A stretch of DNA of 64,000 nt, from positions 1-64,000 of the forward strand of contig NZ_JAIXCQ010000003.1 of the NCBI RefSeq assembly GCF_020297055.1, written 5' to 3'. This DNA comes from Isoptericola luteus. Lineage in GTDB: Bacteria; Actinomycetota; Actinomycetes; Actinomycetales; Cellulomonadaceae. Shown one piece after another: positions 1 through 64,000 of this stretch. Position 1 is the stretch's first letter. The number at the start of each line of letters is the position of its first letter. A model generated the notes under the pieces. It did not search any database and had not been told where the DNA came from. It worked only from the letters and a program-made list of their open reading frames with translations. A program made the position numbers and the translations under genes.

Positions 1-518
1 TCCGTGGCACCCACCGACGGATACGGCAACGCGATCTTCGTCCCCTGCAACCGCCGCGGCGCCCGCAGATGAATCCCGTTCGGCAGCTTGTCCACCACCG
101 CACCGAACTGCCGCAAGATATCCAGATGGAAATTGATCGGACGATCCCCGATCCGACACCCACCCAGATCCGGGATGAACGCCTCCCCCAACCGGTGCAG
201 CAACGGACCACAGAACAGAATCGGAATCCGGCTCGACCCCGCATGCGCATCAATATCCGCCACATGCGCCGACTCCACGTTCGACGGATCCAGCACCAAC
301 GTCCCCGCACCCGGATCCGACGCCACCGTCACACCATGCAGCTCCAACAAACCCGTGACCACACCCACATCACGAATCTGCGGCACATTACGCAACACAC
401 TGGCCGACTCACCCAACAACGACGCCACCATCGCCTTGGACACGAAGTTCTTCGCCCCACGCACCGTAATCGTGCCCTCGAGCGGAGTACCACCGTTCAC
501 ATACAGCAGATCGTTCAC
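1..518 (-). CDS. murA: UDP-N-acetylglucosamine 1-carboxyvinyltransferase (MurA), N-terminal part, cut by the window edge
   Basis: The reverse strand reads an open frame of 172 residues beginning VNDLLYVNGGTPLEG and continuing TVRGAKNFVSKAMVASLLGES. This is the N-terminal signature of the EPSP/MurA fold, with the conserved RGAKN lysine-asparagine pair. MurA transfers enolpyruvate from PEP to UDP-GlcNAc, the first cytoplasmic step of peptidoglycan synthesis. The GTG start at 518 has a GGAAGG Shine-Dalgarno about seven bases upstream. The active-site loop (Cys or Asp) and the C-terminal half lie outside the window. Codon use differs from the neighbours: many codons end in T (GAT, GGT, CGT, ATT) and leucine is often TTG, so GC3 is visibly lower. 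Whether this is the housekeeping or a second MurA cannot be decided from this fragment. Confidence 0.9.
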   Translation of the reverse strand, partial: MNDLLYVNGGTPLEGTITVRGAKNFVSKAMVASLLGESASVLRNVPQIRDVGVVTGLLELHGVTVASDPGAGTLVLDPSNVESAHVADIDAHAGSSRIPILFCGPLLHRLGEAFIPDLGGCRIGDRPINFHLDILRQFGAVVDKLPNGIHLRAPRRLQGTKIALPYPSVGAT

Positions 519-586
519 AAGGCACCTTCCAAGAACAACGGGCAACGAGTGGGTGACGTCGGGGTGCCGACGGCTCCCCGGTCGGC

Positions 587-592
587 AGAATA
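587..592 (-). promoter_or_regulatory. possible -10 element for murA
   Basis: On the minus strand TATTCT stands about 70 bases before the murA GTG, in an otherwise GC-rich gap. No clear -35 hexamer is visible at the right distance. The call rests on the hexamer alone. Confidence 0.25.
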
Positions 593-680
593 CGCGACGG
601 TCCCGTCCCAGACTGCGCCCTGCGCCACCGTGGTACCCCGCACGGAACGTCACCGTGCCTCCTAGCAGGAACGACAGGTT

Positions 681-700
681 CGGCTCGAACTTCCGAGCCG
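681..700 (-). terminator. short hairpin downstream of the Stealth genes
   Basis: A perfect 7-bp stem (CGGCTCG / CGAGCCG) with a 6-nt loop lies about 105 bases after the stop codon of the first Stealth gene and before murA. It could end the Stealth transcript. There is no U tract, which is usual in high-GC actinobacteria. The rest of the 519-806 gap holds no convincing gene. Confidence 0.35.
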
Positions 701-806
701 GCTGGGGTCCGCGTGTAGCGTCAGACCGTCAATGCCGAGGCTGACCTGAGGGTCTCGACGGCGTCGAGCGAGCATCGCGGGGAGTGGCCGCACGTCGTCG
801 TGGATC

Positions 807-2528
807 TCAGGCGCCCCGCGCGACCGGCCCCTCGTCCTCGATCTCGAAGGGAGCTCGGATCGGGTACACACGCTGGAGCCAGTGCGCGAGCCACTCGGGA
901 TCTGCCTCCTGCTCGCCACCGGGCGGAGGGACGTCGTTCAGGCAGATCACCTGGAACTTCCGGACGAACTCCAGGCGGTCCATCTTCTGCCGAACGGCCG
1001 TGTTCCCGATGTTGAAGTACCCGAACCTGATGTTCGCGCGCACGGCACGGCCGGTGAAGAGCGCCGTGTAGAGGTGCAGCCAGGAGTTGATCACCACATC
1101 GGTCTCAGCTCGGAACGGGCTCGCGACGGTACGGCGGATCTCCTCGCCGTACCGCTGCTCCAGCTCGAGCGCGACGTCCTTGCTCTGAGGTACCGGTACG
1201 TGGCCGAAGAGCGACGAAGCCCGGTGCCCGTGGTCGCGCTCCAGGAGGGCGGCAGAGTTCGACCGGGCCAGCTCGAGCGAGGTCTGGCTCTCGCGCGGGA
1301 TGTCAGGGCGACGTGACCGTGAGAAGTTGACCCGGAGCTGCCCGGTCGAGGTGAAGAATGAATACGGCGTGACCGGTCGGTTGAACATCACGTCGTCGTT
1401 CATCAGCAGGTAGTGGTCCGCGAGGCCCGGGATCCTGTGGATCTGGGAACTGATCGCATGCGAGTTATACGAAGGCAGCACTCTCGGATCGGCGAAGATG
1501 TCGCGGTGGTCGACTACCTGCACCCGGCCGTGCTCCGAATCCAGCCAGTCTGGGCGCTGCTCGTCGGTGACGAGGTAGATGTTCCGGATCCAGGGCGCGT
1601 ACATCTCGAGGGAGCGCATCGAGGCCCGCAGCTCGCCTCGATCCCGGAACCGGTGCGCCGCGACGCTCTCGTCCGTCGACGCGGGTGACGGCTCCATGCC
1701 GAGGGAGAGCCGCACCGCCTCGCGCTTCTCACGCCACCGCGGATCAGAATCGTCGACCCACAGGTACACCGCGTCCACGGGAAACTCGATGGAGAACGCG
1801 TCGTGCTCCGATGCCGCCAGCCGCCGCTCGAGGCGCCCGTCCCATCGAGGACGCTCCACGAGCTCCGGCGCGCTTGCGGCCCCGATTTGCTGGATGATGC
1901 TGTCGCGATCCGGAGATCGGAGGTTCCCGTCCTCGTCTTCGTCCCACACGGCGACGTCGCAGCCCTCTGGCGGGCCAAAGAGGCGCCCCGTCTCGGAGCA
2001 TCGCACGTACTGGAAGAGGGTGAAGGACCGTACTGCCTCAAGTTCGCGGCTCGTCAGCCCGCGAAGCACCAGCTGCGAACCGCGCTCAATCCCTTCGAGC
2101 GCGTAGTAGAACCCCAGCTCCCCCAGCTCGTCCTTCAACACCTTGACCAGAGCGGGAAGGTCCTTTCGCCGCACGGCCCAGCGCGACACGCGGGTATAGG
2201 GGGCGTGCGTGGCAAAGTACTCCACGCCCGCTTGGTCGAGCGCTCGCACCACATGGTCCGCAGCGACGGCCGACAGGTGCCAGGGTGTCGCTCGTTCCGA
2301 GAATGTCGAGATCACCTGGCGTCCGCGATACACGGTCACCTCGCGGCGCGGAGCAAGCGTTTCGAGCCTCAACAGCTCGGGGTCGACAAGGCGCCGCAGG
2401 ACGGGGAACCGCCGACGCCGAGCGACGACCGCGCGATTGGCTCTCGACCAGGCCCGGATCGCACTTCGTCTGGCGATGCGCCTGAATCGCGCCGCTACTT
2501 TACGCATGAACTCCTGCGCCTCCGCCAT
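807..2528 (-). CDS. Stealth-family sugar-phosphate transferase (copy 1)
   Basis: This 573-residue protein carries the conserved regions of the Stealth family. CR1 is near residues 251-264 (DAVYLWVDDSDPRW). CR2 is near 293-330 (RGELRASMRSLEMYAPW and YLVTDEQRPDWL). CR3 is near 353-385 (YNSHAISSQIHRI and MNDDVMFNRPV). A CR4-like stretch lies near 450-530. Known members (SacB, CpsY, LcbA types) transfer hexose-1-phosphate units during synthesis of phosphodiester-linked capsules and wall polymers. The first ~230 residues are basic and family-variable. It follows its paralogue by 12 bases, so both are probably co-transcribed. ATG 2528 has no clear ribosome site. An internal in-frame ATG at 2507 follows AGGAG, though very closely, so it may be the real start. 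The sugar donor cannot be told from sequence. Confidence 0.85.
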   Translation of the reverse strand: MAEAQEFMRKVAARFRRIARRSAIRAWSRANRAVVARRRRFPVLRRLVDPELLRLETLAPRREVTVYRGRQVISTFSERATPWHLSAVAADHVVRALDQAGVEYFATHAPYTRVSRWAVRRKDLPALVKVLKDELGELGFYYALEGIERGSQLVLRGLTSRELEAVRSFTLFQYVRCSETGRLFGPPEGCDVAVWDEDEDGNLRSPDRDSIIQQIGAASAPELVERPRWDGRLERRLAASEHDAFSIEFPVDAVYLWVDDSDPRWREKREAVRLSLGMEPSPASTDESVAAHRFRDRGELRASMRSLEMYAPWIRNIYLVTDEQRPDWLDSEHGRVQVVDHRDIFADPRVLPSYNSHAISSQIHRIPGLADHYLLMNDDVMFNRPVTPYSFFTSTGQLRVNFSRSRRPDIPRESQTSLELARSNSAALLERDHGHRASSLFGHVPVPQSKDVALELEQRYGEEIRRTVASPFRAETDVVINSWLHLYTALFTGRAVRANIRFGYFNIGNTAVRQKMDRLEFVRKFQVICLNDVPPPGGEQEADPEWLAHWLQRVYPIRAPFEIEDEGPVARGA

Positions 2529-2540
2529 GATGGAACACGG

Positions 2541-4184
2541 TCATTTCTTCTCGAATCCGCTTGGCAGCGGGAATCGTCGTGCAAGATATTTGGAAAGCAG
2601 TCCGACAGCCCGGTCGGCCCTCGGCCCGGGCTGGAGCTGCGTGTCGTTGAGGCAGAACACGTCGTGTCCTTCGTCGTCGATCAACGTCAGGTCGCGCAGA
2701 GTCCTCAGCGTGGAGATGTCACGATAGTGATACCTCAGCGATCCGATCACTGCCCGGCCGGTCGCGTGCGCGTAGTAGTGGTACAGCGACGAAGCAACCG
2801 AGATGTCGTCGGGATGCCGGAACACCGACGCTGCGACCCGCGCGAACTCTTCCGGGAACCGCGCCTCCATCTCCGCCAGGACGTCGCGACGCTGCGGGTG
2901 GGGAGTGTGCTGGAACTTGTTCGTCACCGTGCGCCCGAACGTCCGCTCCAGAAGCTCCCGGTTGTTCTTGGCCGCTGACAGCACCGGCAGGTCACAAGCG
3001 CTCGGCGGGCCTACGTCCAGGAGCATGGTCGACAGGAAGAACCGGGTGAGCCCGTTCGCCTCGAAGAACTGCTCGGGCGTGACGGGACGACCGAAGAACA
3101 CGTCGTCGTTGAGGTACAGGTAATGGTCGGCCAGCCCGTCGATGTGGTGGAGCTGCGACTCGATCGCATGCGAGTTGAACACTGGGAGCACCGACGGGTC
3201 GCGGAAGATCTCGCGATGGTGCACGACGTTCACGCGAGGGTCGCTCTGGTCGAGCCACTCCGGGACCTGCCCGTCAGTGACGATGTGTACCTGCCGGACC
3301 CAGCCCGCGTACATCTCCAGCGACCGCAACGAATATCGCAGCTCGTCGCGGGCGGTGAATCGCGAGGCGGCCATCGCCGTCGCGTTGTGGGCACCCTCGT
3401 CGATCGACCGTAACGCCGCCTCCTTGCGCCGTAGCCAGCGGGGGTCGCTCCCGTCCACCCAGGTGTAGACCACGTCGACGGGAAACTGGACGTCCAACAG
3501 GTGCGGTGAACGAAGCACCGCCCCTCCGCCCTGGGCGGTGGCGACGGACCATGCCTGTGGGGTGAGGTAGGGGAACGACGAGTTCGGGCCGGGTGCGACG
3601 CGCGTGTCCTGCACGTGCCCGCCACCGTCAACCCGCGCCGTGCCCACCGGGACGGTGGGCCACAGCTCGACGGTGACGCCGTGCTCCGCGTTGCCGACGA
3701 CCAGGCCCGACGGTGAGGCGAGCACTCGGAAGAGGGTGAATCGAGGCGGCAACGTCCCGACGCGCCGTACCCACGACGCCAGGGGACGATGCCACGCACG
3801 CCACCCGCTGCCGAGGGCCACTCCCCACTCACGGTCGCTGGAAAGAGCCTTCAGGGCGCTCGCGACGGCCAGTTCGTCGTCACCGTCGAGAGCGACGAAC
3901 GCGCGCCCCTCCACCGGCCGGGGTAGCACCACATGGGCGATCCCGGCACGATCGAGGGCGGCGCGCAGCGACTGCAGCGTCTGCTCCTCGACCTGCGGCG
4001 ACTCAAAGGCGTTGACGATCCGGGCGTCGTAAGCCACACCACCGAGCCTTGCGGCCACGTACCCCGGCGACGGCCGACGTGACGCGTCGAGCCAGGCTCC
4101 GACTCGGGAGGCCAGGCGAAGTCGCAACCGTCCCGCTCGGCGCGCCACGGCACGCGCTGCTCCGACAATGACTCGCTTCGCCAT
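2541..4184 (-). CDS. Stealth-family sugar-phosphate transferase (copy 2)
   Basis: This 547-residue paralogue of the downstream gene has CR1 near 234-248 (DVVYTWVDGSDPRW), CR2 near 275-312 (ARDELRYSLRSLEMYAGW), CR3 near 336-370 (FNSHAIESQLHHIDGLADHY, then LNDDVFFGRPV) and a CR4-like end. The family moves sugar-1-phosphate to a growing phosphoglycan. Conserved Asp and Asn residues of the family (TWVDGSD, LNDDV) are present in both copies, so both look active. It is the first gene of the minus-strand pair and faces the dehydrogenase at 4596 across a 411-base divergent gap. The N-terminal ~30 residues are very basic (MAKRVIVGAARAVARRAGR), which suggests membrane association. Two unlike copies suggest two different linkages or acceptors in one polymer. 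Confidence 0.85.
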   Translation of the reverse strand: MAKRVIVGAARAVARRAGRLRLRLASRVGAWLDASRRPSPGYVAARLGGVAYDARIVNAFESPQVEEQTLQSLRAALDRAGIAHVVLPRPVEGRAFVALDGDDELAVASALKALSSDREWGVALGSGWRAWHRPLASWVRRVGTLPPRFTLFRVLASPSGLVVGNAEHGVTVELWPTVPVGTARVDGGGHVQDTRVAPGPNSSFPYLTPQAWSVATAQGGGAVLRSPHLLDVQFPVDVVYTWVDGSDPRWLRRKEAALRSIDEGAHNATAMAASRFTARDELRYSLRSLEMYAGWVRQVHIVTDGQVPEWLDQSDPRVNVVHHREIFRDPSVLPVFNSHAIESQLHHIDGLADHYLYLNDDVFFGRPVTPEQFFEANGLTRFFLSTMLLDVGPPSACDLPVLSAAKNNRELLERTFGRTVTNKFQHTPHPQRRDVLAEMEARFPEEFARVAASVFRHPDDISVASSLYHYYAHATGRAVIGSLRYHYRDISTLRTLRDLTLIDDEGHDVFCLNDTQLQPGPRADRAVGLLSKYLARRFPLPSGFEKK

Positions 4185-4595
4185 GATCCGTCGTTCGTCC
4201 GGTTCCCCGAACGCACTTCTCCCTCTTTGTGCACCACTCGGTAGGCCTTGCGTTCACGGCTGTCGACGAGCACGGTCGCCGGTCCAGCCCGACCGATTGT
4301 GGCAGACATCGGGGGCTCATCCGATCTGAAAGTGTCGGTGCGCTCTGAGCCCGCCGGCGTCGAGGAGGTGGAATGCCGGTACGTCGGCGGCGCGCTCGGT
4401 CACGGCTTCGACCGAGGACGATGAGCCCTCGATGCCCGGATGTCTGCGGAACCTCGCCCGAGCCGTTGCTCGTCGCGAGTATCCTCGAGCGTTGACTGGA
4501 CCTCACGTCCTGTTCGTCAGATGTACGCCGTGGCCTCCTGCCGGTCACGTGCGGACGTCCACGCCACATTCAGGAATGGAAGGGACATGGGCTCC
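4185..4595. promoter_or_regulatory. divergent intergenic region between Stealth copy 2 and the dehydrogenase
   Basis: No convincing gene is seen in these 411 bases. On the plus strand TTGACT at 4492-4497 could be a -35 element, followed 19 bases later by a weak TCAGAT. The long gap before both starts suggests that both transcription units begin here. No riboswitch, clear operator or strong palindrome was recognised. Confidence 0.35.
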
Positions 4596-5855
4596 ATGCC
4601 TATCGACATCGCCGTCATCGGACTCGGCTACGTCGGGTTGCCGCTCGCCCGCGAGGCCGTGCACGCCGGACTGCAGGTCCGCGGCTTCGACGTCACCACG
4701 CCCATCGTGCAAGCCCTGAACGATGGGCGCTCCCATGTCGACGACATCTCCGACTCAGACGTCGCGGCGATGGTCGCGGCGGGATTCCGTGCAACCGGCG
4801 ATGTCGAGGAGATCCGTGGCACGTCTGCGGTGGTGATCTGCGTGCCGACGCCGTTGGGTCCTGACGGTGGTCCGGACCTGGGTGCGGTGATCGCGGCGAC
4901 GCGCACGGTGGCCGGGATCCTGGAGCCGGGGATGCTCGTGGTGCTGGAGTCCACGACGTACCCGGGCACCACGGAGGAGGTGCTCAAGCCGATCCTGGAG
5001 GAAGGCGGTCTGCAGGCCGGTCAGGACTTCCACCTGGCCTTCTCCCCGGAGCGGATCGACCCCGGTAACGCCGTCTACGGCATGAAGAACACCCCGAAAG
5101 TGGTCGGTGGGCTGACTCCGGCCTCCACCGAGCGTGCGGCGGACCTGTACGGCAGGTTCGTGGACACGGTCGTGGTGGCCAAGGGTGCGCGGGAGGCGGA
5201 GACGGCGAAGCTGCTGGAGAACACCTACCGGCACATCAACATCGCGCTGGTGAACGAGATGGCGCGGTTCTGCCACGAGCTGGACATCGACCTGTGGAAC
5301 GTCATCGACCTGGCCAAGACCAAGCCGTTCGGCTTCCAGGCGTTCTACCCGGGCCCGGGTGTGGGTGGGCACTGCATCCCGATCGACCCGAACTACCTGA
5401 GCCACAACGTGCGGTCGCGTCTGGGGTACCCGTTCCGGTTCGTCGAGCTGGCGCAGGAGATCAACGCGACCATGCCGACCTACGTCGCACGCCGGGCACA
5501 GGACATCCTCAACGAGGATGCGAAGGCCGTGCGCGGCTCGCGCGTGCTGCTCCTCGGCGTCACGTACAAGCCGGACATCGCCGACCAGCGCGAGTCGCCC
5601 GCGGTCGCCGTCGCGCAGAACCTCATCGCCCAAGGGGCCGACCTGGTCTTCCACGACCCGCACGTGGAGCAGTGGCGGGTCAACGGTGACGTCCTCGACC
5701 GGGTCGAGGATCTCGACACGGCCGTCCTCGGCGCAGACCTGGTGATCCTGGTGCAGAACCACAGCGCCTACGATGTTGACGCTCTCGCGGAGAAGTCCGC
5801 GCGCTTCTTCGACACCAAGGGCGCGTCGACGCACGAGGGCGCCGTCCGTCTCTGA
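4596..5855 (+). CDS. nucleotide-sugar (UDP-GlcNAc/ManNAc-type) 6-dehydrogenase, copy 1
   Basis: This 419-residue enzyme belongs to the UDP-glucose/GDP-mannose dehydrogenase family. An N-terminal Rossmann motif (VIGLGYVGLPLA) is followed by the STTYPGTTEEV stretch, the central helix region and GVGGHCIPIDPNY with catalytic Cys260. The C-terminal domain has LLLGVTYKPDIADQRESP. The family oxidises C6 of a UDP-sugar twice using NAD+, giving a UDP-uronic acid. The GGHCIPIDP form is the one usual in WbpA/WecC-like enzymes acting on N-acetylhexosamines, which is an inference for this gene. ATG 4596 was chosen because the paralogue at 21072-22331 begins at the same residue. ATG 4587, just after GGAAGGG, is a possible earlier start. 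Residues 188-300 are identical to the paralogue. Confidence 0.9.
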   Translation: MPIDIAVIGLGYVGLPLAREAVHAGLQVRGFDVTTPIVQALNDGRSHVDDISDSDVAAMVAAGFRATGDVEEIRGTSAVVICVPTPLGPDGGPDLGAVIAATRTVAGILEPGMLVVLESTTYPGTTEEVLKPILEEGGLQAGQDFHLAFSPERIDPGNAVYGMKNTPKVVGGLTPASTERAADLYGRFVDTVVVAKGAREAETAKLLENTYRHINIALVNEMARFCHELDIDLWNVIDLAKTKPFGFQAFYPGPGVGGHCIPIDPNYLSHNVRSRLGYPFRFVELAQEINATMPTYVARRAQDILNEDAKAVRGSRVLLLGVTYKPDIADQRESPAVAVAQNLIAQGADLVFHDPHVEQWRVNGDVLDRVEDLDTAVLGADLVILVQNHSAYDVDALAEKSARFFDTKGASTHEGAVRL

Positions 5856-5928
5856 CCGGCACGCGGAGACCAGGATCAGGCTCGACGGCCTCTGACCCGA
5901 CCCGAACACCCGACGTCGAAGGAGTTCC

Positions 5929-6927
5929 ATGCGCTCTCGAAGCTTCGCAGCCCTCGTCGCGACTGCCGTGGCGGTGGCCGTGGGGGTCGTTGCTGCGCTG
6001 CTCGGCAGGACCGACGTCGCACTTGCTGTCGTGGTGGTCCTGCTCGGGAGCACCGCCCTGCTCACCGTGCAGGTCTACCGCCGCACAGGAGCCGCGGCCG
6101 TTGGGGCGCGGGCCGCTGGACGCGAGGTGGGGCGCCTGCGCAAGGAGCTCGCACGACGGGAGAGCGCCGTACCGACCGCCACGGCGGTTCACCGTGATGC
6201 CGCAGCGGCCCGCGCGTCGGTGGCGAAGCTCGATGACCTGGCCTCGCAGATCGGTGAGCTCCGTGAAGAGGTCACCGCCGTCCACAGCCTGGCCCATGCC
6301 GCACGGCCAGGAAAGCTCCTCTCGCAGATCCAGGCGCTCGACCAGCTGCGCGACAAGTTCCGGGTCGAGGGTCCGCTCCCGGACGTCGGCGGCTGGGCCC
6401 TCGATCCGACGGAGCTGCTGTGGCTGATCGACGAGGTCGAGCGACGTCGTCCCGAGTTCGTCGTGGAGTGCGGGAGCGGCACCTCGACCTTCTGGATCGC
6501 CATGGCACTGAGGAGGAACGGCCACGGCCGGATCATCTCGCTGGAGCACCAGGGCAAGTTCGCCGCGCGCACGCGGGCCGTCCTGGAGCGCCACGAGCTG
6601 TCCGACGTGGCTGAGGTCCGGCACGCGCCGCTGGCCGAGGTGGAGACGCCGCGCGGCACGTTCCGCTGGTACGACGTCGAGCCCGACTCCCTCGGACCGA
6701 TCGATCTGCTCGTCGTCGACGGTCCGCCGGGCACCACCGGACCTCTGGCGCGCTACCCCGCCCTTCCCGTCCTGCATCGCGCGCTCAACCCGGGAGCGTG
6801 CGTCCTCGTCGACGACATGCACCGTACCGACGAGCAGGAGGCCGTCAGGCACTGGCTCAGAGAGCTGCCGGCGCTGCATCGTGCGGGCTACACGAACGGC
6901 AACTCGGAGGTGCTCACGTATGGGTGA
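5929..6927 (+). CDS. membrane-anchored class I SAM-dependent methyltransferase
   Basis: The 332-residue product starts with two hydrophobic helices (about residues 7-25 and 29-48), continues with a charged heptad-rich stretch to about residue 130, and ends with a Rossmann methyltransferase domain. Motif I is VVECGSGTSTFW. An acidic residue follows strand 2 (IISLEHQ), and IDLLVVDGPPG plus VLVDDMHR follow. These are features of the Methyltransf_24 type of small-molecule O-methyltransferase. The protein probably methylates a sugar of the polymer at the inner membrane face. The ATG has an excellent GGAG site four bases before it. It sits 73 bases after the dehydrogenase and before an acyltransferase, in a plus-strand run. 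The substrate is unknown. Confidence 0.75.
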   Translation: MRSRSFAALVATAVAVAVGVVAALLGRTDVALAVVVVLLGSTALLTVQVYRRTGAAAVGARAAGREVGRLRKELARRESAVPTATAVHRDAAAARASVAKLDDLASQIGELREEVTAVHSLAHAARPGKLLSQIQALDQLRDKFRVEGPLPDVGGWALDPTELLWLIDEVERRRPEFVVECGSGTSTFWIAMALRRNGHGRIISLEHQGKFAARTRAVLERHELSDVAEVRHAPLAEVETPRGTFRWYDVEPDSLGPIDLLVVDGPPGTTGPLARYPALPVLHRALNPGACVLVDDMHRTDEQEAVRHWLRELPALHRAGYTNGNSEVLTYG

Positions 6928-6972
6928 GCGCTCCCCGGACGCAGGCAGCTTCGGGACGGCGAGCCCACGAGC

Positions 6973-9096
6973 ATGAGCACGGGCATCGAATCCCCTACCG
7001 CCCAGACGACCTCCTCCACCGAGGCCGCCGAGGCCGTGCCGACTTCTCGCGCCACCCGATTCCGCCCGGACGTCGAAGGGCTGCGCGCGATCGCGATCGG
7101 CAGCGTCCTGCTCTTTCACGCCGGGATCGTCGCCGTGCCCGGCGGCTTCGTCGGGGTCGACGTCTTCTTCGTCATCTCCGGCTTCCTGATCACCGGGCAG
7201 CTCGTGCGCGAGGTGGAGGGAACCGGGAAGGTCTCACTGGTCCGCTTCTACGCACGTCGGGCGCGACGCCTGCTCCCCGCCGCAGCACTGGTGCTCGTCG
7301 TCACGGCCGGGCTGGTCCTGTCCCTGGGAAGCATCGTCGACCGGAAGGTCTTCGCGGGTGACATCGTGGCCGCCGCCGCGTACGTGGAGAACTGGCGCTT
7401 GGCGGGCAGGTCCGTCGACTACCTCGCCGAGGGGGTCAGCGTCTCGCCCGTGCAGCACTTCTGGTCGTTGTCGGTCGAGGAGCAGTTCTACATCGTCTGG
7501 CCGATCCTCCTCCTCGTGGTCGCCCTGCTGGCCCGGCGGTTCCACTGGCCCACCCGGTGGGTCATGGCCGCCGGCCTCGCCGCCATCGTCGTCCCGTCGT
7601 TCGTCTGGTCGGTCGTGATGTCCGCGGCGAGCCCTGCCAACGCGTTCTTCGTGACCACGACCCGCCTGTGGGAGCTCGGGGTCGGTGGCCTCGTGGCCGT
7701 CGGCATCACGCTCTGGCCGCACATCCCGAGAGCCGTCGGACTGGTCCTGGGCTGGGGCGGAATCGCCGCCATCGTCGCCGGGGCGCTCCTGCTCGACGAG
7801 TCGGCGATCTGGCCCGGCCACCTGGCGCTCGTTCCCGTCCTGGGCACGGCGGCAGTGATCATCGCCGGCACGACGGACTCGTCTCCCGGGTTCCTCGGCC
7901 ACCGACTCATGGTGTGGCTCGGAGGGCTCTCGTACTCCCTCTACCTGTGGCACTGGCCGCTCCTCATCGCCGCCACCTGGGTCTGGGGCGAGCTGGGCCA
8001 GAAGCGCGGCCTCCTCATCGTGGTGCTGGCCGTCATCCCGGCCTGGCTCTCGTACAAGCTCGTCGAGAACCCGATGCGACGGATCGCCCAGGCGCGGTGG
8101 TCCCCTGGCGTGACTCTCTCGGTCGGGCTCAACCTCACGGCGCTCACCGTGATCGCCGGTCTCCTGCTCGCCAACAGCACCCCGACGAGCGCACCCGCGA
8201 ACGCCAGCACTCAAGGGAAGGGCGCTCAGGAGCTCGAGCTCCAGGACGGCCGGGCGACCGGAGTCCCCGATCCGGTCACCGTGGAGAGCTTCGCACCACT
8301 CCCCCAGGACGTCGTGGCGGACCGGCCCGACGCCTACGACACCGGCTGTCAGGTGGACCAGCAGACCAATGAGCCTCACCCGTGCGCGTACGGGGACAGG
8401 ACCGGGTCCACGCACGTCATGCTCCTCGGCGACTCGAAGGCACTGCAGTGGATCGACGCGCTCGACCCGATCGCGAAGGACCAGGGCTGGGTTCTCGACG
8501 TGGCGACCAAGAGCTCGTGCGGTTTCTCCCCGGCGTTGCAGGCGAAGGCGAGCGGTGCCCCGTACAAGAGCTGCCTCGCCTACAACGCCGCCCTCCTCGA
8601 CCTCGTCCTCGAGGAGCGGCCCGACGCGGTGATCGTCTCGCAGGGGGCGGGAACGGCTCTTGACAGCTCAGGCGACCTCACGCGGGACGAGATGGTGGGC
8701 GGTCTTGTCTCCGTGTGGCGAACACTGGAGGACGCCGGGATCGACGTCGTCGTGATCGCGGACAACCCCCGCCCGCACGAGCTGCCCTCGGGTGGGCACG
8801 AAGCCTACAAGTGCGTGGCGCAGCACCTGGATCAGCTGCCGAGCTGTGCCTTCGACACCGGGACCGGGCTCGAGCAGAGCGGCACGTTCGCCCTGGAGCC
8901 CGCGGCCGACCTGGTGCCGGACGTCGACCTGATCGACATGAACGACCTCGTCTGTGACGACGTCTGCCCGCCAGTCATCGGCGAGGTCCTCGTCTATCGA
9001 CAGGGTTCTCACCTCTCCCGCACCTATGTGCGGTCCACCGTCCCCATCCTCAGCTCGAGGCTCGTCCCCGTGCTCCACGACGCCGCCGCCTCGTAG
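6973..9096 (+). CDS. AT3-SGNH O-acyltransferase, copy 1 (OafA-like)
   Basis: This 707-residue membrane protein has an N-terminal acyltransferase-3 domain. It opens FRPDVEGLRAIAIGSVLLFHAG and has the GGFVGVDVFFVISGFLITG signature and about ten hydrophobic helices up to residue ~395. A Pro/Ser/Thr-rich linker leads to an extracytoplasmic SGNH-type domain (HVMLLGDSKALQWIDAL, SCGFSP). AT3-SGNH proteins pass acyl groups across the membrane and attach them to surface sugars. Here the target is likely a wall polymer made by the neighbours. The start ATG lies 45 bases after the methyltransferase and has only a weak ribosome site. A paralogue with the same layout lies at 16638-18734 on the other strand. 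Confidence 0.9.
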   Translation: MSTGIESPTAQTTSSTEAAEAVPTSRATRFRPDVEGLRAIAIGSVLLFHAGIVAVPGGFVGVDVFFVISGFLITGQLVREVEGTGKVSLVRFYARRARRLLPAAALVLVVTAGLVLSLGSIVDRKVFAGDIVAAAAYVENWRLAGRSVDYLAEGVSVSPVQHFWSLSVEEQFYIVWPILLLVVALLARRFHWPTRWVMAAGLAAIVVPSFVWSVVMSAASPANAFFVTTTRLWELGVGGLVAVGITLWPHIPRAVGLVLGWGGIAAIVAGALLLDESAIWPGHLALVPVLGTAAVIIAGTTDSSPGFLGHRLMVWLGGLSYSLYLWHWPLLIAATWVWGELGQKRGLLIVVLAVIPAWLSYKLVENPMRRIAQARWSPGVTLSVGLNLTALTVIAGLLLANSTPTSAPANASTQGKGAQELELQDGRATGVPDPVTVESFAPLPQDVVADRPDAYDTGCQVDQQTNEPHPCAYGDRTGSTHVMLLGDSKALQWIDALDPIAKDQGWVLDVATKSSCGFSPALQAKASGAPYKSCLAYNAALLDLVLEERPDAVIVSQGAGTALDSSGDLTRDEMVGGLVSVWRTLEDAGIDVVVIADNPRPHELPSGGHEAYKCVAQHLDQLPSCAFDTGTGLEQSGTFALEPAADLVPDVDLIDMNDLVCDDVCPPVIGEVLVYRQGSHLSRTYVRSTVPILSSRLVPVLHDAAAS

Positions 9097-9135
9097 CACC
9101 GCGCAGTCGCCAGACCCCCGCAAGGAGACCCACCC

Positions 9136-11493
9136 ATGGTGAACGAACTCACCGCGTCCGCACAGGGCGTCTCGTTCGGCGTCGACCCCGAGGTGGTCCG
9201 CGCGCACGCTGATCTCTTCAGGACTCGTCGCGGCGGGGTCGACCGCCTCGTGGCCACCGCGCTGCGCACGCGGTCGTACGACTGCCGACAGGTCATCGCC
9301 GCCGTGATCGACCCCGAGCTGTCGCTCCCGGACCTCGTAGCCCAGGTGCGTGAGGCGCGGGTTCCCCACGGAGACGATCTCGAGACCGCGGCACAAGCCC
9401 TTGCCGGTCTTGCGCGTGTGTTCGCGCTCCAGTCGCTGCTTCCGACCGACAGGGCGGACGCGATCGCGTTGTACCGGGCCGCTGGGACCCTCCAGCCGTA
9501 CACGGCGTGGAAGCGTGTCGACGTGCTGACCTTCGCGCAGCTTCTCCTGGAGGCCGGTGAGCTGGACGACGGCGACCACGACCGCGTCCTCGGTCGCGTC
9601 ACCCGGCTCGAGCGGCACTTCCTGCGCGCCGACCTCGAGGCGCGTCGCACGCCCGCGGAACGCGAGGGATGGTTGTCGCACGTGAATGCCGCACTCGAGT
9701 CGCTCGGTGTCGCACCCGTGGCCCTCCGATCGCCGGCCGCCGCGTTCGACGACCTGACGGGTGCGGCACCGCTGCCCCCGGTCGAGGGCCCGCTGGTGAC
9801 CGTGATCATGCCGGCGTACGAGCCGGGCGACGAGATCTTCACGGCTGCACGATCGATCCTCGAGCAGACCTGGTCCCACCTCGAGCTCATCGTCGTGGAC
9901 GACGGATCCGGGGCCCAGTTCTCGACGGTCTTCGCGGACGTGGCAGAGCTCGACCCCCGCGTCACCGTGCTGCGGAACGCCCTGCACGACGACGGCGCCA
10001 CCACGTGCGACGGTGCTCTTCGTGCGGCCCACGGCGATCTCGTGACCTTTCAGAGCGCGGACGGCTGGTCGCACCCCGAGCGTCTCGCCCACCAGGCGCA
10101 GGCACTGCTCGACGACACGGACGTCCCGTACACGCGGGTCCGCGCGGCCCGGTGCCGCACAGACCTCTCCTTCACCCGACTCGGGTACGGCACGGTGTCC
10201 GATGACGCCGATTCCCTCATGTTCCGCCGCGCCACCCTCCAACGGCTCGAGGAGTCCGGCCCACACGCGAACACGGCCGCACGTCTCGGCGAGCACCTCG
10301 ACGAGGCATTTCCCGGCGAGGGCCGCACCCTCAACACCCTGCTCGCCTTCGCCAGGGACGTCGAGCGCCGCTCGACGACTTTTCCGCTCCCCCGTGCCGG
10401 CTCCGGCACCGACGAGCGCGCTCACTTCGACGTCGTGTTCGCAGGCGACTGGCGACGGTTCGGAGGGCCTCAACGCTCGATGCTCGAGGAGATCGGGGCT
10501 CTCGTCCCGGCCGGACTCCGGATCGGCGTCATGCAGATCGAAGCCCTGCGCTTCGCGACGACCCGGGACGAACCCCTGTGCGCAGCGGTCCGGGAGCTCA
10601 TCGCTGACGGTGTCGTCCACCTCGTGAACCTTGACGACCCGGTCATGATCGACGTCCTGCTCATCCGTTACCCCCCGGTCCTCGAGTTCCTGAGCTCGGT
10701 CTTGCCGACCGCGCAGGCGGCGACCGTCGTCATCGTCGCGAACCAGGTCCCCATCGAGAGCGACGGCACCGACCGGCGGTACACCGTGGCTGACTGCGAC
10801 GCCCATGCCCGCGCCATGTTCGGTATCGAGCCCTACTGGCTGCCGCAAGGACCACTGGTCCGCACAGCGATCGAGGCCGAAGGAGCTCCGGCCGGACTCC
10901 TGCCCTATGACAACCCGGGGATCATCGACGTCGACGCGTGGTCGACTCCGCGCCAGCGCCTCCGAGGCGTCCGACCTGTGATCGGCCGGGTCTCCCGGGA
11001 CGCCGCACTCAAGTGGCCGAGCGATCCGGACGAGCTCTTGGAGATCTACCCGGTGACGCCCGACGTCGACGTCCGCATCATGGGAGGCCGCCGCACCGTC
11101 ACGGCCGTCCTGGGTGCTGTCCCCGCGGAATGGCTCGTCTTCGACATCAACGAGGTGCCCCCGCGGACGGTCCTCAACCAGATCGACTTCTTCGTGTACT
11201 TTCACCACCCGGTGTTGCAAGAGGCGTTCGGCCGGGTCATCCTTGAGGCGCTCGCCGCCGGGTGCGTGGTGATCCTTCCGCACCACTTCGAGCCCGTCTT
11301 CGGTGATGCCGCTCTCTACTGCACGCCCTCCGAGGTACAGGATCTTGTCCGCCGCTACCACGCCGACCCGCCTCTCTACCGGGCGCAGGCACGCCGTGGG
11401 CAGACGGCTGCGCGGGATCAGAACGGACACGAACATTTCCGCGAGCTCGTGAAGAACCTCGCCGCCCTCCCGACGCTGGCGGGTGCCCGATGA
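9136..11493 (+). CDS. tandem glycosyltransferase: GT2 domain plus GT-B-like domain (copy 1)
   Basis: The 785-residue protein has a helical N-terminal part (1 to ~205), a GT2/GT-A domain from residue ~215 (LVTVIMPAYEPGDE, ELIVVDDGSG) and a C-terminal GT-B-like half. The last has FVYFHHPVLQEAFGRVILEALAAGCVVI near residues 690-720, typical of donor sites in GT4-like enzymes. It should add two sugars, or one if a domain is dead. The GT2 site that normally reads D-x-D is SADGWSHPERL here, whereas the next gene reads QDIDDWSHPERL, so the metal-binding aspartates look degraded. The ATG follows GGAG by eight bases. The gene is 39 bases after the acyltransferase and is followed closely by its paralogue. 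Confidence 0.8.
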   Translation: MVNELTASAQGVSFGVDPEVVRAHADLFRTRRGGVDRLVATALRTRSYDCRQVIAAVIDPELSLPDLVAQVREARVPHGDDLETAAQALAGLARVFALQSLLPTDRADAIALYRAAGTLQPYTAWKRVDVLTFAQLLLEAGELDDGDHDRVLGRVTRLERHFLRADLEARRTPAEREGWLSHVNAALESLGVAPVALRSPAAAFDDLTGAAPLPPVEGPLVTVIMPAYEPGDEIFTAARSILEQTWSHLELIVVDDGSGAQFSTVFADVAELDPRVTVLRNALHDDGATTCDGALRAAHGDLVTFQSADGWSHPERLAHQAQALLDDTDVPYTRVRAARCRTDLSFTRLGYGTVSDDADSLMFRRATLQRLEESGPHANTAARLGEHLDEAFPGEGRTLNTLLAFARDVERRSTTFPLPRAGSGTDERAHFDVVFAGDWRRFGGPQRSMLEEIGALVPAGLRIGVMQIEALRFATTRDEPLCAAVRELIADGVVHLVNLDDPVMIDVLLIRYPPVLEFLSSVLPTAQAATVVIVANQVPIESDGTDRRYTVADCDAHARAMFGIEPYWLPQGPLVRTAIEAEGAPAGLLPYDNPGIIDVDAWSTPRQRLRGVRPVIGRVSRDAALKWPSDPDELLEIYPVTPDVDVRIMGGRRTVTAVLGAVPAEWLVFDINEVPPRTVLNQIDFFVYFHHPVLQEAFGRVILEALAAGCVVILPHHFEPVFGDAALYCTPSEVQDLVRRYHADPPLYRAQARRGQTAARDQNGHEHFRELVKNLAALPTLAGAR

Positions 11494-11587
11494 GCCACCG
11501 TCCCGGTGCGGCAGCTGTCGCACACCACCGTCCCGTCCGCGCGCACCGTACGCCGGTGCGGGCTCGCCCTCTTGCGGAGAAGCCTCA

Positions 11588-14089
11588 GTGAGCCACCCCC
11601 TCGACTCGACATTGCGCACCGATCAGGACGTCGTCCTCACTGCTGCCCGCCACTTCGCACAGGATGTCGAGACTGGCGCCGCTCGTGCCGCGACCGCGGC
11701 GCTCGACATGAAGTCGGTCAGCGCCCGCGAGGTCATCGCGCGGATGATCGACCCGCACTCCGACTACGCGACGCTCGTGTCGGGCGCCGCCGACCCGACG
11801 GGGTCGCTGATCAGCGGGCCCGGCGGGGAACCGATCGGCAGGCTCCTGACCGCTCTCGCGCGGACCGTGGCGCATCAGCGGTTGCTCGAGGACGACCTCG
11901 GTGACGCGCTGAAGCTGTTCCGCGACGCTCGTCGCCACATGCGCGTCGAGGACTGGGAGAGGCAAGACGTCATCACCTTCGCCCAGACCTTGTGGATCGG
12001 CGGCGGGCAGGAGGCGCTGAAGTCAGACGAGGAGCTCCTTGCCGCGCTCCCTCGCGAGACGCAGAAGTTCCTCAGGATCGACCTCCACGGGATCGAGCGC
12101 GGCGTCGGATCCGACTCATGGCTCGAGCTGCTGAACAACTATCTCGTGGACCACGGGGTCACGCCGATCGCCCTGGGCCCCGCGACCGCTGCGCCGACCA
12201 CCTTCGACCGGCTGCGCCCGGGCGAGACCAGCGTGGCAGCCTCCGGCCCGTTGATCACCGTGGTCATGCCGGCCTTCCGGCCGGGCCGTGAGATCGTCAC
12301 CGCCGTCCGGTCGATCGTCGACCAGTCCTGGCAGGACTGGGAGCTTCTCGTGGTGGACGACGCCTCAGGGCCGGAGTTCGGCGCCGTCTTCGACGAGGTC
12401 GAGGCCATGGACCAACGTGTCCGGGTGCTGCGACAGCCCGTGAACCTGGGCACCTACGCCGCCCGCAACCGCGCGCTCGACGAGTCCTCCGGCGAGTTCA
12501 TCACCTGTCAGGACATCGATGACTGGTCCCACCCTGAGCGCCTCGAACGACAGGTCCGCCCCCTGTTGGAGGACCCCCGGCTCCTGAGGACCCTGAGCCG
12601 TTCCATGCGCTGCAGCGACGACCTCGTCTTCCAGTACCCCGGATACCCGTCGTCGCGCAGCAACGCGTCGTCGCACCTCTTCCGCAGAACCGTTCTCGAC
12701 ACCGTGGGTCGGTTCGACTGGGTGCGCAAGGGTGGTGACACCGAGTTCGACTGGCGGCTCGAGGCGGCGTTCCCCGGACGACGCCTCCAGGTCCGCGAGC
12801 CTCTGGCCTTCGTCCGCCTCCAGCCCGAGTCGCTCTCACGTGGAGACTTCACGCCCGAATGGATGCACCCCGCCCGGGTCGAGTACCGGGCCTCGGTCCT
12901 GCACTGGCACAGGCAGATCACCGCGGGCACCGCGAGTCCGCTGATCCCGCCAGACGTCGCAGACCGGCCCCTCACGGCCCCCCGGCCGTTCCTACCGGAT
13001 CGGGGCGCGAGCCAGCGGCCGGTCGACATCGCGTTCGTGGCCGACTGGACCATGAACGGAGCCGCCCACCGCGCCGCGCTCGACGAGATGCGCCTGCTCG
13101 CACGCGCGGGGGCGCACGTCGGTATCGTCAACGTGCGCAGCATCTTCAGCGAGGCTCCGCGGCGCGCCGAGTTGACGATCGAGACGCGTCGTGCCCTCGC
13201 TGCGGGAACCCTCACGTCCGTGTCGCTCGAGGAGTCGGACCACATTCCCACCATCGTGGTCCGGCAGCCCGAGGTCCTCGAGTTCCCGCCGTTGCGTCCC
13301 GTGCGGCTCACGACCGACCAGGTCCTGGTCGTGGCGGACTCCGTTCCCGAGGAGGGCGTCCGCGACCGTCGGTGGACCGTCTCCGACGTCGACCGCCATG
13401 CGCAGGCGATCTTCGGGGGCCCGGTCACCTGGATGGCGCCGGGCGACGAGACCCGGCGCTCGATGTCACGCCAGATCGAGGCCGACCGGCTGTCGGACGT
13501 GCCGTATCCCGTGGTGCTCGACCTTGACGCCTGGCCGAGCGTGGGACCACGTCAGCTCAGGGGCGAGCGCGCCGTGGTCGGCTGGATCTCCGGCCACGAC
13601 GCGACGAGCGTCCCGGCCGACGAGACGAACCTGCTCCGCGCTCTGCCCACCGACGGATCCGTCGATGTTCGCGTTCTCGGCGGCCGCGCGGCCGTGAGTC
13701 GGACGCTCGACAGCCTTCCCCCGCACTGGCTCGTCTACGAGACCGGGGAGCTGAGTGCGCGTGCGTTCGCCCAGCAGATCGACTTCATGGTCGGCTTCCC
13801 GCCGAGCGGGCCCACGTCGGAGACGCTGCGAACGGTCAGCGAAGGTCTGGCGGCCGGCTGCGTGACCGTGGTCGACCGATCCTTCGAGCCCTACTTCGGG
13901 GACGCCGTCATCGGGTGCGAGCCCGAGTCGGCCCCGGCAGTGGTGGACGCGCTCCGAGCAGACCCGGCCGCATTCCGTGCTCAGTCGGACCGGGGAATGC
14001 AGTGGGCGGCAGACCGCTTCTCGAGCTCGGGCGCGCTTCTGGCGGCCGTCCTCGGCACGGCGAAGCCGGCACGCGCCGTGCCTGCCTGA
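11588..14089 (+). CDS. tandem glycosyltransferase: GT2 domain plus GT-B-like domain (copy 2)
   Basis: This 833-residue paralogue of the preceding gene has a helical N-terminus, a GT2 domain from residue ~220 (LITVVMPAFRPGRE, LLVVDDASG, NLGTYAARNRALD, and the metal site QDIDDW) and a degenerate GT-B-like half ending GLAAGCVTVVDRSFEPYFGD. The intact D-x-D suggests that the GT2 domain is active. The C-terminal half has lost the usual EAFG glutamate region (it reads SGPTSETLRTVSEG), opposite to copy 1. The two proteins may therefore have divided their activities. The GTG start at 11588 was chosen because GGAG precedes it by eight bases and the frame further upstream looks non-coding. It ends exactly at 14089, directly against the convergent gene. 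Confidence 0.8.
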   Translation: MSHPLDSTLRTDQDVVLTAARHFAQDVETGAARAATAALDMKSVSAREVIARMIDPHSDYATLVSGAADPTGSLISGPGGEPIGRLLTALARTVAHQRLLEDDLGDALKLFRDARRHMRVEDWERQDVITFAQTLWIGGGQEALKSDEELLAALPRETQKFLRIDLHGIERGVGSDSWLELLNNYLVDHGVTPIALGPATAAPTTFDRLRPGETSVAASGPLITVVMPAFRPGREIVTAVRSIVDQSWQDWELLVVDDASGPEFGAVFDEVEAMDQRVRVLRQPVNLGTYAARNRALDESSGEFITCQDIDDWSHPERLERQVRPLLEDPRLLRTLSRSMRCSDDLVFQYPGYPSSRSNASSHLFRRTVLDTVGRFDWVRKGGDTEFDWRLEAAFPGRRLQVREPLAFVRLQPESLSRGDFTPEWMHPARVEYRASVLHWHRQITAGTASPLIPPDVADRPLTAPRPFLPDRGASQRPVDIAFVADWTMNGAAHRAALDEMRLLARAGAHVGIVNVRSIFSEAPRRAELTIETRRALAAGTLTSVSLEESDHIPTIVVRQPEVLEFPPLRPVRLTTDQVLVVADSVPEEGVRDRRWTVSDVDRHAQAIFGGPVTWMAPGDETRRSMSRQIEADRLSDVPYPVVLDLDAWPSVGPRQLRGERAVVGWISGHDATSVPADETNLLRALPTDGSVDVRVLGGRAAVSRTLDSLPPHWLVYETGELSARAFAQQIDFMVGFPPSGPTSETLRTVSEGLAAGCVTVVDRSFEPYFGDAVIGCEPESAPAVVDALRADPAAFRAQSDRGMQWAADRFSSSGALLAAVLGTAKPARAVPA

Positions 14090-14509
14090 TCAGTCGGAGG
14101 CGGCGGCGAACCGATCGGCGGCCTCGAGCCTCGCAGCGTTGATGTCGGCGATGATCCGTCGGGTCATGGCGTCCGTCCGCTGCTCGACGCGATCGCCCTG
14201 GGCCGTCGCCACACGGGCGGTCTTGCGCTGTGCCCTGACCACCTGGTCCGTGTGGGTCGCGATCTCCTTGACGCTCGCCTCGAGCTGCGCGAAGCTGCCC
14301 TTCGACGCGGCGGCCAGCTTCCGCGTCCGCTCATGAGCGAGACGCTGCTCCCGCGCGGCGCTGTGGATGAGCAGCGCACCGAATGCCATGCCCCCACCCA
14401 GCGCCGCACCACCGAGCTCCGGACTGGACAGGGCGTACCCGACGGCGGCCCCGATCCCCGCGATGACGACGAGAACCGTGAGGACGTTCGTCCGCGACAG
14501 CTGGTGCAT
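14090..14509 (-). CDS. small membrane protein with coiled coil, resembling the anchor of a surface methyltransferase
   Basis: The 139-residue product starts MHQLSRTNVLTVLVVI, has two hydrophobic helices (about 7-25 and 30-48), then a long charged helix to the end. ATG 14509 has a GGGAG site at ideal distance, better than the longer frame starting at 14566. No catalytic motif is visible. Its last residues (RRIIADINAARLEAADRF) resemble the stretch just before the catalytic domain of the protein at 5929-6927 (KLLSQIQALDQLRDKF), and then it stops. I infer that it is either a stand-alone anchor/partner or the remnant of a methyltransferase. Its stop codon abuts the convergent gene at 14089, so the catalytic part, if it ever existed, is gone. 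Confidence 0.6.
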   Translation of the reverse strand: MHQLSRTNVLTVLVVIAGIGAAVGYALSSPELGGAALGGGMAFGALLIHSAAREQRLAHERTRKLAAASKGSFAQLEASVKEIATHTDQVVRAQRKTARVATAQGDRVEQRTDAMTRRIIADINAARLEAADRFAAASD

Positions 14510-14627
14510 CTGTACTCCCGAATCTGGATGGACCTGCGCGACCGTCGTCGAGGATACCCGGTGCACGCCTATCGGCGGTCCCGCGCCCGTTCTCCGGTAT
14601 GGGAGCAGCGAAGCGAGGCCACGTCCG

Positions 14628-15701
14628 TCAGTCTGCCGACCGCGTCAGCCGCTCTGCGTCGTCGCCGAACTCGACGTGCAGCGCACCCTCGGCGACGAGG
14701 TCGGTGAGAAGCCGGGCATAGGCGTCCTCGTAGGCCTCGCCGAGCTTCTCGTCCCACTCCGGCACCAACGCCGGGAGATGACCGGGGTTCTGCGTGACCT
14801 CGCCGAACACGAGTCCGTCGTCCGTCTCGAAGAAGTCCAGCCGTTCCAGCGGGCGACGGATCGCCCCGGACAAGGTGGCGCTCGCCTCCAAGATCTCGGC
14901 CAGGTCCGCCGGCGCCTTGAGCTGGTCGCCCATCTCGATCAGCGCCCGGACGTCGACGAGCTCCGTACCGTCCGCCGCGAAGGCGCGGGCCTGCGACCGT
15001 ACGTCCTTCGCCCGGGACCAGTCCCCGGTGCGCACCTCGAGGTACATCGGCCGGCCGTAGAAGCAGAACACCTTGACGTCGCTCGGTACCGTCCCCGGCC
15101 CGCCGCCGCGTGCCGTGAGGAACTCCTCCGCGAAGTAGTACGAGCGTCGCTCGTGCTTGGCCCAGAGCTTCTGCCGGACCTCGTCGCTCGTCGTCGACTC
15201 CCCCGTCAGCACGTCGGTGTACCCACCGTCCGCGTCCCGCACCAGGGGGAAGACGTTCACCCCGCCGCCGCCCACGTTGCTCTTGAGCACGAACCGCTCG
15301 GGCAGCGACTCCCACTCGACCGCGTCCGGATCGGCCCAGCGGCCCAGGACGCGCGGGACACGCACGCCGTGCTGCGCGGCGAACTCCTGCCCCGCCAGCT
15401 TCGTGTACAGCTGGAGGATCGGCTCGTTGAGACCCTCGCGCACGTTGACACCCTGCGTGTTGTGGCGACGGTGCATCCTGGCGGCGAGCGAGTAGGACGG
15501 CCGGCCCAGCGTCGTCTCGGGATCGCGAGCGTCGCCGATCGTGCGTTCCGCCGGCGACCTGACCTCCTCGGAGAGGATCGCCACCTGCGCGGTCACCGTC
15601 GCGACCGACCGACGCCGACGACGCAGGGTCTCCTCGATCCGCTGCATCTTGGCCCGTCGGCCGCTCACCGGAGCCTCGCGGTCCGCGGTCTCGTCGCTCA
15701 T
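14628..15701 (-). CDS. TupA-like ATP-grasp family protein
   Basis: This 357-residue protein resembles the TupA-like ATP-grasp family, named after the teichuronopeptide synthesis gene. Visible features are the nucleotide-binding lysine and glycine loop FVLKSNVGGGGVNVF near residue 140, YFAEEFL as the adenine-contacting segment, SDVKVFCFYGRPMYLEV, and a metal-binding end RLDFFETDDGLVFGEVTQNPG. Such enzymes use ATP to form amide or ester bonds through an acyl phosphate. Here a plausible job is attaching an amino acid to a uronic acid made by the neighbouring dehydrogenase, which is an inference. Its ATG overlaps the stop of the upstream gene (ATGA), so translation of the two is coupled. Confidence 0.75.
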   Translation of the reverse strand: MSDETADREAPVSGRRAKMQRIEETLRRRRRSVATVTAQVAILSEEVRSPAERTIGDARDPETTLGRPSYSLAARMHRRHNTQGVNVREGLNEPILQLYTKLAGQEFAAQHGVRVPRVLGRWADPDAVEWESLPERFVLKSNVGGGGVNVFPLVRDADGGYTDVLTGESTTSDEVRQKLWAKHERRSYYFAEEFLTARGGGPGTVPSDVKVFCFYGRPMYLEVRTGDWSRAKDVRSQARAFAADGTELVDVRALIEMGDQLKAPADLAEILEASATLSGAIRRPLERLDFFETDDGLVFGEVTQNPGHLPALVPEWDEKLGEAYEDAYARLLTDLVAEGALHVEFGDDAERLTRSAD

Positions 15702-16564
15702 CGGGTCTCCTCAGGCCGGAAGGTGCCACCGGGCACGCGGTTGGCGAGCGCTCCCGCCCGGTACGGCTGGAGCAGCATCCGAGCGTGCGCGGAGTCGAAG
15801 AGACTCCCCAGGCGCAGGTCCCACTCGGGTTGCAGCACGGGGATGCGTTCGGGGTCGACGTCCACGGCCACCAGCACCGGGCCGTCGTGCGCCTCGACCC
15901 AGATGAGCTGCACGTACGGTCGCGAGATGTGGCTCGACAGCGTGACGCTCCACGAGCACAGGGTGGAAAGTGATGCCGGTGCGGGGAACTCGGGGTCATA
16001 GGTGGCCGCCGGTCGGATGTCCCCAGGGTCCTCGCCGGCGGGGTCCAGGTGACGTACACGGTCACCCTGCCGCAGCTCGACGAGCCCCACCACGCCGTGG
16101 AAAGCGTGGATGACGACCAGGGCGCCCGTCCCGGGGCCCGCGGCCGGCGCGACCGTCGCCGGGACGCCGTGCGACCGGACGAACTCCTCGGTACGCGCGG
16201 GGTCCGCGAAGATCGCCCCCGCGCCGTCGATCCCGTGCGCCGGGTTCGCGGCCCTCCGGTGGACCCGCTGGAGGAGCCGCACCCCGGCGACGAAGCTCGG
16301 GGTCCCGTTGGTCTTCTCGACCTTGGCCAGGGACATCACGCTCTTGCCCGCCTGTTCACCCAGGACGCGCTGCAGACGGCGACGCTCCTCGACCAGAGCG
16401 GTCCGCTCGGCGTCGAGGGCAGCCACCTCCTGCCGGGCGGCGTCGAGCTGCTCGCGGGTGGGGGGCACGACCGGGGCCGCGACCGTGCCGATCGGGAGCG
16501 GGGAGCTCAGCCTGGCACGACGCCGGCCGATGAGCCGGAGCAGTGCACGGGGACGCGTTGCCAA
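15698..16564 (-). CDS. protein of unknown function, translationally coupled to the TupA-like ATP-grasp gene
   Basis: I do not recognise this 288-residue protein. It has a basic N-terminus, a predicted coiled coil at about residues 35-72 (rich in Glu, Arg, Ala, Leu) and a globular C-terminal ~200 residues with a repeated pattern of short hydrophobic strands. Its end (WDLRLGSLFDSAHARMLL) has no catalytic signature I can name. The start is TTG at 16564, preceded by GAGG. Its stop overlaps the start of the ATP-grasp gene by four bases, so the two are probably made in fixed ratio and may form a complex or act on the same substrate. It follows the AT3 gene after a hairpin at 16574-16626. Confidence 0.65.
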   Translation of the reverse strand: MATRPRALLRLIGRRRARLSSPLPIGTVAAPVVPPTREQLDAARQEVAALDAERTALVEERRRLQRVLGEQAGKSVMSLAKVEKTNGTPSFVAGVRLLQRVHRRAANPAHGIDGAGAIFADPARTEEFVRSHGVPATVAPAAGPGTGALVVIHAFHGVVGLVELRQGDRVRHLDPAGEDPGDIRPAATYDPEFPAPASLSTLCSWSVTLSSHISRPYVQLIWVEAHDGPVLVAVDVDPERIPVLQPEWDLRLGSLFDSAHARMLLQPYRAGALANRVPGGTFRPEETR

Positions 16565-16573
16565 TGAAGACCT

Positions 16574-16626
16574 CGGGGGGTGAGTCGCGATGAGGGCGGC
16601 TCATCATACAGCCGCGACTCCCCCCG
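16574..16626 (-). terminator. hairpin between the AT3 gene and the coupled pair
   Basis: CGGGGGG then, after a two-base bulge, AGTCGCG pairs with CGCGACTCCCCCCG, giving a 14-bp stem around a 23-nt loop. It lies just after the stop of the second AT3 gene. It may end or attenuate that transcript, or protect its 3' end. Confidence 0.5.
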
Positions 16627-16637
16627 GAAGTCCGTCG

Positions 16638-18734
16638 TCAGAAGGCCTTCTCGACCGCCGGAACGAGCTGCTCGCGCAGCGGGTCGATGAGGGTCTGGGC
16701 ATAGGTGTCGGTCAGGTGCGACGTCTGCCGGTACACGAGCACGTTGCCGATCACCGGCACGCACTCCTCGCCCGGGCAGATCTCCGGTGCCATGTCGACG
16801 ACCTGCGTCCCGGGCACCTGCTCGGCGGCCGGAGCCTGGGCCGCAGCGCCGCTCTCCTTGATGCCCTGGTCGCGGTCGAACGTGCACGCGGCCAGGTCGT
16901 CCGGGTTCTCCGCCACGCACTCGTAGACCGTCAGGCCCTGGGGATTCGGGTTGTCGAGGATGACGACCAGCGGGATGTCCGCGTCGGTGAGCGCGGTCCA
17001 TCGCCGCACCTGCGCGTCGACCATGGCGTCGACGGACCGGCTCTCGACGTCGGACGGGTCCGCCAGGACGTCGTTGACCCGCTGCGACGTCAGGACGAGG
17101 TCCGGGTCCAGTGCCACGAGCTCGTCGAAGACGGCGTCGTTCCAGGCCGCGCACGACTCGTAGGGCTCGCCCTTGTTCACCTGCATGCCGTCGTGGAACC
17201 CGCACGCGGACTTCGTGTACGACACGATCCGCCACCCCTCCTCCTCGGCGATGTCGCCGAGCGGGGTGTACCACTGCATGATCTTCGAGTCGCCCACGAC
17301 GGCGACGGTGACGTCCCCGTCGGGGTCGCCCCACTCGCAGCGCACGGGGTCCGGAGAATCCTGGGAGACCTGGCACTCCCGTGGGTACGGGGGCACGTCG
17401 TCGACCGCGACCACGGCGTCCGGCACGAACCACTCGACGCTCGCCAGGCTCTCCACCGTTCCCGCCTCGGGCTCGGTGTCCGAACCGACCACCGCCGCAC
17501 CCGCAGCCTGCCGGTCGCCGCCACCGCCACCGCCGCTCGTCGTCGGGACGAGCAGGACGAGGACCAGCCCCGCGACCACGCCGATCGCGGTGAAGTTCGC
17601 GCCCACCGAGAGAGTGAGGCGGTTCGACCTCGACAGCGACGGCGCGAACCGCACCGGGTTCTCGATCAGCTTCAGCGAGAGGTACGCCGGGATGATCGCC
17701 GCAGCGACGACCAGCAGCCCGCGCTTCGCGCCCAGCTCGCCCCAGTACGCCGTGGCCGCCACGATGAGCGGCCAGTGCCACAGGTACAGCGAGTACGACA
17801 TCCCGCCGATCCACACCGCCGGCTTCCACGACAGCAGACCGGCGACGCCCACCCGGCCCGAGGTGTAGCCCGCCACGATCATCGCCGCGGTGCCCACCGT
17901 CGGGGCGAGCGCCGCAGAGCCCGGCCACGCCGACGCCGTCGTGAAGAAGAGGCCGCTGACCACCACGACGACGAGGCCGACCCAGCCGCCGACGATGGCG
18001 GCCGCCCGCGGGATCCGCAGCCACATCGGCGCGCCGATGGCGACCAGCGCACCGATCCCGAGCTCCCACAGTCGGGTGGGCGTCACGAAGAACGCCGTGG
18101 CGGGGGTCGAGGCCGTGAGGTAGATCGAGTACACGAACGACGGCACGATGACGGCGAGGATGCCCACCATCAGCACGGGGCGCAGTCGCAGCCCCGCATA
18201 CCGGCGGAGCAGCCACGCCAGGAGGACCAGCAGCAGCGGCCAGACGATGTAGAACTGCTCCTCGACCGCCAGCGACCAGAAGTGCTGCACCGGCGAGGCG
18301 CCGACGTCCTCCGCGAGGTAGTCGACCGAACGGTCGGCCAGGCGCCAGTTCACCACGTACGTCGCCGCACTGACGATGTCCAGGCCGAACGTGCGCCACT
18401 GGACCGGGGAGACCGTCAGCCAGGTGAGGACGGAGGTGACGATGAGCACGAGCCCCGTGGCCGGGAGCAGCCGCTTGGCCCGCCGTGCGTAGAACGTCAC
18501 GAGCGAGACGCGGCCGGTCCGCTCGATCTCACGGATCAGGAGCCCGGTGATGAGGAACCCCGAGATCACGAAGAACACGTCGACGCCGACGAACCCGCCG
18601 GGGAGCTGGCGCACCCCCGCGTGGTAGATCAGCACCAGCCCGATCGCGATGGCACGCATGCCCTCGATGTCGGGCCGAAAGGATGCCGCACCACGGCCCT
18701 TGACGGGGCGCACGCCGGTCTCGCTGCTGGTCAA
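16638..18734 (-). CDS. AT3-SGNH O-acyltransferase, copy 2 (OafA-like)
   Basis: This 698-residue protein has the same layout as the protein at 6973-9096. The AT3 membrane domain starts FRPDIEGMRAIAIGLVLIYHAG and carries the GGFVGVDVFFVISGFLITG signature. About ten helices, a Gly/Ala-rich linker and an outer SGNH-like domain (VAVVGDSKIMQWYTPL, SACGFHDG) follow. It should O-acylate a surface polysaccharide. The start codon is TTG at 18734, because no ATG or GTG precedes the conserved start and AGGACCAGG stands upstream. It lies 57 bases after a TagF-like gene in a long minus-strand run, so the likely acceptor is the polymer made by that run. Confidence 0.9.
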   Translation of the reverse strand: MTSSETGVRPVKGRGAASFRPDIEGMRAIAIGLVLIYHAGVRQLPGGFVGVDVFFVISGFLITGLLIREIERTGRVSLVTFYARRAKRLLPATGLVLIVTSVLTWLTVSPVQWRTFGLDIVSAATYVVNWRLADRSVDYLAEDVGASPVQHFWSLAVEEQFYIVWPLLLVLLAWLLRRYAGLRLRPVLMVGILAVIVPSFVYSIYLTASTPATAFFVTPTRLWELGIGALVAIGAPMWLRIPRAAAIVGGWVGLVVVVVSGLFFTTASAWPGSAALAPTVGTAAMIVAGYTSGRVGVAGLLSWKPAVWIGGMSYSLYLWHWPLIVAATAYWGELGAKRGLLVVAAAIIPAYLSLKLIENPVRFAPSLSRSNRLTLSVGANFTAIGVVAGLVLVLLVPTTSGGGGGGDRQAAGAAVVGSDTEPEAGTVESLASVEWFVPDAVVAVDDVPPYPRECQVSQDSPDPVRCEWGDPDGDVTVAVVGDSKIMQWYTPLGDIAEEEGWRIVSYTKSACGFHDGMQVNKGEPYESCAAWNDAVFDELVALDPDLVLTSQRVNDVLADPSDVESRSVDAMVDAQVRRWTALTDADIPLVVILDNPNPQGLTVYECVAENPDDLAACTFDRDQGIKESGAAAQAPAAEQVPGTQVVDMAPEICPGEECVPVIGNVLVYRQTSHLTDTYAQTLIDPLREQLVPAVEKAF

Positions 18735-18791
18735 AGTACCTGGTCCTCAAGAATCGTCTGGCTGGGTGGGCGGTGCGGGACGTTCACGCGC

Positions 18792-21041
18792 TCAGCGACC
18801 CCGTCGCTCAGGGATGCGGGCCTCGATCGCGGCGACGGTCCGTGCGCAGTTCTGCTGGTCCCGCGAGGCGAACGTCGCGTCGACCCGCGCAGCGTAGTAG
18901 GGGTCGGGAGCACAGTCACGCTCGAGCAGTGCCTGCACGGCATCGAGGGTCTCGTCGAGGGTCCTCACGACCGGCCCGAACCCGTCCTTCTCGTAGTCGA
19001 ACCACGACGGCGACGCGTGCTTCGTCTCGAAGTCGTCCTCGTCGAAGCGGGCGTAGACGATCGGGGTCCCCACGTACGCGACGTCGAAGTGCACCGAGGA
19101 GTAGTCGGTCACGAAGGCGTCACAGCCCCGGATCAGGTCCTGGAACGACACCGTGTTGGTGTCGGCGACCTGGATCCGGTCGCCCGCGACCCTCGCGTCC
19201 ACGAAGCGCGGCGCCATGTTGTAGTGCGGCACGAACTGGAGCCGGTAGTCGTGCTTCTCCAGCATCTTCTGGAGACGCTCGCTCTCCAGCAGCCCGGTCA
19301 TGAACCGCTGGTAGACGGAGCCCTCGTACGGGACCTCGCCGTCCGTCGCGCCGTCCAGCACCTTGGTCACCAGGTACTTGCGCCACGTCGGCATGAACAG
19401 GATGGTCCGGCTCGGCGGCGTCGGCGTCAGCGCGTCGTACCGGGGCATGCCGGCCTCCACGAGCTGGCGGTGGTACCCCGAGCCGGAGGCCAGGGCCTTG
19501 GTCTCCCCGGGCATGACGGTGAGGCAGACGTCGTAGCCCGTGGTGCCGCGCTTGACGGCGTTCGGGCTCAGGTGGACCCCGTGCTTGAGGTAGACGCGGA
19601 TCGCCCCCACCCGCCAGACAATGTGTCGCGTGTACGCCCCACCCCAGCTGTCGGGGATCAGGTACCGGATCGAGTAGGCGTTGGCGACGACCGCGGCGTG
19701 GAGCATCAAGAGCTGATGGCGCCAGGACGAGTGCGCGATCACGTTGCCGTAGGGAGCCACGCGCTGGTACTGGGGGCTCGAGGGATCGATGATGTAGTAG
19801 ACGCTTCGCCGGGGGTACGTCTGGCGGAGGTGCTTGAACAGGTGCACCCCGTTGTCCTGGGCCGTGTCCCGGCGCTCGCCGATCAGCCAGATCTCCCGCC
19901 CGGCGAAGAACGGCATGGTCAGCAGCCGCAAGAGGCGCAGCCAGCGCATCCGCCGGAGCCTGCGGCCGCGAAGGATGAAGCCGAGGTCCTTCTTCAGCAG
20001 CGTTCCGGCCCATCGCAGGCGAGACGTACGGCCGGACCCCACCTGCGTCGTGAGGTACGACGCACCGCCGCCGCCCGTGGTGTGCAGCAGGTACGTGACC
20101 ACTTGCGGGTCCTCGGCGTCCGGCGCCGCCTCGCCCGCGACGGGCATGCGCACGGTCCGGGCGCTGATGAGGGCACCGCGCCGCGGCCTCAGGTTGCGCC
20201 GCAGTGCGAGCTCCGGGAACTGCGTGTCCAGCTCGATGACGAACTTGCTGTGGCCGTTCCCCGCACCGGCCAGCGGCAGGCGCGCCCGCAGCTCCTCCCA
20301 GCGGACGACGCCCTTGGGGTCGATCCGCGGGGTGAGGGAGATCGGGTCCGAGCTCACGACGTCGCCCGCGGGGCGCGTGAGCACGTACCGGTAGCGCCAC
20401 AGCGGCTCGTCCATCTCCGGCATGAGCTGCGCCGAGAGGAACGCGAGCACCTCGATGTCCCCGTCCAGCGGGTCCACCGCCTCGAGCATGGGGATCGCCG
20501 ACGCGAGGGCCAGCCGGCCGAGGAAGTCGGCCCGCAGCGTCCCGGGCTCCACGTCGAGTGTCAGCAGCGTGCGGTGGATGTACAGCGACGAGCACTTCCG
20601 GATGCAGTGATCCGTCCACACGAACAGCGGCACGCCGTCCGACAACGGGACCTCGTCGAGACGCCGGACCTCGCGCAGGATCTTTCGCTGCCACGAGTTG
20701 ACCTTCGTCGCTCGCGGCACCAAGGAGGCCGAGACGTACCGGGTCGTCGCAGCCTCGAGCCAGTCGCAGGCGGCGACGGCCAGGTCGGCCTCGGACTCCG
20801 AGGCGGACTCGATGACCGTGACCGCGCGGCCCCCGACCTGTGGCCCGCCGACGTCCACCCCTGGCGCGCGGACGATCGCGAGCGAGATCTCCTGCAGCGC
20901 CGGCGAGACCTGGACGTGCTCGAGCGCGGCGGGGAGGTCCTCGACGTTCTCCTCGGTGACGAGAAGGACGAGGGACAGGTCGGCGGGCTGGTCGACGTCG
21001 TCCGCTGGGTCGTACACGAGGTCGTTCACGAGGTCGTTCAC
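18792..21041 (-). CDS. CDP-glycerol:poly(glycerophosphate) glycerophosphotransferase-like polymerase (TagF family), copy A
   Basis: The C-terminal half (about 375-745 of 749 residues) is the Glyphos_transf fold. It has AQDNGVHLFKHLR, YYIIDPSSPQ, the catalytic-type IRVYLKHGVHL histidine, ILFMPTWR, QFVPHYNM and the DAFVTDYSSVHFD motif. The family polymerises glycerol- or ribitol-phosphate from CDP-activated units on the cytoplasmic face. The N-terminal ~370 residues look like a beta-rich accessory part of unknown function. GTG 21041 was chosen over TTG 21047 because AAGTGAG stands six bases before it. The N-terminus holds a twice-repeated VNDL coded by a 12-base repeat. It follows the dehydrogenase by 30 bases in the same run. 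Confidence 0.85.
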   Translation of the reverse strand: MNDLVNDLVYDPADDVDQPADLSLVLLVTEENVEDLPAALEHVQVSPALQEISLAIVRAPGVDVGGPQVGGRAVTVIESASESEADLAVAACDWLEAATTRYVSASLVPRATKVNSWQRKILREVRRLDEVPLSDGVPLFVWTDHCIRKCSSLYIHRTLLTLDVEPGTLRADFLGRLALASAIPMLEAVDPLDGDIEVLAFLSAQLMPEMDEPLWRYRYVLTRPAGDVVSSDPISLTPRIDPKGVVRWEELRARLPLAGAGNGHSKFVIELDTQFPELALRRNLRPRRGALISARTVRMPVAGEAAPDAEDPQVVTYLLHTTGGGGASYLTTQVGSGRTSRLRWAGTLLKKDLGFILRGRRLRRMRWLRLLRLLTMPFFAGREIWLIGERRDTAQDNGVHLFKHLRQTYPRRSVYYIIDPSSPQYQRVAPYGNVIAHSSWRHQLLMLHAAVVANAYSIRYLIPDSWGGAYTRHIVWRVGAIRVYLKHGVHLSPNAVKRGTTGYDVCLTVMPGETKALASGSGYHRQLVEAGMPRYDALTPTPPSRTILFMPTWRKYLVTKVLDGATDGEVPYEGSVYQRFMTGLLESERLQKMLEKHDYRLQFVPHYNMAPRFVDARVAGDRIQVADTNTVSFQDLIRGCDAFVTDYSSVHFDVAYVGTPIVYARFDEDDFETKHASPSWFDYEKDGFGPVVRTLDETLDAVQALLERDCAPDPYYAARVDATFASRDQQNCARTVAAIEARIPERRGR

Positions 21042-21071
21042 AGCCAACTCACTTGGGGCGTCGGTACAGGG

Positions 21072-22331
21072 TCAGAGACGGACGGCGCTCGGGTCGCTCG
21101 ACGCGCCCTTCGCGTCGAAGAAGCGCCGGGACCGGGCCACCAGGTCGTCGACGTCGTAGGAGGCGTGGTTCTGCACCAGGATGACCAGGTCTGCCTCGCG
21201 GACCGCCTCGTCGAGGTCGGGGACCCGCGTCAGGACGGTTCCCTCGACGCTCCACTCCTCCACCGCGGGGTCGTGGAACCACAGGTCCGCGCCCTGGGTC
21301 ATCATCGCGTTCGCGAGGGGCTTGGCCGGAGACTCGCGCTGGTCGGCGATGTCCGGCTTGTACGTGACGCCGAGCATCAGGATCTTGGACCCGCGCATCG
21401 CCTTGCCGTCCTCGTTGAGGACGTCCTGGACACGGCGTGCCACGTACGTGGGCATGGTCGCGTTGATCTCCTGCGCCAGCTCCACGAACCGGAACGGGTA
21501 GCCCAGCCGCGACCGCACGTTGTGGCTCAGGTAGTTCGGGTCGATCGGGATGCAGTGCCCACCCACGCCCGGGCCGGGGTAGAACGCCTGGAACCCGAAG
21601 GGCTTGGTCTTGGCCAGGTCGATGACGTTCCACAGGTCGATGTCGAGCTCGTGGCAGAACCGCGCCATCTCGTTGACCAGCGCGATGTTGATGTGCCGGT
21701 AGGTGTTCTCCAGCAGCTTCGCGGTCTCCGCCTCGCGGGCACCCTTGGCCACCACGACGGTGTCGACGAACTTGCCGTACAGGTCCGCGGCACGCTGGGT
21801 GGAGTCAGGAGTCAGGCCGCCGACCACCTTCGGGGTGTTCTTCATCCCGTAGACCGGGTTGCCCGGGTCGATCCGCTCCGGCGAGTAGGCGAGCTGGAAG
21901 TCGCTCTCGACGCTCAGGCCGCCCTCCTCCAGGATCGGCTTGAGGACCTCCTCGGTGGTGCCCGGGTACGTCGTGGACTCCAGCACGACCAGCATCCCCG
22001 GCTCCAGGATCTTGGCCACCGTGCGCGTCGCCGCGATCACCGCACCGAGATCAGGACCGCCGTCCGCCCCCAACGGCGTCGGAACGCAGATGACCACCGC
22101 GGACGCGCCGCGGATCTCCTCGAGGTCCGCCGTCGCGACGAACCCGCCGTCGACCATGGCTTGCACGTCGCCGTCAGAGAGGTCGTCCACGTGCGACGCA
22201 CCCGAGTTCAGCCCGTCGACGATCCGCGGGCTCACGTCGAACCCCCGCACCGAGAGGCCGGCCCGGACCGCCTCCTGCGCGAGCGGCAGGCCTACGTACC
22301 CGAGTCCGATCACCACGAGATCAATCGACAT
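21072..22331 (-). CDS. nucleotide-sugar (UDP-GlcNAc/ManNAc-type) 6-dehydrogenase, copy 2
   Basis: This 419-residue paralogue of the enzyme at 4596-5855 is the same length and aligns without gaps. It has the GLGYVGLPLAQEA Rossmann motif, STTYPGTTEEV, GVGGHCIPIDPNY with Cys260, and LMLGVTYKPDIADQRESP. It should oxidise a UDP-N-acetylhexosamine to the uronic acid. ATG 22331 has GGAG seven bases upstream, which fixes the start. Residues 188-300 are identical to copy 1, while both ends differ markedly. At DNA level that block has only scattered silent differences, suggesting gene conversion or strong constraint. It lies between two TagF-like genes, so uronic acid may be part of the same polymer. 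Confidence 0.9.
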   Translation of the reverse strand: MSIDLVVIGLGYVGLPLAQEAVRAGLSVRGFDVSPRIVDGLNSGASHVDDLSDGDVQAMVDGGFVATADLEEIRGASAVVICVPTPLGADGGPDLGAVIAATRTVAKILEPGMLVVLESTTYPGTTEEVLKPILEEGGLSVESDFQLAYSPERIDPGNPVYGMKNTPKVVGGLTPDSTQRAADLYGKFVDTVVVAKGAREAETAKLLENTYRHINIALVNEMARFCHELDIDLWNVIDLAKTKPFGFQAFYPGPGVGGHCIPIDPNYLSHNVRSRLGYPFRFVELAQEINATMPTYVARRVQDVLNEDGKAMRGSKILMLGVTYKPDIADQRESPAKPLANAMMTQGADLWFHDPAVEEWSVEGTVLTRVPDLDEAVREADLVILVQNHASYDVDDLVARSRRFFDAKGASSDPSAVRL

Positions 22332-22401
22332 TTCTCTGCTCCAGTTCTCCACAAGGCATGGTCTCAGCACACCGACAATGAGAATTCGTACGAGCCGTCG
22401 C

Positions 22402-24084
22402 CTAGGACGAGACTCTGCGTCGCAGACCCCGGAGGGCCTCGGCAAGGCGGTCGACCAGCCGCCACCAGTGGACTGCGGGCCCTCCTGCGTGGCGGACCGA
22501 GTCCGCCACCCGCTCGCAGTTGCGGCGGTCATGATAGCGAACCATGCGTTGCGCACGCTCCCAGTGATCTGGGGACATCGTGAAGCCGCTGGTCGCAGCC
22601 CTGGCCACCTCGTCAGCCAGCCGGTCGACCTCCGTGACGATGGTTCCCGGCAGGTCCCGCTCGACGTCGAGGAACGAGCCGTGCGGACCGAAGAACCTCT
22701 CCTGGTCGAACTGGTAGTACAGGACGGGCCGGCGCAGGAGCGCGAAGTCGAACGCCACGGAGGAGTAGTCGGTCACGAGGCAGGCGTGCTCGCGCATCAG
22801 GGTCTGGACGTCCACCTCGCCCTGCCGCAGGACCTGGACGCCGGGGGCGTCGAACAGGTCGGCGTAGTGACGCATGTTCGGGTGCAGGATGAACGTCACC
22901 TGCAGACCGTCCCGCATCTGCGCGGCCAGCACCGGGTGCGTGAGGAACGACTCCCACCGATCGCGGTACTCGCTCGAGGAGAACGCGTCGTGCTGGCCCA
23001 GCCACTCGCGCCAGGTCGGGATGACCAGCAGGCCCTCCGGCTCGCGCTCGATCGGCGCCAGCAGGCTGTCGAACCGCGGGAGACCGGTCACCCGGACCTG
23101 GCCCGGCCGGTAGCCGAACGCCTCGAGGGCGACGTCGCGCTCGCGGTCCGAGCTGACGTGGAACCGGTCGGTGAAGAACCCGGGAGCGCGACGCCCGTAG
23201 TTGGCCGTCATGTTCTTGGTCCCGGAGATGCCGTGGCGGATGAAGACCCGCACCCCGCGGATCCCGGCGACGACCCGGGGGTGCCGTGACGGGAGCAGGT
23301 ACTCGGCGTGGTGCGTCCCGACGATCCTCGACGCCAGGAACGCGGCCCGGATGTGCTCGCGCGAGCCCCGCAGCACCACGTTGCCCAGCCCGTCGAGCCG
23401 GGGCAGGTCGGGCGACGACTCCTCGATGACGTAGTAGACCGCCCGGCGCGGGAAGTGCTCGCGGACCCACCGGAAGAGGTGGTAGCCGTTGTCCTGGGCT
23501 TTGTACGGCAGCTCGCCCACGAGCCAGACGCCGAGGAACGGGCGCACGAGCGGCAGCAGCCACGCGAGCCGGGTCCACCGGCGCAGGTACGCGAAGGAGT
23601 CCTCGCTCATGCGCTCCACGCGGACCGACACGTTGGCCGCACGGAACGTCGCGTACGGGAGGAACTGGACGACGTCCCCCCCGAGGCTCGCCCTCCCGGG
23701 GCGCAGCACGCTCACGCGCCCCTTCGTGCTCACCCGCTTGCTCTGCACGAGCCCGTCAGCGTCCTCGACCTCGACGAACAGGTCCAGGGTCTCGTCGTCC
23801 TCGTCCAGCCTCTCGGCGAGGTCCTGCAGGTCGACGACGGCCGTGGCGCGCTGGACGGCCACCGCGGGATCGCGGCGCGACCCCTGCGCGTCGTCCTCGA
23901 CGAGGCAGGCAAACCGGTGGCGGGCGGCGCTCTCGCGGGACGCCACCACGATCCGCACGTCGTGCGCCCGGCGGTCCACGCCGCTGACGGTCACCTGGAA
24001 GCGGGCGGTCTTCTCGCCGAGCCTCAGGTCGTCCACCACCACCTGGAACCTGCGCACGCCCTGGACGATGTCGCCACCGCTCAC
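22402..24084 (-). CDS. CDP-glycerol glycerophosphotransferase-like polymerase (TagF/TagB family), copy B
   Basis: The C-terminal ~380 residues have the Glyphos_transf fold: KAQDNGYHLFRWVREHF, YYVIEESSPD, VRVFIRHGISGTKNM, LVIPTWREWL, FILHPNMRHY and CLVTDYSSVAFDFA. It should join polyol-phosphate units. The start is uncertain. The frame is open up to 24285, but that part looks non-coding. The best ribosome site (TAAGGAG) serves ATG 24158 in a different frame, which ends at 24081 overlapping GTG 24084 as GTGA. I therefore place the start at GTG 24084 (560 residues), coupled to that leader. A one-base frameshift joining the leader to this frame is the alternative. It lies downstream of cysN, and the transcript may extend from the cys genes. 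Confidence 0.75.
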   Translation of the reverse strand: MSGGDIVQGVRRFQVVVDDLRLGEKTARFQVTVSGVDRRAHDVRIVVASRESAARHRFACLVEDDAQGSRRDPAVAVQRATAVVDLQDLAERLDEDDETLDLFVEVEDADGLVQSKRVSTKGRVSVLRPGRASLGGDVVQFLPYATFRAANVSVRVERMSEDSFAYLRRWTRLAWLLPLVRPFLGVWLVGELPYKAQDNGYHLFRWVREHFPRRAVYYVIEESSPDLPRLDGLGNVVLRGSREHIRAAFLASRIVGTHHAEYLLPSRHPRVVAGIRGVRVFIRHGISGTKNMTANYGRRAPGFFTDRFHVSSDRERDVALEAFGYRPGQVRVTGLPRFDSLLAPIEREPEGLLVIPTWREWLGQHDAFSSSEYRDRWESFLTHPVLAAQMRDGLQVTFILHPNMRHYADLFDAPGVQVLRQGEVDVQTLMREHACLVTDYSSVAFDFALLRRPVLYYQFDQERFFGPHGSFLDVERDLPGTIVTEVDRLADEVARAATSGFTMSPDHWERAQRMVRYHDRRNCERVADSVRHAGGPAVHWWRLVDRLAEALRGLRRRVSS

Positions 24085-24158
24085 CGGCGCCGGCACCTCC
24101 CGGCTGCCGAGCGCGGGGACGATACCGCGCAGGTGCTCTCGGATCGGCCCGACTCCAT
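24081..24158 (-). CDS. 25-codon leader frame before the TagF-like gene
   Basis: ATG 24158 follows a near-perfect Shine-Dalgarno (TAAGGAG, five bases). The frame MESGRSESTCAVSSPRSAAG continues with a Cys/Arg-rich end and stops at a TGA that overlaps the GTG of the next gene. The peptide has no recognised function. It could couple translation of the TagF-like gene or act as an attenuation leader. Alternatively it marks the true N-terminus of that gene with a frameshift. A TACACT hexamer about 50 bases upstream (24206-24211) could be a -10 element. Confidence 0.4.
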   Translation of the reverse strand: MESGRSESTCAVSSPRSAAGRCRRR

Positions 24159-24288
24159 CAATACTCCTTACGGCAAGCCCATGGACACTCGCGGGTGGCC
24201 ACGACAGTGTATGCCCTGGGCCCCCGGCCTCCGCCCGCACCGAGGCACGACGAAAACCGCCATCACCTGCGGCGACGTACCTCATGAG

Positions 24289-25596
24289 CTACGAGACGTG
24301 CGGGAGCCCACCGACCATGCCCGCCGCGACGGTCTTGTTCGTGACCTCGTCCACGAGGATGAACGAGCCGGTCTCCCGGTTCTGACGGTACGGGTCCACG
24401 AACAGCGGCTGCGTCACGCGGAGCTGGACGCGGCCGATCTCGTTGAGGCCGATCTCGGTCGCCTCCTCGTCGCGGTGCAGCGTGTTCACGTCGACGCGGT
24501 AGTTGATGTCCTTGACCATCGCCCGCGCCCAGCGGGTGGTGTGCTTGATGGCGTACTTCTTCCCCTTGACCAGCGGCGACGACTCGTCCATCCAGCAGAC
24601 CTGCGCGTCGATGTCCTGCAGCGCGGCCGGGGAGTTGTTCGGCCGGCAGATCATGTCGCCGCGGGAGATGTCGATCTCGTCGGCGAGGCGGACGGTCACC
24701 GACATCGGCGGGTAGGCCTCGGCCACCGGGCCGTCGGCCGTCTCGATCGTGGCGATCGTCGTCTCGAGCCCCGACGGCAGCACCCGCACCTTGTCGCCCG
24801 GCTTCATGACCCCGCTCGCGACGGTGCCGGCGTACCCCCGGTAGTCGCGCGCGTCGTACGACTGCGGCCGGATGACGCACTGCACCGGGAAGCGGACGTC
24901 CTGGAGGTTGCGGTCGCTGGCGACGTGCAGGGTCTCGAGGTGGCTGAGCAGCGGACGCCCGTCGAACCACGGCGTGTTCTCGCTCCGGTTCACCACGTTG
25001 TCGCCGACCAGCGCCGAGATCGGGATGAACGTCAGGTCCGGCACCCGCAGCCGCGACGCGAACGCGGTGAAGTCGCGGCGGATGGACTCGAAGACCTCCT
25101 CCGCGTAGTCGACGAGGTCCATCTTGTTGACGCAGACCACGATGTGCGGCACGCCCAGCAGCGTGGCCAGGAACGTGTGCCGGCGGCTCTGCTCGATGAC
25201 GCCCTTGCGGGCGTCCACGAGGATCAGCGCGACGTCGGCCGTCGACGCACCGGTGACCATGTTCCGGGTGTACTGGATGTGCCCGGGGGTGTCCGCGATG
25301 ATGAACTTGCGCTTCGGCGTCGCGAAGTAGCGGTAGGCGACGTCGATGGTGATGCCCTGCTCGCGCTCGGCACGCAGGCCGTCGGTGAGCAGCGCCAGGT
25401 CCGTGTAGTCGTTGCCACGGTCCTTGCTGACCTGCTCCACCGACTCGAGCTGGTCGGTGAAGATCGTCTTGGAGTCGAACAGCAGCCGCCCGATGAGGGT
25501 GCTCTTGCCGTCGTCGACGGAGCCCGCGGTGGCGAAGCGCAGCAGGTCCGCGCTCGTGTCGACCACGGCGGGGGCGGTCGTCTCAACAGTGGTCAT
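24289..25596 (-). CDS. cysN: sulfate adenylyltransferase subunit 1 (GTPase)
   Basis: This 435-residue EF-Tu-like GTPase has G1 GSVDDGKSTLIGRL, the ITIDVAYRYF switch region, G3 DTPGHIQYTRN and G4 VNKMDLVDY, followed by two beta-barrel domains. CysN hydrolyses GTP to drive APS synthesis from sulfate and ATP by CysD. The length is that of a plain CysN. There is no CysC kinase fused at the C-terminus, which fits a separate kinase gene at 27501. The ATG is three bases after the cysD stop, the usual cysDN order. The next gene downstream is a TagF-like polymerase. Confidence 0.95.
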   Translation of the reverse strand: MTTVETTAPAVVDTSADLLRFATAGSVDDGKSTLIGRLLFDSKTIFTDQLESVEQVSKDRGNDYTDLALLTDGLRAEREQGITIDVAYRYFATPKRKFIIADTPGHIQYTRNMVTGASTADVALILVDARKGVIEQSRRHTFLATLLGVPHIVVCVNKMDLVDYAEEVFESIRRDFTAFASRLRVPDLTFIPISALVGDNVVNRSENTPWFDGRPLLSHLETLHVASDRNLQDVRFPVQCVIRPQSYDARDYRGYAGTVASGVMKPGDKVRVLPSGLETTIATIETADGPVAEAYPPMSVTVRLADEIDISRGDMICRPNNSPAALQDIDAQVCWMDESSPLVKGKKYAIKHTTRWARAMVKDINYRVDVNTLHRDEEATEIGLNEIGRVQLRVTQPLFVDPYRQNRETGSFILVDEVTNKTVAAGMVGGLPHVS

Positions 25597-25599
25597 GGC

Positions 25600-26502
25600 T
25601 TAGAAGTAGCCCTCTCGCTTCCGGTCCTCCATGGCGGCCTCGCTGACCTTGTCGTCGCCGCGGGTCGCTCCGCGCTCCGTGAGGCGCACGGCGGCGACCT
25701 CCTTGACGATCTCGGCCAGCGTCGACGCCGTCGACGCGACGGCGGCCGTGAGGTTGGCGTCGCCGACCGTGCGGTACCGCACGGAACGCACCTCGGCGGT
25801 CTCGCCGTCCCTGAGCGGCGTGAACTCGTTGACGGCGAAGAGCATGCCGCCCCGTTCCACGACCTCGCGCTCGGCGGCACGGTAGAGGTCCGGGATGTCG
25901 ATGTCCTCGGCCTCGATGTACGCCCAGATGTCCAGCTCGGTCCAGTTGGACAGCGGGAAGACCCGGATGGACTCGCCCTGGTGCACCCGGCCGTTGTACA
26001 GGGTCCAGATCTCCGGGCGCTGGTTCTTCGGGTCCCACTGGCCGAAGTCGTCGCGGAAGGAGAAGACGCGCTCCTTGGCGCGGGCCTTCTCCTCGTCCCG
26101 GCGGCCGCCGCCGAACAGCGCGTCGAAGCCGTTCTTCTCCGCGGCCTCCAGCAGCACCGGAGTCTGGATGCGGTTGCGCGACCCGTTCGGCTCCGGCGTG
26201 ACGAGCCCCCGGTCGATCGCCTCCGGCACGGACGCGACGACGAGCTGGACGCCCAGGCGCTCGACCCACCGGTCCCGCGTGGCGAGCACGGCCGGGAAGT
26301 TCAGGCCCGTGTCCACGTGCATGATCGGGAACGGGATGCGCGCCGGCGCGAACGCCTTGGCAGCCAGGTGCAGCATGACGATCGAGTCCTTGCCGCCCGA
26401 GAAGAGCAGACAGGGGCGCTGCATCTCCGCGACGACCTCACGGATGATGTGGATGCTCTCCGCCTCGAGGCTGCGGAGCTGACTCAGGACGTGAGTCGTC
26501 AC
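25600..26502 (-). CDS. cysD: sulfate adenylyltransferase subunit 2
   Basis: This 300-residue PP-loop enzyme has the ATP-pyrophosphatase motif [15 protein letters not shown], then [34 protein letters not shown] and [13 protein letters not shown], all standard in CysD. It makes adenosine 5'-phosphosulfate with CysN. GTG 26502 is taken as start because the family begins near here ([17 protein letters not shown]) and the GTG overlaps the stop of the upstream cysQ gene as GTGA. GGAAGG lies about ten bases upstream. The open frame extending far upstream is just the antisense of real coding in cysQ. Confidence 0.95.
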
Positions 26503-27353
26503 GGCTGGGCACCTTCCTTGATGTCGACCCCGGCCTGGACGAGCGCCGCGCGCAGGTGCGCGGCGAGGGCCGGGTGGCACACGAAAAGATCGGGAAGCCA
26601 GGGATCCTGGCGGTTGTAGCGCAGCGGCGAGCCGTCCAGCCGCGTGCAGTCGAGGCCCGCGGCCCGGGCGACCGCGACGGGTGCGGCGGAGTCCCACTCG
26701 TACTGGCCGCCGGCGTGCAGGTACGCGTCGACGGTGCCGTCGACCACCGAGACCACCTTGACGCCTGCGGACCCCATGGGCACCAGCTCGACGTCGCCCC
26801 GCTCGGCGAGGGCGGTGACGAACGCCGGCGGGCGGCTGCGGCTCGCCGCGATCCGCAACGGCCGGCGCCCGTCGAGGACGTGCTCGACGCCGGCCGGGGT
26901 GCGGCCGTCCGCGGTGCTGAGCACCGCGTCGCGGGCGGGCAGGCCGACCGCACCGGCGGTCAGGCCCCCGTCCCGCTCCCACAGGGCGACGTGCACGGCG
27001 AAGTCGTCGCGCCACTGCCCCGCCGCGCCGCCGCGGGCGTGGCGCTCGGCGAACTCGCGGGTACCGTCCAGCGGGTCGACGATCCACACGCGGTCTGCCT
27101 CGAGCCGCGAGAGGTCGTCCCCCGCCTCCTCGGAGAGTACGGCGTCGCCGGGGCGGGCGCGGGAGAACGCGGCGGCGAGCCAGGCCTGGGCGGCGGCGTC
27201 CCCGGCGTCCTTGAGCTCGGACGCCACGAACCGGCCGCCCTCGGCGTCGACGGCCTCCCGCAGCCCGCGCAGCACGGCGCCCGCGCCCGCGACGAGCGCC
27301 GCGGCGAGGTCGACGTCGCTGAGCGACGGCGCCGGAAAGGCGGGAATCGACAA
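26499..27353 (-). CDS. cysQ: 3'(2'),5'-bisphosphate nucleotidase (CysQ-like inositol-phosphatase family)
   Basis: This 284-residue protein of the inositol monophosphatase fold has the metal-binding motifs [23 protein letters not shown] and, near the end, [17 protein letters not shown]. CysQ removes the 3'-phosphate from PAP, the by-product of PAPS-dependent sulfation or reduction. The start is TTG at 27353 with GAGGAG five bases upstream, and no better codon lies nearby. It is the first gene of the minus-strand sulfur operon. It faces the cysC gene across 147 bases that contain a 6-bp inverted repeat at 27433-27449. Confidence 0.88.
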
Positions 27354-27432
27354 GACGGCTCCTCGGCGAAAGGCTCTGGACGACACACCCGGACGGGTGC
27401 GGCCGACGCTACCATTCGTCCATCTGATGGTC

Positions 27433-27449
27433 CGGATCTTCCCGATCCG
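27433..27449. promoter_or_regulatory. inverted repeat in the cysQ-cysC divergent region
   Basis: CGGATC TTCCC GATCCG is a perfect 6-bp inverted repeat with a 5-base centre in the 147-base gap between the two divergent sulfur genes. It could be an operator for a shared regulator or a small hairpin in the cysC leader. No known sulfur-responsive site was recognised. Confidence 0.35.
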
Positions 27450-27500
27450 CGGACATTTCCGGGTGAGAGCCCCGACCCTCCACCGACAAGGACCGGTTTG

Positions 27501-28784
27501 ATGACCACTCCCGCCAGCACGCGCGTCCTCACCGAGGACGAGCTCGACCTGCTCGAGCTCGCGCTCGGAGGCGGCACCGGCATCGTCCCGGGCTGTGTAC
27601 CGGGCGCACCTGGCGGCGTCGTCGACGACGTGACGCTCACCGATGCGGAGAACACGCCGATCGCCGTCGTCGGCGCCGCGGGCGTGCACGCGCTGCGACC
27701 GCTCGCCCGCGCCGCCGGACCGCACTGGGACCCGACGTCGCGACGGACGGCGGACGACGTCCGCGCGGCGCTCGGGGACGCCGCCGGTGCGCCGGGGACG
27801 GTGGCCGTCGTCGTCGACGACGTTCCCACCCGCGTCGAGGCCGAGGCGCTGCGCGGCCTCGTGGCCGACGCGCGGCACGTGCTCCTCCTGGTGCCGGCCG
27901 CCCGGCGGGCCCCTGGCAGCGGGCGGCTCGGCGCCCCGGGTCTCGTCCGCGCCGTGCGGTCCCTCGTGGCTGCCGTGCACGCCCCCGAGGGCGGCGACGC
28001 GCCCGGGCCCGAAGCCGTCGAGGTCGTCGTCGTCCCCTGGCCACGGACGGCGCCGGACGGACTGCGGTGGTCGGACGTCGGCGGCCGGTACGGCGCCCAC
28101 CGGACGGTCGTCCTGGCCGAGCACCGCGACGCACGGACCAACGCGCGGCTGACGGCGCTCGACGACCTGTGGTCGGACGAGGTCGCCGCGCTCTACCCCG
28201 CAGGGTGTGCCCGCGAGGTCGCCCGCGCCGCACGCGGCGCGCACGCCCCGGGCGCGGTCGTCTTCTTCACCGGCCTGTCCGGCTCCGGCAAGTCGACCCT
28301 CGCCCGAGCCCTCGCGGCGGAGCTCGACGACGAAGGCCTGCGCGCCACGCTGCTCGACGGCGACGAGGTGCGCCAGCACCTGTCCCGGGGCCTCGGCTTC
28401 GACAGGGCCTCCCGCGAGCTCAACGTCGAGCGCATCGGCTACGTCGCCGCCCTGGTCGCCTCGCACGGCGGGGTTGCCGTGGCCGCGCCGATCGCGCCGT
28501 TCGCCTCCGGGCGGGCACGGGTGCGAGAGCTGGCCGAGGGCGCGGGCGCGTTCCTGCTGGTGCACGTGAGCACGCCGCTCGAGGTGTGCGAGGCGCGCGA
28601 CCGCAAGGGGCTGTATGCCAAGGCACGCCGCGGCGAGATCGACGAGTTCACCGGGATCTCCTCGCCCTACGAGGAGCCGACCGACGCGGACATCGTCATC
28701 GACACGTCGCGGACGAGCGTCGACCACGCCGTGGCGCAGGTGCGCGAGAAGCTGCTGGCGCACCTCGAGGCCGCTGCCGGCTGA
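27501..28784 (+). CDS. cysC: adenylyl-sulfate kinase with a degenerate ATP-sulfurylase-like N-terminal domain
   Basis: The C-terminal ~190 of 427 residues are an APS kinase: P-loop [50 protein letters not shown] and [25 protein letters not shown]. It phosphorylates APS to PAPS, the sulfate donor. The first ~230 residues open [15 protein letters not shown], which recalls the PUA-like start of dimeric ATP sulfurylases (family pattern LxxxxLxDLELLLNGG). The catalytic QxRN and GRDH motifs of those enzymes are not seen, so it is probably a relic or regulatory domain. ATG 27501 follows AAGGA by eight bases. It is divergent from cysQ-cysD-cysN, so together they give sulfate to PAPS plus PAP recycling. 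Confidence 0.88.
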
Positions 28785-28797
28785 GCGTGGCACGCCG

Positions 28798-28850
28798 ACC
28801 GAGCCCGTCGAGACCTCGACTCAAGAAAGCTCGGTCTCGACGTGCTCGGT
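28798..28850. terminator. bidirectional hairpin between cysC and the ABC ATPase gene
   Basis: ACCGAGCCCGTCGAGACC pairs with GGTCTCGACGTGCTCGGT with one mismatch in 18, around a 17-nt loop, between two convergent genes. A stem with a similar GAGCCCGTCG core is found at 52822-52878, so this is probably the genome's common intrinsic terminator type. Confidence 0.65.
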
Positions 28851-28860
28851 CCCGCCAGGC

Positions 28861-29820
28861 TCAGCGACCGGTGCGCGAAGGCTTCTGCCGCGCGCGCGGC
28901 GCGACGCCGCCGGCACGCCCGGAGGTCTGGGCCTCCCGGTGCGCGCGCACGAACTTCTTGTACTGCGCCAGGACCTCGTCGGTAGGCCCGTCCATGACGA
29001 GCTGGCCCTGGTGCAGCCACAGCACGCGGGTGCACATGGCGTCGATCGTGCTGATCGAATGGCTCACCAGGAAGATCGTTCCGGCGTCCTTGCGCACCTC
29101 GTCGATCCGCGCCTTGGAGCGGGCCTTGAACGCTGCGTCACCGGTGGCGAGCGCCTCGTCGATCATGAGGATGTCCGGGGTCGCCGCCGACGAGATCGCG
29201 AACCGCAGCCGCGCCCCCATGCCAGACGAGTACGTCTTCATCGGCATGTAGACGAAGTCGCCGATGTCGGCGAAGTCCACGACGTCGTCGAAGCGCTCCT
29301 CGACCTGCTTGGGCGTCAGCCCGAGGGCCAGGCCACCGATCCAGATGTTGCGCTCGCCCGTGAGCTGCGGCATCAGTGCTGCGTTGACGCCGAGCAGCGC
29401 CGGCTCGCCCGCCGCGTAGACGGCGCCCTGGTGCGGCGGGATGAGACCCGTGATGGCGCGGAGCAGCGTGCTCTTGCCGGAGCCGTTGATGCCGACGATG
29501 CCGATGGACTCGCCGTGGTGCGCGACGAAGGAGACCCCTCGCACCGCGTGCACCTCGCTCACGGCGCCCACGTGCTGCGACGTCGAGGAGAGCAGCCGCT
29601 TCACGAACGACCGCTTCGGTGCCTTGGCCTCGCGCACGTTCTCGTTCCCGGCCGCCGCGACCTGCTTCGCCTTGCCGCCGAACACGCGGTAGACGATGTG
29701 CAGGTCGTCGACCACCAGGACCGGCTCGCCGACGTCCGCGACGGGCGGCCCGTCCACGAGGTCCTCGGGGTCGAGCTCGGCGTCCAGGTCGACGTCGAGA
29801 TGAAGATCGGACTCAGTCAC
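28861..29820 (-). CDS. ABC transporter ATP-binding protein, teichoic acid/polysaccharide export (TagH/Wzt type)
   Basis: This 319-residue ATPase has Walker A GINGSGKSTLL, signature YSSGMGARLRFA, Walker B DILMIDEALATGD and H-loop FLVSHS. The order and short N-terminal extension fit the TagH/Wzt/RfbE family that powers export of finished undecaprenyl-linked polymers. There is no long C-terminal carbohydrate-binding domain as in Wzt(O9a). The GTG at 29820 overlaps the permease stop by eight bases and GAGGAG is ten bases upstream, so the two subunits are coupled. The N-terminal 30 residues are strongly acidic (DLHLDVDLDAELDPEDL). Confidence 0.9.
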   Translation of the reverse strand: MTESDLHLDVDLDAELDPEDLVDGPPVADVGEPVLVVDDLHIVYRVFGGKAKQVAAAGNENVREAKAPKRSFVKRLLSSTSQHVGAVSEVHAVRGVSFVAHHGESIGIVGINGSGKSTLLRAITGLIPPHQGAVYAAGEPALLGVNAALMPQLTGERNIWIGGLALGLTPKQVEERFDDVVDFADIGDFVYMPMKTYSSGMGARLRFAISSAATPDILMIDEALATGDAAFKARSKARIDEVRKDAGTIFLVSHSISTIDAMCTRVLWLHQGQLVMDGPTDEVLAQYKKFVRAHREAQTSGRAGGVAPRARQKPSRTGR

Positions 29821-30814
29821 GGCCGTACCGCTCCTCACCACGCCAGAACACGATGAACCCGACCACGAAGACCACGACCGCCCAGCCGGCGGCCCACGCC
29901 CACATCATCGGGTCCGGGGGGATGTTGGGTTCCTGCGTCAGGGTCGAGCGACCCAGGTACAGGAAGACCGCGACCGGCTGGTACTCCAGGATCGGCCCGA
30001 CGACCGCCTGGACGCCGTCCGACAGGTTGGAGACGTAGTGCGTCACGGGGAAGATCACGCCGGAGCCGTACATCACGAGCCGCAGCACGAAGCTGATGAT
30101 GTTGTCGAGGTCCGGGGTGATCGCCACGGCGCGCGCCACCATGAACGCGAGCCCCGTGTTGAAGAGCCACAGCAGCGCCACGAGGCACGGCAGCAGGAGC
30201 CACTGCCAGGTGACGTACACCGTCGGGTACCTCGGGGACAGCCCGCTGAGCAGCACGATCGCGCACATCACGACCAGCGAGGGCACGAGCGTCGCGAGCA
30301 ACGACACGACCTGCGCTATCGGGAGCACCGCCCGCGGGAAGTGCAGCGACCGGATGAGGTTCGACTTCTGCGCGATGCTCCGGGCCCCGCCGTGCACCGA
30401 CTGCTCCACGAACCGGAAGAGGAACGTGCCGATGACGATGAACGCGATGACGTTCTCGACGCCCCGGTTGGTGTTGAGCAGGAACCCGAAGATCAAGATG
30501 TAGGTGACCGCGTTGAGCACCGGGTTGAGGACCGCCCAGAGCTGACCGAGGTAGTTGTTCTGGTTCTTCGAGTAGGCGGTGGCGGTCCCCAGGACGCGGA
30601 TGAACGCCCAGCGCGAGACGACGTCCTTGATGTAGGCGCGCAACGGGGGTCGCACACCCATCTGCTGGAGGCCGTGCTGCGCGGCGACGGCCCGAAGCTC
30701 TGAGGACGACGTCGTCGGGACGATCGGCTCCGGGGGGCGGAGCGGATCGTTCCCAGCGCCGCCCGGCGTCCCGCGGTCGCCCGAAGCGGCGCCCGTCGTG
30801 GTGTCGGTGGTCAC
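29813..30814 (-). CDS. ABC-2 type polysaccharide/teichoic acid export permease (TagG/Wzm type)
   Basis: This 333-residue protein has about six membrane helices between residues ~85 and 325 and the ABC-2 pattern LGQLWAVLNPVLNAVTYILIFGFLL, NLIRSLHFPRAVLPI and a C-terminal EYQPVAVFLYLGRS. The N-terminal ~40 residues are a disordered Thr/Pro/Gly-rich tail. It forms the channel of the polymer exporter with the coupled ATPase downstream. The start is GTG 30814 with no strong ribosome site. It faces the TagB-like gene at 30961 over a 146-base divergent gap holding a TGTAGGAT extended -10-like sequence on the minus strand. Confidence 0.9.
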   Translation of the reverse strand: MTTDTTTGAASGDRGTPGGAGNDPLRPPEPIVPTTSSSELRAVAAQHGLQQMGVRPPLRAYIKDVVSRWAFIRVLGTATAYSKNQNNYLGQLWAVLNPVLNAVTYILIFGFLLNTNRGVENVIAFIVIGTFLFRFVEQSVHGGARSIAQKSNLIRSLHFPRAVLPIAQVVSLLATLVPSLVVMCAIVLLSGLSPRYPTVYVTWQWLLLPCLVALLWLFNTGLAFMVARAVAITPDLDNIISFVLRLVMYGSGVIFPVTHYVSNLSDGVQAVVGPILEYQPVAVFLYLGRSTLTQEPNIPPDPMMWAWAAGWAVVVFVVGFIVFWRGEERYGRD

Positions 30815-30960
30815 GAAACTTGCATACCCGTCTTCCGAGGTACGGCCAGCGGCTGTCCGGCCCCGTCGATCCTACAGCGACCCGGACACCCCGAAATGTC
30901 CAGATGACCGTGGAATACTCGGTCTCCCCACCGAATCTTCACCTCCACGGGAAGGCCTCG

Positions 30961-32247
30961 ATGTCGCACCTCACCCCGCCGCGGCGCCCGCTCACGGAGC
31001 GGGCCCGCCGGCGTGCCGCCGGTCTCGTCCTGAGGGTCGGGGCGCGCGCGAAGCGGATGGTCGAGAACTCGATCGCCGGCAGGCCCGAGACCCCCGACCC
31101 CGGCCTCGCGCAGCTGCCTTCGTACCCGGTCGTGGCGTACTTCGGCGAGCACCCCGCGCAGGCCTACCAGCTGCGCCAGTGGCTGCCCGTGCTCGAGCAG
31201 GTCGCGGAGCACCACGCCCTCGCCGTCGTCACCAGGGACTGGTCCGCCACGGCGCAGCTTCGCGAGATCACCACGCTGCCCGTGATCTATGCCCGGACCC
31301 TGGACGACCTCCGGCACGTGTACGCGCACGTGGACGTCAAGACGGTGATCTACGTCAACAACGGCATGCACAACTTCCAGTCGCTCATCTACCAGCGGGC
31401 GCTGCACGTGCACGTCAACCACGGGGAGTCCGACAAGATCTCCATGGTCTCGAACCAGGCGAAGGTGTATGACCACGTCGTCGTCGCCGGACGCGCGGCG
31501 ATCGAGCGCCACGAGCGGGCGCTGATCAACTTCGACCTCGACCGGCTGGTCGTGTGCGGGCGACCCCAGCTCGACCTCGACATCACCCGGGCCCTCGATC
31601 CCGTCCCCGGCCTGCGGACCGTCCTGTACGCGCCGACGTGGTCGGGCGAGGACGAGGCGAACAACTACACGTCCGTGGACCGCTACGGCGTCGAGATCGT
31701 GCGCACGCTGCTGGCCCGCGACGACGTTCGGCTCGTGTACAAGCCGCACCCCCGCGTCCTGACCGCCGAGGACGAGGGCGTGGCGTCCGCCCATGCGGAG
31801 ATCGTGCGGCTCGTGACGGCGGCCACCACGGCCGAGCGCCCGCACCAGCTCCCGCTCCGCGCGGACGTCCTGAGCCTCTTCGACGGCACCGACCTGCTCG
31901 TCACCGACATCTCCTCCGTCGGCCTGGACTTCCTGTACCTCCGCCCCGACGCACCGATCGTCCTCACCGACCGGCGCACCGACCGGGAGCGGATCCTCGT
32001 CGAGGCGCCCGTCGCGAGCGCGACCGACATCGTCGACGGCGACACCGTGGGCGACGTCGCGGACCTGCTCGCCGCCAACCTCGCCTCCGACCCGCGACGC
32101 GACGCGCGCGCCGCGATCCGGGACCACTACTTCGGCTTCAGCCGCGGCGAGAGCAGCCGGCAGTTCCTGGAGCTGGTGTCGCGCTGCGTCGCACGCCGCG
32201 ACGCCCTGGTCGGCGGCACCGACGGCACCGACGGCACCGACGGCTGA
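30961..32247 (+). CDS. CDP-glycerol glycerophosphotransferase family protein (TagB-like), copy 1
   Basis: This 428-residue protein has the Glyphos_transf pattern in short form: VNNGMHNFQSL, VHVNHGESDKISMVSNQ as the HGxSD-type motif, TVLYAPTWSGED, RLVYKPHPRV and DLLVTDISSVGLDFLYL. TagB-like enzymes add the first glycerol-phosphate to the lipid-linked disaccharide, or act as short-range polyol-phosphate transferases. ATG 30961 follows GGAAGG by five bases. A paralogue lies at 33010-34329. The last residues GTDGTDGTDG come from three 9-base repeats and look like slippage at the gene end. Confidence 0.85.
   Translation: MSHLTPPRRPLTERARRRAAGLVLRVGARAKRMVENSIAGRPETPDPGLAQLPSYPVVAYFGEHPAQAYQLRQWLPVLEQVAEHHALAVVTRDWSATAQLREITTLPVIYARTLDDLRHVYAHVDVKTVIYVNNGMHNFQSLIYQRALHVHVNHGESDKISMVSNQAKVYDHVVVAGRAAIERHERALINFDLDRLVVCGRPQLDLDITRALDPVPGLRTVLYAPTWSGEDEANNYTSVDRYGVEIVRTLLARDDVRLVYKPHPRVLTAEDEGVASAHAEIVRLVTAATTAERPHQLPLRADVLSLFDGTDLLVTDISSVGLDFLYLRPDAPIVLTDRRTDRERILVEAPVASATDIVDGDTVGDVADLLAANLASDPRRDARAAIRDHYFGFSRGESSRQFLELVSRCVARRDALVGGTDGTDGTDG
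32215..32241 (+). repeat. three tandem 9-bp repeats at the end of the TagB-like gene
   Basis: GGCACCGAC occurs three times in a row and encodes GTD three times directly before the stop codon. The repeat number may vary among strains. Confidence 0.8.
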
Positions 32248-32256
32248 CCGTACGAC

Positions 32257-32291
32257 GAGGGGTGACGACCGGGACTCGGTCGTCACCCCTC
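32257..32291. terminator. bidirectional hairpin terminator
   Basis: GAGGGGTGACGACCG and CGGTCGTCACCCCTC form a perfect 15-bp stem with a 5-nt loop, between the convergent TagB-like gene and the nucleotidyltransferase gene. Confidence 0.75.
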
Positions 32292-32320
32292 TCGTGGTCG
32301 CCCCGTCCGCGGGCGGGCGT

Positions 32321-33013
32321 TCAGAGCTCCCGGTTCGCGCGGTCCAGGTCCTCGGCGAAGTCCACCTCGATGGCGTACAGGTCCGAGATGTCGACGGGCG
32401 TCACCTTCATCCCGTCGTGCGCGATCGCCAGCTCGACCCCGCGCTCGAAGTACGCCTGGTCGTCGACCTCCGCCAGGCGCTCGATCAGGGTCGCCTTGTC
32501 CCGCGGCGCCACGTAGTTGATGCCGACGGCCTCCCCCAGCCCGCCGACGACGATCTTCGAGAGCTCGGCGATGTCGCCGTCGTCGTCGACCGTGTACTTG
32601 ACCTCCTCGTCCCCCACGGACGAGGTGTTGACGCACACGAACGACCTGCCCTCGTCGATCAGAGGCTGGAGCCGGCGCAGCACGTCCGGGTGGAAGACGA
32701 CGTCGCCGTTCATCCAGAGCACGCCCCGGTCCCCGGTCACCCGCAGCGCACGCAGGAGGCTCTTCGACGTGTTCGTCTGGTCGTAGAGCTCGTTGTAGGC
32801 GAAGGTCGCGTCGGGCATCGCCTCGAGGATCATCTCGAGCTTGAAGCCGACCACGATGAGCACCTCTGCCTCGCGACCGTAGACCGACCGGAGGTTGCCG
32901 ATCTGCTGGGCCAGGATGGTCCGGCCGTCCCGGAGCTCCGTCAGCGGCTTCGGGTGCGGGCGCCCGAGCCGTGTCCCCATGCCCGCCGCCAGGATCACTG
33001 TCTGGATGCTCAT
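32321..33013 (-). CDS. NTP transferase domain protein (LicC-like sugar/choline-phosphate nucleotidyltransferase)
   Basis: This 230-residue nucleotidyltransferase has the signature VILAAGMGTRLGRPHPKPLTEL, the VLWMNGDVVFHP metal-binding aspartate region and a C-terminal DLYAIEVDFAEDL. Proteins of this size next to TagB genes are often annotated as phosphocholine cytidylyltransferase-like. It may make the CDP-activated polyol or another NDP-unit used by the TagB/TagF enzymes, since no clear TagD or IspD-type enzyme is seen in the window. ATG 33013 follows GAGGAAGG by six bases and overlaps the stop of the TagB-like gene upstream (ATGA), so the pair is coupled. Confidence 0.8.
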   Translation of the reverse strand: MSIQTVILAAGMGTRLGRPHPKPLTELRDGRTILAQQIGNLRSVYGREAEVLIVVGFKLEMILEAMPDATFAYNELYDQTNTSKSLLRALRVTGDRGVLWMNGDVVFHPDVLRRLQPLIDEGRSFVCVNTSSVGDEEVKYTVDDDGDIAELSKIVVGGLGEAVGINYVAPRDKATLIERLAEVDDQAYFERGVELAIAHDGMKVTPVDISDLYAIEVDFAEDLDRANREL

Positions 33014-34329
33014 CGCGTGCCTTCCTCGTCCCCGGTCGCGCTGCCGGTGCTCTGCGCGTTGGTGGTGCCCCGACCGTACTCGGCGGTGATCCGCGCGACC
33101 TCCTCGTCGCGCACGGCCATGAGCCGCTCGCACGCCTCGATGAAACGCCGCGTGGCCGCCCCCGGCTCCGTGTCGCCGAGGTAGTGGTCCCGGAGCCGGA
33201 GCCGCTCGGCCCTCGTCGGGTCCTCGGTCAGCTCGCGCTCGACGAGCCCCGCCACGTCGTCGAGGTCGTCGACCCGCAGCGCCGGCGCAAGCTCCAGCAG
33301 GGGGCTCGTGGCGATCACGGCGTCGCCCACCGGCCGCGTGACGACGATCGGCTCACCGGTGGCGAGCCAGTCCATGGCCACTCCGGAGACGTCGCACACG
33401 AGCAGGTCCGCGGCGGCGAAGGCCGGTGCGAGCTCGCGGTGCGTGTCGGTCCCGTGTGCGGCCCCCTCCGCCGGCGCGGGCGCCGACGCGAGGTACTCCC
33501 TGATCGCCGCGTCCGCGTCGCCGTACGCCGCCACCCGCACACCGGTCAACGGGTGCGGCCGGTAGAGAACGCGGTAGCGCCCGGACTCGACCAGCGCGCG
33601 CACGATCCGAGGACCGTGGGTCGCCACCGAGCCGTACTCCGCCGAGGGCTGGCCGCCCTCCCAGGTCGGCGCGTACAGCACCGTCGGCAGGGGGCCGCGC
33701 GGCGTCGTCGCGCGCAGCCGCAGCTGGTCGTCCAGCTGGGGGCGACCCACGGTGACGCAGCGTGCGTGGGCGTCGTACAGCGTGCTGAAGCGAGCCATCC
33801 GCTCCACGGCCGCCTGCCCGGCGACGAACGAGAAGTCGTACGCCTTGGTCTGGTTCGAGACCGTCACGAGCTTGTCGCTGTCGCCGTGCATGAGCGAGGC
33901 GTGCACCAGGTTGCCGAAGCGCAGGCAGCTGAAGTTCTCAGGGTTGTGGTTCACGTAGAGCGCGAGCTTCGTGGCCGAGCGGCCGAGCACGTCGTCGAGC
34001 GTCGTGTAGTGCGCGACCGTGCGCACGTCCAGGCCGCTGTCACGCCGGATCGCCCTGGTGGTGCGCGAGTCTCGCGTCACGACGACCACCGGGTGCTCCG
34101 CGTGCAACGCCCGGAGCGCGTCGTACCACTGCTCGATCTGATAGAGCGCCTCGGTGGTGTCGGCGAAGTAGACGAGCACCTCGTACGGCCAGGACGTACC
34201 GAGCAGCGCGGCGTCCTCGCCCAGCCCGTCCGGAGTACCGGCCGGCAGGAGCCCGAAGCGCCGGATCACCTTGCCGCCCGTCGATCGGATCCGGCGCCGC
34301 AGCGTCGCGCCGCGGGGTGTTGCGGGCAT
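33010..34329 (-). CDS. CDP-glycerol glycerophosphotransferase family protein (TagB-like), copy 2
   Basis: This 439-residue paralogue of the protein at 30961-32247 has YVNHNPENFSCL, SLMHGDSDKLVTVSNQ, TVLYAPTWEGGQ, RVLYRPHPLTGV and DLLVCDVSGVAMDWL. It likely transfers a polyol-phosphate to a lipid-linked acceptor or adds it as a side group. Against copy 1 the TDISS motif reads CDVSG, so activity or substrate may differ. ATG 34329 has GGAG four bases upstream. Downstream it is coupled to the nucleotidyltransferase; upstream a TarM-like transferase ends 21 bases away. All three probably act on one polymer. Confidence 0.82.
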   Translation of the reverse strand: MPATPRGATLRRRIRSTGGKVIRRFGLLPAGTPDGLGEDAALLGTSWPYEVLVYFADTTEALYQIEQWYDALRALHAEHPVVVVTRDSRTTRAIRRDSGLDVRTVAHYTTLDDVLGRSATKLALYVNHNPENFSCLRFGNLVHASLMHGDSDKLVTVSNQTKAYDFSFVAGQAAVERMARFSTLYDAHARCVTVGRPQLDDQLRLRATTPRGPLPTVLYAPTWEGGQPSAEYGSVATHGPRIVRALVESGRYRVLYRPHPLTGVRVAAYGDADAAIREYLASAPAPAEGAAHGTDTHRELAPAFAAADLLVCDVSGVAMDWLATGEPIVVTRPVGDAVIATSPLLELAPALRVDDLDDVAGLVERELTEDPTRAERLRLRDHYLGDTEPGAATRRFIEACERLMAVRDEEVARITAEYGRGTTNAQSTGSATGDEEGTR

Positions 34330-34350
34330 GAGTCTCCAGGTCGTCGGCGG

Positions 34351-35841
34351 TCAGCGAATGACGCGTCGAAGCATACCGGCCCACCGACCGACGATCCCCT
34401 GCCGCCGCTCCTCGCCCCGCGTCGAGTTCGGCGCCTGCTCGGCAGCCGCCGGCGGCCGCCGGCGAGCCATGTCCGCGAAGGTCTCGGCCCACCGGCCGAC
34501 GACGGCCTCGTCGGAGTAGCGCTGCGCGGCGGCGACGGCAGCCCGGCGCATGCGGAGCACGGCCTCGTCATCCATCGTGACGAACCGGCAGATCGCCTCC
34601 GCGAGGGCGTCGACGTCCCCCGACGGCACGAGAAACCCGTCGACGCCGTCCGTGATGGCGTCCGCCGGTCCGTACCGGATGTCGTAGGCGATGGGCACGC
34701 AACCGCGCGACATCGCCTCCGCGAAGACCAGGGGCAGGCCCTCGGCGCGGCTGGTCAGCAGCATGAAGGAGGCGTCGGCGAGCCGGTCCGCGGCGCCCGT
34801 GACATACCCGTGCAGGGTCACGCCCGGGACCTTGGCGGCGCTCGTCTCGAGCCGTTCCCGCAGCGGGCCGTCGCCGTACACGTCGAGCGTGAGCTCGAGG
34901 CCCGAGAGGCGACGCGCCCGGCGCAGCCCCTGGATCGCCTGGCCGACGCGCTTGCGCGAGCTGAGGCTCGCGACGACCGCGCCGCGGTACCGCTCCCGCT
35001 CGTCGGGGGGCTCCGGCGGGAGATCCGTGCTGTTCGGTATCACGTAGGTGTTGTCCCGGCCGCCGACCCGGTCCTGGACGTCGCGCCGTTGTCCCTCGGT
35101 CAGGAACACCACCCCGTCGAAGTCGTCGAGGTGCTCGATCAGGGCGGCGCGGGTGCCCACGAGGGGGCCGTGCGCGTCCGTGGCGCGCGACGACAGGTGT
35201 GCCCCGTGCACGACCTGCGCGGTGTAGACGTCGTCGCTGCCCAGTGTGGCGAAGAACCGGGTCAGCGCCTTGCTGTCGACGACGACGTAGGCAGGTCGGT
35301 CGGGAAGGATCTGCTCGACCCAGTACCGGTAGAACGCCCAGGTGGTCCGCCAGTGCCGGCCCGGCCGGCCGTCGCGGGAGTACAGCGTGACCCCGCGCCC
35401 GCGGCCCGCGCGCACGTCGAGCGCGGCGAGCGACCCGTCGGCCCGGAAGATCCGGTGCGTCACCGGGTCACCGTCGTCACCGAGCTCCACGCGTACCCCC
35501 TCCCCCGTTTCCCCGGCGGGCTGCCGGACTGCGGGTGCGGTGGGCGACGCCCCCACGGCGTCGTCCGGCAGCCGCCGGACGTCGTCCCAGAGGTTGTGCA
35601 GCGTCACTCCCGGCACGAGCACACCCCGCTCCTCCAGGTCGACCCGGGTGGCCTCCACGTCGAGCCAGGGGTCGAAGGTCAGCACCCGGACCGGAACCCC
35701 GGACCGCTCCACGAAGGAGCGCGAACGGCGCAGCAGTGCAGAGGTCATGCCGCCGTAGTCGTCGGGGATGGTCCAGGTGGCAGCGGCGTGGCTCCCCGGA
35801 GGGAGGTCAACGGTTTGACGGTGTCCCGGAGACGACAGCAC
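34351..35841 (-). CDS. GT4 glycosyltransferase, TarM/poly(polyol-phosphate) glucosyltransferase-like
   Basis: This 496-residue GT-B enzyme opens WTIPDDYGGMTSALLRRS, the glycine-rich acceptor loop typical of TarM and GtfA-like proteins. It has a beta-rich insertion (about 95-200), AYVVVDSKALTRFF, VVHGAHLSS, and a GT4 donor site EGLPLVFAEAMSRGCVPIAYDIRYGP with both glutamates. Such enzymes attach hexose or HexNAc to teichoic acid polyols in the cytoplasm. GTG 35841 is chosen because a promoter at 35849-35876 would start the RNA at or next to this codon (leaderless); the frame upstream looks non-coding. It is the first gene of a minus-strand run with TagB-like copy 2 and the nucleotidyltransferase. 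Confidence 0.8.
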   Translation of the reverse strand: MLSSPGHRQTVDLPPGSHAAATWTIPDDYGGMTSALLRRSRSFVERSGVPVRVLTFDPWLDVEATRVDLEERGVLVPGVTLHNLWDDVRRLPDDAVGASPTAPAVRQPAGETGEGVRVELGDDGDPVTHRIFRADGSLAALDVRAGRGRGVTLYSRDGRPGRHWRTTWAFYRYWVEQILPDRPAYVVVDSKALTRFFATLGSDDVYTAQVVHGAHLSSRATDAHGPLVGTRAALIEHLDDFDGVVFLTEGQRRDVQDRVGGRDNTYVIPNSTDLPPEPPDERERYRGAVVASLSSRKRVGQAIQGLRRARRLSGLELTLDVYGDGPLRERLETSAAKVPGVTLHGYVTGAADRLADASFMLLTSRAEGLPLVFAEAMSRGCVPIAYDIRYGPADAITDGVDGFLVPSGDVDALAEAICRFVTMDDEAVLRMRRAAVAAAQRYSDEAVVGRWAETFADMARRRPPAAAEQAPNSTRGEERRQGIVGRWAGMLRRVIR

Positions 35842-35848
35842 GTCGCCT

Positions 35849-35876
35849 ATCGTAGGGACGTCCCCACCAGGCACAA
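35849..35876 (-). promoter_or_regulatory. promoter giving a probable leaderless mRNA for the GT4 gene
   Basis: On the minus strand TTGTGC (35876-35871) and TACGAT (35854-35849) are separated by 16 bases. Transcription would begin six to eight bases later, at the GTG at 35841-35839. No Shine-Dalgarno is seen, which fits leaderless initiation, common in actinobacteria. Confidence 0.55.
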
Positions 35877-35969
35877 CCGGGCGTCCTCCGCCGGCCGGCA
35901 GTCCCCGCGGGACCTGCGTCTCGACCCGTGTCCCCACCCAGCTCGCCGTCACAGAAGCCGGAGCTGCAC

Positions 35970-38438
35970 ATGTTGTCGCACCGCCCAGCCCACCGACTGC
36001 GCCTCGCGCTTCGTTCCCTTCGGGCCGCAGTCCTCGGACCGTTCGCCAGGCGCCGGCGGGCCCCCGTGGCGGAGCCTGCGACCCCGCTGCTCCGGGAGGT
36101 CCAGCAGCTCCTCGGCGCCGGTGAGCTGCTCGCCACGCAGTCGGCGGTCGATCGCGCGCTCGCGACGGCGTCCCCCGCGGCCGAGGTGCACCTCGCCGCC
36201 GGCCTGGTGGCCCAGCGCCGACGGCTCTTCCCGCTGGCGAAGCACCACTTCGACGCCGCCGGCGACGACGTCGCACTGGCCCTGGCGCCCGGTCCCTTCG
36301 TCGAGACCGTCTTCCGCACCGACCCGGAGCGCGGGCTCGCGCTCACCCGGCAGTGGCTCGACGACACCTCCCGCTCGCTCGGTGCGCGGACCTGGCACAC
36401 GATCCTGCGCTACGTCTTCGCGCACGGCGACACCGGCCTGCGGCACGCGGTGCACGAGCGTCTCGTCGCCTCGTACCGGGGCAACGAGGCGCACTGGCCC
36501 GAGGGAGCCGCGGAGATCGAGTGGCTCGAGCGGTGGCGCCGCGCCGACCGGCACGCGACCGCGCCGGCTCCCGGGACGCGGGTGCCGTTCGCGGTCATGG
36601 ACTACGTCCAGCCCGGCAAGGCCAAGACCTCGCAGAACATCGGCGACCAGGTCCAGACACTGGCCTCCCTCGGGCACGTCGTGCGCCGGCAGGACCTGCG
36701 CTTCCACGGCGACCCGGACATCGTCGGCTTTGCCGAGGAGATGCAGACGCGGGTGCGGCCCGAGCTGCGCCTGTCCGGCGAGGCAGCCGACGTGGAGCTG
36801 TACCGCGTCGACCGCGACGCCTCCACCTTCCAGGAGTTCCCCGAGGGGACCTGGATGCTGGAGTTCGGCTGGCACGCCCACGACCTCGCCGGCACTGGCG
36901 TGTGGGACTTCCCCCTGCACCAGAACCTGCGGCCGATCTTCGTCTCCTTCCACTGCAACAAGCGCGGCCTGCTCACGCCGGAGTCCCTGGAGTACCTGCG
37001 GGCGCACGGCCCCGTCGGCTGCCGGGACTGGACGACGGTGGACCTGCTCCTCTCGCTCGACGTGCCCGCCTTCTTCTCCGGCTGCCTCACCACGACGGTG
37101 AGCACCGTGTTCCCCGAGCTCGCGGCGCGCCCCGAGCCCGCCACCGTCTACGTCGACGCGGTCCGCAACCCCGTGCCCGCCGGGCACGACAACGTCAAGC
37201 AGAGCTACCGCGGGGTGAAAGCCCGCACGTTCGTCGGAAACATGCGTGCGGCCGTGGACCTCCTCGAGTGGTACCGCACCGCCCACACCCACGTGGTGAC
37301 GAAGCGCCTCCACTGCTACCTGCCCGCGACGTCCCTCGGGCTCGACGTCGACTTCGAGCCCGCGAACTACGCCGACGTGCGTTTCAACGGCCTGTACCCG
37401 CTCGACCACGACGGGTTCGAGGCCATCCGCTCGGGCATGATCGCCCGCCTCGAGCCCGTCCTCGGCGCGATCTTCGCAGGCCGTGACGCGGAGGACGTCT
37501 ACGCCCTGTGGCGCGAGACCGTCGCCGGTGAGGTCGAGGTGGCTCGCGCCCGGCACACCGCCTCGACGCCGCTCCCGGCACTCCCCCGAGACCCCGCAGC
37601 GCTCGCCGCACCCGCCGCGGTCCGGGCCGAGCCCATGACCGACGTCGTCGACGTCGTGCTCCTGCCTCGGCGCGAAGAGCTCGCCCACGTCGGCGAGGTC
37701 GTGCGAGCCCTCGACGCGGCCGCCGGCCACCCGCTGCGGGTCTGGATCGTGGGCGCCGGTCTCCAGAAGATCCAGCTCCCCGAGGTCTCGGCCGGCACCC
37801 GCGTGCTCCGCGTCCCGAGCCGGCCGCTCGACCTCGACGTCGTGGGGATCACGCGCGGCCAGCGTCCGCACCTCGCGCTGCTCCCGGACCTGCTGCCCGA
37901 CGTCGGGCGCGCCGTCGTCGTGCCGGTGGACTCGGTCGTCGTCGGCGACCTGGCCGACCTCGCGGCCGTCGACCTCGGGGACCACGCCGTGGCGGCCCGC
38001 CACACCTCCGCCGCCGACCCCAGCGGGTTCGGCCTGCTCTACCGCGCCGCCCGGCGTCTCGACGACGCACCGGTCAAGGCGTACGACTTCTACCGACGCA
38101 TCCACGCGAGGCACGAGTTCGACTTCAACGCGTTCGACACCGGCGTCATGGTGCTCGACCTCGCCCGGCTGCGGGCCGAAGGCTTCTCCGCGACGGCCCT
38201 GACGGCCATGCGGGAGTTCCGCATCGACTCGCGCGAGGCGCTGCACCTGCACGTCGGGCCGCACCGCACCGAGCTCGACCCCGCCTGGGACCACGTCCCC
38301 ACACGCGACGTGCCGATGGCGGACGCCCGGCTCGTGCACTGGGCCGACGCGACCAAGCCCTGGGGCGACGACTACGTCGCCCAGCAGGAGCTGTGGCACG
38401 ACCGCGCCGAGGAGGCCCCGGTCGCCGCCGCATCGTGA
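35970..38438 (+). CDS. polysaccharide pyruvyltransferase-like domain fused to a GT8-like domain
   Basis: This 822-residue protein has three parts. A helical N-terminus (1 to ~190) comes first. A polysaccharide pyruvyltransferase-like domain (about 200-520) has QNIGDQVQTLASL, PIFVSFHCNKRGLL, GPVGCRDWTTVDLL and TKRLHCYLPATSLG. A GT8-like domain (about 555-815) has HLALLPDLLPDVGRAVVVPVDS, FDFNAFDTGVMVLDLARL and LVHWADATKPWGDD. Pyruvyltransferases add ketal pyruvate from PEP to sugars. The GT8 metal motif reads V-D-S-V, not D-x-D, so that half may not bind metal in the usual way. ATG 35970 has GGAG six bases upstream; GTG 35928 is less likely. Confidence 0.75.
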   Translation: MLSHRPAHRLRLALRSLRAAVLGPFARRRRAPVAEPATPLLREVQQLLGAGELLATQSAVDRALATASPAAEVHLAAGLVAQRRRLFPLAKHHFDAAGDDVALALAPGPFVETVFRTDPERGLALTRQWLDDTSRSLGARTWHTILRYVFAHGDTGLRHAVHERLVASYRGNEAHWPEGAAEIEWLERWRRADRHATAPAPGTRVPFAVMDYVQPGKAKTSQNIGDQVQTLASLGHVVRRQDLRFHGDPDIVGFAEEMQTRVRPELRLSGEAADVELYRVDRDASTFQEFPEGTWMLEFGWHAHDLAGTGVWDFPLHQNLRPIFVSFHCNKRGLLTPESLEYLRAHGPVGCRDWTTVDLLLSLDVPAFFSGCLTTTVSTVFPELAARPEPATVYVDAVRNPVPAGHDNVKQSYRGVKARTFVGNMRAAVDLLEWYRTAHTHVVTKRLHCYLPATSLGLDVDFEPANYADVRFNGLYPLDHDGFEAIRSGMIARLEPVLGAIFAGRDAEDVYALWRETVAGEVEVARARHTASTPLPALPRDPAALAAPAAVRAEPMTDVVDVVLLPRREELAHVGEVVRALDAAAGHPLRVWIVGAGLQKIQLPEVSAGTRVLRVPSRPLDLDVVGITRGQRPHLALLPDLLPDVGRAVVVPVDSVVVGDLADLAAVDLGDHAVAARHTSAADPSGFGLLYRAARRLDDAPVKAYDFYRRIHARHEFDFNAFDTGVMVLDLARLRAEGFSATALTAMREFRIDSREALHLHVGPHRTELDPAWDHVPTRDVPMADARLVHWADATKPWGDDYVAQQELWHDRAEEAPVAAAS

Positions 38439-38450
38439 CCAGCGGCGGCG
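38423..38450. terminator. bidirectional hairpin between convergent genes
   Basis: CGCCGCCGC and GCGGCGGCG form a perfect 9-bp stem with a 10-nt loop. The loop contains the stop codon of the plus-strand gene, and the stem lies against the stop of the minus-strand methyltransferase. Confidence 0.55.
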
Positions 38451-39308
38451 TCAGCGCCGCACGAGGTGGAGCCGGGAGTGCATCTCGCGGGTGAGCCCGT
38501 CGTGCTCGGCGAGGTACTCGTCGACCGCCTTCCGGCAGCCCGACCACGCGAAGTAGTCGTCGATCACCAGGCGGCCGCCCGGCACCAGCCGGGGCGCCAC
38601 GCGCTCCAGGCACGTGCGGGTGGACGCGTACCAGTCGCCGTCGAGATGAGCCAGCGCGACGGGCTCGTCGCCCGTGACCGTGTCCTCGAACAGCCCGCGC
38701 ACGAGCCGCACCCCGGACGTCTCCACGGGCAGCCCGTGGCGCGCGAACGAGTCGTGCACCTCCGTGTACAGGTCGCCGCGGTAGCCGTAGTACTCCTCGC
38801 CGCCGCGCCCCCGCGCCTCGCCCGCCGTGATCTTCGCGTACCGGGCGTGCACGTCCTCGCCGTCCTCGTCCGTGGGCGGCGGGATGAGGCCGAAGACGTC
38901 GTGGACGCTCAGCAGCCGCTCGGGCGACTTCGCCGCGGCCATGACGATGGCGGAGCCGCCGCGCGCCGTCCCGCACTCGAGCATCAGTCCGCCCACGCCC
39001 TGCGCCTCGACGTCCAGCACCGCCTGAGCGAGCTCGGCCAGCGGCCGGGCTCCGAGCAGCGTCAGGTGCTCCGTGCGGACCGCGTGGGCCACGGACGACA
39101 CCGAGTCCGGCAGGTCGTCCAGCAGGGTGACCTCGAGCTCGCGCACCCGGCGACGCAGCCGCCGCACCTCGTGGGTGCGCCGGTCCAGCTCAGCACGGGC
39201 CGCCGACAGCTCGGCCCGGGCGGCGTCCAGCTCGACTCGTCCCCCCAGCGCGCTCGCCGCCCGCCGGCGCACCGCGTCGATGGTCTCCCGCACGCTCCTG
39301 CGCTGCAT
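38451..39308 (-). CDS. TylF/MycF-family sugar O-methyltransferase
   Basis: This 285-residue protein has a predicted coiled coil at about 20-65 and a Rossmann methyltransferase domain of the TylF type. It shows GLMLECGTARGGSAIVMA (motif I), LLSVHDVFGLIPPP, VRLVRGLFEDTV, VALAHLDGDWYAST with metal-binding Asp, and RLVIDDYFAWSGCRKAVDEYL. These enzymes O-methylate deoxysugars or other sugar hydroxyls using SAM and Mg2+. It probably caps or decorates a sugar of the polymer. Start choice is weak: ATG 39308 gives a natural family-like N-terminus, while ATG 39356 is an alternative. It faces the polysialyltransferase-like gene at 39461. Confidence 0.8.
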   Translation of the reverse strand: MQRRSVRETIDAVRRRAASALGGRVELDAARAELSAARAELDRRTHEVRRLRRRVRELEVTLLDDLPDSVSSVAHAVRTEHLTLLGARPLAELAQAVLDVEAQGVGGLMLECGTARGGSAIVMAAAKSPERLLSVHDVFGLIPPPTDEDGEDVHARYAKITAGEARGRGGEEYYGYRGDLYTEVHDSFARHGLPVETSGVRLVRGLFEDTVTGDEPVALAHLDGDWYASTRTCLERVAPRLVPGGRLVIDDYFAWSGCRKAVDEYLAEHDGLTREMHSRLHLVRR

Positions 39309-39460
39309 CGGCCCATCACAGCGCACCCGCACCGCTCGCGCCCGTCGACACGCCATGCCCGGGCACCGGACGGCCCGCCACGAACCGAGTTCATCGGGCC
39401 GTCACCCGCAGGTCGTCCGGCCGACGCCACCAGGCCGCGTCCCGCTGCGACCATCGACGC

Positions 39461-40480
39461 GTGACCGCACTCGTCGAGTCCCCCTTGCAGCTGCTGGGCG
39501 CCATCGAGGCGCACGCCGCCGGTCACTCCGGCGGCCGCACGCTGGTCCGAGCGCGTGACGACGTCCCCGCACTGCGGACGGCCGCGTCCGCGGTGGAGGC
39601 CCTCGGGCTCCCGGCCGGGCTGGACATCGTCGTCGGCCCTGGGCCGCGGCACCTCCCTGACGGCACCGTCGTCGTGGGCGACCCGTTCTCGGGCGCCTTC
39701 CAGAGCGCGCTGGTCCGGGCGCCGCGTACCCCCGAGCACCTCGTCGTCGTCGACGACGGCACCGCCACGCTCGACCTGGTGCGGCGCCTGCTCACCGGAG
39801 CTCCCCTGGTGCGTCTGACGGCGGCCGCAGGCCCGCTGCGGTGGACCCTGGGCACCCTCGCGGCACGTCGTCTGACCCGGCTCGCCCGCTCCGGCCGGGT
39901 GACCCTGTGCACGGCGCTGCCGCTGGACCCGGCCGATCGCGACGGCCTGCGGGAGCTCGGCGTCGTCGTGGCCGGGCACGGGTTCGAGTGGCTGCGCACC
40001 CGGCCGCAGAGCGACGTCCCCCAGGAGGCGACGGTCGTCGTGGGCTCCGCGTTCGTCGCCGACGGGCTCGTGCACGCCGACCGGTACGCCGCCTGGGTGA
40101 GCGGCATCGCCTCCGAGGGCCCGGTGCGGTATCTGCCCCACCGGCGCCACGACCCCCTCGTGACGGCCCTGTTCGCCCGGCTGCCCGGCGTACGGGTCGA
40201 CGCCCCCGGTGCGCCCGTCGAGGTGCGCCTGCGGGGCCTGCGCCGCGGGCAGCGCGTGGTCTCCCTGCCATCGACGTCGGCGGTCACGCTGACCCGGCTG
40301 CTCGCTCCGCACGGCGTCCCGGTCACGCCGCACGCCGTCCCGGACTCATGGTGGACCGACCGCGTCACACCGCAGCTGCGGGCCCACCTCGACGCCGCCC
40401 GGACCCTCGCGGCTCGCGTGGCCCCGGCAGCGGCCGCCGGCTGCGCCGCCGCGGGCTCCCTGGCTCCCTCTCCCGTATGA
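39461..40480 (+). CDS. polysialyltransferase-like glycosyltransferase
   Basis: This 339-residue protein starts TALVESPLQLLGAIEA, the usual opening of the bacterial polysialyltransferase-like family (CESPLQ pattern in sialyltransferases). It then has LVVVDDGTATLDLV and, near the end, VVSLPSTSAVTLTRL, a GT-B-type site that could hold CMP-sugar. It would extend a chain of nonulosonic acid using CMP-activated donor. No ribosome site is visible before GTG 39461, so it may be leaderless. Its TGA overlaps the next ATG (ATGA). The nearby NeuA-HAD-NeuB gene provides the donor. The exact sugar (Neu5Ac, Kdn or other) is unknown. Confidence 0.72.
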   Translation: MTALVESPLQLLGAIEAHAAGHSGGRTLVRARDDVPALRTAASAVEALGLPAGLDIVVGPGPRHLPDGTVVVGDPFSGAFQSALVRAPRTPEHLVVVDDGTATLDLVRRLLTGAPLVRLTAAAGPLRWTLGTLAARRLTRLARSGRVTLCTALPLDPADRDGLRELGVVVAGHGFEWLRTRPQSDVPQEATVVVGSAFVADGLVHADRYAAWVSGIASEGPVRYLPHRRHDPLVTALFARLPGVRVDAPGAPVEVRLRGLRRGQRVVSLPSTSAVTLTRLLAPHGVPVTPHAVPDSWWTDRVTPQLRAHLDAARTLAARVAPAAAAGCAAAGSLAPSPV

Positions 40481-41769
40481 CCGGACCGCTCCGGGTCCTG
40501 GCCGTCGCCGACTCCGACTCCTACCTCAAGTGGGCCGCCTGGACCGTGGCCGGCCTGCGCGACGCCCTCGGCACGCCCGACGGACCGTCGTTCACCGACG
40601 AGCCGCCGCTCACCGGCGAGCCGCCGCTCACCGGTGAGCCGCCGCTCACCGGTGAGCCGCCGCTCACCACGGCGCCGCGCTCGTCCGTCGTCGTGGTCCG
40701 CTCCCCCATCGCACCCACGGCGGACCAGGCGCGGGCCGCCGTCGCGGGCACCGGCCTGCCCGCACCGCCCGTGCTCGGCACGGGTGCGCTGCGGCGGCTC
40801 GTGCGCGACACGCGACCCGACGTCGTCCTCGTGGCGGCCACCGGGCCGGTCGCGGAGCTCGTCGCGCGGCAGGTGGTGCGGGCCGCGGGGCCGCGCCGCC
40901 CCGCCCTGGTCACCGGTCTGCCCGGGATGGCCCTGCCCGCGACCCCGCAGGGCACCGGCTGGCGACGCTGGTGCGACGCGTTCGTCGTGCACGGGCGCGT
41001 CGAGGTCGAGGCCTATGCGACGGCGTTCGCCGCGCACGGTGTGCGGCCCGCGCTGCCCCTCGCCCCGCTGCCGTTCCTCGCCCACGGGCCCCGACCCGCG
41101 TCCGGTGCCGTGCGGCGCGTGCTGTTCGCCGCCCAGGCGAAGGTCCCGGCCGGGCGGTCCGACCGGGTGTCCCTTCTCGACGGGCTCGCCCGGCTGTCCG
41201 CCGACGGCCCGGAGGTCGTGGTCAAGCTGCGGGCGCGCGCCGGCGAGCGGCAGACGCACAACGAGGAGCATCCCCTCGACGCGCTGTGGGAGTCGGAGCA
41301 CGCCCGGCTCGGGCACCCTGCCGGCACCCTCCGGTTCGCCACCGGGCCCATGACGGACCAGCTCGTGGACGGCACCGCCCTGCTCACGGTGAGCTCCACC
41401 GCCGGGCTCGAGTCGCTCGCCGTGGGGCTGCCGACGGTGTTCCTCGCCGACTTCGGCGTGCGCGCCGAGCTGCTCAACGAGCCGTTCTCGACGTCGGGCT
41501 GCATGCGCCGCCTGGACGACGTCGCCGCGACGCTGGCCGCCGGCGGGCCCGACGTCGACCCTCGGTGGGCCGACGACCACTACCTGCAGCGAGCGCCGTC
41601 CGAGCTCCCTGGCGCCGTCGCGGACCTGGTCGCCCGGGCCCGCGCCGGGGCGCTCCCGACCCGTCCTGTCCGCCCCTGGTCCGCGCACCGGCACGCGTAC
41701 ACCGTGCTGCGCTCCGCCCTGCCCGTGGCCACTTCCCTCGCCCTTCCCGTGCGCCGAGCACGCGGCTGA
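40477..41769 (+). CDS. putative glycosyltransferase of the DUF6716 type, partner of the polysialyltransferase-like protein
   Basis: This 430-residue protein begins LRVLAVADSDSYLKWAAW, which I recall as the start of the DUF6716 putative glycosyltransferases found beside polysialyltransferase-like genes in actinobacteria. It ends in a GT-B-type half with RRVLFAAQAKVP, VVVKLRARAGERQTHNE, ALLTVSSTAGLESLAVGLP. It is translationally coupled to the upstream gene by an ATGA overlap. A run of four EPPLTG units (from four 18-base repeats at 40600-40671) sits in the N-terminal domain near residue 42-65, forming a proline-rich insert. Function is inferred from neighbours: synthesis of a nonulosonic-acid chain. 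Confidence 0.65.
   Translation: MTGPLRVLAVADSDSYLKWAAWTVAGLRDALGTPDGPSFTDEPPLTGEPPLTGEPPLTGEPPLTTAPRSSVVVVRSPIAPTADQARAAVAGTGLPAPPVLGTGALRRLVRDTRPDVVLVAATGPVAELVARQVVRAAGPRRPALVTGLPGMALPATPQGTGWRRWCDAFVVHGRVEVEAYATAFAAHGVRPALPLAPLPFLAHGPRPASGAVRRVLFAAQAKVPAGRSDRVSLLDGLARLSADGPEVVVKLRARAGERQTHNEEHPLDALWESEHARLGHPAGTLRFATGPMTDQLVDGTALLTVSSTAGLESLAVGLPTVFLADFGVRAELLNEPFSTSGCMRRLDDVAATLAAGGPDVDPRWADDHYLQRAPSELPGAVADLVARARAGALPTRPVRPWSAHRHAYTVLRSALPVATSLALPVRRARG
40600..40671 (+). repeat. four tandem 18-bp repeats inside the DUF6716 gene
   Basis: GAGCCGCCGCTCACCGGY occurs three times and then once more with a changed end, coding EPPLTG units. The copies differ only at silent or final positions, so the tract is young and probably length-variable. 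Confidence 0.85.
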
Positions 41770-41808
41770 CGTCGCCATGACGGTTCCATGACGGTTCATG
41801 GCGGCGTC
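41768..41808. terminator. imperfect hairpin between convergent genes
   Basis: GACGTCGCCATGA pairs with TCATGGCGGCGTC with one mismatch in 13, around a 15-nt centre. It starts at the stop codon of the plus-strand gene and stands before the stop of the minus-strand GT2 gene. Confidence 0.5.
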
Positions 41809-41831
41809 GACCGCGTGCTCGGCGTAGGAGA

Positions 41832-42917
41832 CTACGCGCGGTGGTCCGCGACGGCCCGCGCGGTGAGCCCGCGCAGGAACCCCGCGCCCCAGGCCAGGTG
41901 CATCGTGGCGATCACGACGGGCAGCAGCAGCGCCTCCCGGGTACCCAGCCGCGGACGACGCCCCGTCGCGTGCACGACGGCGAGCAGCAGCCCCGCCACG
42001 TAGGCGACCGGCAGCAGCGCCGCGAGCGCGAGCACCCAGGCGAGCCCGGCCAGCGCACCGACCACCCCCACCACGGCCGACGTCGCCAGCCCCGCGACCA
42101 GCGCCGGCGGGGCGAGGTAGCGCGCGCTCGCCGTCGTCGGGTCCCGCCGGATCACCTCACGACGCCACATGCCCGTGCGCCAGAACTGCTTCGCCACGGC
42201 CTGCACCGTCCGGCGCGGTCGGTAGGTGACCTCCAGCGACGGGTCGAACCACAGCAGCCCGCCGGCCCGGCGCAGCCGCAGGCACAGCTCCCAGTCCTCG
42301 GCCCGCACCAGCGACGGGTCGTACCCGCCGACCGCCTCCACCGCGGACCGGCGGAAGACGCCCAGGTACACGGTCTCCGACGGTCCCCGCTCGCCCCCCA
42401 CGTGGAACGGCGCGGCCCCGATCCCCGCGGGATGGCTCATCGCGCGCGCGACCGCGCGCTGCACCGTCGTCGTGCCCACCGGGTGCATGCGGCCCCCCAC
42501 GCCGACGGCGCCGGTGCTCCCGAGCGTCGCGACGGCACGGCGCACGTAGTCCGGCGGGAGCACGGTGTGCCCGTCGACGCGCACCAGCAGGTCGCCGGGC
42601 CCGCCGGCGAACGGCGCGGACGTCTCGATCGCGGCGTTGAGGCCGATCGAGCGCGACCCGGTCGGGTTGTCCACGAGATCGACGCGCGGGTCCGCGGCGG
42701 CGAGCGCCGCCGCGACCTCCGCCGTCGCGTCGTGCGACGGCCCGACGGCGAGCACGAGCCGCAGGGTGCCCGCGTAGTCCTGGGCGAGGACCGACCGGGC
42801 GGCCTCCGCGAGGTAGGCCTCCTCGTCGCGCACGCACGCGACGACGGCGACGGCCGGCGCCTCGGCGCGGTCCCGTACGGGGACCGCGGACGAGGCCACC
42901 GGCCGGCTGTCGGACAT
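41832..42917 (-). CDS. membrane GT2 glycosyltransferase (ExoA-like)
   Basis: This 361-residue protein has a GT2 domain (about 20-250): VAVVACVRDEEAYLAEAARSVL, SRSIGLNAAIETS, the metal site LLVRVDGHTVLPPDY, and LVRAEDWELCLRLRRAG as the ED motif. Three to four C-terminal helices follow (about 275-350). This is the layout of ExoA-type enzymes that add a sugar to a lipid-linked chain. It ends 62 bases from the convergent DUF6716 gene and starts 12 bases after the NeuA-HAD-NeuB gene, so it belongs to the nonulosonic-acid transcript. Confidence 0.8.
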   Translation of the reverse strand: MSDSRPVASSAVPVRDRAEAPAVAVVACVRDEEAYLAEAARSVLAQDYAGTLRLVLAVGPSHDATAEVAAALAAADPRVDLVDNPTGSRSIGLNAAIETSAPFAGGPGDLLVRVDGHTVLPPDYVRRAVATLGSTGAVGVGGRMHPVGTTTVQRAVARAMSHPAGIGAAPFHVGGERGPSETVYLGVFRRSAVEAVGGYDPSLVRAEDWELCLRLRRAGGLLWFDPSLEVTYRPRRTVQAVAKQFWRTGMWRREVIRRDPTTASARYLAPPALVAGLATSAVVGVVGALAGLAWVLALAALLPVAYVAGLLLAVVHATGRRPRLGTREALLLPVVIATMHLAWGAGFLRGLTARAVADHRA

Positions 42918-42929
42918 CCGGCCCCGCCG

Positions 42930-45143
42930 TCAGGCGTCGACGCGGCGCAGCCGCGACATCGGCGACAGCTCGCCGGGCATGACCCGCTTGGTGCCGTCAC
43001 CCATGGCCTGCTCCAGGATCCGGATGTCGCGCACCAGGTTCGTCAGGCCCTTGGGCTCGAGCGAGGCCGCGTGGTCGGAGCCCCACATCGCGCGGTCCAG
43101 CGTGATGTGCCGCTCGACGGCGACCGCGCCCAGCGCGACGGCACCCAGCGAGATCTGCAGGCCGGTCTCGTGGCCCGAGTACCCCACCGGCACCCCGTAC
43201 CGCTCGCGCAGCGTGGAGATGGTGCGCAGGTTCGCCTCCTGGGGCGGCAGCGGGTACGTGGAGGTGGCGTGCAGCATGACGAGGCCGTCGGTGCCGAGGA
43301 TCTCCACGGCGGCGTCGATCTGCTCGAGCGTCGACATGCCGGTCGACAGGATCAGCGGCTTGCCCGTGTCCGCGAGCGCCCGCAGCAGCTCGTGGTCGGT
43401 CACGGACGCGGACGCGATCTTGTGCGTCGGGACGCCGAACTCCTCCAGGAACGCGACCGAGGGCACGTCCCACGGTGAGGCGAACCACTGGATGCCGCTC
43501 GACTTCGCGTACTGGTCGACCTCGGAGTACTGGTCGTGGGAGAATTCGACCCGGTACTTGTACTCGAGGTACGTCATCTCGCCCCAGGGCGTCTGCCGGA
43601 TCTTGTCGCGCTGATCCTTCGGGGTGCTGATCTCCGGGGTGCGCTTCTGGAACTTCACGGCCTGGCAGCCGGCGGCCACCGCGACGTCGATGAGCTGCTT
43701 GGCGATCTCGACGTCGCCGTTGTGGTTGATGCCGATCTCGCCGATGACGTAGACGGGCCGGTCGGCGCCGACCTCGTGGTCGCCGATCCGAACGGTGCCG
43801 AGGGTGTTGTCGGTGGTGTCGGCGGCGGCAGTCGTGGCGGTCATGGTGTGGTCCTCTCGGGGTACGGGTCGTGCGGCAGGTCGTGCGGTGCCGGCGGCGG
43901 GCGCCGGGGTCGTGCTGGTCGTGCAGGCCGCGAGCACTCGGTCGCAGGCCTCTCGGACGGCGCCGTGGCCGCCCGCGGCGTCCAGGACGACGCGGGCGGC
44001 GGCGATCACCTCCTGGCGGGCGTCGGCGACGGCCACGGGCCAGCCGACGACGCGCATGGCGGGAAGGTCGTTCAGGTCGTTGCCGACGTAGGCGATCCGC
44101 GCGGGGTCGAGCCGGTTGACGGCGCACCAGTCGCGCAGCGCGGCGGCCTTGTCGTCGACGCCGTGCAGCACGTCGATGCCGAGCTTCCTGGCGCGGGCGG
44201 CGACCACCGGGTTCGTCTCCGTGGAGAGCACGAGCATCGGCATGCCGGTGCGGCGCAGCCTGGCCACGCCCAGCCCGTCGCCCCGGTGGACGCGCACCTG
44301 CTCCGTGCCGTCCTGCGACACGTAGGCGCCGTCGTCGGTGTGCACGCCGTCAAAGTCCGTGACCAGGGCGTCGACGTCGATCGGCTCCGCGCCGCCCGAG
44401 CGGCCGGGGACCACCACGGCGGTGGCCTCGGCCGACGCCACCTCCTCGAGCAGCGTGCGGGCCAGCCACAGGTCGCGCGGCTCGTCGATCTCGAGCGAAC
44501 GGTCGGCGTCGACGACCTGCAGCCCGACGGATCCGAAGAACCGGCTGCCCGTCTCGCGCAGGCCGGCGGTGCGCATCGCGTAGAACGCGCCGGTCTCCCG
44601 GAAGTGGGGCGCGCGCTCCTGGCGGCGCGGGCGGTGTGCGGTCGTGTGGCCCACCGGGACCGGCACGGCGGCGGCGCCCGCGCCGTCGAGCCGCCACTGG
44701 AAGTCGTGCGTGCGCGCCACCGCGACGACGACGTCGTGCGCGCCGGCCGCGACCCGGCGCACCGCGGCGTCCAGGTCGGCGGCGTCGATGAACGGCGACG
44801 TGGCCTGGAGCAGCACGGTCACGGCGGGGTCGGCGCCCAGCGCGTCGAGCGTGTGCACGACGGCGGACTCGGAGCTCGCCGTCGCGCCGGCGAGCTCGGC
44901 GGGGCGGCGCACCACCCGGGCGCCGTGCGTGGTCGCCTCGGCGGCGATCTCGTCGTCGTCGGTGGAGACCACGACGGCGGTGACGGCCGGTGCGGCGAGC
45001 GCCGCCCGCACGGCCCGTGCTACGAGCGTGACGCCACCGACCTCCTGCAGGTTCTTGCGCGGGACGGACACCGAACCGCCGCGGGCGGGGATCACCACGA
45101 GGGCGTCCCCACCAGGGCCGGGTTCGGGGTGGATGTCGTTCAT
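42930..45143 (-). CDS. single reading frame: acylneuraminate cytidylyltransferase (NeuA) + HAD phosphatase + NeuB-type synthase
   Basis: One uninterrupted 737-codon frame holds three enzymes. Residues ~12-225 are NeuA-like (VVIPARGGSVSVPRKNL, VVSTDDDEIA, VTVLLQATSPF). Residues ~255-410 are a KdsC-like HAD phosphatase (ALVTDFDGVHTDDGAYVS, VLSTETNPVV, YVGNDLNDLPAM). Residues 434-737 are a NeuB-type synthase (YVIGEIGINHNGDVEIA, AVKFQKRTPE, LILSTGMSTLEQID, VPVGYSGHETGL). The set would condense PEP with a hexose (phosphate), dephosphorylate, and CMP-activate a nonulosonic acid. A Pro/Ala/Thr-rich linker joins HAD and NeuB. In it ATG 43844 follows GAGAGGA, so NeuB may also be made alone (304 residues). 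The NeuB part lacks the C-terminal SAF domain of classical NeuB. Confidence 0.85.
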   Translation of the reverse strand: MNDIHPEPGPGGDALVVIPARGGSVSVPRKNLQEVGGVTLVARAVRAALAAPAVTAVVVSTDDDEIAAEATTHGARVVRRPAELAGATASSESAVVHTLDALGADPAVTVLLQATSPFIDAADLDAAVRRVAAGAHDVVVAVARTHDFQWRLDGAGAAAVPVPVGHTTAHRPRRQERAPHFRETGAFYAMRTAGLRETGSRFFGSVGLQVVDADRSLEIDEPRDLWLARTLLEEVASAEATAVVVPGRSGGAEPIDVDALVTDFDGVHTDDGAYVSQDGTEQVRVHRGDGLGVARLRRTGMPMLVLSTETNPVVAARARKLGIDVLHGVDDKAAALRDWCAVNRLDPARIAYVGNDLNDLPAMRVVGWPVAVADARQEVIAAARVVLDAAGGHGAVREACDRVLAACTTSTTPAPAAGTARPAARPVPREDHTMTATTAAADTTDNTLGTVRIGDHEVGADRPVYVIGEIGINHNGDVEIAKQLIDVAVAAGCQAVKFQKRTPEISTPKDQRDKIRQTPWGEMTYLEYKYRVEFSHDQYSEVDQYAKSSGIQWFASPWDVPSVAFLEEFGVPTHKIASASVTDHELLRALADTGKPLILSTGMSTLEQIDAAVEILGTDGLVMLHATSTYPLPPQEANLRTISTLRERYGVPVGYSGHETGLQISLGAVALGAVAVERHITLDRAMWGSDHAASLEPKGLTNLVRDIRILEQAMGDGTKRVMPGELSPMSRLRRVDA

Positions 45144-45339
45144 GGGGCCGACACTAAGAGCCCCGGACGACGCGACCGACCCATTCCGGGGAACTGTCGC
45201 CGAACATCAGGGTGCGACAAGATGAACAGTGGTGGATATGACGCCGAAATGGTCGTCCACCTGGAAGTTCGCGAATATGTTCAACATTGCCCGACGAATA
45301 TCACGACGGCGTCAGAAATGGTTGACGCCCGGAGACGAC
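45144..45339. promoter_or_regulatory. AT-richer divergent region between the NeuA-HAD-NeuB gene and manA
   Basis: The part from about 45224 to 45330 is clearly richer in A and T than its surroundings. It holds two direct copies of CGAATAT (45272-45278 and 45295-45301, 23 bases apart) that could be promoter or regulator sites. No definite -35/-10 pair can be assigned. Confidence 0.3.
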
Positions 45340-46602
45340 ATGGTGGACGCCGCGATGATGAACACCCCGCAGATGACCCGCACCGAGACCCTGCTCCGGC
45401 TCGACAACCCGGTGCGGCCCTACGCCTGGGGGTCGACGACGCACATTCCGGAGCTCCTCGGCCGCGACACCGACGGCCGACCCGCCGCCGAGCTGTGGCT
45501 CGGCGCGCACCCGGGGGCGCCGTCCCGCGTCCCGGCACCGGACGGCGGTTCCCACGCCCTGGGCGACCTGGTGCGCCACGACCCGGAGGCCCTGCTCGGG
45601 GCCCGCGTGGCCGACCGGTTCGGCCCCCGGCTCCCGTACCTGCTCAAGGTGCTCGCCGCCGAGCAGTCCCTGTCGCTCCAGGTCCACCCGCGGCCGCACC
45701 TCGCACGGGCCGGCTACCAGCGGGAGCGTCGTGCGGGGCTGGCCGCCGACGACCACCGTCGCTCCTTCCACGACGAGCACCACAAGCCCGAGATGATCGT
45801 GGCCCTCAGCGCCTTCGAGGCGCTCGCCGGGTTCCGCAGCCCACGGTCGGTGCGCGCCCTGCTGGACGGGCTCACCGGACGCCTCGTCGACCGGGTGCGG
45901 GCGGAGCTCGAGCGCCGGCCCTCCGCCGCCGGGCTCCGTGCCGCCACCGAGGTCCTCGTCGACGCGCGAAGCTCGGCCACCCGGGCCACGGACGTCGCGC
46001 AGGCCGTGGCCTCCGTCGCCGCCCGGCACGCCGCCGCCACGTCGCCGGGCACCGCGCGCGCCGACGCGACGGTGCTGCTGCTCGCCCGGCAGCACCCCGG
46101 CGACCCCGGCGCGCTCGTGTCGCTGCTGCTCCACCGGGTGACGCTCGAGCCCGGCGAGGCGATGTTCGTCCCCGCCGGCGAGGTGCACGCGTACCTCTCC
46201 GGGCTCGGGGTCGAGGTGATGGCCTCGTCGGACAACGTGCTGCGCGCCGGGCTGACCGCCAAGCACGTCGACACGGCCGCCCTGCTCGAGTGCGCCTCGT
46301 TCGCACCCCGGCCGCCCGCGCGGCCGGAGGTGAGCGTCTCCGGCGGCGAGAGCGTCGTCACGACGTACCGGGCCCCGGTCGAGGAGTTCGCCCTGACGTT
46401 CGCCGACGTCGTGCCCGGCGAGCCCGTGGCCCTCGCGCCCGACGGCCCCCGCGTCGTCCTCGTCCTCGACGGCGAGGCCCGGCTGCTGACGAGCACCGGG
46501 GACGTCGTGCTGCGGCGCGGCGAGTCGTGCTTCGTACCCCATGCCGCCGGCTCCGTGACCGTCGACGGTGCCGCACACCTCGTCTGCGCCTGGACCCCCT
46601 GA
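45340..46602 (+). CDS. manA: mannose-6-phosphate isomerase, class I (copy 1)
   Basis: This 420-residue cupin enzyme has PYAWGSTTHIPELLG, AELWLGAHPGAPS, LLKVLAAEQSLSLQVHPRP with zinc-ligand Gln and His, HHKPEMIVALSAFEALAGF with the Glu ligand, and VPAGEVHAYLSGLGVEVMASSDNVLRAGLT. It interconverts fructose-6-phosphate and mannose-6-phosphate, feeding GDP-mannose, or the mannose-6-phosphate that some Kdn pathways use. ATG 45340 has GGAG five bases upstream; the frame before it looks non-coding. A second manA lies at 60304-61527. Being next to the NeuA-HAD-NeuB frame, this copy may serve the nonulosonic-acid pathway. Confidence 0.93.
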   Translation: MVDAAMMNTPQMTRTETLLRLDNPVRPYAWGSTTHIPELLGRDTDGRPAAELWLGAHPGAPSRVPAPDGGSHALGDLVRHDPEALLGARVADRFGPRLPYLLKVLAAEQSLSLQVHPRPHLARAGYQRERRAGLAADDHRRSFHDEHHKPEMIVALSAFEALAGFRSPRSVRALLDGLTGRLVDRVRAELERRPSAAGLRAATEVLVDARSSATRATDVAQAVASVAARHAAATSPGTARADATVLLLARQHPGDPGALVSLLLHRVTLEPGEAMFVPAGEVHAYLSGLGVEVMASSDNVLRAGLTAKHVDTAALLECASFAPRPPARPEVSVSGGESVVTTYRAPVEEFALTFADVVPGEPVALAPDGPRVVLVLDGEARLLTSTGDVVLRRGESCFVPHAAGSVTVDGAAHLVCAWTP

Positions 46603-46640
46603 CCCCTACCCGACCCGCCCACCCCGCCCACCCCGCTGGT

Positions 46641-46710
46641 GCCGAACAGGAGGTTGACACCGTTATGCGCGGCACATTGCCGCCATAACGGTGTCAACCT
46701 CCTGTTCGGC
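46641..46710. repeat. long palindromic element, left copy
   Basis: A 27-bp arm (46641-46667, GCCGAACAGGAGGTTGACAC then CGTTATG) pairs perfectly with 46684-46710. Inside lies one bulged base, a further 5-bp stem (GCGGC/GCCGC) and a 5-nt loop (ACATT). The same structure recurs at 47827-47896 with only the bulge and loop bases changed. It lies between manA and the DUF559 gene, both on plus. Each strand of the stem holds AGGAGG and TTGACA. Confidence 0.9.
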
Positions 46711-46748
46711 GGGCGACTGTCCACAGATGTGGCGGAGGGGCCCCGGAG

Positions 46749-47843
46749 ATGATCGGGCGGTGCTGCGATGTCTGGGTGCGAACTCCTGCCCCGATGCCCC
46801 CGAGCCTTCTCGACCTGGCGGAGGCGCAGGAAGGCCTGCTGAGCACCGAGCAGTGCGGCCGGCACGGCGTGGGTGCTTCACGCTGCTCGCGCGCCGTCGC
46901 CGGCGGCCGATGGTCGCGCGTCACGCGGGGAGTCGTCGACACCATCACCGTCCCACCGGCGTCCCGCACCGCGTTCGACGTCCCCCGCTCCCCCGTCCCT
47001 CCGCTCTCGGTCACCAGCGCGCCGGATCTCGTGCCGTGGCCTCCCCGGTCGGACGGCGACCGGCTGTTCGGTCACCTCCGGCGACGTGCCGGCTGGCTCG
47101 GGCACCTGGCCCACGGCGCCACGTCGATCCCGGTCGGGACGTCCGCGCTGGCGTTCCTCGGCATCGAGGGCACCCCTGTCACCGCGGCGCCGGACGTCGC
47201 GCTGCCGTGGGCCGCGAAGCGGCAGCCACGCGCCGGGGTCCCGCTGCGGCAGTTCGACGACGGTCTGACGACGGTCCCGTTCGGCGACGGGCGCACCGGC
47301 GAGATCCGCATCGCGGCTCCCGAGTGGGCGCTCGCGCAGGCGGTGCCGGAGCTCACGATGGAACGTGGTCTCGCGGTGCTGGACTCGGCCCGCAGACTGC
47401 GCCTGGTCGACCGCCACGGCGTCGAGCGCTCGCACGACCACGCCAGAGGGCGCCGTGGCGTCGCCGCCCGTCACGACCTGTGGGACCTCGCCGACCCGCG
47501 GGCAGCGTCACCGCTGGAGTCGTTCGCGCGATGGCAGTGCATCGCGGAGGGCGTGCCCCCTGACACGCTGCAGCTCGTGGTGCGCGACCTGGCGGGCGCC
47601 CCGTTCGCCGTCGGGGACCTCGCGTGGCGCCTGGGCCCCACGCAGTGGCTCGTCGGCGAGCTCGACGGCTACGAGTGGCACGACGGTGATCCCGCACGCG
47701 TGGTACGAGACCGTGACCGGGACAACGCCTTCACCGCGCTGGGGGTGCGGCTGCTCCGGTTCGACGCCGGGCACCTCCGACGCGGCGAGGTGGGCACCGC
47801 CGTCCGCCGAGCTCTCCACGCCTACCGCCGAACAGGAGGTTGA
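46749..47843 (+). CDS. DUF559-type (Vsr-fold) endonuclease-like protein with AbiEi-like N-terminal domain, bracketed by palindromes
   Basis: The 364-residue protein has an N-terminal winged-helix part like AbiEi antitoxins (LLDLAEAQEGLLSTEQCGRHG, then GGRWSRVTRGVV), a middle part of unknown role, and a C-terminal DUF559/Vsr-like nuclease core. The core reads VGELDGYEWHDGDP, RDRDRDNAFTALGVRLLRFDAGHLR, with the acidic pair E-x-D and the DR.RD helix. Such proteins are common in actinobacteria and their role is not established. The last residues (RRTGG) and the TGA stop lie inside the left arm of the right palindrome, so the element has supplied the gene's end. The start ATG 46749 has a GGAGG upstream; ATG 46794 is an alternative. 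Nothing links it to sugar metabolism. Confidence 0.72.
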   Translation: MIGRCCDVWVRTPAPMPPSLLDLAEAQEGLLSTEQCGRHGVGASRCSRAVAGGRWSRVTRGVVDTITVPPASRTAFDVPRSPVPPLSVTSAPDLVPWPPRSDGDRLFGHLRRRAGWLGHLAHGATSIPVGTSALAFLGIEGTPVTAAPDVALPWAAKRQPRAGVPLRQFDDGLTTVPFGDGRTGEIRIAAPEWALAQAVPELTMERGLAVLDSARRLRLVDRHGVERSHDHARGRRGVAARHDLWDLADPRAASPLESFARWQCIAEGVPPDTLQLVVRDLAGAPFAVGDLAWRLGPTQWLVGELDGYEWHDGDPARVVRDRDRDNAFTALGVRLLRFDAGHLRRGEVGTAVRRALHAYRRTGG

Positions 47844-47896
47844 CACCGTTATGGGCGGCAGATCGCCGCCATAACGGTGTCAACCTCCTGTTCGGC
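47827..47896. repeat. long palindromic element, right copy
   Basis: The arms 47827-47853 and 47870-47896 are identical to those of the element at 46641-46710 and pair perfectly over 27 bp. The inner bulge (G in place of C) and the loop (AGATC in place of ACATT) differ. It overlaps the end of the DUF559 gene and stands before the convergent glf stop. It may also act as a terminator. Confidence 0.9.
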
Positions 47897-47913
47897 AGCA
47901 GCCGGGGGGCGGG

Positions 47914-50918
<3,005 letters not shown>

Positions 50919-50928
50919 CCCGCACATC

Positions 50929-52788
50929 TTAGTGGCGCGCGTGGCGTGCGAAGGTCGCCCGCCACGTCTCCGGCGCGGCGAGCTCCGGGGCGGCCTCCCG
51001 CCACCGTGCGGAGACGGCGGTCCAGCGCACGGCGAGGCGCAGGTGCGCGACGACGGACGCCGCCGCGAGCCGGAAGAACGTGCGCGGCCGACGGCGCAGC
51101 CAGACGCCCGACGCGCCGTCCGCGCCCAGCACGAGCACCGAGTCGTGGTGCGGCAGCTCCCACCAGGTCGCCTGCTCGCGCCGCAGCGCGTGCCGGGGCT
51201 TCGCGCTGGACCCCGCGCCCGGCCGCGCGCCGCGCCCCGCGGGCCGCAGGTGTCGCGCCAGCCCGCGCAGCGCGAGGCCGGCCAGCGCCCCGGCCCCGGC
51301 CGGTTTGGGCCGCTCGCCACCGGTCCATGGCCGGGCCGCGGCGGCGTCGAACGGCGCGTCGCCGGCCCGGTACGTCGTGGTCTCGGCGAACGCGGCGCCG
51401 TGCGCGCGCAGCTCCGGCACCAGCCCGGCGAGCCCGGCGTGCAGGTCACCCGGGCCGTCGAGGATCTCGCGGAGCGCGCGCAGGTGCAGGTCGACGGCGT
51501 AGTAGCGCATCGAGAGCAGCAGCTTGAGGTCGGTCGCGAGCAGGCTCGGCAGCAGGAGCCCGCCACGGGGGCGGCGGGCGTGCAGGAGCGCGGCGAGCAC
51601 CCGGTTGCGCACGTGCAGGTACGCCTGCCACTCGACCGTGTCGTCCTTGTCGGTCCAGGCCACGTGCCACAGGGCGGCCCCCGGCAGCGTCACGGTCGGG
51701 TGCCCGGCGTCACGGGCGCGCAGCCCCAGCTCGGCGTCGTCCCACTTGAGGAACATCGGCTGGGAGAGCCCGATGTCGCGCAGCACGGTGGTGGGCAGCA
51801 GGCACATCCACCAGCCGTTGAAGTCGCTCTCGCCGCGCTCGTGCAGCCATGGCGTGCTCCGCAGCGGGCCGGCGCCGAGGTCGTGCCACTGCTGCTCCAT
51901 GCGGGGCGGGCCCCACTGGAAGCCACGCTCGTGCACCACCTCGCTGAACGAGTTCAGCACCGTGGGCCGGTGGAGGTCGAGCATGTGGCCGCCGACGACG
52001 ACGGGGGTGCGCGCCGCCTGGTGGAACCGGACCGCGCGGAGCAGCGCCTCGGGCTCGACCTCGACGTCGTCGTCGAGGATCAGCACGGCGTCGGCCCCGT
52101 CGCGATCGAGAGCCTCGAGCATGCCGCGCGTGAACCCGCCCGACCCGCCGAGGTTGTCCTGCTCGACGATCCGCAGCTGTGTCCCGAGCGCGGCGGCGAC
52201 CTCGTCGAACCCCGGGTGGTCGACGACCCGGCGCGAGCCCTGGTCGACGACCAGGACGGTGCCCACGGCCGCACGCAGGGCCTCCGAGGCGGCGAGCCGG
52301 CGCAGCGTGGCGACGCAGAACTCCGGCTTGTCCATCGTCGTGATCGACAGGAAGACCTCGCCGCTGCGCCGCGGCGCGACGTCGACCAGCCACTGCGCGC
52401 CGGCGACCACGACGTCGGCGTCGGCGGCCTCGATCTCGAACCACAGCCACCCGCCGTCGCCGGCACCGGCCACGGCCGCCTCCAGGACCGTCGCCCCGGT
52501 GCCCGCGAGCGCCGACGTCGCGACGACGGCGGCGACCCCCCGCGCGTCCGACCGCACCAGCCGCACGGTGCCCGGTCCCGTGGACTCGAGCTCGAGCCGC
52601 ACCGTCGCCACGCCCGCCCAGCGCACCCAGTACGACGCGGGGAACGCGTTGAAGTACGTGGCGAAACCTTGGGTGCCGCCCGCGGGGACGAGGACCCGGC
52701 CGTCATCGACGACGGCGGGGCCGTCCTCGACGCACAGGGCGCGTCGGTCGGGCGGGTCGAGGACGACGAGCTGCTGAGCGAGGTGCAC
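50929..52788 (-). CDS. glfT2: galactofuranosyltransferase GlfT2-like
   Basis: This 619-residue protein has the GlfT2 layout. A beta-rich N-terminal domain (1 to ~155) contains TYFNAFPASYWVRW. A GT-A domain has EVFLSITTMDKPEFCVATL, NLGGSGGFTRGML, the metal site LILDDDVEVEPE, SDFNGWWMCLLPTTVL, and LKWDDAELGLRARDAGH with the catalytic-type Asp. A helical C-terminus with WHVAWTDKDDTVEWQAY follows. GlfT2 polymerises galactofuranose with alternating beta-1,5 and beta-1,6 links on a lipid carrier. GTG 52788 begins the family-typical N-terminus and has no strong ribosome site. Together with glf and the double GT2 protein it should build a wall galactan in an organism with no mycolate genes in view. 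Confidence 0.92.
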   Translation of the reverse strand: MHLAQQLVVLDPPDRRALCVEDGPAVVDDGRVLVPAGGTQGFATYFNAFPASYWVRWAGVATVRLELESTGPGTVRLVRSDARGVAAVVATSALAGTGATVLEAAVAGAGDGGWLWFEIEAADADVVVAGAQWLVDVAPRRSGEVFLSITTMDKPEFCVATLRRLAASEALRAAVGTVLVVDQGSRRVVDHPGFDEVAAALGTQLRIVEQDNLGGSGGFTRGMLEALDRDGADAVLILDDDVEVEPEALLRAVRFHQAARTPVVVGGHMLDLHRPTVLNSFSEVVHERGFQWGPPRMEQQWHDLGAGPLRSTPWLHERGESDFNGWWMCLLPTTVLRDIGLSQPMFLKWDDAELGLRARDAGHPTVTLPGAALWHVAWTDKDDTVEWQAYLHVRNRVLAALLHARRPRGGLLLPSLLATDLKLLLSMRYYAVDLHLRALREILDGPGDLHAGLAGLVPELRAHGAAFAETTTYRAGDAPFDAAAARPWTGGERPKPAGAGALAGLALRGLARHLRPAGRGARPGAGSSAKPRHALRREQATWWELPHHDSVLVLGADGASGVWLRRRPRTFFRLAAASVVAHLRLAVRWTAVSARWREAAPELAAPETWRATFARHARH

Positions 52789-52821
52789 GCGCCCGACCCT
52801 AGCGCTCCCGCACGACTCAAC

Positions 52822-52878
52822 GGTCGAGCCCGTCGGGCCCGTCGAGACTGGGACTCGACGGGCCCGACGGGCTCGACC
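52822..52878. terminator. strong hairpin terminator with a 25-bp perfect stem
   Basis: GGTCGAGCCCGTCGGGCCCG then TCGAG (52822-52846) pairs perfectly with 52854-52878 around a 7-nt loop. It lies 11 bases downstream of the amidase stop and upstream of glfT2, so it separates the two same-strand units. Its GAGCCCGTCG core is shared with the hairpin at 28798-28850. Confidence 0.8.
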
Positions 52879-52889
52879 CGTGGTGACGG

Positions 52890-54920
52890 TTACCAGCGCG
52901 TGAGAGCGATCGAGCTGATCCGCACCTTCTTCCCGTCATTCACCTTCCGCAGCGTGACCGTGCCGTCCAAGGACCTCGGCAACGTCACCGTGAACTTGCG
53001 GTTGCCCGCGCTGGCCTGGCTGAAGTCGAGCGTCTTGTACGCCTTGCCCCCGACCCTGACCTGCAGCTTGCCGTCGACCGGGTTCGTCGGTCCGCGAAGC
53101 ACGACCCTGCGCACCTGGTTGGCGCTCCCGAGCCGGATGTAGGAGCCGCCCCGGGTGGTCTGGTAGGCGCGGTCGCCGTAGTAGCTCCCCTTCGTCACCT
53201 TCTTCCACCCGCTGGAGAACGTCCAGTAGTTCGGGTGGACGGGGCGGCTGGTGCGCACGACGCTCCTCATCGGCCCACGGACGCTGTCCTTCGACACCGC
53301 CCTGACCGCGATCTCACGCGACCAGCCGGAGCTCGTGCTCACGGTGATCGACGTCCTCGTCGTCCGCGACGTCATCATCCGCCAGTTGTTGGTGCTCGGC
53401 ATGTCCGAGTTCCAGAACGCCCGGCGGTAGAGCACCTGGTAGTGGGACGCGCCCCGCACGGGCTTCCACTTGTAGGTGGTGGTGCCGCTCCACTGGACCG
53501 GGGCCTGCGCGGATGTCGGCGAGACGCGGGTGGGAGCGTCGACCGGGGACACCTGCGGCCCGTACCTGTCGATCGCCGCCCGCCTGCGCGACTCGGCGTT
53601 GTTGCGGATCGTGCCCATCTTCGCTGCGAGGTACCTGCCGGGACACGCGGTCTCGTTGGTGGTCCGGTGCATCAGCACCCGGGGCACCCGCACCTTCTCC
53701 CCGGGGTCGGCGCGCGTGCCGGAGCCGGTGCTCCCGCCGGTGACGAGCGTCGTCGAGCCCTTGACGTTGAAGTGGTACTGGTACGCCTTCCACGCGACGA
53801 CCTTGCTGATGGCGTTCAGCAGCGCGCTGGTGGGACGTGCCGTCTCGAAGTTGCCCATCGCCGAGATGCCGATGGTGCCGGTGTTGTACCCACCGGCCTG
53901 GGCCCCGACGGGGTTGTCGTAGCGGGACTTCTTGCGTCCCTCGAAGATGTTGCCGTACTTGTCGACGAGGAACTGGTAGCCGATGTCCGGCCACCCGCGT
54001 GACCGGGTGTGGTACGCGTAGATGCCGCGCACCAGCGCCGCGGACTGGCTCTCCCGGTAGCTGTTGGTCCCGACGGTGTGGTGCACGTAGATCGCACGGA
54101 GCTTCTTGGAGTACTCGGGCCAGCTCCCGCTCAGCGACTCGTCCGCTCCCCACCCGGCGCGCGAGACGATCCGCGGTTTGATCTCGAACCCGTTGCCCGC
54201 GTTGGCCGAGGCGGCCGGGAGCCCGTCGTCACCGACGTGGGCGTCCGCCGCGGACGTCCCGGGGTCGACGAGGTCGACCTTCAGGCCTGCCGGCGAGTCA
54301 CCGTCGGCGGTCTTCACCCGGACCTGCACCCCGTCGGCCCCGGTGGAGACGATCGGTTCCGTGCCGGCCCGGGCGTCGGCGAACTCCTCGCTGCTGGTGT
54401 CGAGGTCGCCCTGGCCGATACCGTCGATACCGAGCGACTGCCAGGGGGTCCAGCGGCCGTCCTCGCGGACGCGGACGGCGACCTCCGTCACCTCGGTCGC
54501 GTCAGCGGCATCCCACGTCACACCCGCCACCAGGAACTCGTCGGTCGCGGTCCGCGTGCTGAGCGCCGCGAGCTCGCCCTCGTCCTTCTCGGAGTGCTCC
54601 TCGACGTTCGTCTCGTCGGCCGGCTGCCCCGTCGTCGCCGAGGGGTCACCCTCCTCGGGCGCCACGTGCTCGTGCCCGACCGCGTCGTCCAGCGCTCCCG
54701 CCTGCTTCTCGGCCGCGCGGTCGACGCCGTCGACGTCGACGTGCTCGACGTCGGGCGACACCGCGTGCGCCTCCGGCACCGGCAGGCTCAGCGTCGGGAC
54801 GACCACCCCTGCGAGCGCGAGCGCGCACACGGTCGTCGTCGCGACCGTCAGCCGCGCGGCGCTCGGGCGGCCTCGTGTGTCCCCCGGCATGTCCGTCAGC
54901 TCTCTCATCCTTCGTCGCAC
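52890..54920 (-). CDS. secreted N-acetylmuramoyl-L-alanine amidase (PGRP/Amidase_2 domain)
   Basis: The protein has a signal peptide (core VATTTVCALALAGVVVP, likely cut after HA), an acidic low-complexity stretch, a domain of unknown type (WDAADATEVTEVAVRVREDG, common in actinobacterial PGRP proteins) and an Amidase_2/PGRP domain. The last has IVSRAGWGADESL, AIYVHHTVG, IGYQFLVDKYGNIFEGR and VLMHRTTNETACPG, with zinc-type His and Cys positions. A C-terminal beta-rich part follows. It should cut the stem peptide from muramic acid, or bind peptidoglycan, outside the cell. GTG 54920 is favoured because AAGGGG stands seven bases upstream; ATG 54908 and 54890 are alternatives. It is divergent from the SpoIID/LytB gene at 55058. 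Confidence 0.85.
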   Translation of the reverse strand: MRRRMRELTDMPGDTRGRPSAARLTVATTTVCALALAGVVVPTLSLPVPEAHAVSPDVEHVDVDGVDRAAEKQAGALDDAVGHEHVAPEEGDPSATTGQPADETNVEEHSEKDEGELAALSTRTATDEFLVAGVTWDAADATEVTEVAVRVREDGRWTPWQSLGIDGIGQGDLDTSSEEFADARAGTEPIVSTGADGVQVRVKTADGDSPAGLKVDLVDPGTSAADAHVGDDGLPAASANAGNGFEIKPRIVSRAGWGADESLSGSWPEYSKKLRAIYVHHTVGTNSYRESQSAALVRGIYAYHTRSRGWPDIGYQFLVDKYGNIFEGRKKSRYDNPVGAQAGGYNTGTIGISAMGNFETARPTSALLNAISKVVAWKAYQYHFNVKGSTTLVTGGSTGSGTRADPGEKVRVPRVLMHRTTNETACPGRYLAAKMGTIRNNAESRRRAAIDRYGPQVSPVDAPTRVSPTSAQAPVQWSGTTTYKWKPVRGASHYQVLYRRAFWNSDMPSTNNWRMMTSRTTRTSITVSTSSGWSREIAVRAVSKDSVRGPMRSVVRTSRPVHPNYWTFSSGWKKVTKGSYYGDRAYQTTRGGSYIRLGSANQVRRVVLRGPTNPVDGKLQVRVGGKAYKTLDFSQASAGNRKFTVTLPRSLDGTVTLRKVNDGKKVRISSIALTRW

Positions 54921-55057
54921 CCCTGCACCCCTTGGATTCGTCGCCGCTGGCATCAACCCCTCGACCGTAGAGGGCGCTTCGTGCATAGGCACCTGGAACG
55001 CGCGCACGGGATGCCCCGTGCCACGACCTGATGCACAGTAAAACTGGGGGGAAGATC

Positions 55058-56386
55058 ATGACTCTGTCTCAACGCGGGCGGCCCACGACGGTCCGCCGCC
55101 TCGTCGCCGGCATGACCGCCGCCGTCGTCGCGGTCGGGGGCGCGCTGCTCACCGCAGCACCCGCACACGCGGCGGACCCGCCGGCCTCCTTCACGCTGAC
55201 CGGGTCCGGTTTCGGGCACGGTGTGGGGATGTCGCAGTTCGGCGCCTACGAGCTCGCGCGACAGGGTGCGCTCAGCGGGAACATCCTGAAGCACTACTAC
55301 CGCGGCGTGTCGCTCCCGTGGGCTTCGACGCCGAGCAACGTCCTGGTCCAGGTCTATGGGAAGGACCCGCTGGGCCGGTCCGGGTACGGGGACTCGAACA
55401 AGGCCACCACGGTCACCGTGCGCGGCGGTGACTGGCGCCTGCGCGACGAGGACTTCAAGACGCTCGCCACGGGCACCGGAACCACCAAGTTCGCCGTCAC
55501 CGTGACGGCGGGCGGGCGTTCTCGGGTCACGGTGGACGGCAAGAAGTACTACGACCAGGTGCTGCGCATCCAGTGGTCGGGGACCCGGTACTACAAGCGC
55601 ACGGGCAAGACGGCCGTGGCGTCGGTGGCGGGGGCGCACGGCACGTACAAGAACGGGCAGCTCACGACGTCGGCCCGGAACGGGATCGCGAACATCACCA
55701 ACGACGTCCGGCTCAACACCGAGTACCTCTACGGGATCGCGGAGATGCCGTCGTCGTGGGGCCTCAACGGCGGGCTGAACGCGCTGACCGCGCAGGCGAT
55801 CACCGCGCGCTCCTACGCGATGACCAAGTCCCTGGACAACCGCTGCCGCTGCCAGGTCGTCGACGACGTGCGCGACCAGAACTACACGGGCTGGAAGAAG
55901 GAGTCCGAGGGCACGAACGCCAAGTACGGCAAGGTCTGGAAGAAGGCGGTCGACCGCACCACGCGCAGCACGACCAAGGCCCGCGTCCTCACCTACGGCG
56001 GCAAGCCGGTCGCGACGCACTACTACTCCTCCAGCGGCGGCAGGACCTCGGACTCCGAGGACGTGTGGGTGTCCCGGATCGCGTACGAACGCTCCGTGTC
56101 CGACCCGTACAGCAAGGCCGCCCCGGGGAACTCCTACCGGTCGTGGACCCGCAAGATCACGCAGTCGCAGGCCAAGGCTCTGTTCGGTCTGAGCAACGTC
56201 GCGTCGATCAAGGTCACCAAGAAGTGGACGAGCGGTCAGGCGCGCACGCTCACCGCGACGAGCACCTCCGGGAAGAAGGCGACCGTCACGGGCAAGGCCG
56301 ACGCGATCCGCTCCAAGGTGGGCAAGCGGACCACCGCCGGCAGCATGCCGGCGTCGTGGATCACGAAGATCACGGCGAACTCGTAG
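55058..56386 (+). CDS. secreted SpoIID/LytB-domain protein
   Basis: This 442-residue protein has a signal peptide (RRLVAGMTAAVVAVGGALLTAAPAHA, split here as core plus AHA cleavage site). It then has the SpoIID start motif FTLTGSGFGHGVGMSQFGAYELARQG and the central EYLYGIAEMPSSWGLN with the family's catalytic-type glutamate. ALTAQAITARSYAMTK, HYYSSSGGRTSDSEDVW and a C-terminal beta domain follow. SpoIID-type enzymes are lytic transglycosylases of denuded glycan; many vegetative copies act in wall turnover. ATG 55058 follows GGGGGGAAG. It pairs with the divergent amidase, and both could trim the wall where the polymers are attached. Confidence 0.85.
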   Translation: MTLSQRGRPTTVRRLVAGMTAAVVAVGGALLTAAPAHAADPPASFTLTGSGFGHGVGMSQFGAYELARQGALSGNILKHYYRGVSLPWASTPSNVLVQVYGKDPLGRSGYGDSNKATTVTVRGGDWRLRDEDFKTLATGTGTTKFAVTVTAGGRSRVTVDGKKYYDQVLRIQWSGTRYYKRTGKTAVASVAGAHGTYKNGQLTTSARNGIANITNDVRLNTEYLYGIAEMPSSWGLNGGLNALTAQAITARSYAMTKSLDNRCRCQVVDDVRDQNYTGWKKESEGTNAKYGKVWKKAVDRTTRSTTKARVLTYGGKPVATHYYSSSGGRTSDSEDVWVSRIAYERSVSDPYSKAAPGNSYRSWTRKITQSQAKALFGLSNVASIKVTKKWTSGQARTLTATSTSGKKATVTGKADAIRSKVGKRTTAGSMPASWITKITANS

Positions 56387-56400
56387 CCGCCTCTCGTCGA

Positions 56401-56437
56401 CGACGCGTGGCGCCCCGTGCACGGGCGCGCCACGCGT
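56401..56437. terminator. bidirectional hairpin terminator
   Basis: GACGCGTGGCGCCCCGTG pairs with CACGGGCGCGCCACGCGTC with one unpaired base, an almost loop-less 18-bp palindrome. It lies between the convergent SpoIID/LytB gene and the GT42-GT8 gene. Confidence 0.7.
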
Positions 56438-56468
56438 CAGCGGGCGGCGGCGGAGCCCCCCAGGACCA

Positions 56469-58385
56469 TCATCCCCGCCGGCTGCGGTAGTACTGCGCGG
56501 CGACGCCGCTGCCGACGGCGAGGGCGGCGACGGGCCCGGTGGTCCGCTCGAGCGTGCGCAGGGCGTCGCGCCGGCGCCCGAGCCGGAGCTGCGCCACCGC
56601 GAGCTGGCGCTGCTCCGTGGCCGTGAGGCGGCGCTTGCGGGCGGTGTCCTCGAGCAGCCGCACGGCGGGGTCGGCCTGGCCCGCGGCGAGGTGCTCCTTC
56701 GCGGTGCGCAGCACCTCGGCCGGGGGCGCGGGCGGTGCGGTCGTCAGGTCCGTGCGCCGCCGCAGGTCGCGGATCAGCTCGTTCTTCTCGGTGTCGGTCA
56801 GGTAGTCGAGCCACTCGAGATCGAGCGCATCGTAGCGGGGGTCGTCGGCGGGCTCCCACGGCTTCTTGCCCACGTAGTGCAGCACTCGCACGTCCTCGTC
56901 GTGGAAGAGCTCCGGGTGGTGCGAGGCGATCCGCTTCGTCGTGTTGTCCTCGGGGCCCAGCGCACGCCAGGAGTCGAAGAAGACGTTGAGGAACCCCTGG
57001 TCGCCACCGTCGTACGACGGCGTGGTCCGCAGGCGGGACATCATCTGCTCGAACATCCCGTACGACGGGGTGAAGGCGAACACCCCGGAGTTGAAGACGT
57101 GCGGGTTGGGCAGGTCCAGACCGGCGTCCGGGACCGCCGCGAAGTCGTCGCCGGCGAACAGGTCGTCGATGTTCTGCTTCACGACGGCGTCGCTGTCCAC
57201 ATAGACGGCGCGGTCGAGGAGGTCGAGCCGGAACACGTGCAGCTTGGTGTAGGTGGCGGCGAAGCGCTCCTGCACCTTCTGCCGGCGTCTGCGGCCGGCG
57301 TTCGCGGCGAGGACCGGGTTGACGATCGGCGGCACGTCCAGCGTGAGGATGCCGCTCGCGGCGAGCGCCGCCTTGTCCGCGTCGGGCGTGCACAGCGCGA
57401 CCAGCGGGACGTCGGTCACCCGGCGCAGCGAGTTCGCCAGCGCCCGAGCCCCGTGATGGTAGGCGCCGGAGACCACCGTCACGTAGGCGCACCGGCGGCC
57501 GTCGACCTCCTTCCACAGCGGGCCCTTCACTCGGGGCACGGTGAGCGCGTGGGCCCCGTGCGCTGCCGGGAGCACGAGCTCGACCGTGTCCTTGGTGCTC
57601 CCGACCGACGCCTCCTCCCCGGGCTCCAGGTGGGGACGGTCCACGAGGTCCTCGGCGGGCCGGACGTACAGGTGCAGCACCTCGGACTGGCTCACGGAGC
57701 GGACCGTGGCGTCGGGGTACTCGGCCAGGCACGACCGGAGGAAGGCGATGTCGCTGTCGAGCCCGTGCGCGGCCTCGTAGCCGGGGGTCGCGTCCTTCGC
57801 CTCCAGGCCGAGCTCGGCCACCTGCGGCATCGTGTACCCGTAGCGCGCGTCCTTCGACTCGTACAGGTCGATGCCCGCGAGGTACACCTCGCGGAAGCCG
57901 ACCCCGAGGCCGAACGCCAGCGCCTGCATGCCCGTGGTGGGCAGGCCGGGCCGGCTCATGAAGTGCCGCGCCAGGCGCGGGCTGCGGGCCGGGATGCTCC
58001 ACGAGTCGAGCTCCGTGACGTCGGTCAACGGTTCGAGGCCGTACCTGTCGCCGTCGCGGTGCGCCGCGTGCCGCATGGGCGACAGGACACGCCGGACGTC
58101 GTAGCGGCCGGTCCGGATCTCGTCCTGCAGCAGCGTCTCGAGCTTCTCGTGCGGCACGGCGCTGAACCACGCGTCGACCCGGTCGCCGAAGTGGTAGTTG
58201 CTCTCGAGGAAGAACCAGTTCATCCGGAAGACGACCACGTCGGCCGGGATGCGGTGGTACGGCGGCATGGCCGACGACGGCCCGTTGCCGACGACGAGCA
58301 GCGGCCGGTCCGTGAGGCCGGCGAACGAGTCGATCTCCGCCGCGCCGGGCTCGCGACCGAGCGGGACGCTCCGCATGGTGGACAT
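56469..58385 (-). CDS. CstII-like sialyltransferase (GT42) fused to a GT8 glycosyltransferase domain
   Basis: The 638-residue protein starts with a GT42-like domain (about 15-230): RPLLVVGNGPSSAMPP, DVVVFRMNWFFLES, YHFGDRVDAWFSAV and TTGMQALAFGLGVGFREVYLAGIDLY. This is close to the pattern of Campylobacter CstI/CstII sialyltransferases, which use CMP-Neu5Ac. A GT8 domain (about 300-540) has AYVTVVSGAYHHGARALANSL, FRLDLLDRAVYVDSDAVVKQNI with an intact D-x-D, FNSGVFAFTPSYGMFEQM and VLHYVGKKPWEP. A helical repeat-like tail follows. It should add a nonulosonic acid and a hexose to the same polymer. ATG 58385 has GGAG seven bases upstream. The donor would come from the NeuA-HAD-NeuB frame 11 kb away. 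Confidence 0.8.
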   Translation of the reverse strand: MSTMRSVPLGREPGAAEIDSFAGLTDRPLLVVGNGPSSAMPPYHRIPADVVVFRMNWFFLESNYHFGDRVDAWFSAVPHEKLETLLQDEIRTGRYDVRRVLSPMRHAAHRDGDRYGLEPLTDVTELDSWSIPARSPRLARHFMSRPGLPTTGMQALAFGLGVGFREVYLAGIDLYESKDARYGYTMPQVAELGLEAKDATPGYEAAHGLDSDIAFLRSCLAEYPDATVRSVSQSEVLHLYVRPAEDLVDRPHLEPGEEASVGSTKDTVELVLPAAHGAHALTVPRVKGPLWKEVDGRRCAYVTVVSGAYHHGARALANSLRRVTDVPLVALCTPDADKAALAASGILTLDVPPIVNPVLAANAGRRRRQKVQERFAATYTKLHVFRLDLLDRAVYVDSDAVVKQNIDDLFAGDDFAAVPDAGLDLPNPHVFNSGVFAFTPSYGMFEQMMSRLRTTPSYDGGDQGFLNVFFDSWRALGPEDNTTKRIASHHPELFHDEDVRVLHYVGKKPWEPADDPRYDALDLEWLDYLTDTEKNELIRDLRRRTDLTTAPPAPPAEVLRTAKEHLAAGQADPAVRLLEDTARKRRLTATEQRQLAVAQLRLGRRRDALRTLERTTGPVAALAVGSGVAAQYYRSRRG

Positions 58386-58549
58386 CGATGTGCTCCTCTG
58401 GAGGTGGCGGGTCCGGGTCAGCGTGAGCGTAGGCACGCGATGACTGGCGAAAGGCCGCTTCGCGCCGGGAGCACCGGCTGCTCATCGACTGTTCATCCGC
58501 GGGCAACGGCGCGCTGGGCAGGTGTTCGCCCACGGGCCGTGACGGCGGT

Positions 58550-58759
58550 TCAGAACCCGCGGGCCTCGTCCTCCAGGAGCACCGGCACGCCGTCGCGCAC
58601 GGGGTAGGCGAGCGGGCGGTCCGGGTCGGTGGAGCGCAGCTCCGGCTCGCCGTCGGGCCCGACGGCGTCCACGAGCTCCGCGCCCGTCACGGGGCAGCGC
58701 AGGAGGCCGCGCACCCAGGGGTCGAGCCCGCTCGAGTCCCCGGGTGCGGGCACGCTCAC
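58550..58759 (-). CDS. Trm112-family (UPF0434-like) small protein
   Basis: This 69-residue protein reads LRCPVTGAELVDAVG and, near the end, AYPVRDGVPVLLEDEARGF. This is the pattern of bacterial Trm112-like proteins, small zinc-ribbon-like partners often encoded beside manB in actinobacteria. Only one cysteine of the usual CPxC pair is present, so zinc may not be bound. GTG 58759 overlaps the manB stop (GTGA) and has GGGGGAG seven bases upstream, so it is coupled to manB. Confidence 0.8.
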   Translation of the reverse strand: MSVPAPGDSSGLDPWVRGLLRCPVTGAELVDAVGPDGEPELRSTDPDRPLAYPVRDGVPVLLEDEARGF

Positions 58760-60189
58760 TCCGGCGCTCCCCCGCGCACGAGCCCGAGCACGTCGTCGCG
58801 CACCTTGACCATGATGTCGGCGTCCGCGGCCTCGACGTTGAGGCGCAGCAGCGGCTCGGTGTTGGAGGCCCGCAGGTTGAACCACCACTGCGGGTGGGCG
58901 TCGTCCCAGTGGGAGACGGTCAGCCCGTCCATGTCGTCGACGACGGCGTCCGGGTACGCGGCCGCGTACGCCTCGCGCACCCGGGCGGCGGTCGCGGCGG
59001 CGTCGTCCACCGTGGAGTTGAGCTCGCCCGAGGCGACGTACGGGGAGTACATCTCCGCGAGCGCCGACATCGGGTGCGGCTGGGTGCCGAGCGCTGCGAG
59101 CACGTGCATCGCCGCGAGCATGCCGGTGTCGGCGAAGAAGAAGTCGCGGAAGTAGTAGTGGGCGCTGTGCTCGCCGCCGAACACGGCGTCGTTCGAGGCC
59201 ATCTGGGCCTTGATGTACGAGTGCCCCACACGGGTGCGCACCGGCCGTGCCCCGGCCGCCGCGAGCAGGTCCGGCACGGCGCGCGACGTGATGAGGTTGT
59301 GGATCACCGTGGGCGTGCGCCCGGCCTCGAGCTCCTTGCCGACCTCGCGCAGCCCCACGAGCGCCGTGATCGCCGACGGCGAGACGGCGTCCCCGTGCTC
59401 GTCGACGACGAAGCAGCGGTCCGCGTCGCCGTCGAACGCGAGCCCGAGGTCCGCGTCGTGCTCCACGACGGCTGCCTGCAGGTCGAGCAGGTTCGCCGGC
59501 TCCAGCGGGTTGGCCTCGTGGTTCGGGAACGTGCCGTCGAGCTCGAAGTACAGCGGCACGACGTCGAGCGGCAGGCCCGCGAGCCCGGCGGCGGTACCGA
59601 GGACGGCGGGCACGGTGTGCCCGCCCATGCCGTTGCCGGCGTCCACGACGACCTTGAGCGGGCGGATGCCCGACAGGTCGACGAGGCCGCGCAGGAACGC
59701 GGCGTAGTCGCCGAGCATGTCCTGCTCGGTGACCGCTCCAGTGATGTCGACGGCGCCGAGCTCCGCGCCGTCGAGGATCTCCTGCGCGAGCGAGCGCACC
59801 TCGGCGAGGCCGGTCTCCTGCCCCACGGGCCGTGCGCCGGCACGGCACAGCTTGATCCCGTTGTAGGCGGCGGGGTTGTGCGACGCGGTGAACATGGCGC
59901 CCGGGGCGTCGAGCACGCCGGACGCATGGTAGAGCCCGTCGGTGGAGCACAGACCGATCGCGACGACGTCGACGCCGCGCGATGCCACGCCCGCGGTGAA
60001 GGCCCGGGCGAGCTCCGGCCCGGAGTCGCGCATGTCGCGGCCCACCGCCACGCGCGGCGCACCCTCGGGCAGCGCCACCACCTCTGCGAACGCCTGCCCA
60101 ACGGCGTGCGCCACCTCGGGCGACAGCTCCTCGGGCACGAGGCCGCGCACGTCGTAGGCCTTGATGATCCTCGCCAGGTCGATCGTCAC
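58756..60189 (-). CDS. manB: phosphomannomutase/phosphoglucomutase
   Basis: This 477-residue alpha-D-phosphohexomutase has the phosphoserine loop FTASHNPAAYNGIKLC, the metal loop LAFDGDADRCFVVDE, the sugar-binding GEHSAHYYFRDFFFADTG and a C-terminal RASNTEPLLRLNVEA. It makes mannose-1-phosphate (and perhaps glucose-1-phosphate) for GDP-mannose or UDP-glucose supply. The start is GTG 60189 with the family-typical start TIDLARIIKAYDVRG. It is coupled to the Trm112-type gene and divergent from manA copy 2 over 114 bases, a layout conserved in many actinobacteria. Confidence 0.95.
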   Translation of the reverse strand: MTIDLARIIKAYDVRGLVPEELSPEVAHAVGQAFAEVVALPEGAPRVAVGRDMRDSGPELARAFTAGVASRGVDVVAIGLCSTDGLYHASGVLDAPGAMFTASHNPAAYNGIKLCRAGARPVGQETGLAEVRSLAQEILDGAELGAVDITGAVTEQDMLGDYAAFLRGLVDLSGIRPLKVVVDAGNGMGGHTVPAVLGTAAGLAGLPLDVVPLYFELDGTFPNHEANPLEPANLLDLQAAVVEHDADLGLAFDGDADRCFVVDEHGDAVSPSAITALVGLREVGKELEAGRTPTVIHNLITSRAVPDLLAAAGARPVRTRVGHSYIKAQMASNDAVFGGEHSAHYYFRDFFFADTGMLAAMHVLAALGTQPHPMSALAEMYSPYVASGELNSTVDDAAATAARVREAYAAAYPDAVVDDMDGLTVSHWDDAHPQWWFNLRASNTEPLLRLNVEAADADIMVKVRDDVLGLVRGGAPE

Positions 60190-60303
60190 GAGCCGAGCCT
60201 ACGGGGCCGGGGCGCGTCCGGGGCCTGCGCGGGCGTCCTCGCCACCCAGGATCACCCGGGCACCCGACCCTCGGCCTGCGTGCCGCGTGCAAGGATCGTG
60301 GGC

Positions 60304-61527
60304 GTGGCCGAGCTGTACGCGCTGGAGAACACCGTCCAGCACTACGACTGGGGTTCGACGACGCGGTTGCACGACCTGCTCGGGACCCCGCCGGACGGGC
60401 GTCCGGCGGCGGAGCTGTGGCTGGGCGCCCACCCGAGCGCGCCGAGCCGGGTGGCCGGCCCGAGCGCCCGGGCGGGGACCAGTCTGCTCGACCTGGTCCG
60501 CGACGACCCCGACGCGATGCTGGGCCGCCGGGTCGCGGACGAGTTCGGGCCACGCCTGCCGTACCTGCTCAAGGTGCTCGCCGCCGAGCGGGCCCTGTCC
60601 CTGCAGGTGCACCCCAAGCCGCACCTGGCGCGGGCCGGGTTCAACCGCGAGAACCGGCTCGGCATCGCGCCCGGTTCCCCACGACGCTCGTTCCACGACG
60701 ACCAGCACAAGCCAGAGCTGGTCGTGGCGCTCACCGAGTTCGACGGGCTCGCGGGCTTCCGGTCCACCCGCACGGTGCTGGACCTGCTCGACGGGCTGGA
60801 CGGCACGCTCGTCGGTGCCGTCCGCGAGCGGCTGCTCCGCGACCGTTCCGCGGTCGGCGTGCGGGACGCGTTCTCGCACCTGGTCGCGGCACGGCACGAC
60901 GCCGGCGCGCGCGACGACCTGGCCACGACCGTGGCGTCCGTGCGGGCCCGGCTGGCGGACGGCTCGCCGTCCACCCGCGCGGACGCGACCGTCCTGCGGC
61001 TCGCGGCCGAGCACCCCGGCGACCCGGGCGCGATCGCGTCCCTCATGCTGCACCGGGTCACGCTCGACCCGGGCCAGGCCCTGTTCCTGCCCGCCGGCGA
61101 GGTGCACGCCTATCTGTCCGGGCTGGGCGTGGAGGTCATGGCGTCGTCGGACAACGTGCTGCGCGCGGGGCTGACCACCAAGCACGTCGACGAGGCGGCG
61201 CTGGTCGAGTGCGCCTCCTTCGTGCCCCGCGCGCCGGCGTCCCCCGACGTCCGGGCGACCGGTGCGCGCGGGCAGGTGCAGACGTTCCGCGTGCCCGTGG
61301 CCGAGTTCGCGCTCACCCTGCTCGACGTGGAGGACGGCGAGGTGCTCGACCTGCCCGCCGCCGGGCCGCGCACGGTGCTGTGCCTGGACGGGAAGGTCAC
61401 GCTCGACGCCGCCGCGGGCAGCTCCTCCGCCCCGCTGGCCCGCGGCGGGTCGCTGTTCGCCCCGCACGCCGCCGGGCCGCTCCGCGTCTCCGGCGACGGG
61501 CACGTCGTGTGCGCCTGGGTCCCCTGA
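60304..61527 (+). CDS. manA: mannose-6-phosphate isomerase, class I (copy 2)
   Basis: This 407-residue enzyme is about as long as copy 1 at 45340-46602 and is clearly its paralogue. It has HYDWGSTTRLHDLLG, AELWLGAHPSAPS, LLKVLAAERALSLQVHPKP, QHKPELVVALTEFDGLAGF and LPAGEVHAYLSGLGVEVMASSDNVLRAGLT. GTG 60304 has AAGGA eight bases upstream. Being next to manB it is probably the housekeeping copy. Copy 1, beside the nonulosonic-acid genes, would be the specialised one. Confidence 0.95.
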   Translation: MAELYALENTVQHYDWGSTTRLHDLLGTPPDGRPAAELWLGAHPSAPSRVAGPSARAGTSLLDLVRDDPDAMLGRRVADEFGPRLPYLLKVLAAERALSLQVHPKPHLARAGFNRENRLGIAPGSPRRSFHDDQHKPELVVALTEFDGLAGFRSTRTVLDLLDGLDGTLVGAVRERLLRDRSAVGVRDAFSHLVAARHDAGARDDLATTVASVRARLADGSPSTRADATVLRLAAEHPGDPGAIASLMLHRVTLDPGQALFLPAGEVHAYLSGLGVEVMASSDNVLRAGLTTKHVDEAALVECASFVPRAPASPDVRATGARGQVQTFRVPVAEFALTLLDVEDGEVLDLPAAGPRTVLCLDGKVTLDAAAGSSSAPLARGGSLFAPHAAGPLRVSGDGHVVCAWVP

Positions 61528-61552
61528 GCCTCCCCGACGCACCCCGCCCCCG

Positions 61553-62989
61553 TCAGCCCTGCGGCAGCCCCAGACGCCGGCGCGCATACCGGACGCCGCG
61601 GCCGAGCATGGTGGTCGGCGCCCCGGGGTCGGTCACGACCTCCAGCGCCCGGCGCACCTGCGTGGCCCGCGCCGCGTCGCCGCTCGCGTACAGCTCCTCC
61701 TGCTGGTCGCGCAGCCAGCCGCGGGCCGCGGCGGCGCGGTCCGACGTCTCCACGGCCCGGCGGTCCGCCTCCCGGCGCGCCGCGTCGCCCCGGGTCCGAC
61801 TCTCCAGCTGCATCGTCTTGCCGTGCAGGCGACCGGACAGCCACACCTCCAGCTCGCCGAGCGGCAGGCACTCGCGCTCGGAGGGGAGCTCTCCGGTCAG
61901 GGAGCGGTAGATCTGCGCCAGGTTGTCCAGCGTGATGCCGTACAGCCGCTCGCGCTCCTTGCGGGCGCGCTCCTGCATCGCGTCGTAGTCCTCGTAGCAG
62001 CGCTCGACGTTCGCCACGATGCGGGCGCCGAGATCAGGGTCGTCGACGTCGATCAGCAGGTCCTCGATGCCCACCTCCTGGGCGAAGTAGACCATCTTCG
62101 GCGAGTTGTCGATCGGCACCACCAGCGAACCTGCCCCGAACGGGACCATCGCCCCGTGACCGCGCGAGGACACCACGATCGGCACCTGGGAGAAGTGCCG
62201 CGGACCCGACAGCACGTCCCGGCCCTGCGTGTTCATCTCGACGAACGTGAAGTCGTCGAACCCGTGCGCGCGCAGGTAGTCGACGACCGGCACGTCGAAC
62301 TTCGCGAAGAACGAGGCGAGCTCGATCTCGTAGCCGGCTGCCTTGAGCGTCCGGCAGGCCGACAGGACCTGGTCGGCCATGCGCTCGTAGCCGTCCCACG
62401 GCGACCGCGTGAGCTGCAGCGTCACCCGCCGCGCCCGCTCAGGTGCGGCCGCCGGGTCCCCCGCGCCGTCCACGAGGTGCCGGATGAACGTCGTCGGGCA
62501 GGGCTGGAACACGATGCGGTCGTGGAACCGCTTGTCCACGATCTCCTTGATCCGCTCGATCGAGCCGTGGTTGCGCATCCCCACGAAGGGCGAGTCCTCG
62601 ATGACGGCCTCGAAGTGGTCCTTGAACACCGGGGCGAGGCCCCGGTGGTGGCGGTACACGTTGAAGCCGAGGGCGAAGACGATGGTGCGGCGCATCAGGC
62701 GCGCCGTCTCGGTGCTGGACCTGAACGCCCAGCCGGAGAGCTTGGGGTTGCGCGGGATGATGAGGCCACCGCCGGCGATGAGGCCGGCGTCGAACGTGTT
62801 GGCCCGCTCCACCAGGCGCGGGCGGATCATGTAGCGGCTGTCCGCGCCGTCCTCGATACGGAAGTAGCGCCGACCCCCGAACGAGTGGAACAGGTAGCGG
62901 ATCGCCTCGGCCAGCAGGGCGTCGCCGTAGTTGTTGTGCGTGTAGAGCTGCCAGGAGAACAGCCGCGCCGGTTCCGTGGTGGTTCGCAT
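61553..62989 (-). CDS. polysaccharide pyruvyltransferase family protein
   Basis: This 478-residue protein has the PS_pyruv_trans pattern: LYTHNNYGDALLAEAIRYL, AGLIAGGGLIIPRNP, PFVGMRNHGSIERIKEI, then VPIVVSSRGHGAMVPFGAGSLVVPIDN with the family His. It should transfer pyruvate from PEP to a sugar as a ketal, giving the polymer negative charge. The C-terminal ~110 residues are charged and helical. ATG 62989 follows AGAGGA by five bases and gives a natural start; the frame upstream to 63076 looks non-coding. It lies among conserved genes but fits the polymer locus. Confidence 0.82.
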   Translation of the reverse strand: MRTTTEPARLFSWQLYTHNNYGDALLAEAIRYLFHSFGGRRYFRIEDGADSRYMIRPRLVERANTFDAGLIAGGGLIIPRNPKLSGWAFRSSTETARLMRRTIVFALGFNVYRHHRGLAPVFKDHFEAVIEDSPFVGMRNHGSIERIKEIVDKRFHDRIVFQPCPTTFIRHLVDGAGDPAAAPERARRVTLQLTRSPWDGYERMADQVLSACRTLKAAGYEIELASFFAKFDVPVVDYLRAHGFDDFTFVEMNTQGRDVLSGPRHFSQVPIVVSSRGHGAMVPFGAGSLVVPIDNSPKMVYFAQEVGIEDLLIDVDDPDLGARIVANVERCYEDYDAMQERARKERERLYGITLDNLAQIYRSLTGELPSERECLPLGELEVWLSGRLHGKTMQLESRTRGDAARREADRRAVETSDRAAAARGWLRDQQEELYASGDAARATQVRRALEVVTDPGAPTTMLGRGVRYARRRLGLPQG

Positions 62990-63196
62990 GAGGTTCCTCT
63001 CGTCCCAGGCCACCGTCACGACGCGACCGATCGCCTGCGCCCCCGGGACCTCTTCCGGGAGGTTATCCACGCGCACACGCCGCTTCGGCGCGCCTCCGGC
63101 CCTCTCACGAGAACGTCGACCAGACGTTCCAAGAGTTCATCGCCGGGCCGCTCGACGTTCACCACGAGCCGCGGTGCGCCGGGGAGGTGCGGTCTG

Positions 63197-63556
63197 TCAG
63201 TCGCCCTCGGCGCGCAGCACGCGCAGGTGCCCGCGGCGGGCGGTCTCCGTCACCGACGTCGGCTCGGCGCCCGGCGCAGGCCTCGTGCGGCCGGCCTCGC
63301 GCACGGCCTCGGCGAGCGCGGACAGGTCATCAGGGGTGGGGCCGGCCTCCTCGAAGGCCGGCATGAGCCGCACGACCTCCCACCCGCGCGGGGCGGTCAG
63401 GCGCTCGGCGTGGTCGGCGCAGAGGTCGTAGCTGTGCGGCTCGGCGTGCTGGGCGAGGGGCCCCAGGACGGCAGTCGAGTCCGCGTACACGTACGTGAGG
63501 GTCGCGACGGCGGCATGCGTGCATGCCGTGCGGGAACACTGCCTGACCGATCTCAC
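63197..63556 (-). CDS. DUF3499 family protein
   Basis: The 119-residue product begins VRSVRQCSRTACTHAA and has SYDLCADHAERLTAPRGWEVVRL. The cysteines and histidine are spaced as in a small zinc-binding fold, the hallmark of actinobacterial DUF3499 proteins of unknown function. GTG 63556 has no ribosome site, but TATCCT stands six bases before it on the minus strand, so the transcript is probably leaderless. The family is often found near manB and a metallopeptidase gene, as here. Confidence 0.85.
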   Translation of the reverse strand: MRSVRQCSRTACTHAAVATLTYVYADSTAVLGPLAQHAEPHSYDLCADHAERLTAPRGWEVVRLMPAFEEAGPTPDDLSALAEAVREAGRTRPAPGAEPTSVTETARRGHLRVLRAEGD

Positions 63557-63628
63557 GCTGGGAGGATACGCCGATCGTCGACCTCGCCGCGGAGGCTCGC
63601 CGGATCCGCCGCGGCGTAGGCTCGGCGG
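63557..63628. promoter_or_regulatory. compact divergent promoter region, DUF3499 and metallopeptidase
   Basis: Only 72 bases separate the two divergent GTG starts. TATCCT (minus) and TAGGCT (plus, 63617-63622) each stand about six bases before a start codon, which fits two leaderless transcripts. Confidence 0.4.
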
Positions 63629-64000
63629 GTGGAGCAGAACCAGGTACCTGCCGTGCGCCGGCGCGACCGTCGGGGCCGCGGGCTCCGCGGCCCCCTCATG
63701 CCGCCCGGCACCCCTGCGCACCGCACGCGGGCCGAGGTCTTCGACGACCTCGTGCTCGACGTCGTGGAGCTCGTCGAGCGCCGCTGGGCCGCCCAGCTCG
63801 CGGGGACGGAGTTCGCCGTCGAGGAGGTGCCTCCGTCGGACCCCGCGCCCTGGGAGACGGACGGCGTCCCGCTCGGCCGGTGCTTCCCCGCGGAGTCGGG
63901 ACGGCCCGCCCGCGTCGTCGTCTACCGGCGTCCGGTGGAGCTGCGTGCCGTCGACGACGCCGACCGCGTGGACCTGGTGCGCGAGGTCGTCGTCGAACAG
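63629..64000 (+). CDS. metallopeptidase family protein (DUF1025/zincin-like), N-terminal part, cut by the window edge
   Basis: The frame open to the window edge gives 124 residues. It has a basic start (VEQNQVPAVRRRDRRGRG), then HRTRAEVFDDLVLDVVELVERRW, the beginning of the actinobacterial metallopeptidase family with a later HExxH motif. The last visible residues (VVVYRRPVELRAVDDADRV) run into the region just before that motif, which is outside. GTG 63629 is probably leaderless. The family sits next to DUF3499 in many actinobacteria. The peptidase role is known only by family resemblance. Confidence 0.75.
   Translation, partial: MEQNQVPAVRRRDRRGRGLRGPLMPPGTPAHRTRAEVFDDLVLDVVELVERRWAAQLAGTEFAVEEVPPSDPAPWETDGVPLGRCFPAESGRPARVVVYRRPVELRAVDDADRVDLVREVVVEQ

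Follow-up and report, generated by a model that had tools for sequence, protein, structure and literature searches.

Our analysis points to what is probably a dispersed-palindrome system in Isoptericola luteus and its relatives, analogous to REP/RAYT and served by an unrelated enzyme. The window, i.e. the whole stretch of 64,000 nucleotides that was analysed (contig NZ_JAIXCQ010000003.1, positions 1 to 64,000), carries a predicted nuclease gene between two closely similar palindromes. On balance we lean towards the view that these represent an undescribed class, in Actinomycetes, of palindromes that spread through genomes and are run not by a transposase but by a Vsr-type nuclease whose reader part derives from AbiEi. 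This would be an independent origin of the REP-type partnership, and solo palindromes might also serve as homing sites for the gene of their enzyme, which could enter them either way round. The features of the window locus are as follows.

46641..46710, no strand: left palindrome with 27-bp arms, one bulged base and a 5-nt loop
46749..47843, plus strand: predicted AbiEi-like / Vsr-type (MTES_1575-like) nuclease gene, 364 aa as listed
47508..47816, plus strand: putative C-terminal nuclease part, residues ~254-356, with boundaries from our reading of the alignments
47827..47896, no strand: right palindrome, between the nuclease gene and glf, which converge

In direct comparison the two palindromes, of 70 nt each, are identical at 67 of 70 positions and fully so in their 27-bp arms; the mismatches fall on the bulged base and on two positions of the 5-nt loop. 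This agrees with an earlier sequence-only reading of the locus, which had claimed two near-identical 70-bp palindromes around the gene with differences confined to bulge and loop. The same reading had placed the last five codons and the stop of the gene inside the right element and the cassette between manA and glf. Both statements hold, since the ORF ends 17 nt into the right palindrome and the neighbouring genes are manA (ending at 46602) and glf (47914-49050, minus strand), which converge on each other. The left palindrome is separated by 38 nt from the listed ATG and by 65 nt from a likely GTG start. In both alignments the column of V10 of the window protein is occupied by M in nearly all homologues, so that the real start is probably the GTG at 46776. 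DNA folding z-scores of the two palindromes were -15.4 and -15.6, neither is followed by a T-run, and no known RNA family reached its gathering score between 46500 and 48100. A 23-nt arm had 4 matches with at most 3 mismatches in the window versus 0.00 expected from 100 shuffles. This palindrome type is not limited to the nuclease gene, as 7 copies occur at 5 places in the genome of the window. A second pair of the type (L015:2864-2933 and 3614-3683; genome G000, C12:126363-127182) encloses 680 bp; a decayed nuclease was ruled out there (no significant profile match, best tblastn E 0.02), and no tRNA was found at that locus. Such a pair around DNA free of nuclease remnants speaks against the proposed system. 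Palindromes of other kinds were seen as well. Another family (GTCGAGCCCGTCGAGAC...) is found at 28797-28851 and 52822-52878 of the window and also at L186 behind an SDR gene, in intergenic positions with no nuclease of this kind adjoining, and at 41752-41824 of the window, where two convergent genes meet, there is a solo palindrome whose outer form (GCCGAGCAC...GTGCTCGGC) is similar.

The enzyme is predicted from its sequence to be a fusion of an AbiEi-like module for DNA binding with a nuclease domain of the Vsr type. The sole Pfam match in the window protein was AbiEi_4 at residues 20-62, in accordance with the AbiEi-like part of the earlier description. The DUF559/Vsr-like part that had also been proposed was not recovered from the protein itself (no such Pfam domain at E≤1) but was matched in homologues: AbiEi_4 was found in 26, the MTES_1575 REase domain in 20 and DUF559 in 3 of 40 aligned homologues. 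The MTES_1575 domain is termed a novel Vsr(-fold) REase in the survey PMC3710099. Both homologue alignments show no variation at E257, D290, E304, D306, H311, D321 and R324, of which the first four were taken as the predicted catalytic residues. The window protein had no match in NCBIfam, a sequence search of solved structures with A1 gave 0 matches at E≤1, and plasmid and phage records contained no relative of it at 1e-5. An AlphaFold2 model of the enzyme, built with 44 sequences (mean pLDDT 91.2), yielded a single Foldseek match with E≤0.001, the AbiEi antitoxin 6y8q (E 3e-5). Far weaker matches were an R2 retrotransposon protein (E 0.07), TnsA (E 0.11) and I-Bth0305I (E 1.1, TMt 0.63), and these likenesses of the modelled fold are only suggestive.

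The nuclease family is multi-copy in Isoptericola and its relatives, with relatives of the window gene in 42 of 58 related genomes and 1-12 matching stretches in each among the matches listed. Flanks were analysed for 81 loci from these matches, leaving out the duplicate L136 as well as L118, which lacked a tblastn match; 65 loci were classed as close homologues (tblastn E<1e-24) and the other 16 as distant. A hairpin was counted if it was 40 nt or longer and no more than 350 bp away from the gene; by this rule there was one upstream at 40, one downstream at 54 and one on both sides at 35 of the 65 close loci. In 33 of these 35 loci the best match of the left copy was its own right copy, a result seen in 0 of 10,000 permutations, and own pairs scored 42.3 on average versus 9.0 with other loci, the top of 10,000 permutations being 15.8. 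The sequence-only reading had suggested checking whether copies flank nuclease genes in relatives, and at these loci they do. It counts against a partnership of nuclease and palindrome that at 30 of the 65 close homologues a hairpin went undetected on one side or on both. Among the distant loci 4 of 16 had hairpins on both sides, of which L077 and L126 were matched by eye, while L125 and L137 had ordinary GC-rich, unmatched ones. A set of 49 named loci from Isoptericola, Cellulosimicrobium, Oerskovia, Cellulomonas, Luteimicrobium and others contained 13 that were already counted; the 36 left had a left hairpin in 21, a right one in 29 and both in 18 cases, and the own partner was best in 13 of these 18 (0 of 10,000 permutations as high). 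Outside the family, 148 genomes of the class were covered, 86 had a match, and 29 of their best loci were read with slightly laxer limits. Nine of them were two-sided; seven score at least 25, L385 scores 17 with a common arm and L392 is unmatched, all as scores without permutation. Two further observations concern homologues at a greater distance. In G012 like palindromes (CGAGATCGACC...; L126:1870-1936 and 2980-3048) bracket a distant DUF559-like homologue, so the link of nuclease and palindrome may extend past this clade, and homologues at L408 and L409, in another family, have matched pairs of the type GCAGACGCAAAAGCCCCC.

Palindrome type tracks the nuclease and not the genome. A palindrome was present for 55 of 61 proteins, and single-linkage clustering gave 24 types, six of which have more than one member; these six need 6 changes on the protein tree, where the minimum is 5. 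The largest type is a loose one, and three of its 15 members are distant. The Mantel rho was 0.22, with 0 of 2000 permutations as high, and none of 52 pairs of paralogues from the same genome had alike palindromes. In three of four sets the arms vary by compensatory changes beyond those in re-dealt halves; for the window's own 70-nt type (7 copies) the covariation was hardly above that level, at 21 versus at most 20.

Searches for dispersed copies gave numbers that differ strongly between genomes. The pattern GCCGAACA-N40-56-TGTTCGGC had 80 matches in 13 of 58 genomes and 0 for the reversed control, with 29 in G013, 17 in G028, 10 in G008, 6 in the genome of the window and 5 in G010; one of the 80 (in G037) resembles coding sequence. 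Six genomes of the genus with a close homologue of the nuclease had 0-29 copies and the other twelve 0-4 (p 0.003, with phylogeny ignored and the close-homologue cut-off for the six picked after the matches were known). The pattern CGAGCGTCTCTG-N20-45-CAGAGACGCTCG had 67 matches in 10 genomes (control 0), namely 17 in G012, 14 in G009, 10 in G017 and 8 each in G008 and G016, whereas the other 13 genomes of the genus had 0-3. The five rich genomes are the ones in which a nuclease between palindromes of that type was seen (p 0.0005, phylogeny ignored); nuclease type is partly defined by its flanks in these copy-number tests. A contrary point is that seven genomes of the genus outside the close-homologue and type groups nevertheless have a few copies, e.g. 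4 in G004 and 3 in G011. For 21 of 32 solo copies the nuclease pair of the own genome was the strictly best match, with 0 of 5000 label permutations as high, although the two solo copies of G016 showed no match to the resident pair (0.42). This matching to the resident type answers part of the weakness that phylogeny and flank-defined types bring to the copy-number tests. For a third palindrome type 7 genomes had been predicted beforehand as rich, and their forward counts were 15, 9, 1, 12, 8, 2 and 3 versus 0-6 in the other 11 genomes and 0-7 chance matches in the reversed control, so that the prediction came true only in part; counts of hairpins only were made by eye for this type.

Placement was determined for 82 copies with flanking DNA, of ~147 matches, with genes taken from a codon-composition gene finder. 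Of these copies 72 were intergenic and 10 overlapped predicted ORFs. The intergenic copies lay between convergent (26), tandem (38) or divergent (7) genes or at an edge (1), and convergent gaps make up ~18% of the intergenic bases at those loci. The nearest gene 3′ end was at a median distance of 16 bp, and within 50 bp in 62 of 65 measurable copies. Since copies are found behind unrelated genes near their 3′ ends, the palindromes may double as terminators, and such a role in termination besides is likely. The earlier reading had named palindromes behind unrelated genes, acting as ordinary terminators, as an observation against a mobile cassette, and the location near the 3′ ends of unrelated genes fits that description in part. 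Insertion into the loops of older hairpins was also considered (flank complementarity 4.58 versus 3.72 of 10 in shuffles, 0 of 2000 as high), but is not claimed, as positions 1-2 look like the element's own.

Several sites were found in different states in related genomes. Between manA and glf the cassette has one orientation in the genome of the window and in G010 and the opposite one in G003, G007 and G008; an extra gene separates manA from the cassette in G003, and the second palindrome is degenerate in G003 and G007. The cassette is absent, with manA adjoining glf, in G002, G009, G011 and G012, and a different gene lies between them in G004, G013, G016 and G017. In G004 a solo palindrome like that of G010 is present beside glf without a nuclease (L169:3956-4017). 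For this survey the stretches fetched from G005, G006 and G015 did not contain manA, and G001 and G014 had no glf match among those listed. Junctions of manA and glf without the cassette do exist, contrary to the possibility, raised in the earlier reading, that relatives always carry the gene and have no empty sites. A solo palindrome behind purU is missing next to the same neighbour in G003, G004, G005, G010 and G016. Upstream of an M18 aminopeptidase gene three different types occur in G000, G013 and G014 and the site is empty in G001; the types of G013 and G014 resemble palindromes beside nucleases of their own genomes (L055, L061). At one site in Cellulosimicrobium and relatives the cassette is present in G169, G170, G166 and G172 (fetched) and in G178, G174, G028 and G024 (by BLAST alone), and inverted in G167, G177, G171 and G173; the site has a solo palindrome in G175, a degenerate solo in G168 and a truncated gene in G176. 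With regard to a conventional insertion-sequence comparison, empty sites exist, and the intergenic junctions are too diverged for base-by-base reading.

From these observations we infer an enzyme that would bind and cut the palindromes and spread them. Clades of AbiEi-like/Vsr-type nucleases each go with a palindrome of their own, ~50-75 bp long, with a copy on either side of the gene and others dispersed in the genome, for the most part shortly after a stop codon. The AbiEi-like part would bind the palindrome arms, and by analogy palindrome reading by the N-terminal module is plausible, since AbiEi of S. agalactiae is described as binding inverted repeats in its promoter (PMC7319586). The nuclease would then nick or cut at the palindrome, or at the hairpin extruded from it, and repair would carry copies into intergenic sites or from one such site to another. 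Recombination of the two flanking palindromes would delete the gene, with a solo copy left behind, or invert it. In addition, the copy 5′ of the gene probably serves as an operator and the one 3′ of it as a terminator. That the nuclease belongs with the palindromes as a RAYT does with its REPs had already been proposed from the window alone, and matched pairs, type tracking, copy number in relation to nuclease presence, the resident match and the empty sites speak for it. The inverted sites, the compensatory changes, the invariant nuclease residues, the AbiEi fold and the lack of Y1 transposases in the 36 family genomes are further points in favour of the proposed system. A non-autonomous insertion unit, the alternative offered at that time, is not favoured.

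Regulation might also be the only function, though we consider this unlikely. The protein would then be an AbiEi-type autoregulator with an upstream operator and a downstream terminator, the dispersed copies would be further regulatory sites or terminators that arose by rare duplication or gene conversion, and the nuclease would have no function in mobility. AbiEi-type antitoxins are described as autoregulating via inverted repeats (PMC7319586), copies do sit at gene 3′ ends and the left palindrome is commonly ~50-70 bp 5′ of the gene. However, regulation and termination alone would not account for sequence-matched pairs that flank the gene and differ from clade to clade; invariant nuclease residues, solo sites that are empty in relatives and one orthologous site with several types, each like the resident type, are further points against it. 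Quite improbable appears a homing cassette, in which the nuclease cuts a solo palindrome, repair inserts the gene, and recombination of the flanking copies restores the solo, the palindromes being old target sites. As the palindrome is symmetric, the gene could be inserted either way round. Both orientations, a solo palindrome and an empty state at the same sites speak for this reading, and so does the weak fold match to a homing endonuclease. Yet the orientations are equally explained by inversion through recombination, homing alone leaves solo palindromes at new sites unexplained, and insertion would leave intact targets beside the gene and hence no protection against self-cutting. That ordinary transcription terminators flank the gene by chance is very improbable: placement behind stop codons and the unmatched GC-rich hairpins on both sides of L125 and L137 would suit it, but it is contradicted by the matching of left and right copies, by a type that follows the nuclease and by the missing T-run at either window element.

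Several known systems share parts with the one we propose here. With the AbiEi antitoxins of type IV toxin-antitoxin systems the enzyme has in common the N-terminal AbiEi_4 and the fold match to 6y8q, in agreement with an AbiEi DNA-binding and C-terminal fold; it differs in the fused nuclease domain, and the manA-glf interval of the window showed no AbiEii-type nucleotidyltransferase gene as a partner. Vsr-type homing endonucleases are enzymes of mobile elements, and the catalytic part of the modelled enzyme may weakly resemble I-Bth0305I. This match has an E of 1.1 only, and here there is no intron or intein context and palindromes lie on both sides. The MTES_1575 REase (PF18741) is the same Pfam domain as in 20 of 40 homologues; there, however, it belongs to a large protein that has HEPN and helicase domains among others, and the pertinent part of the survey makes no mention of palindromes (PMC3710099). 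We found no description in the open-access literature that links this protein family with palindromes. The proposed system would provide a testable role for many genes of actinobacteria that now carry an AbiEi or DUF559 annotation, and dozens of matched enzyme-palindrome pairs are available for assays of binding, cutting and specificity, which makes the spread of repeats directly testable.

To our knowledge the RAYTs have so far been the one enzyme superfamily connected with REP-type palindromes. Y1_Tnp (PF01797) was found in none of the 36 family genomes (G000-G035); the 2 genomes with a match, among 58 in all, belong to other families. Palindromes as RAYT cargo are therefore ruled out and the system is not REP/RAYT, although the anatomy is alike. 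As in REP/RAYT, palindromes flank the enzyme gene, same-type intergenic copies are dispersed in the genome, each enzyme type has its own palindrome type beside it, and enzyme and repeat diverge together. RAYTs are single copy and thought to be incapable of moving themselves (PMC3116915). The differences are an AbiEi-like module with a Vsr-type nuclease in place of an HUH/Y1 transposase, single palindromes of 50-75 bp in place of inverted pairs of short REPs, and few copies per genome (at most 29 matches). A second, unrelated enzyme in a REP-type layout would mean that this partnership arose more than once.
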